Below, piece by piece: positions 1 to 22,415 of a stretch of 22,415 bases of DNA (its first letter is position 1; each line of letters starts with the position of its first letter). The notes under the pieces are model-generated. The model saw only the letters and a program-made list of their open reading frames with translations. It had not been told where the DNA came from and searched no databases. The position numbers were made by a program, and so were the translations under genes. Source of the stretch: a virus; the IMG/VR virus record IMGVR_UViG_3300000226_000161, positions 3,667 through 26,081 of that record. The stretch is one strand, 5' to 3'.

Positions 1-2
1 AA

Positions 3-887
3 ATGGGGCAAGTAGAAACTAAACAAGTTAATATAAGTTATTCTCAATATTCTATGTGGGCACAATGTCCGTATAGATGGAAATTAAATTACATTGATAG
101 ATTATCCAGCTTTACAGATAGTATTCATACTTTATTCGGTACAGCGATGCATGAAACTATGCAAACTTGGATACATTGTATTTATAATAAGACAGCTAAG
201 TTAGCAAATGAATTAGATTTGGAAGATTTACTACTTTCTCGAATGAAGACACTTTACCACGAGAAAATGGAATTGGAGGGGGCAGAACATTTTACCACTC
301 CCGAAGAATTAACAGAATTTTGGAAAGATGGATGTGCAATTTTAGATTTTCTTAAAAAACGTAGAGGTGATTATTTTTCTAAAAAGGGTTATGAACTATT
401 AGGAATAGAAACTGAACTAAATTTTCCACTAAAAGATGGAATTATGTTTAGAGGATTTATAGATTTAGTTATTAAAAATAAAATAACTCAAAAAATAAAA
501 ATTATAGATATAAAGACTTCCACGATGGGTTGGAATAAGTGGATGAAAGCAGATAAGAATAAAACATCACAACTTTTGTTATATAAACAGTTTTATTCAA
601 AGATGTATGATTATCCAATTGATAAGATTGATGTAGAATACTTTATTGTTAAACGTAGATTGTATGAAAATGTAGATTGGCCTCAAAAAAGAGTTCAATA
701 TTTTGCACCAGCAAGTGGTGTACCATCTATGAATAAAGTAATACTCAATTTAAAGAATTTTGTTAAAGAGGGCTTTGTAAACGGAAAGCATAATACGGAA
801 CATACTTTTAAAAAGGAAGCGTCCAAGAAAAACTGTAGATGGTGTGAATTTAACCAGACGGAACATTGTGATGCGGGAGTGAAATAA
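3..887 (+). CDS. PD-(D/E)XK nuclease, RecB/Cas4-like with Fe-S cysteines
   Basis: Predicted metal-dependent DNA nuclease of the PD-(D/E)XK superfamily (294 aa), probably acting in phage DNA processing or recombination. The N-terminus has the RecB-type entry motif SYSQYSMWAQCPYRW (residues 12-26) and a G-x-x-x-H motif (G46, H50). The catalytic core is G151-F-I-D154 followed by D169-I-K171, and a Q190-x3-Y194 motif follows, the usual order for RecB/Cas4-like nucleases. C22 plus C278, C281 and C289 match the split cysteine arrangement that binds a 4Fe-4S cluster in Cas4 and AddB. There is no helicase domain. The ATG lies at the window edge, so an upstream start cannot be excluded, although homologous proteins usually begin about this close to the SYSQ motif. 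It overlaps the next gene by one base (TAATG). No CRISPR genes are nearby, so a Cas4 role is not implied. Confidence 0.85.
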   Translation: MGQVETKQVNISYSQYSMWAQCPYRWKLNYIDRLSSFTDSIHTLFGTAMHETMQTWIHCIYNKTAKLANELDLEDLLLSRMKTLYHEKMELEGAEHFTTPEELTEFWKDGCAILDFLKKRRGDYFSKKGYELLGIETELNFPLKDGIMFRGFIDLVIKNKITQKIKIIDIKTSTMGWNKWMKADKNKTSQLLLYKQFYSKMYDYPIDKIDVEYFIVKRRLYENVDWPQKRVQYFAPASGVPSMNKVILNLKNFVKEGFVNGKHNTEHTFKKEASKKNCRWCEFNQTEHCDAGVK

Positions 888-1303
888 TGGGATTACAGAA
901 AATTAGTTTAAGAATGTATCTACCACATTTATTGGAAAATAAAAAGACATTAGAATTTTTAACAGCCACCTACGAAGAATTAAAAAATCCAACAATTTTA
1001 TATTTGTGGTATGATAAGAAAGAAGATAAAGTTGAACCAAAAAAACTTAAATCTTTTATAACTGCGTGGGAACGTAGGGATCATTATAGAACTTTTATAC
1101 ATACCAAATTGGTTTCAGGCCCTCAAAATTTTATATGGTTTGATATTGTGCCTGCTGGAATTAATACATCCGAGGTATCTGGTAGGTTTCAATATCATTA
1201 TTATAATTCGGATAAATTGGTGGACGGTATTAAACAATTTAAAGAAATTGTAGATTTTTGTTCTCATAATAAACAAGTTAAAAAACAAAAAAGAACTGAC
1301 TGA
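887..1303 (+). CDS. Hypothetical phage protein
   Basis: I do not recognise this 138-residue protein. It is soluble, with no signal peptide or membrane segment. It is rich in aromatic residues in the middle (LYLWYD, FIWFDIVPAG, FQYHYYN) and ends in a basic tail (KQVKKQKRTD), which might contact nucleic acid. A good Shine-Dalgarno (GGGAG, 875-879) lies seven bases before the ATG, and the start overlaps the nuclease stop codon by one base, so the two are probably translationally coupled. That coupling hints at a role linked to the nuclease, but this is inference from position only. Confidence 0.6.
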   Translation: MGLQKISLRMYLPHLLENKKTLEFLTATYEELKNPTILYLWYDKKEDKVEPKKLKSFITAWERRDHYRTFIHTKLVSGPQNFIWFDIVPAGINTSEVSGRFQYHYYNSDKLVDGIKQFKEIVDFCSHNKQVKKQKRTD

Positions 1304-1311
1304 AAGTATAA

Positions 1312-1713
1312 ATGAAGATAGGTATCGTAGGTAGTAGAGAATACGAGAATAAATTAAAAATAAAAGAATTTATTTTTCAATTGAAAGAAAAATTTGGAGA
1401 TGAATTAGTAATAGTTAGTGGTGGTCAAAAAGAGGGGGCCGATGGTTACGCTAAGAAATTTTCACTTGGATTTGATGTAAAATACGCAGAATTTCCACCA
1501 GTACATTACTCATATAATCAACATTGTGTATTAAAGCGAGGAAGATATGGACAAAAATATTATGTAGGAAACTTTTTCGCGAGAAATAAACTGATAGCGG
1601 AATATAGTGAGATGGTGGTAGGTTTCATACCAGAAGGAGCTGTATCAAATGGTACAAGGCATACTTTAAGTGAGGCAGAGAAGTTAGGAAAACGAATATT
1701 AATAATTAATTAA
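1312..1713 (+). CDS. SLOG-fold protein, DUF2493-like (YspA family)
   Basis: This 133-residue protein has the Rossmann-like SLOG fold. It starts with MKIGIVGSREY, has the glycine-rich V-S-G-G-x(3)-G-A-D segment at about residues 35-44, a mid-protein RNKLIAEYSEMVVGF segment, and ends with G-T-R-x-T-x-x-x-A-E-K-L-G-K. This order matches DUF2493 proteins, common in phages. SLOG proteins are thought to bind nucleotides or nucleotide-derived ligands and some sense or process them in defence systems; the reaction here cannot be told from sequence. It follows the previous gene after eight bases with a weak GAAAG ribosome site. It is the last gene before the only sizeable intergenic gap, so it probably ends the left operon segment. 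Confidence 0.75.
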   Translation: MKIGIVGSREYENKLKIKEFIFQLKEKFGDELVIVSGGQKEGADGYAKKFSLGFDVKYAEFPPVHYSYNQHCVLKRGRYGQKYYVGNFFARNKLIAEYSEMVVGFIPEGAVSNGTRHTLSEAEKLGKRILIIN

Positions 1714-1758
1714 TGAGATAATATATATTTATATATATGAATATATTGGAAAGATGTT
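1714..1758 (+). promoter_or_regulatory. Putative promoter/leader in the only real intergenic gap
   Basis: This 45-base gap is the longest non-coding stretch in the window and is almost pure A/T. TGAGATAAT at 1714-1722 resembles an extended -10 element (TGnTATAAT with one mismatch). A weak all-A/T hairpin, ATATATA / TATATAT with loop TTTA, spans 1721-1738. GGAAAG at 1748-1753 is a ribosome site five bases before the ATG at 1759. No convincing -35 box is visible. It could drive the RHH-like gene and the glycan operon behind it. The base composition makes chance matches easy, so this is a weak call. Confidence 0.3.
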
Positions 1759-1953
1759 ATGGATAAGTTACACTTAACATCGGTAAAGATATTAAAAAGT
1801 ATCCATTTAAAATTTAAACGTAAATGTTTAGAAGATGAATTTACATTACAAAAATTTGTAAATAGGGCACTCGATATATATAACACCGATGAAGAATTTA
1901 AAGATAAAATAAAAAACTATGTGGATTTAGAAAAGTCAGGTAGCATGTTATGA
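1759..1953 (+). CDS. Small RHH-like phage protein, putative DNA-binding
   Basis: This 64-residue protein is basic and mostly helical, with a sequence of the type seen in small phage proteins: LTSVKILKSIHLKFKRKC, then FTLQKFVNRALDIY and a short acidic-basic tail. The pattern of a short strand-like start followed by two amphipathic helices fits a ribbon-helix-helix fold, the family of small dimeric repressors. The ATG at 1759 is chosen because GGAAAG sits five bases upstream; an out-of-frame ATG at 1754 is ignored. It follows the only promoter-like gap and overlaps the next gene by ATGA, so it could be an autoregulator of the glycan operon. DNA binding is inferred, not shown. Confidence 0.6.
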   Translation: MDKLHLTSVKILKSIHLKFKRKCLEDEFTLQKFVNRALDIYNTDEEFKDKIKNYVDLEKSGSML

Positions 1954-3332
1954 ATAAAAAGAAAATATTACTACTCTCAGACGATTTACGAATGTCGAGT
2001 GGAGTAGGTACAGTTTCGAAGGAATTTGTATTAGGTACAATTAATCATTACGATTGGGCCCAAATTGGTGGAGCTATAAAACATCCCGATGAAGGTAAAG
2101 CGGTGGATATGAAAGATGCTCTAAAAGAAGATTTTGGTATAGATGATGGTTATTTAAAGATATATCCTTCGAGTGGTTACGGTAACCCTGATATGTTAAG
2201 GTCAATTTTGAGATTGGAAAGGCCAGATGCTATAATGATTTATACAGATCCAAGATTTTGGATGTGGTTATATCAGATGGAAAGAGAGATTAGGTCACAG
2301 ATACCTATTTTCTATTATAACATTTGGGATGATTTACCATATCCTATGTGGAATCAACCTTTTTATGAGAGTTGTGATCTACTTATGAATATTTCTAAAC
2401 AAACGGTTAATATTGTAAAAAATGTAAGACAAAATAAACCAGTAGAAGATTGGCAATGTACATATGTTCCACACGGAATTAATTCAGACGATTTTAAACC
2501 AATAGATGATACTGATGCTAAGTTCGTACAGTTTAAAGATGAGTTATATCAAGATAAAGAATATTCTTTTATTGTTTATTTTAATAATAGAAATATTAGA
2601 AGGAAAAATCCTGGAGATGTTTTAATGGCATTTAAAACTTTTACAGATAAGTTATCTGAAGAAGAACGAGAGAAATGTGCATTAGTGATGCACACACATC
2701 CAGTAGATAATAATGGAACTGATTTACCTGCAGTGGCCGAAGCTTTGATGCCAGATTTAAATGTAATATTTTCTGGAGCAAAACTTGATACCGCCCAAAT
2801 GAATTATTTGTATAATATAGCGGATGTTACTATTAATATCGCATCCAATGAAGGATTTGGTTTAGGAACGGCAGAATCAGTTATGGCAGGAACACCAATC
2901 ATTGTAAATGTTACAGGTGGTATGCAAGACCAATGTGGATTTAGATACAAGGGTAAGTTATTAACCGCTAAAGATTATGAGTGGGTACATTCTTTACATA
3001 ATAAAAAAGAATGGAAAGATAATCCTGATTTGACTTGGGGTGAATGGGTAAAACCTGTTTGGCCAGCATGTAGGTCATTACAAGGTTCAGTACCAACACC
3101 ATATATCTTTGACGACAGAAGTGATTATGAGGATGCTGCAGATCAAATTCACGAGTGGTATAAAGTACCAACGGAAGAACGAGATAAGATGGCTTTAAAA
3201 GGCAGAGAATATATGTTGAGAGATGACACAAATCTTTCAGCTAAAGGAATGTGTAATAGATTCATAGAAGATATGGATACGGCATTCGAGAAATGGACAC
3301 CAAGAAATAATTTTGATTTAGTAGAGGCGTAA
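1950..3332 (+). CDS. Glycosyltransferase, GT-B fold, GT4-like
   Basis: Predicted retaining glycosyltransferase that moves a sugar from a nucleotide donor to an unknown acceptor in the cytoplasm (460 aa). The N-terminal domain begins with a Rossmann strand (KILLLSDD) and the glycine-rich acceptor-side loop S17-G-V-G-T-V. The linker has V-P-H-G-I at about residue 175, typical of GT4 proteins. The C-terminal donor domain has N-N-R-N-I-R-R-K-N-P-G and the signature E301-G-F-G-L-G-T-A-E309, the E-x7-E motif that binds the nucleotide sugar. No signal peptide or membrane helix is seen. It overlaps the RHH-like gene by ATGA and abuts the next glycosyltransferase, which has a similar SGxG start and E-x7-E motif, so the two may be diverged copies. 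Donor and linkage cannot be predicted. Confidence 0.88.
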   Translation: MNKKKILLLSDDLRMSSGVGTVSKEFVLGTINHYDWAQIGGAIKHPDEGKAVDMKDALKEDFGIDDGYLKIYPSSGYGNPDMLRSILRLERPDAIMIYTDPRFWMWLYQMEREIRSQIPIFYYNIWDDLPYPMWNQPFYESCDLLMNISKQTVNIVKNVRQNKPVEDWQCTYVPHGINSDDFKPIDDTDAKFVQFKDELYQDKEYSFIVYFNNRNIRRKNPGDVLMAFKTFTDKLSEEEREKCALVMHTHPVDNNGTDLPAVAEALMPDLNVIFSGAKLDTAQMNYLYNIADVTINIASNEGFGLGTAESVMAGTPIIVNVTGGMQDQCGFRYKGKLLTAKDYEWVHSLHNKKEWKDNPDLTWGEWVKPVWPACRSLQGSVPTPYIFDDRSDYEDAADQIHEWYKVPTEERDKMALKGREYMLRDDTNLSAKGMCNRFIEDMDTAFEKWTPRNNFDLVEA

Positions 3333-4655
3333 ATGAGTAATAAACCAAGAATGCTAGTTACAGCACCAGTTACAACACGAAGTGGTTATGGGGCACATGC
3401 AAGAGATATAGTTTTATCTTTATTAGATTTAGACAAATACGATGTTGCAGTTTATCCAGTTAGATGGGGAAATACGGCAATGGATTATTTGGATGAGACT
3501 GATAAACAACATAAACGAATATTAGATGTGTTGCTTTATGAGTTAAGTGAGAAAACATATCCACAACCAGATTATCATGTTCATATAGTAATTCCAAATG
3601 AATTTCAACAATGGGGAAAAACCTATAATATAGGAATTACTGCAGGTACAGAATTCACTGCAATTCCTGGAGAGTGGATTGATGGATTGAATAAAATGGA
3701 TATGACTATTGTTCCTTCACATTTTACAAAAAATGTATGTATAAATACAAAGTTTGATAAATTAAATGATAAAACAAATGAAAAAATTGGTGAAGCAATG
3801 GTTGAAAAACCAATTGAAGTTTTGTTTGAGGGGTATGATGATAAGTTATATTCACCAACTAATATAATAAAAAGTGATTTAACTACTCAATTAAATACGA
3901 TTAAAGAAGATTTTTGTTTTTTAGTATGTGGTCATTGGTTACAAGGTGAGTTTGGACATGATAGAAAAGATATTTCGAGTACGATTAAGTTATATTTTGA
4001 TACATTTAAAAATGTTATTAAAAAACCAGCATTGATTTTAAAAACGAGTGGGGCAACTACTTCGGTGATGGATAGATATGATATTTTAAAGAAAATAAAA
4101 CATATTAAAAAATCGTGTGGTGGAAATATTAAGACATTACCTAAAGTTTATCTTCTACATGGAGATTTAGCAGATGATCAAATGAATGAGTTGTATAATC
4201 ATCCAAAGGTTAAGGCAATGGTAAGTTTAACTCACGGTGAAGGTTTTGGAAGACCGTTATTGGAATTCGCCACAACAGGAAAACCAATTATGGCATCCGA
4301 TTGGAGTGGGCAGGTAGATTTTCTAAATAAAGGATATACTACTTTATTACCAGGAGATTTAAAAAATGTACCAAAGGATTCTTTTCCAAAAAATATTTAT
4401 GTTAAAGAAGCTAAATGGTTCGTGGTTAATTACGGTGTTGTAAGAAGTATGTTAAAAAATATAACAAAAAATTATAAAAAGTTTAAGAAGAAAGCACTTA
4501 AACAACAACAGTTTGCTAAAAAGTTTACACGAGATAAGATGACAGAAAAGTTGGGAGAAATATTAGATGCTTATCTACCCATACCAGTAGAGGAAGTAGA
4601 TATAAAATTACCAAAATTAAAAAAAGTTAATCTACCTAAATTGAAGAAGTTATAA
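3333..4655 (+). CDS. Glycosyltransferase, GT-B fold, GT4-like, with basic C-terminal tail
   Basis: Second GT-B glycosyltransferase (440 aa). The start has MLVTAPVTTRSGYGAHARDI, with the same SGxG loop as the preceding gene, and G-I-T-A-G-T-E-F in the N-terminal domain. The donor domain carries H-G-E303-G-F-G-R-P-L-L-E311, the E-x7-E nucleotide-sugar motif, followed by a G-K-P-I-M-A-S-D-W-S-G-Q segment. The last 15 residues hold a tandem repeat, LPKLKK at 426-431 and 434-439, forming a lysine/leucine-rich amphipathic tail that could attach to a membrane or a partner; this tail is unusual for the family. The ATG directly follows the previous stop, with AGAGG at 3323-3327 as ribosome site. Acceptor and donor are unknown. 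Confidence 0.85.
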   Translation: MSNKPRMLVTAPVTTRSGYGAHARDIVLSLLDLDKYDVAVYPVRWGNTAMDYLDETDKQHKRILDVLLYELSEKTYPQPDYHVHIVIPNEFQQWGKTYNIGITAGTEFTAIPGEWIDGLNKMDMTIVPSHFTKNVCINTKFDKLNDKTNEKIGEAMVEKPIEVLFEGYDDKLYSPTNIIKSDLTTQLNTIKEDFCFLVCGHWLQGEFGHDRKDISSTIKLYFDTFKNVIKKPALILKTSGATTSVMDRYDILKKIKHIKKSCGGNIKTLPKVYLLHGDLADDQMNELYNHPKVKAMVSLTHGEGFGRPLLEFATTGKPIMASDWSGQVDFLNKGYTTLLPGDLKNVPKDSFPKNIYVKEAKWFVVNYGVVRSMLKNITKNYKKFKKKALKQQQFAKKFTRDKMTEKLGEILDAYLPIPVEEVDIKLPKLKKVNLPKLKKL

Positions 4656-5083
4656 TGGAAGTAAATATAAAATGTCCCCATTGTTATTCTAAAAAAATGT
4701 GTTTTGAAACGAAAGTGGAAGACTATTCCAGTTTCTTATGTTTCAGATGTGGGTTTATGAGTGATACTCGATTAATTCCAGAATCAGAATTTTTAGAAAA
4801 ACATTTAGATAACACACCATATTTAGTTGAATCCTTATCACATTATGATATCAATAGAAAAATATATTGGTATCCCTCAGTAATGAATATGGGAGCAAGA
4901 GGAGTAGTGTTTCCTATACGGGATAAAAAAACATATAAATGGAAAGCGTGTAAGTATATTGAGACCGATAAAGATAATTATAGTAAAGAGTTAGATGTAG
5001 AGAATGGAATGGAAGTTGAAAAATTTGATTTCCTTAAAACATTAGACTTTTTGGAAATAATAATTAATAAAAACTTTGGTTGA
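4655..5083 (+). CDS. Zinc-ribbon phage protein of unknown function
   Basis: A 142-residue protein opening with a zinc ribbon: C7-P-H-C10, then C29-F-R-C32. The rest has W-Y-P-S-V and a V-V-F-P-I-R-D-K-K-x-Y-K-W-K-A-C segment, then an acidic C-terminal half. I do not recognise the full-length family. Zinc ribbons of this kind usually bind nucleic acid or protein. It overlaps the upstream glycosyltransferase by one base (TAATG) and is followed after five bases by another orphan gene, so two apparently non-glycan genes sit inside the glycosyltransferase run. This mixing fits a phage better than a bacterial polysaccharide locus. Confidence 0.6.
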   Translation: MEVNIKCPHCYSKKMCFETKVEDYSSFLCFRCGFMSDTRLIPESEFLEKHLDNTPYLVESLSHYDINRKIYWYPSVMNMGARGVVFPIRDKKTYKWKACKYIETDKDNYSKELDVENGMEVEKFDFLKTLDFLEIIINKNFG

Positions 5084-5088
5084 AATAA

Positions 5089-5556
5089 ATGGCAAAAATA
5101 TTAACAAGATGGAATCAAGTACGAGCAGGAGATATTATATCTTTCAGATATCTTTCAGGAACTACTAACAAAACTTTAACACATACTCTGTTGGTATTGT
5201 CTAAACCAGGACGGAAATCAGTAGGTAAAAGTGGAAAAAAGTATGTTGTTGGTTTAAAATTAGAAGAATCAAATAGACCAACAGTTGTAAATACTAAAAT
5301 GATAACTGATGTACTTTTGAAATATGGTGAAGTTGTTGTGTTTGATGCTAAAAAGAAAATATTTAGATTGGAGTTTCATAAAAGGGCAAATAGAAGAAAT
5401 TTGGAAGCCGTATATAATAAATTAAAAAATAAAATAAAGTCTTTAAACATATATAGAACTTATGATTTTGAAAAGGCACGGAAAAGCCAAGTATTTTTAG
5501 AATCGGTTAAGTTAGATAGAGAATTAAGTAAATTGTTATTGGAACAATATGAATGA
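5089..5556 (+). CDS. Hypothetical phage protein, basic
   Basis: A 155-residue, lysine- and arginine-rich protein. The N-terminal part (W-N-Q-V-R-A-G-D-I-I-S-F-R-Y, then T-H-T-L-L-V-L-S-K-P-G-R-K and Y-V-V-G-L-K-L-E-E-S-N-R-P) reads as a small beta-barrel of the SH3-like kind: alternating hydrophobic strands with the AGDIISF turn. The C-terminal third is helical and basic. No catalytic motif is visible. Marine phages often carry small proteins with this RAGDIISF-type opening, but I know of no established function. The stop overlaps the next gene's start by ATGA. Confidence 0.6.
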   Translation: MAKILTRWNQVRAGDIISFRYLSGTTNKTLTHTLLVLSKPGRKSVGKSGKKYVVGLKLEESNRPTVVNTKMITDVLLKYGEVVVFDAKKKIFRLEFHKRANRRNLEAVYNKLKNKIKSLNIYRTYDFEKARKSQVFLESVKLDRELSKLLLEQYE

Positions 5557-6182
5557 GAATAAGTTATGCAATAACCGTTTGTAATGAAGAAACGGAGTTA
5601 CAAAAATTAGTTACATTTTTATTAAAACACAAAGAGTTACAAGACGAAATAGTAATCACTTACGATTCTAAAAATGGTTCTAAAGGTGTTGAAGATTATC
5701 TAAGAACACATTCAGTAAATGGTGAGTTTAGTTGGCACCCATATGAGTTTGACGGTAATTTTTCAGACTTGAAAAATCATACCAAGAAACTGAGTAGTGG
5801 AGATTATATATTTCATTTAGATGCAGATGAAATTCCACATGAAGTATTGATGGAACAAATACATACAATTTTAGAGATGAATGATGTGGATTTGGTATGG
5901 ATTCCACGAGTAAATACAGTCGATGGTATGACACAAGAACATATACAAAAATGGGGATGGAAAGTTACACAAAAAGGTTGGGTAAATTTTCCAGATTATC
6001 AGGCACGAGTATTTCGTAATGATGAAAAGATAAGGTGGACTAGAAAAGTACATGAGTATATTACTGGACATACCACACAAGCACATTTACCACCACACGA
6101 AGAATTGTCGTTATATCATCCAAAGACTATAAAAAAACAGGAAAAACAGAATGAGTTATACGAAAAAATCCAAACAACGTAA
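5553..6182 (+). CDS. Glycosyltransferase family 2-like (GT-A fold)
   Basis: A compact 209-residue GT-A glycosyltransferase. It opens with I-S-Y-A-I-T-V-C-N-E-E, the usual GT2 nucleotide-binding start. The metal-binding DXD motif is H88-L-D90-A-D92-E93, in the right place near residue 90. After it comes P-D-Y-Q-A-R-V-F-R and a K-V-H-E segment (about residues 155-172), as in the WaaE/KdtX-type GT2 group that acts on LPS core or similar acceptors. No membrane helix is present. The ATG overlaps the preceding stop by ATGA. The last 32 bases overlap the next gene, the longest overlap in the window. Donor and acceptor are unknown. Confidence 0.82.
   Translation: MRISYAITVCNEETELQKLVTFLLKHKELQDEIVITYDSKNGSKGVEDYLRTHSVNGEFSWHPYEFDGNFSDLKNHTKKLSSGDYIFHLDADEIPHEVLMEQIHTILEMNDVDLVWIPRVNTVDGMTQEHIQKWGWKVTQKGWVNFPDYQARVFRNDEKIRWTRKVHEYITGHTTQAHLPPHEELSLYHPKTIKKQEKQNELYEKIQTT
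6139..6143 (+). promoter_or_regulatory. Ribosome binding site supporting the overlapping start at 6151
   Basis: AGGAA lies seven bases before the ATG at 6151. It supports that start even though it places the gene 32 bases inside the preceding glycosyltransferase gene. Confidence 0.55.
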
Positions 6183-6573
6183 ATTTTTACCAACATTAGG
6201 TGAATTAATAGATAGACTTAGCATACATCAGTTAAAGGAAGTATTTATACCAGAGAACAAAAAGAATTATGCTAAAGAGATGAGTGATATGGTTCACGAC
6301 ATTGATATGATTCTTAAAGAACACAACGGTGAAATAACAGGATCTGTTATTAGATCAATAGTTGTATTAGCACAAATGAATACTCACATTTGGCACAATG
6401 AATCTCAAGTTCGTAAAGGAACAAAAGGTTCAGATAATCTTATGTTAACTCATGGGTTAAATGGTATTAGGAATACTGCTATTAATAAAATAATGGAAGT
6501 AGTTGGTGGTAGGAAAGATTATAAGGTTGATTGTATTGCATCAGATTTTAAAGATTGGGATGTGAGCTGGTAA
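6151..6573 (+). CDS. Small protein associated with glycosyltransferases (DUF4254/DUF6165-like, tentative)
   Basis: A 140-residue, mainly helical, soluble protein. The N-terminal segment T-L-G-E-L-I-D-R-L-S-I-H-Q-L-K resembles the opening of DUF6165 proteins. The central N-T-H-I-W-H-N-E-S-Q-V-R and G-L-N-G-I-R-N-T-A-I-N-K-I segments resemble DUF4254. Both types are often encoded next to glycosyltransferases, and neither has a known biochemical role. I cannot settle the family by eye. The start at 6151 has a good ribosome site (AGGAA). The gene lies between a GT2 and a small membrane protein, so an accessory role in glycan assembly is plausible but inferred. Confidence 0.6.
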   Translation: MSYTKKSKQRKFLPTLGELIDRLSIHQLKEVFIPENKKNYAKEMSDMVHDIDMILKEHNGEITGSVIRSIVVLAQMNTHIWHNESQVRKGTKGSDNLMLTHGLNGIRNTAINKIMEVVGGRKDYKVDCIASDFKDWDVSW

Positions 6574-6780
6574 ATGTTTAGGGAAACTCGTAAACGGTCA
6601 TTAAGAAAATCTATTGGTTGGAGAGTTGTAGCTTTCAGTAATTCTTGGATGATATTAACATTAGGATTAACCGAAATACCATTATACAATGCCGTCATTA
6701 TGAATGTGACAGGGATAGTATATTTTTATTTATATGAAAGAATGTGGAATAAATCTCAGAGTGGAAGGTATACTGAATGA
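6574..6780 (+). CDS. DUF2061 small membrane protein
   Basis: A 68-residue protein with the DUF2061 pattern: R-K-R-S-L-R-K-S-I-G-W-R-V at the N-terminus and Y-L-Y-E-R-M-W near the C-terminus (the usual YYxHERxW ending). Two hydrophobic segments, about residues 16-31 and 36-53, should cross the inner membrane as a hairpin, with the basic N-terminus on the cytoplasmic side. Function is unknown. Its presence among glycosyltransferases suggests that part of the process occurs at the membrane. The start abuts the previous stop and the end overlaps the next gene by ATGA, which has a strong ribosome site (GGAAGG, 6763-6768). Confidence 0.82.
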   Translation: MFRETRKRSLRKSIGWRVVAFSNSWMILTLGLTEIPLYNAVIMNVTGIVYFYLYERMWNKSQSGRYTE

Positions 6781-7550
6781 GTAAGAATGTAGTTTTTATA
6801 CCAAATATAGATTTAGGAGATGGTAGAAATAAATCATACAGTTATTCAATTAATAGTTGGAAACATTTCTGTGATAAGTATGATTGTGAATTAGTTGTAT
6901 GGGAAGATTTATTATTGCCCGTAGAACAAATGAAAATAACTTGGCAACGATATTATATGTTTGATATATTAGAGGCAAATAATATTGACTATGACCAGAT
7001 ATTGATAGTAGATGCAGATACAATAGTTCACCCTGAGTGTCCTAACTTCTTTAATGAATCAGATGGTAAGTATAGTGCAGTTAGAAACAATGGCAGTTTT
7101 GAATGGGTGAGAAGGTCAATGGATGGATTTTCTAAGTTATTATTTCCAGGTGATATTCCGTTTAAGGTATGGGATTATATAAATTGTGGATTTCAGATTG
7201 TTAATAAAGACCACAAAGAATTTTTCGAATATGTGAGAAATTATTATTTAGAAAATAAACAACCTGTACAAAATGCAATAGCACAAGTTCGGGCAGGAAC
7301 AGACCAAACAATAATTAATTACTTATTGAGATTTCAAAATATAGAAATAAATTATTTACCAATTTGTTATAACGTACAAGATTTACATTCTAAACAGTTA
7401 TTATTTTTACATCCTAAAATGTGGTTTAAAGATGAATTAATATTTAAAAATTGTGGTTATGTATTTCATTTCAATGCAATACCACCAAACGAAATGGGTA
7501 GAGATGCCAATTATTGGATAAAGAGAACCTACGAGGAGTTTTATAAATGA
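6777..7550 (+). CDS. Glycosyltransferase, GT-A fold, GT8/GT34-like
   Basis: A 257-residue GT-A glycosyltransferase. The DXD motif is I-V-D79-A-D81-T-I, typical of GT8 and GMA12/MNN10-type enzymes, preceded by a helix containing W56-Q-R-Y-Y. Later F-K-V-W-D-Y-I-N-C-G-F-Q-I-V and G-T-D-Q-T-I-I-N-Y-L match the conserved N-x-G and D-Q motifs of that superfamily. A late H-F-N-A segment sits where these enzymes have a metal- or phosphate-binding histidine. The start overlaps DUF2061 by ATGA and its end overlaps the next gene the same way. No membrane anchor is seen. Sugar donor is not predictable. Confidence 0.78.
   Translation: MSKNVVFIPNIDLGDGRNKSYSYSINSWKHFCDKYDCELVVWEDLLLPVEQMKITWQRYYMFDILEANNIDYDQILIVDADTIVHPECPNFFNESDGKYSAVRNNGSFEWVRRSMDGFSKLLFPGDIPFKVWDYINCGFQIVNKDHKEFFEYVRNYYLENKQPVQNAIAQVRAGTDQTIINYLLRFQNIEINYLPICYNVQDLHSKQLLFLHPKMWFKDELIFKNCGYVFHFNAIPPNEMGRDANYWIKRTYEEFYK
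7533..7538 (+). promoter_or_regulatory. Strong ribosome binding site GAGGAG
   Basis: GAGGAG lies eight bases before the ATG at 7547, inside the end of the preceding gene. It is among the strongest ribosome sites in the window and sets the start of the following glycosyltransferase at the ATGA junction. Confidence 0.6.
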
Positions 7551-8476
7551 AACTGTTAGAACAGAAAGTAGCATTCTTTTCAGAAACAGGAAATAACCAA
7601 AAGTATCCAAGAGATTTTCCAAACGCTCGTACAGAAGTAGCGTGGTGTTTGGCATTAGATGCTCCTATGTGTGCACTTGATGTATTACCAAGAGAAAAGT
7701 TTGATTTGGGTATTGTTATTATACCGAAGAATAATCCAAAGGTTAATTTAGATTTTATAAGAAAGTGTTGTGATAAAGTTGCAATAATGCAAGAAGGCCC
7801 ACATTGGTATTTTCAAGACTACGATATAGATAAACAGTTTCATTATTATAATACGTTGAGGTCGGCAGATTGGGTGTATTGTCATAATGAATCTGATGTG
7901 AAATATTATAGAGGATTAGGTTGTGAAGATGTAAGAGTGATGAGAAGCTTAATGATACCAGAAGATATCTTACCAAGAAGTGAATGGGGAGATGCCACTA
8001 TTATAGGTGGTAACTTTGTTAGTTGGTATGGTGGATTTGATTCTTATATTGTGGCGAGAGAAACAGATGCTACGATTTATGCACCATCAATGGGTAGAAA
8101 ACAAAAACAAGAAGATGCAATCGAAGATATTCAGTATTTACCATATATGACTTGGAGAGAGTGGATTAATAATTTATCACAATATAATATAGGAGTTCAT
8201 TTAATGAGAACTCACGCGGCAGGAACATTTGCTATGAATTGTGCATTTCATTCAATACCTTGTATTGGTTATAGAGGATTAGACACACAAGAAAATTGTC
8301 ATCCTAATTTGACAGTAGATGTAGGAGACTTAGAAACTGCAGTTAGAAAAGCACAGTTACTAAAAGAAGATATGGGTTATTATGATGAGTGTTCTCTTCA
8401 GGCACAAAAAGGATTTAGTGAGTATTATACAGAATATAAGTGGTTAGAGAATTGGAATAAACAATGGACAGAGTAA
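7547..8476 (+). CDS. Glycosyltransferase, GT-B fold (family 1/4-like)
   Basis: A 309-residue protein that looks like a short GT-B glycosyltransferase. The N-terminal half alternates strands and helices (DLGIVIIPK, KVAIMQEGPHWYF, ADWVYCHNESDVKYY), as in the acceptor domain of family 4 enzymes. The C-terminal half has Y-N-I-G-V-H-L-M-R-T-H-A-A-G-T-F-A-M-N-C-A-F-H-S-I-P-C-I-G-Y, the equivalent of the donor-binding loop, but the usual E-x7-E motif is not obvious. The link between domains is short compared with typical 350-400 residue enzymes. It sits between two GT-A genes and overlaps the next by 13 bases. Fold assignment is reasonable; activity is inferred. Confidence 0.68.
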   Translation: MKLLEQKVAFFSETGNNQKYPRDFPNARTEVAWCLALDAPMCALDVLPREKFDLGIVIIPKNNPKVNLDFIRKCCDKVAIMQEGPHWYFQDYDIDKQFHYYNTLRSADWVYCHNESDVKYYRGLGCEDVRVMRSLMIPEDILPRSEWGDATIIGGNFVSWYGGFDSYIVARETDATIYAPSMGRKQKQEDAIEDIQYLPYMTWREWINNLSQYNIGVHLMRTHAAGTFAMNCAFHSIPCIGYRGLDTQENCHPNLTVDVGDLETAVRKAQLLKEDMGYYDECSLQAQKGFSEYYTEYKWLENWNKQWTE

Positions 8477-9699
8477 TAAGTTTTATTATTCCAAGTAGGA
8501 ATAATCTAAAATATCTAAAACAAGCATATGAAAGTATTCGTAAGAACTCGTCAGTAGAACACGAGATATGTATTGCTGATGATTTCTCTGATGATGGTAC
8601 AATGGAACAAGTATTGGTTTGGATGAAACGAGATAAGAATATCAAGTTTCATAGAAATCATGGGCCTACAAGATTAGGACACACAATACTATATGATACA
8701 TTGATTAATGATTATGCCACACACGATGTAGTTATGATATTTCACGCCGATATGTATTTATGTCCTAAATCAGATGAAGCAATATATAAACATTTAGAAC
8801 CAGGTAAGGTAGTTTCTCTTACAAGAATAGAACCACCTCTACATCCTGATGGGCCCGAAAAGGTATTAGAAGATTTTGGTATAGAACCTGAAGAATTTGA
8901 TGAGGAAGCGTTATTAAAAAAAGTTACTACACTTCAATTAATGCATGGAACAGATTATAATTTCGCTAAGTTTACCGAAGGTATATTTGCACCTTGGGCA
9001 ATATACAAAAAAGATTTTCAATCTATAGGTGGCCACGACCCATTATACGCCCCACAATCTAAAGAAGATTCAGATATCTTTAATAGATTTGTATTAGCAG
9101 GATATGAATTGATTCAAACTTGGGAAGGTTTTGTATATCATATGACTTGTAGAGGTTCAAGATTTAAGGACGGAGCACTTCGAAATCCCGCGGGACAAGT
9201 GTTTATGAAAGGCAGGGAATCGAGTGAGTGGTTAGAACAAAACCTTCGTAGCACCCGTAATTTCATACGCAAATGGGGACATATGGTACGACACGACGAA
9301 ATGATGAAACCAATCATTCCACCAAAATATGATATAGGATTTGTGGTTCATAATTGTAATACTCAAATGTTAAAAGAATTAGAGCCGTGGTGTTCAGACA
9401 TATACGGTGATTGGGTAGGGCATAAAGGATATGGAGTAAATGGTTATATAAAAGAAGAACAACCAAATACTCAATTTGATTTAAGTAAAAAAATTCATTC
9501 ACAACACATAGAACCTAAAAATGATGTGGTGATTGAGTTAGATTGTAACCTTTTAACATCACAGAATTTTCAGATATTAGTGAACTTATCAGATATACTT
9601 AAAGATTCAGGTGAAGTGGGAGAGTTGCAATTAGAAATTTTTAAGTTTAAGATTAAAAAATTAGAGGATTATTCTAAGGATTTAATTAATGTTATTTAA
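8464..9699 (+). CDS. Glycosyltransferase family 2-like with C-terminal extension
   Basis: A 411-residue GT-A protein. It begins with V-I-S-F-I-I-P-S-R-N-N (residues 4-14), then I-A-D39-D40-F-S-D43-D-G-T, the GT2 donor-binding segment. The metal motif is F-H94-A-D96-M-Y, where the usual first aspartate of DXD is replaced by histidine. A later G-G-H-D-P-L-Y-A-P-Q-S-K-E-D-S-D segment provides the catalytic-base region (E-D). After about residue 295 there is a second unit (Y-D-I-G-F-V-V-H-N-C-N and a V-V-I-E-L-D-C-N segment) that I do not recognise; it may bind the acceptor. It overlaps both neighbours, by 13 and 11 bases. Confidence 0.8.
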   Translation: MDRVISFIIPSRNNLKYLKQAYESIRKNSSVEHEICIADDFSDDGTMEQVLVWMKRDKNIKFHRNHGPTRLGHTILYDTLINDYATHDVVMIFHADMYLCPKSDEAIYKHLEPGKVVSLTRIEPPLHPDGPEKVLEDFGIEPEEFDEEALLKKVTTLQLMHGTDYNFAKFTEGIFAPWAIYKKDFQSIGGHDPLYAPQSKEDSDIFNRFVLAGYELIQTWEGFVYHMTCRGSRFKDGALRNPAGQVFMKGRESSEWLEQNLRSTRNFIRKWGHMVRHDEMMKPIIPPKYDIGFVVHNCNTQMLKELEPWCSDIYGDWVGHKGYGVNGYIKEEQPNTQFDLSKKIHSQHIEPKNDVVIELDCNLLTSQNFQILVNLSDILKDSGEVGELQLEIFKFKIKKLEDYSKDLINVI

Positions 9700-10558
9700 T
9701 AGAATTTTTGATAATAAATTACACGTAGTAGGTGAAGTAGATAATTTAGGTTTTGATAATACAGAAGGATTAAGAATTCCAGATGAATATTTAGAAAATG
9801 AAGAATTTGTTATATGTAGAGGTGCTCAAGGAATTGGTGATTGGGGAGTAATATCTGCACTACCTCGTATATTGAACGGGAAGTATCCAAATTCCAAGGT
9901 AAAAATACCATCAAGTAAAATGATTAAAAATTTATTTGGAGTGGAGTCAAACATTTCAAAATTGATATTTGATAACAATCCATATGTGGATGAGTTTGTT
10001 GATGAAATAGATGGTGAGGTATTTCACGACCATTATAGAATATATGATAAAGACAATACTGATATACCACTTATTAAACAAATGTTAAAGTTTTGGCAGT
10101 TTGAAGAAAATGAAATGGAAGACTGTAGACCAGAAATGTATTGGAGTGATGAGGAAAAAGAGTTAGGTGATGGAATTATAAAACAGGTTGTGGGTGATGA
10201 AGATTTTGGTGGATTATTAGTATCTGATAGATTTGGAACACAATATGGAAACCCCGATGAAAAAACCTTAAAGAATGAAACTACAAAGATAATAAAAGTT
10301 TTAAAAGAAAATCCATTACCATATTTTTATTGGACATATAAACCCATTGGAGAAACACCATTCTTTTTTCCAAAATTAGCTTTAGATATGAGAAATATAG
10401 ATTTGAGAATACAATTGTATATTAGGTCAAAGGCAAAGTTAAATGTAGGTAATCAATGTGGTACTTTACAAACCATAAGTAGATATTCTAAACTATATAC
10501 AGTTCAACGACAGTTTCCAATTGCTCACAATTATGTAGATGGAGAGATTTATTTATGA
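9689..10558 (+). CDS. Heptosyltransferase-like GT-B protein (GT9-like)
   Basis: A 289-residue protein whose first domain has C43-R-G-A-Q-G-I-G50-D51-W-G-V-I-S-A-L-P-R-I, resembling the G-x-G-D-x-x-x-x-x-P-x-L opening of ADP-heptose:LPS heptosyltransferases (GT9). The rest alternates strands and helices in GT-B fashion: G-G-L-L-V-S-D-R-F-G-T-Q-Y-G in the middle and K-A-K-L-N-V-G-N-Q-C-G-T-L-Q-T late, where GT9 enzymes have the donor-binding G-x-x-x-G-x-x-H region. It is shorter than a typical 320-350 residue heptosyltransferase. AAGGA at 9676-9680 supports the start. Specificity for heptose is not implied. Confidence 0.62.
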   Translation: MLFNRIFDNKLHVVGEVDNLGFDNTEGLRIPDEYLENEEFVICRGAQGIGDWGVISALPRILNGKYPNSKVKIPSSKMIKNLFGVESNISKLIFDNNPYVDEFVDEIDGEVFHDHYRIYDKDNTDIPLIKQMLKFWQFEENEMEDCRPEMYWSDEEKELGDGIIKQVVGDEDFGGLLVSDRFGTQYGNPDEKTLKNETTKIIKVLKENPLPYFYWTYKPIGETPFFFPKLALDMRNIDLRIQLYIRSKAKLNVGNQCGTLQTISRYSKLYTVQRQFPIAHNYVDGEIYL

Positions 10559-11367
10559 GTAATGTAGTTGTCTATACTGCAATTTTTGGTGGATATGATT
10601 TTTTATATGAACCATTGGTTAAACCCGATAATGTAGATTATGTGTGTTTTACTGATAGTAAAGATATGAAATCTGATACTTGGGATATTAGATATACTTT
10701 ACCATTGTATAATAATCCAGAGTTGAAAAATCCAGCCGTAAGAAATGCAAGAAAGTATAAGGCACTACCACATAGATTTTTATCAGAATATGAGTATAGT
10801 GTTTGGGTAGATGGGAATGCACAATGTAGAGGTGATGTTAATGAATTGATACAGGAATATTTGTGGGATTATAATGAATCTTCTGATGGTGGTCAAACAG
10901 GAGCAATTATTCCAGCACATTCTTCACCTAAACCAAATATGGCCGTATATGATAAAATGAGTTGTGCACTTGATCCGTGGAATTGTATTTATGAAGAAGC
11001 CAGAAGGATATTTCAGTTTGGTGAAACGAATTTAGCAAGAGAACCTTGGAAGGGGATTAAAGCATATAAAGATGATCCTAAATTGATACAGAAACAAACT
11101 GATAAATATATGAGGGAAAATTTTCCACCAAATTTAGGATTATTAAGTGCAATGGTATTAGTTAGAAGACATATGGAAAAAGATGTGTGGATGACAGGAG
11201 AATCGTGGTGGGAAGAAATGAAATATTATAGTCATTTAGACCAAATGAGTTTTAATTATGTGGCGTGGAAAAGAAGATTAAATTTTAATTGGATAAAGGA
11301 AGATGTTAGAGAGTGTAGACACTTTCAACATAAAGGAATACATAAGGTGAAATTAGATGAAAAATAG
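10555..11367 (+). CDS. DUF616/TOD1-MUCI70-type glycosyltransferase
   Basis: A 270-residue GT-A-like protein of the DUF616 family. It has the family opening V-V-V-Y-T-A-I-F-G-G-Y-D, then D-Y-V-C-F-T-D, and A-R-K-Y-K-A-L-P-H-R-F-L leading into Y-S-V-W-V-D86-G-N88, where a D-x-N replaces the common D-x-D. A late S-H-L-D-Q-M-S-F-N-Y segment carries the second conserved D-Q motif. Related plant and bacterial proteins are annotated as glycosyltransferases, with few biochemically defined. GGAGAG at 10541-10546 is a strong ribosome site at the ATGA junction with the previous gene. The stop overlaps the next gene by 11 bases. Confidence 0.75.
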   Translation: MSNVVVYTAIFGGYDFLYEPLVKPDNVDYVCFTDSKDMKSDTWDIRYTLPLYNNPELKNPAVRNARKYKALPHRFLSEYEYSVWVDGNAQCRGDVNELIQEYLWDYNESSDGGQTGAIIPAHSSPKPNMAVYDKMSCALDPWNCIYEEARRIFQFGETNLAREPWKGIKAYKDDPKLIQKQTDKYMRENFPPNLGLLSAMVLVRRHMEKDVWMTGESWWEEMKYYSHLDQMSFNYVAWKRRLNFNWIKEDVRECRHFQHKGIHKVKLDEK

Positions 11368-12301
11368 ATATGATTTATTAATCACTGGAGGTAATGGATT
11401 AGTTGGTAAACATTTACAAAAATATATAATTAGTAATCATCCGTTAGAACCAGAAGGACAAGATACTGTAAAATATTTATCAAGTTTGGATGCAGACTTA
11501 ACTAATTATAAAGAAACAAGAGAAGTTTTAGCATATTACCATCCTAAAAGGGTTATACATTTGGCAGCAAGAGTGGGTGGTATTGAGGATAATATGAATT
11601 ATCCTATAGATTATTTAGAAACTAATTTAGCAATAGATACTAATGTGTTAAAGGCTAGCCAAGAACAAGGAGTTGAAAGATTAACTGCCTGTTTATCGAG
11701 TTGTATTTTTCCAGATGTGGTTGATAAATACCCAATGACAGAAGATGATGTTTTTAAAGGTAAGGCACCTGCTGGTAATTTTGCATATGCTATGGCTAAA
11801 AGAACTTTATTAACAAGAATAGAATCTTATAATAAACAACACGAGTTGAATTGGAATTGGGTAGCACCTTGTAATCTGTATGGAGAGTATGATAAATTTG
11901 AAGACCATCATAGTCATTTCATACCAGCATTACTTAAAAAGATTTATTATGCAACAGATAAGATAACATTGTTTGGTTCAGGAAAACCGTATAGACAATT
12001 TATGTACGCGGATGATTTGGCTAAAGTATTTAAATTTGTTATTGATAATGACATACTTGAAAGTTTTAATGTGGCACCCAATTTTAACTTCACAATTAAG
12101 GAAATGGCAGAAACGGCATTAAAAGTGTGTGGTAAAGAAAATTTAAAAATTGAATGGGATAGTGATAAACCAGATGGTCAGTTTAGAAAAGATATTAGTT
12201 CAGAAAAATTATTAGGATTATATCCTAATTTTGAATTTACAAGTTTAGAAGATGGTATGAAAAAAACATATGAAAAATTGAATGAGGTTTTAAATGATTA
12301 G
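11357..12301 (+). CDS. fcl: GDP-L-fucose synthase family SDR (Fcl or ColC-like)
   Basis: A 314-residue short-chain dehydrogenase of the GDP-fucose synthase family. These enzymes epimerise a GDP-4-keto-6-deoxy sugar and reduce it with NADPH. The nucleotide loop is T10-G-G-N-G-L-V-G17. The catalytic residues of E. coli Fcl are all recognisable: S114 and C116 in S-S-C-I-F-P, Y144 and K148 in Y-A-M-A-K, and H187 in H-S-H-F-I-P-A-L-L. G-K-P-Y-R-Q-F-M-Y-A-D-D-L and K-P-D-G-Q-F-R-K-D are further family signatures. Length fits the usual 310-320. Because a ColD-type dehydratase follows directly, it may act as GDP-colitose synthase (ColC) rather than on the fucose precursor; the sequence alone does not decide. 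AAGGTG at 11344-11349 supports the start. Confidence 0.9.
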   Translation: MKNRYDLLITGGNGLVGKHLQKYIISNHPLEPEGQDTVKYLSSLDADLTNYKETREVLAYYHPKRVIHLAARVGGIEDNMNYPIDYLETNLAIDTNVLKASQEQGVERLTACLSSCIFPDVVDKYPMTEDDVFKGKAPAGNFAYAMAKRTLLTRIESYNKQHELNWNWVAPCNLYGEYDKFEDHHSHFIPALLKKIYYATDKITLFGSGKPYRQFMYADDLAKVFKFVIDNDILESFNVAPNFNFTIKEMAETALKVCGKENLKIEWDSDKPDGQFRKDISSEKLLGLYPNFEFTSLEDGMKKTYEKLNEVLND

Positions 12302-13445
12302 TTTAGTAAAAGATACAATAGATGAAAAAGATATTGATAGATTAGTAGATTGGTTAAAAACTTACCCACGATTAACAAAGGGGACGGTAACATTAGAATT
12401 TGAAGAAAAGTTTTCTAATTGGTTAGGAAGAAAACATTCAGTATTTGTAAATTCTGGTTCATCTGCAAATCTATTGGTATTATCGGCATTACTACAAGGT
12501 AAGTATTTAAAAAATACTAAAATTGTAGTTCCATCCACGGCGTGGTCTACTGATTTGGCACCAGTAATACAATTAGGATTAAAACCTTTATTATGTGATT
12601 CTAACTTGAATGATTTATCAGTTGATTTAGAACACTTGGAAAAAATATTTGTAGACGAATCACCTTCGGCTTTATTGTTAGTATCAGTTCTTGGATTAGT
12701 ACCCGATATGGAAAATGTAGTAGAATTATGTGATAAGTATGATGTTATATTATTGGAAGATACTTGTGAGGCAATGGGTTGTGAATATATAGGACAAAAA
12801 CTCGGAACATTTGGATTGGCATCAACTTTCTCGACATTCTTTGGTCATCATATTTCTACAATTGAAGGTGGTATAATTTCAACTGATGATAAAGACTTTT
12901 ATGAGTTATTGGTATCTATAAGAAGTCACGGTTGGGATAGAGATTTGAGTAAAGAAACTCAAGTTAAGTTACAAAAAGAATGGGGAGTTTCAGAATTTAA
13001 TGCATTATATACATTTTATTATTCTGGATTTAATTTTAGGTCAACAGATTTACAGGCATATATTGGATTGACACAAATAGATAAATTGGACGATTGGGGA
13101 AAACGGAGAGAAGATAACTATTATCTTTATCAACGGTTAATAAATACAGAATGGAAACCAACTTCATACTTTGATTCTTTAACTTCTAATTTTGCATATC
13201 CAGTAATAAGTTCACATAGAGATAAGATAGTTAAAAAATTACAAGAAAATAAAGTTGAGGTTAGGCCAATGATATGTGGTTCAATGGGAACTCAACCATT
13301 TTATGTTAAACATTATGGAAGATTGGAATTACCAAATGTATCTCTAATAGACAGAGATGGATTTTATGTTCCCAACCATCCAAAATTAACAGTAGAAGAA
13401 ATAACATTTATTACAGAAATTATTAATGGAGAGATATCAGAATGA
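12294..13445 (+). CDS. colD: ColD-like GDP-4-keto-6-deoxymannose 3-dehydratase (DegT/DnrJ family, Lys to His)
   Basis: A 383-residue member of the DegT/DnrJ/EryC1/StrS family of PLP enzymes, close in length to E. coli ColD (388). It shows S-G-S-S-A-N (54-59) and E155-D156-T-C-E-A for cofactor binding. At the position of the Schiff-base lysine it has F-G-H185-H186-I-S-T-I-E-G-G: H185 aligns with the lysine, six residues before E191. This lysine-to-histidine change marks the dehydratases ColD and RfbH, which use PMP/PLP to remove a 3-hydroxyl, as opposed to aminotransferases such as perosamine synthase. The extra Fe-S cysteines of RfbH-type enzymes are not apparent, favouring ColD. It lies between an Fcl-like gene and gmd, the expected pathway partners; ColD also uses glutamate as amino donor. 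Confidence 0.87.
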   Translation: MISLVKDTIDEKDIDRLVDWLKTYPRLTKGTVTLEFEEKFSNWLGRKHSVFVNSGSSANLLVLSALLQGKYLKNTKIVVPSTAWSTDLAPVIQLGLKPLLCDSNLNDLSVDLEHLEKIFVDESPSALLLVSVLGLVPDMENVVELCDKYDVILLEDTCEAMGCEYIGQKLGTFGLASTFSTFFGHHISTIEGGIISTDDKDFYELLVSIRSHGWDRDLSKETQVKLQKEWGVSEFNALYTFYYSGFNFRSTDLQAYIGLTQIDKLDDWGKRREDNYYLYQRLINTEWKPTSYFDSLTSNFAYPVISSHRDKIVKKLQENKVEVRPMICGSMGTQPFYVKHYGRLELPNVSLIDRDGFYVPNHPKLTVEEITFITEIINGEISE

Positions 13446-14410
13446 AAAAGGCACTGATTACAGGAATCAACGGACAAGATGGTAGCTATTTATCCGAACT
13501 ATTATTAGAAAAGGGTTATGAGGTTTGGGGACTTTTAAAAAGAAATTCCGTAGCAGAAAATCAAACTGCGAGATTAGATGGTGTTTTTAAAAAAATAAAT
13601 CTTGAGTATGCAGATATGTTAGATTTGGCATCTCTCAATAGAGTATTAGAGCAAGTAAGGCCAGATGAGATATATAATTTGGCGGCACAATCTCACGTTA
13701 GAATATCATTCGACCAACCAATTTATACCACACAAGTAGTTGCAATTGGCACATTGAATATTTTGGAATCTATGAAATTGTTATGTCCTAATTCAAGATA
13801 CTATCAGGCATCTTCTTCAGAGATGTTTGGTAATTCATTTGATGACGATGGGTTTCAAAGAGAAACTACATCGATGAATCCCACAAGTCCGTATGGATGT
13901 GCAAAAGTTTATGGTTATAATATTACGAGAAATTATAGACATTCATATAATTTGTTTGCAAGTAATGGAATATTATTCAATCACGAATCACCAAGACGAG
14001 GAAGTAATTTTGTAACTAACAAAGTAGCAAAAGAGGCGGTGAGAATTAAATACGGACTAACAGATAAACTATTATTGGGTAATTTAGATGCAACTCGTGA
14101 TTGGGGTCATGCAAAAGACTATGTGAAATGTATGTGGTTAATGTTACAACACGATACTCCAGATGATTTTGTTTGTTCTACTGGTATATCACATTCAGTT
14201 AGAGAATTGTGTGAGCATGTGTTTGGTAAATTAGATTTAGATTATAAAGATTATGTTGGTGTGGATCAAAAATATATGAGACCAGAAGAATTAACTGATT
14301 TAAAAGGTGATTCGAGTAAAACTAGAAGAATACTTGATTGGAAACACGAATATACTTTTGAAACTATGTTAGATGAAATGGTTGAACATTGGGAAGTTAT
14401 ATATGGATAA
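13442..14410 (+). CDS. gmd: GDP-mannose 4,6-dehydratase
   Basis: Converts GDP-D-mannose to GDP-4-keto-6-deoxy-D-mannose, the branch point for GDP-fucose, -rhamnose, -perosamine and -colitose. Signatures: T7-G-I-N-G-Q-D-G-S-Y-L nucleotide loop, N-L-A-A-Q-S-H-V (79-86), S124-S-S-E127-M-F-G, P150-Y151-G-C-A-K155, then N-H-E-S-P-R-R-G, D-A-T-R-D-W-G-H-A-K-D-Y-V and R-P-E-E-L-T-D-L-K-G-D. S125, E127, Y151 and K155 correspond to the T/S-E-Y-K active site of the E. coli enzyme. At 322 residues it is a little shorter than the typical 345-370. GGAGAG at 13428-13433 sits eight bases before the ATG, which overlaps colD by ATGA. Host GDP-mannose is presumably the substrate, since no GDP-mannose pyrophosphorylase is visible here. 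Confidence 0.95.
   Translation: MKKALITGINGQDGSYLSELLLEKGYEVWGLLKRNSVAENQTARLDGVFKKINLEYADMLDLASLNRVLEQVRPDEIYNLAAQSHVRISFDQPIYTTQVVAIGTLNILESMKLLCPNSRYYQASSSEMFGNSFDDDGFQRETTSMNPTSPYGCAKVYGYNITRNYRHSYNLFASNGILFNHESPRRGSNFVTNKVAKEAVRIKYGLTDKLLLGNLDATRDWGHAKDYVKCMWLMLQHDTPDDFVCSTGISHSVRELCEHVFGKLDLDYKDYVGVDQKYMRPEELTDLKGDSSKTRRILDWKHEYTFETMLDEMVEHWEVIYG
14391..14396 (+). promoter_or_regulatory. Ribosome binding site that fixes the start at 14403
   Basis: GGGAAG lies six bases before the ATG at 14403. An in-frame ATG further upstream at 14373 has no Shine-Dalgarno and would add ten residues before the first strand, so 14403 is preferred. Confidence 0.6.
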
Positions 14411-15155
14411 AAAAATTTTATTGACAAGTGGATGTAGTTTTACAATGGGATCATCAAAAAATTTAAAAAAAGATTCTTGGCCAAAATATGTAGCAACACA
14501 TTATAATTTAAGATTGAGAAATCCTGCTATGGGAAGTATTGGTAATGGTTTAATAGCTAAACAAATTATTTATCAAACAACTCAATTACTTAAAATAAAT
14601 AAACCAGAAGATATTTTAGTTGGAATAATGTGGTCAGGAATAGATAGACACGAGATTTATACATTGAGTAAAGAAGCAAAGAAGTATGTTGAAACTGATG
14701 GGTTGATAGAAAATCCAACTGAAGTAGTACCAAGAAAAAAGTATTGGAGTATTATGCATCCAGCACAGACTGATTCAATGGCTAAAATATATTATAAATA
14801 TTTACATTCCAATGTAGGAAGTTTAGTTAATACGATGTTTAATATATTAGCGGTTCAAAGTTTTTTAAAAGTAAATAAAATTGATTATTTTATGACTACG
14901 TATATGGATATTTTTGGTACAAAAGAATACGGGATGAGATTTGGAAACACGTTAAAGGATCCAGATGTAAAATATTTAAATGATAATATAGATTATAGTA
15001 AATTTTTACCTATAAGTGGGTGTTATGAGTGGGTAAAAGAAAATCACCCAGAAAACGGATTAACGGGTAGCGATAATCATCCCCTACCATATGGACATCA
15101 AAAATTTACTGAAGAAGTTATAATTCCTTTTTGTGATAAATTAGTAGGTGGGTAG
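14403..15155 (+). CDS. SGNH-hydrolase-like protein (first of three)
   Basis: A 250-residue protein resembling the SGNH/GDSL superfamily, whose members are esterases, acetyl-xylan-type deacetylases or O-acyltransferases. Block I is L-L-T-S-G-C-S12-F-T-M-G, with S12 as nucleophile and C replacing the D of GDS. Block II is M43-G44-S-I-G47-N48. Block V is G-S-D224-N-H226-P-L-P-Y-G-H, giving a D-x-H rather than the standard D-x-x-H spacing. No signal peptide is present, so it acts inside the cell, possibly on glycan O-acyl groups. The start at 14403 overlaps gmd by eight bases. The substrate is unknown. Confidence 0.7.
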   Translation: MDKKILLTSGCSFTMGSSKNLKKDSWPKYVATHYNLRLRNPAMGSIGNGLIAKQIIYQTTQLLKINKPEDILVGIMWSGIDRHEIYTLSKEAKKYVETDGLIENPTEVVPRKKYWSIMHPAQTDSMAKIYYKYLHSNVGSLVNTMFNILAVQSFLKVNKIDYFMTTYMDIFGTKEYGMRFGNTLKDPDVKYLNDNIDYSKFLPISGCYEWVKENHPENGLTGSDNHPLPYGHQKFTEEVIIPFCDKLVGG

Positions 15156-15161
15156 AGTTTT

Positions 15162-16043
15162 ATGGCTGAGGATATATTTGTAGCCGTAGGAGATTCTTTT
15201 ACTTGGGGCCAAGGATTACAATATTATGATTGGATACAAAATAGTAAAATGTCCAAGGAAGAAATTAAAGAGTTTTTCTTATCAGATTTACAAGGTTCAC
15301 ATTATCAATGGATGAATTTATCACATAAAATAACTAATAGAGATTTAGAATCTATTAAATCGTTACGATACATTGATTTGATTTCAAAAGAACTTGATAT
15401 GGGTTATATCACAAAGGAAACTAATGGTGGAGAAAATGGAAATAATATTAATTTAATAGGTAATACTCTTTTACGTCAAGTGGATATGGATCCAAATCAC
15501 CCTGGATATAAAGGATGGGGCCCACCACAATGGTGGCCAGATAAATCAGATAAGAAACCCGATTTTAGATTACAGAATGATAAGTTATTAAATAGAGAAA
15601 TTAAATTTGTTATATTACAACTTACGCATGTAGAAAGAGATTTACCTCCAGAGAATGAACGTGTTGGAGATTGGGATTATGAAAAAGAGTATAAACAACG
15701 ATTAAAGGATACAATAGAAGAAGTAAAAGAACTTTATAAATTATGTAAAGAGTTAAATGTTAAACTTTTAGTGTGGAGTTATCCATCCGATATAGCATAT
15801 TTTTTACGAAACGAACCATATTTTGTTAAAATACCATATGCAGATAAAGAATATAATAGTTATGATGAGTTGGCAACCAAGTATCCACAATTTTGTTTAG
15901 GTAGACCAAATCATGGTTTAAAGGTATTAGAAATAAGTGGAGATTTGGGACATTTAGGAGTAACAGACGAACACCCATCAAAACATTTTCATAAACTTAT
16001 TAGTGATGAATTATTAGATAAATTGAAGAAAGACAATGAATAA
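15162..16043 (+). CDS. SGNH-hydrolase-like protein (second of three)
   Basis: A 293-residue SGNH-like protein. Block I is F-V-A-V-G-D11-S12-F-T-W-G-Q-G, the GDS form with S12 as nucleophile. Block II is N-G89-G90-E-N92-G-N. Block V is D269-E-H271-P, again D-x-H. A stretch after block I (about residues 20-75) is longer than in minimal family members. A V-I-L-Q-L-T-H-V-E-R-D-L strand lies near the block III region, with T or H where Asn is usual, so the oxyanion site may be altered. It follows the first copy after six bases and overlaps the next gene by eight. Cytoplasmic; role in glycan acylation is inferred. Confidence 0.68.
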   Translation: MAEDIFVAVGDSFTWGQGLQYYDWIQNSKMSKEEIKEFFLSDLQGSHYQWMNLSHKITNRDLESIKSLRYIDLISKELDMGYITKETNGGENGNNINLIGNTLLRQVDMDPNHPGYKGWGPPQWWPDKSDKKPDFRLQNDKLLNREIKFVILQLTHVERDLPPENERVGDWDYEKEYKQRLKDTIEEVKELYKLCKELNVKLLVWSYPSDIAYFLRNEPYFVKIPYADKEYNSYDELATKYPQFCLGRPNHGLKVLEISGDLGHLGVTDEHPSKHFHKLISDELLDKLKKDNE

Positions 16044-16971
16044 AAAAATAGGGATATTATTTACAAGTAGAAATAATTACAATTTATTATACAATTGGTT
16101 AAATAAAGTAGATACCGAAGGTTTTGATATACTAAATATAGATGAAGACTCGGATGATACAAATAAAGAAAGTGGTAAGGCAATATGTGATAAGTTTGGT
16201 GTAGTATATCAAGATAGAGAAGAACGAGGAATGCAAAACAATCTAACCACAGCCTGTAATTATTTTGGGGATAGGGGAGTGAAGGTTATTGTTTGGTTTC
16301 AACACGATTGTTTTCCATTACAACCAACTTTTTTCTCAACATTTAATGATTTTGTAATAGGAAATGAATTAAAAGAGTTTGGTGCTATAGGATTTAATTG
16401 TTATCATTCTGGTCGAGCACATCAAGATTTTATAAATGATGGTCACTTATTAGATAATACGGCACGAACACCGTTAGAAGTAGGAGATATGTGGTATAGA
16501 AATGTAAAATACTATCCTAATACACAAGTTAGATATGATACACCAGGTTTTGATAAACCATTTGCAGTAGAATCACCAGCATGGTATGTAAGTTGTATCA
16601 ATATAGAATCTTATTTGGAAAATATAACACCAACTGGAGACTATCATTTTTTCCATGCGTGGGACGACATAGCATTTCAATATTTAAATCAAAATATATA
16701 CAATGTATGTCTTTCACAGTTTGATTTTAAACACGACCAAAGAACAAAGGCAGCACACGGATTACCAGAGAATTCACCAAGAGCAGGGAATAAACGAGAT
16801 CATTATTATGGAAAGTGGGGACATTTAGAAGTATGGAAAGATAGATGGGAATTTGATTATTCTAATAGAGATACATTTTTACAAGTGAGAGACAAATATG
16901 AAAATACATTACTGTCAAAGTTTTATGATAATGACCCAATGTATGGTAGTTTAGAGAGTTTTGATTTATGA
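16036..16971 (+). CDS. Glycosyltransferase family 2-like
   Basis: A 311-residue GT-A protein. The start I-G-I-L-F-T-S-R-N-N-Y and the donor segment I-D-E-D-S-D-D (35-41) are GT2-like. The metal motif is W87-F-Q-H90-D91-C92-F, a variant DXD with His first, like the HAD motif of the protein at 8464. A late H-A-W-D-D-I-A-F-Q-Y-L segment supplies the acidic residues expected of a catalytic base. The gene lies between two SGNH-like genes, overlapping the upstream one by eight bases and the downstream one by ATGA, which suggests that glycosyl transfer and O-acyl chemistry act on one product. Confidence 0.76.
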   Translation: MNKKIGILFTSRNNYNLLYNWLNKVDTEGFDILNIDEDSDDTNKESGKAICDKFGVVYQDREERGMQNNLTTACNYFGDRGVKVIVWFQHDCFPLQPTFFSTFNDFVIGNELKEFGAIGFNCYHSGRAHQDFINDGHLLDNTARTPLEVGDMWYRNVKYYPNTQVRYDTPGFDKPFAVESPAWYVSCINIESYLENITPTGDYHFFHAWDDIAFQYLNQNIYNVCLSQFDFKHDQRTKAAHGLPENSPRAGNKRDHYYGKWGHLEVWKDRWEFDYSNRDTFLQVRDKYENTLLSKFYDNDPMYGSLESFDL

Positions 16972-17669
16972 ATATAGCAATATTCGGGGATAGTTTTGCA
17001 AATGGTGAAACTGATGGTAGTTTTAAGTTAAATCATTTAGGATTGACACAATACCTAATGGATGAGGGACATTTTGTAGTTAATTTTTCAAGACAAGGTA
17101 ATAGTAATCAAGGAGTTATAGAGGATTATTCTTATCATCTTAGACAAAACTTACATTTGAAGTTTGATATAGCGTTAGTATTTCAAACAGAACATACGAG
17201 GTCAACAACGGATTGGATTAATCATATAAAAAGTGGAATGAGTGTTAAAGAAGTAGATGTTCATATGAGCAAAGATTATTATGGGGAATTGTTAAAATCA
17301 CAAAAAGCATTCGGAGTTCCAATTTATTTAATAGGTGGAACTACAGATACATTATCTCCCGAGGTTATTAAGGAATGTGGATTGAATTCTGCATGTCAAA
17401 GTGTAGTAAACTTAGTTTTAACTGGAGAACATTTAATTAAAGAACCTATATTGTCTTTTGTATTTCCTTTACCTGCTTATGATATTTTAGATGAGTGTGA
17501 AGGTTTGATAGATGATAAGGAGTATTTTTTAAAGATAGAGAAAAGGGGAAATGATAGATATAAGTTGATGTTAGATAATCCAGAATATTTTTATCCTGAT
17601 GGAGTCCATCCGAATAGAAAGGCATATAAAATTTTATTTGACCATTTAAAAGAGAGTAATATAATATGA
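16968..17669 (+). CDS. SGNH-hydrolase-like protein (third of three)
   Basis: A 233-residue SGNH/GDSL-like protein. Block I is I-A-I-F-G7-D8-S9-F-A-N-G, block II is S-R-Q-G44-N45-S-N, and block V is Y-P-D211-G-V-H214-P-N, the standard D-x-x-H. This is the most canonical of the three copies in the window. No signal peptide is seen. The family includes esterases and acyltransferases; direction of reaction cannot be told. Both ends overlap neighbours by ATGA. The shared motifs but low similarity elsewhere suggest that the three copies arose long ago or came separately. Confidence 0.73.
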   Translation: MNIAIFGDSFANGETDGSFKLNHLGLTQYLMDEGHFVVNFSRQGNSNQGVIEDYSYHLRQNLHLKFDIALVFQTEHTRSTTDWINHIKSGMSVKEVDVHMSKDYYGELLKSQKAFGVPIYLIGGTTDTLSPEVIKECGLNSACQSVVNLVLTGEHLIKEPILSFVFPLPAYDILDECEGLIDDKEYFLKIEKRGNDRYKLMLDNPEYFYPDGVHPNRKAYKILFDHLKESNII

Positions 17670-18337
17670 TTAATGGAAAAACAGTAATGGGAATAACATT
17701 AGCCCGAGGTGGTTCTAAAGGAATACCACAAAAAAATGTTATAGATGTAAATGGGAAACCATTGATACAATATACTATAGATGAAGTTAAGAAAAGTAAA
17801 TATATTGACCACTACATTGTCAGTACAGATGATGAAGATATTAAAAATCTATGTAGAGAATTAAAACAAACATATTTTGATAGAAGTCCAGCAGAAGATA
17901 CACAAAAATCTTCGGATGGTTTATTGGAAGTTTTAAAAACTATGGATAAACCAGATTATATTGTGGAGATTATGTGTACAAATCCTTTGAAGACTGTAGC
18001 GGATATAGACGATGTGATACAGAAACTTGATATGACGGCCGCTGATTCTGTTTGTTCCGTTGTGAGAGTATGGGATCACCACCCATCAAGAGTTAAGTTT
18101 ATAAAGGGAAACCAAATGAAAGATGTTTATCCCGAAAAATTAGAAAGTAGAAGACAAGATTTAACACCACCAGCATATATTAGAAACGGTTCAATATATG
18201 CAATGACTTGGGAACAAATAAATGTCAAAGGTTCACGGTATGATAAAAATACTGTACCATATATTATGCCAGAAGAAAGAACAATTAATATAGATGAGCC
18301 AAATGATTTAGAATTAGCAAGGATACTATTACGATGA
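17666..18337 (+). CDS. neuA: CMP-sugar acid synthetase-like cytidylyltransferase (NeuA/PseF-type)
   Basis: Predicted to activate a 2-keto sugar acid (sialic, pseudaminic, legionaminic or similar) with CTP to give the CMP-sugar. The 223 residues match the usual length of bacterial single-domain enzymes. Signatures are L-A-R14-G-G-S-K18-G-I-P-Q-K-N24 (CTP-binding loop), V-S-T-D-D-E-D (52-58), Q80-K-S-S-D84-G-L-L-E-V-L, and T105-N-P-L-K-T-x-x-D-I-D. The last replaces the common Q-P-T-S-P-L-R-T-x-x-D-I, so the substrate may not be a standard one. P-P-A-Y-I-R-N-G-S-I-Y is also typical. No NeuB, NeuC or PseI synthase gene lies in the window, so the acid comes from elsewhere. Junctions on both sides are ATGA. 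Confidence 0.82.
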   Translation: MINGKTVMGITLARGGSKGIPQKNVIDVNGKPLIQYTIDEVKKSKYIDHYIVSTDDEDIKNLCRELKQTYFDRSPAEDTQKSSDGLLEVLKTMDKPDYIVEIMCTNPLKTVADIDDVIQKLDMTAADSVCSVVRVWDHHPSRVKFIKGNQMKDVYPEKLESRRQDLTPPAYIRNGSIYAMTWEQINVKGSRYDKNTVPYIMPEERTINIDEPNDLELARILLR

Positions 18338-19218
18338 AAGCATTAGTTACAGGAGGTGCCGGATTTATTGGCACCAATTTAATAAAAAGATTATTAAAAG
18401 ACGGACACGAAGTAGTATCAGTAGATAACTATTCTACTGGTAAAGAGGAAAATCATCAAGAGGGTTGTAGGTATCACGACTTTGATTTATCAAGTCCACA
18501 TACACTTGGGATTTATGTAGACCACGGCAGTTATCCTCATTGGAGAGATGAAAAATATGATGTTATATTTCATTTGGGAGCATTAGCAAGAATACAACCA
18601 TCATTAAAAAACCCATATAAAACAATGTTTAACAATTATGTAAGTACATTAAATATATTAGAATATGGTAGAAAAAATGATATTAAAGTTGTTTATGCAG
18701 GTTCATCATCAGTTCATGGTGGAGCATATGCTAATCCATATACTTTTACTAAATGGCAAGGTGATAAACTATGTCATATGTATAGTGAAGTATTTGATTT
18801 TCCAGTAAATGTTTGTAGATTTTATAATGTATACGGCCCACATCAATTAACAGAGGGTGAGTATTGTACAGTAGTTGGGATATTTGAAACTCAATATAAA
18901 AACGGTGAACCATTAACAATTACTTGGGATGGAGAACAAAGACGAGATTTTACTCACGTGGATGATATTGTTGAAGGATTAGTATTAACATCAGAATCTT
19001 CAAATTGGGGATTGACTTTAGAGTTAGGTAGAGGTAAAAATCATTCAATAAATGATTTAGTTGATATGTTTGGTGGAGATTATCCAAGAGAATATATAGA
19101 TAAAAGACCTGGAGAAATGAGGTCTACATTATGTGATTTAGGGTTGGCGTTTTCTGCAATAGGATATCAACCAACACGAGAATTAAAAGATTATATAGAT
19201 GAAGTAAAAAATGGATAA
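18334..19218 (+). CDS. NAD-dependent epimerase/dehydratase (extended SDR, GalE-like)
   Basis: A 294-residue extended SDR acting on a nucleotide sugar. The N-terminus carries T6-G-G-A-G-F-I-G13 and S-V-D31-N-Y-S-T-G, with the aspartate expected to select NAD over NADP. The catalytic residues are S124-S-S126 and Y136-T-F-T-K140. N-V-Y-G-P, R-R-D-F-T-H-V-D-D-I and K-R-P-G-E are further hallmarks. The residue set suits a UDP-sugar 4-epimerase or a related 4,6-dehydratase. It sits directly after the CMP-transferase, so another donor sugar or precursor for the same glycan is likely, but the substrate is not predictable. AAGGA at 18319-18323 supports the start. Confidence 0.82.
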   Translation: MKALVTGGAGFIGTNLIKRLLKDGHEVVSVDNYSTGKEENHQEGCRYHDFDLSSPHTLGIYVDHGSYPHWRDEKYDVIFHLGALARIQPSLKNPYKTMFNNYVSTLNILEYGRKNDIKVVYAGSSSVHGGAYANPYTFTKWQGDKLCHMYSEVFDFPVNVCRFYNVYGPHQLTEGEYCTVVGIFETQYKNGEPLTITWDGEQRRDFTHVDDIVEGLVLTSESSNWGLTLELGRGKNHSINDLVDMFGGDYPREYIDKRPGEMRSTLCDLGLAFSAIGYQPTRELKDYIDEVKNG

Positions 19219-20254
19219 AATTTTATTTGTAACCTCTATCTATCGTACTGGAGAGAAAATATTTCCCATCATACCAGAATTAGTTAAACATTTTTCAGTT
19301 GAATTGTTGACCGTGAATGAAATGTGTTTTGATTATGAGTGGTATGGTAACAAGGATTTGAGATTACAATTCTTTGACCGATGGGGAGATTATTTTGACG
19401 AATCATATGAGACTTCATTTAAAGATGTTAAGGCAGGTAAATTAGATTTAACACCTTACAAATTTATTCTATTAGATGATTTAAGACCAAGATATAACTT
19501 GGATAAGTTTTATGATTTTGCTAAAAAATGTGGAACTCCAGTTATTGCAAACACACACGGTAATATTGGTAAACCACACATACCTAATGGATATCAGAAA
19601 GCATTTGATAAAGTATTTGTAGTGGGACAATCAGAATACGACAGAGATAAGGATAATGTACCAGAAGGAACAATGATTAAAGGTGGATTACCATCAAGTG
19701 ATAAATTAAAAGATATAGATAAAACAGGAGAACATATATTAGTAATATGTAATTTCTTGGGAAATCGTTGGGGGCCATTTGAGAAGTTTGACCGTAAAGT
19801 AGTTGTTAAATTAAAGTTAAAAGAATTACAAGATGAATTAGATTTACCAATTAAATACAAATTAAAAAGTAGAGAAGACCATCCTTACCCACAAAAGGAT
19901 TTTGAATACATTGATAGTATTTCTCATGATTTAAAATATGAAACCATAATGGATATAGGAGATGATTCAGAATTAATTGCAAAATCTAAAATTGTAATTT
20001 CTCACGGATCCTGTATGGTGTTTAAATCAATACAGAAAAACATACCAACTATACTGATAAAGGAACTTGGGGATGTGGCACTATTTGTTGATAATTACCC
20101 AGATTTATATTCAAAGGAAGACGATTTATTACCAATATATTTAGATAAGATAAATAGTGGAGTAGATTATTCAGATTTTATCAAAGTAAGTGTTGAGGGC
20201 GGATTTACTTTTACTTCAACTGAAATTTATATGAAAGAATTATTAAAGTTGTGA
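19211..20254 (+). CDS. GT-B-like putative glycosyltransferase
   Basis: A 347-residue protein with two Rossmann-like halves. The first opens with K-I-L-F-V-T-S-I-Y-R-T-G and contains V-I-A-N-T-H-G-N-I-G-K-P and A-F-D-K-V-F-V-V-G-Q-S-E-Y-D-R, like the N-terminal domain of glycerophosphotransferase or 2-epimerase-like GT-B proteins. The second has S-E-L-I-A-K-S-K-I-V-I-S-H-G-S-C-M-V-F-K-S and P-T-I-L-I-K-E-L-G, where the H-G-S loop would bind a nucleotide phosphate. No named family is certain. It overlaps the upstream SDR by eight bases and the downstream gene by GTGA. Confidence 0.58.
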   Translation: MDKILFVTSIYRTGEKIFPIIPELVKHFSVELLTVNEMCFDYEWYGNKDLRLQFFDRWGDYFDESYETSFKDVKAGKLDLTPYKFILLDDLRPRYNLDKFYDFAKKCGTPVIANTHGNIGKPHIPNGYQKAFDKVFVVGQSEYDRDKDNVPEGTMIKGGLPSSDKLKDIDKTGEHILVICNFLGNRWGPFEKFDRKVVVKLKLKELQDELDLPIKYKLKSREDHPYPQKDFEYIDSISHDLKYETIMDIGDDSELIAKSKIVISHGSCMVFKSIQKNIPTILIKELGDVALFVDNYPDLYSKEDDLLPIYLDKINSGVDYSDFIKVSVEGGFTFTSTEIYMKELLKL

Positions 20255-21324
20255 AAATAAATAAGGTTATAGGATATGGTTTAACTTCTCCAACTAAAGA
20301 AGATTTTGTATATTATGGTTATCAAACTACATCAAAAAATGTAGGGATAATAGAAGTTCATTTTGATAATGGTATTGTTGGATATGGGGAAACATATGCT
20401 GGAGTTTATTGTATTGAATTGATTGAGCCAGCTGTAAAATATCTTGAACAATTTTTAATAGGAGCAGAAGATAATTTCAATGTAATTATAGAAAATATAC
20501 CGTATATAGGAAAGAGTGGACTTCTTAGAAGTATATATAGTGGGATAGAAATAGCAATTTATGATGCTTTAAGCAAACATAGCAATGTTCCCTTTTGGAA
20601 GTACTTATCTTCAACTTCAAAAGAACCACAACTGTATGCCAGTAATGGTTCAGCTCTATATACTTCTTCCCAAATTGAACAAGATGTGAAAAATATTTTA
20701 GATAAGGGTTATACTTCTTATAAAATGAGAATTGGGGTACAATCTAAAAAACAAGATATAAAAAGATTAAAAGTAGCCCGTAAATATTTAGGGGATAATA
20801 ATTTAATGGTTGATGCCATTATGGGTACAAACCCAAATAAATGGGATTTAAAGACTGCTATTGAATGGAGTGAAATTTTAAAAGATTTTAATGTTTATTG
20901 GTTAGAAGAACCGTTTAGTCCTGATGAAGTGATTAAATATAAATTTCTCATGGAATATGGTATACCTATTGCTGGTGGAGAAGCGTTAAACCAACAATTA
21001 GAGTTTAATACTTATTTTGAAAAACAATTAGTTGACACTATTCAGCCTGATGTTACTAATTGTGGGGGAGTAATAGAATGTATTAGAATAATAGAAATGT
21101 TTAAACCTAAAAATGTAGCTATGCATGTTTGGGGAAGTCAAATATCTATTAATGCTAATAATCATATAGCTCAGGCATGTGGTGTAAAATTTTTAGAAAT
21201 ACCTATGATGGAATTAGAAATAAATGATTATATTGACCAAGAAGGGCCTGGGATTGGGATTAATATAACAGAAGACATAAAACAAAAATATAAACTTAAA
21301 AACAGAGTAAATTTTAAATTATGA
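20251..21324 (+). CDS. Enolase-superfamily protein, mandelate racemase/sugar-acid dehydratase-like
   Basis: A 357-residue enolase-superfamily member of the mandelate racemase group, which racemises or dehydrates carboxylate sugars through a Mg-stabilised enolate. The capping domain is N-terminal (V-G-Y-G-E47-T). Barrel motifs in order are Y-K158-M-R160 (the usual KxK with Arg second), D188 in M-V-D-A, W-L-E219-E220-P-F, A-G-G-E244-A-L, Q-P-D267 and M-H292-V-W-G. The Asp-His dyad D267/H292 is intact and could serve as the base. Product would be a 2-keto-3-deoxy acid if it is a dehydratase. The start is GTG at 20251, the only non-ATG start here, because no in-frame ATG occurs before residue 159 and it keeps the four-base GTGA overlap. 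Substrate is unknown. Confidence 0.85.
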   Translation: MKINKVIGYGLTSPTKEDFVYYGYQTTSKNVGIIEVHFDNGIVGYGETYAGVYCIELIEPAVKYLEQFLIGAEDNFNVIIENIPYIGKSGLLRSIYSGIEIAIYDALSKHSNVPFWKYLSSTSKEPQLYASNGSALYTSSQIEQDVKNILDKGYTSYKMRIGVQSKKQDIKRLKVARKYLGDNNLMVDAIMGTNPNKWDLKTAIEWSEILKDFNVYWLEEPFSPDEVIKYKFLMEYGIPIAGGEALNQQLEFNTYFEKQLVDTIQPDVTNCGGVIECIRIIEMFKPKNVAMHVWGSQISINANNHIAQACGVKFLEIPMMELEINDYIDQEGPGIGINITEDIKQKYKLKNRVNFKL

Positions 21325-22214
21325 TAATTTATACTGATTTACATAACAGAACAAAAAATTATACTTTACCAGAAGATAGAAAACAAGAAATAAATAAAAA
21401 ATTTAATGTTCAAATAGTAACAACAATAAATTCTAAAGCAGAAGTATATTGGGGGGATAAGTTAACAAATGAACATTTAATTAAAATGCCCAACTTAAAA
21501 TGGATACATTTATCTAAAACTGGGTGGCGTGGAAAATTTAATTTCCCTGACGGTGTAATTGTTACATATAGTCCTAAAAGTTCTGAAGGTGTAGCGGAAT
21601 ATGCTTTAACGGGCATTTTATATTTATTAAGAGGAATAGATAGGATGGATTTAGATAGAAAATCATTTGATTCTAATATGGAGTACATTTTACCTTTTAA
21701 TGAAGTTAAATGTTTAATAGTAGGTTATGGGAATATAGGAAAAAAACTTGAAGGATTATTGAAATCTATTGGGATAAAAGTAGATGTAATAGACAAAAAT
21801 AATTTTCAGAATCTTGATAAGTTGGTAAAAAATAATAACTTTGTTATAAATTGTCTACCTTTAAATAATTCAACAAAGGAATGTTTTAAATTATCTACTT
21901 TTACTTCTATGAGTTCATATTCATATTTTATAAATGTAGGTAGAGGTGAAACAGTAAATGAAAAAGATTTGTTTTATGTTTTAGATAATAATTTTATTAG
22001 AGGGGCCTTTTTAGATGTAGTTCAAAATGAACCTATAAAAAAAGACAATCAGTTATTATATTTAGATAATATTTTTATTTCACCACATATTGCTAATTTT
22101 TCAAATAAAAGCCAGGACATTCAAATAAAAGATTTTATAGTTAATCTATCACGGTATAATCAAAATAAACCATTATTAAATGTAGTATATAATTCAATCG
22201 GAGAAAAAATATGA
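21321..22214 (+). CDS. D-isomer-specific 2-hydroxyacid dehydrogenase
   Basis: A 297-residue NAD-dependent oxidoreductase that interconverts 2-hydroxy and 2-keto acids. The Rossmann loop is G135-Y-G-N-I-G140. Catalytic residues are R208 in N-V-G-R-G, E237 in N-E-P and H256 in S-P-H-I-A, all conserved. S65-K-T-G-W-R, S-S-E-G-V-A-E (87-93) and L-D-V-V (231-234) are also family positions. It is shorter than the typical 310-330 and has an acidic D158 after the second strand that fits NAD preference. It directly follows the enolase-superfamily gene by ATGA, which suggests that both act on related sugar acids or keto acids, but the substrate is inferred only from position. Confidence 0.88.
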   Translation: MIIYTDLHNRTKNYTLPEDRKQEINKKFNVQIVTTINSKAEVYWGDKLTNEHLIKMPNLKWIHLSKTGWRGKFNFPDGVIVTYSPKSSEGVAEYALTGILYLLRGIDRMDLDRKSFDSNMEYILPFNEVKCLIVGYGNIGKKLEGLLKSIGIKVDVIDKNNFQNLDKLVKNNNFVINCLPLNNSTKECFKLSTFTSMSSYSYFINVGRGETVNEKDLFYVLDNNFIRGAFLDVVQNEPIKKDNQLLYLDNIFISPHIANFSNKSQDIQIKDFIVNLSRYNQNKPLLNVVYNSIGEKI

Positions 22215-22415
22215 TAAGCACCAATTCAGAAAAATATAGTGTAGTTCTTAGAGTAAGGAATGAGGAAAGATGGGTTGGATATGCAATCCAATCAATAGTT
22301 GACCACATTGGAGAATCTTGTGAAATAATAATTGTAAATAATGGTACGACAGATGATTCACTTAGGATTGTTAATTTATTTGAGTATCTTGATATAAGGA
22401 AAATAGATATACCAA
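22211..22415 (+). CDS. Glycosyltransferase family 2, partial (cut by window end)
   Basis: The ATG at 22211 overlaps the preceding stop by ATGA and opens a frame that runs to the window end (68 residues visible). Residues 10-20 are S-V-V-L-R-V-R-N-E-E-R, followed by A-I-Q-S-I and I-I-V-N-N-G-T-T-D-D-S, the standard GT2 N-terminus in which the N-N-G-x-x-D-D-S segment binds the nucleotide. The DXD motif and acceptor part would lie beyond the window. It shows that the glycan operon continues to the right. Confidence 0.82.
   Translation, partial: MISTNSEKYSVVLRVRNEERWVGYAIQSIVDHIGESCEIIIVNNGTTDDSLRIVNLFEYLDIRKIDIP

Follow-up and report, generated by a model that had tools for sequence, protein, structure and literature searches.

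In a marine T4-like phage, a NeuA-like CMP-transferase shares a cassette with a mandelate-racemase-type enolase-superfamily protein (here called the enolase) and a D-2-hydroxyacid dehydrogenase (2HADH), and the record that holds them contains no NeuB. Nucleotide-activated ulosonic acids usually arise by condensation of a sugar with PEP. The sugar would here be either supplied from elsewhere or made via an unrecognised route. With about even confidence, we propose that what the cassette activates is a ulosonic acid of non-sialic type, with a synthase encoded elsewhere, and that the enolase and 2HADH act on this acid, on a precursor or on a substituent.

An overlapping gene cassette in a phage island

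The window, meaning the whole 22,415-nucleotide stretch analysed (positions 3,667 to 26,081 of IMG/VR record IMGVR_UViG_3300000226_000161), is part of a 28.3-kb record that is a fragment of a much larger phage genome. Between 17666 and 22214, the CMP-transferase is followed by an SDR epimerase, an orphan, the enolase and the 2HADH (Table 1). The SDR and the orphan are the two genes that separate the CMP-transferase from the enolase, and a family-2 glycosyltransferase (GT2) lies directly 3' of the 2HADH. Each gene from 16968 onward shares 4–8 bp with the next (ATGA/GTGA coupling), a pattern that runs through the GT2; the reading frames of the cassette are therefore not chance ORFs. All frames proposed in the first-pass annotation were found in place with the predicted Pfam families, and its placing of the enolase in the NeuA operon, with the 2HADH after it, was borne out by the Pfam classes and the overlaps. 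The island between the conserved phage flanks is complete within the record. It resembles the host-recognition islands of pelagimyophages, which are likewise marine T4-like phages and whose islands are hypervariable, rich in glycosyltransferases and equipped with sugar-nucleotide genes, as described in PMC7029224; cytidylyltransferase, sialic acid and hydroxyacid dehydrogenase genes did not come up in a search of that text.

Table 1. Genes of the cassette, in window coordinates
Feature	Coordinates	Strand	Family evidence
NeuA-like CMP-transferase, 223 aa	17666..18337	+	Pfam CTP_transf_3, 1.1e-23
SDR nucleotide-sugar epimerase	18334..19218	+	Pfam Epimerase, 7e-41
Orphan protein, 347 aa	19211..20254	+	no family match
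Enolase-superfamily enzyme, mandelate-racemase type, 357 aa, GTG start	20251..21324	+	Pfam MR_MLE_C, 4e-37, and MR_MLE_N
D-2-hydroxyacid dehydrogenase, 297 aa	21321..22214	+	Pfam 2-Hacid_dh_C, 2e-33
Family-2 glycosyltransferase (start), 236 aa, runs on to record position 26587	22211..22415	+	Pfam Glycos_transf_2, 3e-14

The CMP-transferase belongs to a 2HADH-partnered subclade

The first gene is NeuA-like, as had been claimed, with a CTP_transf_3 domain and the RxGSKGxPxKN nucleotide motif; its motif changes and its subclade set it apart from the ordinary sialic-acid type. With the NeuB/NeuA pathways for sialic, legionaminic and pseudaminic acid it shares the CMP-transferase fold and the RGGSKGIPxKN motif. 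Ordinary NeuAs, however, retain the metal site DID and the Gln of the sialic-type substrate motif QPTSPLR (Gln104 of N. meningitidis CSS), whereas in the phage protein this Gln and the first Asp of DID are replaced. It carries EIMCTNPLKT and INID instead, giving the signature EIMCTNPLKT / INID / RRQDLTPPAYIRNG. The protein scored 106.8 bits against the curated PseF model (cut-off 205.7, not reached) and far under the cut-offs of the curated KdsB models.

In the phylogenetic analysis, the phage NeuA and NeuAs that either carry a fused 2HADH or share an operon with one formed a clade (support 99/95). The signature of the phage protein is common to this subclade, whose members lack the sialic-type Gln motif. 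It is 46–48% identical to cellular NeuAs from NeuA-2HADH-NeuB-GT2 operons (loci L223–L226, L229 and L230); counting NeuA::2HADH fusion proteins as well, such pairs were found in cellular genomes at these loci and at L238–L242. In a six-frame count at NeuA loci, a 2HADH was fused or within 2 kb at 13 of 20 subclade loci, which come mainly from one genome group and are not independent, compared to 1 of 60 other NeuA loci. A literature search found no paper on the cellular operons or fusions, and the subclade is distinct and apparently undescribed; its fusions with 2HADH point to an uncharacterised branch of ulosonic-acid chemistry in bacteria and phages.

For this NeuA subclade, a 2HADH is a genuine functional partner, given the fusions and operons in other genomes. 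The cellular systems share with the phage the subclade and signature, a 2HADH and a related terminal GT2, but differ in having NeuB and an orthologous 2HADH, both of which the phage lacks; in their place it has an enolase-superfamily enzyme. NeuA and 2HADH are normally a NeuB-dependent pair. Since the pair works with NeuB in cellular genomes and also in L077 (IMGVR_UViG_3300031801_000949), a phage related to ours, it is in itself no evidence for a route that bypasses NeuB.

No synthase in the record

Consistent with the first-pass annotation, NeuA occurs without NeuB: neither NeuB (PF03102) nor KdsA/DAHP synthase (PF00793) was found in the window or the whole 28.3-kb record, and the other scanned genes of the record include no synthase or aldolase. 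A synthase gene just outside the window, which the annotation had named as counting against its reading, was sought in the 6 kb of additional record and not found. The record covers only a fragment of the phage, and a gene missing from it may still be present in the genome. NeuB was present in 10 of 10 subclade genomes tested, often on another contig, so the synthase need not adjoin NeuA. In phage L077, NeuB, NeuA and 2HADH lie in the same island, flanked by homologues of the genes that flank ours. The L077 NeuA falls in the same clade (41–42% identity) and an SDR is present in both phages; L077 carries NeuB, formyltransferase and polysaccharide-deacetylase genes and no enolase, whereas for NeuB and enolase our phage is the opposite. 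In related phages, other CTP-transferases and synthases sit in separate islands.

These observations are consistent with a phage glycan cassette that would activate and then transfer an acidic sugar. The CMP-transferase, a member of the 2HADH-partnered subclade, probably activates a non-sialic 2-keto sugar acid. In its relatives the keto acid is built by a NeuB-type synthase, a gene that the known 28 kb here has lost or never had; because no synthase lies in these 28 kb, the most likely source of the acid is either the host or a synthase located in a different island of the phage genome. As for the enolase and the non-orthologous 2HADH, their most likely substrate is this acid, a hydroxy- or keto-acid precursor or a substituent. 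The enolase would perform alpha-proton chemistry with a His292-Asp267 base on a metal-bound carboxylate, and NAD-dependent keto/hydroxy interconversion by the 2HADH would then follow.

Supply in trans is favoured by the association of the NeuA clade with 2HADH, the NeuB of L077, the off-contig NeuBs and the lack of a nearby NeuB at 4 of the 29 viral NeuA loci that span 15 kb or more. Against it, no synthase was actually observed for this phage, the absence of NeuB is unusual (25 of the 29 loci have one within 10 kb), and an ordinary NeuB route hardly accounts for the acquisition of both an enolase and a foreign 2HADH.

The enolase retains its metal site and has lost two active-site residues

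In a comparison with 22 homologues, the enolase keeps K158, D188, E219/E220, E244, D267, H292 and E321, comprising the three metal carboxylates, the first Lys (strand 2), the His-Asp dyad and the C-terminal Glu. The KxK motif reads K158-M-R160, the second Lys being present in 20 of the 22 homologues, and DxN has become D188-A-I190 with a short insertion, where all 22 have Asn. The AlphaFold2 (AF2) model (pLDDT 85, pTM 0.88) matched mandelate-racemase-type structures in a fold search with TM 0.85–0.88, the nearest being acid-sugar dehydratases and cycloisomerases (3ozm, 5olc, 5xd7, L-talarate/galactarate dehydratase). These share the metal ligands and the dyad with the phage protein, which differs in having KxR and DxI, only 22–25% identity and a biosynthetic setting in a virus. 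No curated dehydratase model reached its cut-off, the best being arabinonate dehydratase (115.6 bits versus 650). With Arg in place of the second KxK lysine and Ile in place of the substrate Asn, the enolase, judged from its sequence, is not a textbook acid-sugar dehydratase. Of the proposal that it is a sugar-acid dehydratase, the fold, metal ligands and dyad stand; with the two residues lost, activity cannot be assumed. The same losses would fit a decayed enzyme kept as a remnant or scaffold, which we consider very improbable with every other catalytic position listed above kept, the frame open and the predicted fold good.

Enolases and 2HADHs are metabolic enzymes almost never met in viruses. 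An alignment query of viral contigs with the enolase gave only four matches, weak and unrelated; matches in annotated phage records were all weak and resembled host-derived fragments, and predicted viral structures included one full-length match, a Megaviridae protein. A genome-contig scan yielded ten distant enolases, several within catabolic clusters. No close orthologue turned up among the 398 Pseudomonadota and 251 Chloroflexota genomes sampled (best 31–35% identity). No paper linking such an enolase to a CMP-transferase was found.

Could the enolase replace NeuB? The annotation had suggested a dehydration-first route. Spelled out, the enolase would turn an aldonic acid into a 2-keto-3-deoxy acid, the 2HADH would adjust the 2-keto/2-hydroxy oxidation state and the CMP-transferase would activate the product. 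The non-sialic-type NeuA, the 2HADH partnership, the lack of NeuB in the record and the position of the enolase between NeuA and GT2 all agree with it. So do an island that is complete between its conserved flanks, the intact metal site and dyad, and the fold neighbours. Compared with the cellular operon, the ends (NeuA and GT2) are kept and the middle (2HADH and NeuB) is swapped for the enolase and a different 2HADH. Moreover, in sister phages another CTP-transferase goes together with Ldh_2, an unrelated 2-hydroxyacid dehydrogenase, and a Gfo/Idh enzyme, and these genes have no NeuB in their vicinity. The altered KxK and DxN positions and the dehydratase model scores weigh against such a route. 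In addition, known mandelate-racemase-type dehydratases yield C5–C6 acids, the NeuA clade elsewhere accompanies a NeuB-type synthase, and no second genome with NeuA and enolase was found in the viral, genome-contig, Pseudomonadota and Chloroflexota scans. On balance, we regard this route as unlikely. It is unlikely, too, that the virus has replaced the condensing step, with the enolase and 2HADH converting a sugar acid straight to the 2-keto acid, which the NeuA-subclade enzyme would activate with CTP. If the phage does bypass NeuB, chemistry from sugar-acid catabolism would have been recruited to surface-sugar biosynthesis, and NeuB-based gene finders would overlook such pathways.

The phage 2HADH falls outside the NeuA-linked clade

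The phage 2HADH has an intact GxGxxG motif, catalytic R208, E237 and H256, and an NAD-type Asp158. In the tree it lies on a long branch outside the NeuA-linked 2HADH clade (97/96), and an AU test argued against its joining that clade (p 0.036). On this phylogenetic evidence it is a member of another subfamily, non-orthologous to the NeuA-linked 2HADHs. This position would also suit an enolase and 2HADH that came as a pair from a sugar-acid catabolic cluster and serve another metabolite, their place beside NeuA being coincidental in a dense island that changes fast. Among the closest enolases, some do lie in catabolic clusters with 2HADHs (L058, L070), such pairs are close together in Bacilli, and the intervening SDR occurs generally in the phage group. 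We nevertheless find this quite unlikely: the 4–8 bp overlaps are unbroken through the GT2, catabolism has no obvious use among glycosyltransferase and nucleotide-sugar genes, no transporter or aldolase lies alongside, and an AU test spoke against grouping the phage 2HADH with the catabolic pair as well (p 0.030).

Other genes of the cassette

The SDR was considered as a part of the NeuA module and rejected. Because its orthologues adjoin an 8464-type GT2 in many related phages (L134–L157), it is probably not specific to the module. The orphan had no match in Pfam, PHROG, NCBIfam, phage or PDB searches, and its single-sequence model (pLDDT 33) was uninformative. Homologues of the GT2 form the last gene of the cellular NeuA-2HADH-NeuB-GT2 operons (82–92 bits) and, in related phages, that of a cassette with KdsA and GT29 (204 bits); at the end of the present cassette, the GT2 would be the likely transferase for the activated acid sugar.

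Genomic context of the cassette

The record holding the window (record positions 3667-26081) is an IMG/VR virus of 28,313 bases, classed as linear. Beyond the proteins of the left flank (see table), glycosyltransferases and nucleotide-sugar genes are densely packed in an island that fills the remainder of the window, and the right end of the record carries genes of 80 and 192 aa whose homologues border the same type of island in related phages. Since phage genes bracket both sides, the island is not misjoined host DNA. Glycosyltransferase-rich islands are already known in marine T4-like phages (PMC7029224). Close sister contigs, 90–100% identical across the left part, all end before the CMP-transferase gene at 17666, so that sharing of the cassette is not visible in them. 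Single N bases were seen just beyond both window ends (L001:3660-3666 and L002:283-305, in the left and right ends of the record), one cluster lying within the glycosyltransferase (GT2) gene.

Features of the window, with cassette genes on the plus strand
Feature	Position	Remarks
DNA methylase-like protein	left flank	
T4-type clamp-loader ATPase	left flank	nearest records: uncultured 484-kb phage (47%), then marine T4-like phages (~40%)
ClpP-like protease	left flank	
Fcl-like reductase	11357	
ColD-like PLP dehydratase	12294	His in place of the catalytic Lys; ColD is the nearest solved structure (204 bits)
Gmd	13442	
NeuA-like CMP-transferase	17666-18337	
SDR	18334-19218	
Orphan	19211-20254	347 aa
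Enolase-superfamily protein	20251-21324	
D-2-hydroxyacid dehydrogenase (2HADH)	21321-22214	
GT2	22211 onward	

The first-pass annotation identified the CMP-transferase, enolase and 2HADH genes correctly. Between the first two lie the SDR and the orphan, GT2 follows, and every junction from 16968 onward is a 4–8 base overlap. A search of all 28,313 bases recovered no NeuB, the record contained no KdsA/DAHP-type synthase, and no synthase or aldolase was present among its remaining island proteins. For the orphan, none of the libraries searched yielded a detectable relative.

The NeuA subclade and its partners

Among 398 Pseudomonadota genomes we found a distinct NeuA group sharing 45–48% identity with the window protein, which falls inside this subclade in the tree (support 99/95). 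Its cellular loci include the operon NeuA-2HADH-NeuB-GT2 (L223-L226, L229, L230), a NeuA-2HADH pair (L233, L235) and, in five genomes (L238-L242), natural NeuA::2HADH fusion proteins of 590–630 residues, apparently undescribed so far. By six-frame count, 2HADH was fused or within 2 kb in 13/20 subclade loci compared to 1/60 other NeuA loci from Pseudomonadota, Bacillota and Spirochaetota, though the 20 loci represent related genomes and the contrast does not count independent events. Independent lineages were added to the partnership by a Spirochaetota locus (L325, NeuA-2HADH-NeuB) and by the related phage L077, which has the same flanks as the window and the order NeuB, NeuA, 2HADH, GT2, SDR. 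Scanning viral contigs with NeuA yielded 56 loci, 29 of them at least 15 kb long; within these 29, NeuB lay no more than 10 kb from NeuA in 25, 2HADH occurred once (L077) and enolase never.

The subclade, window NeuA included, is set apart from ordinary NeuAs by a signature of its own. It has EL(M/P)C replacing the glutamine of QPTSPLR, which is Gln104 of the meningococcal enzyme, a sialic acid contact. It also has Asn for the first Asp of DID, whose aspartates are magnesium ligands, and a one-residue insertion after RRQDL. With the glutamine lost and DID altered, the acid activated by these proteins probably differs from sialic acid.

Two fusion loci (L239, L241) have a short NeuB a few kb off. 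Another branch of the subclade (L227, L228, L231, L232, L234, L236) has neither 2HADH nor NeuB nearby; in several of these loci, adjoining genes resemble an FKBP-type isomerase and a GmhB-like phosphatase.

A different middle section

While relatives of the window NeuA are partnered by 2HADH, NeuB and GT2, the window phage shares only the ends, NeuA and a related GT2, and has enolase and a non-orthologous 2HADH in the middle. The NeuA-linked 2HADHs of operons, fusions and phage L077 form a single clade (100/97). The window 2HADH is not a member, as a 97/96 split places it on the GhrA side. Constraining it into that clade was weakly rejected (AU p 0.036), and it likewise did not join the 2HADHs from catabolic clusters that contain an enolase (p 0.030); because of its long branch, we regard this result as moderate. 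Its catalytic triad is complete, with Asp at the adenosine site, a residue that accompanies NADH in several subfamilies of the superfamily (PMC6303947).

The confident predicted model of the enolase matches mandelate-racemase-type enzymes, including acid-sugar dehydratases and cycloisomerases. Compared with 22 homologues (24–31% identity), it retains all metal ligands, together with the His-Asp dyad, the first Lys of strand 2 and the Glu near the C-terminal end. Arg stands at the second Lys position of KxK (Lys in 20/22 homologues), and Ile, followed by a short insertion, at the Asn position of DxN (Asn in 22/22). A one-base mechanism via the dyad is possible, but it would be unsafe to assume ordinary dehydratase chemistry. 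Neither viruses nor the cellular genomes sampled yielded a close relative. Among the open-access papers searched, none contained both "mandelate racemase" and "acylneuraminate cytidylyltransferase", and none describing a NeuA-2HADH fusion or operon was found, neither of which proves novelty.

Two readings are compatible with this layout. We give about an even chance to the first, a synthase encoded elsewhere supplying the keto acid, with enolase and 2HADH tailoring it or a precursor. In favor of such supply, NeuB was present in 10/10 clade genomes tested, often on a separate contig, and CTP-transferase and synthase-type genes are scattered over several islands in related phages. Supply from elsewhere also fits the four of 29 long viral NeuA loci without nearby NeuB, and the record being a small part of the phage genome. 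The dehydration-first route proposed in the first-pass annotation, in which enolase and 2HADH replace the condensing step of NeuB, seems rather unlikely, though the island is complete without a synthase and the swap hits precisely the precursor-making part. It also draws on sister phages (L033:6758-9616, also L009 and L035/L036), where Gfo/Idh/MocA, Ldh_2 (malate/L-lactate dehydrogenase family) and divergent CTP-transferase genes are consecutive with no nearby NeuB, a row suggesting that CTP-transferases repeatedly have neighbours that are 2-hydroxyacid dehydrogenases from unrelated families. The probability left over is shared by unrelated neighbours and a decayed enzyme.

Other sugar cassettes

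Three adjoining genes at 11357-14410 look like a GDP-colitose-type route in phage; they are 90–95% identical in sister phage L035, and ColD-like genes are present also in phages L089 and L093. In related phages, L143:394-6532 is another CMP-acid cassette, with a DAHP-synthase-type gene, two CTP-transferases (one cupin-fused), class III aminotransferase-like and SIS-like genes, a GT29 sialyltransferase and GT2.
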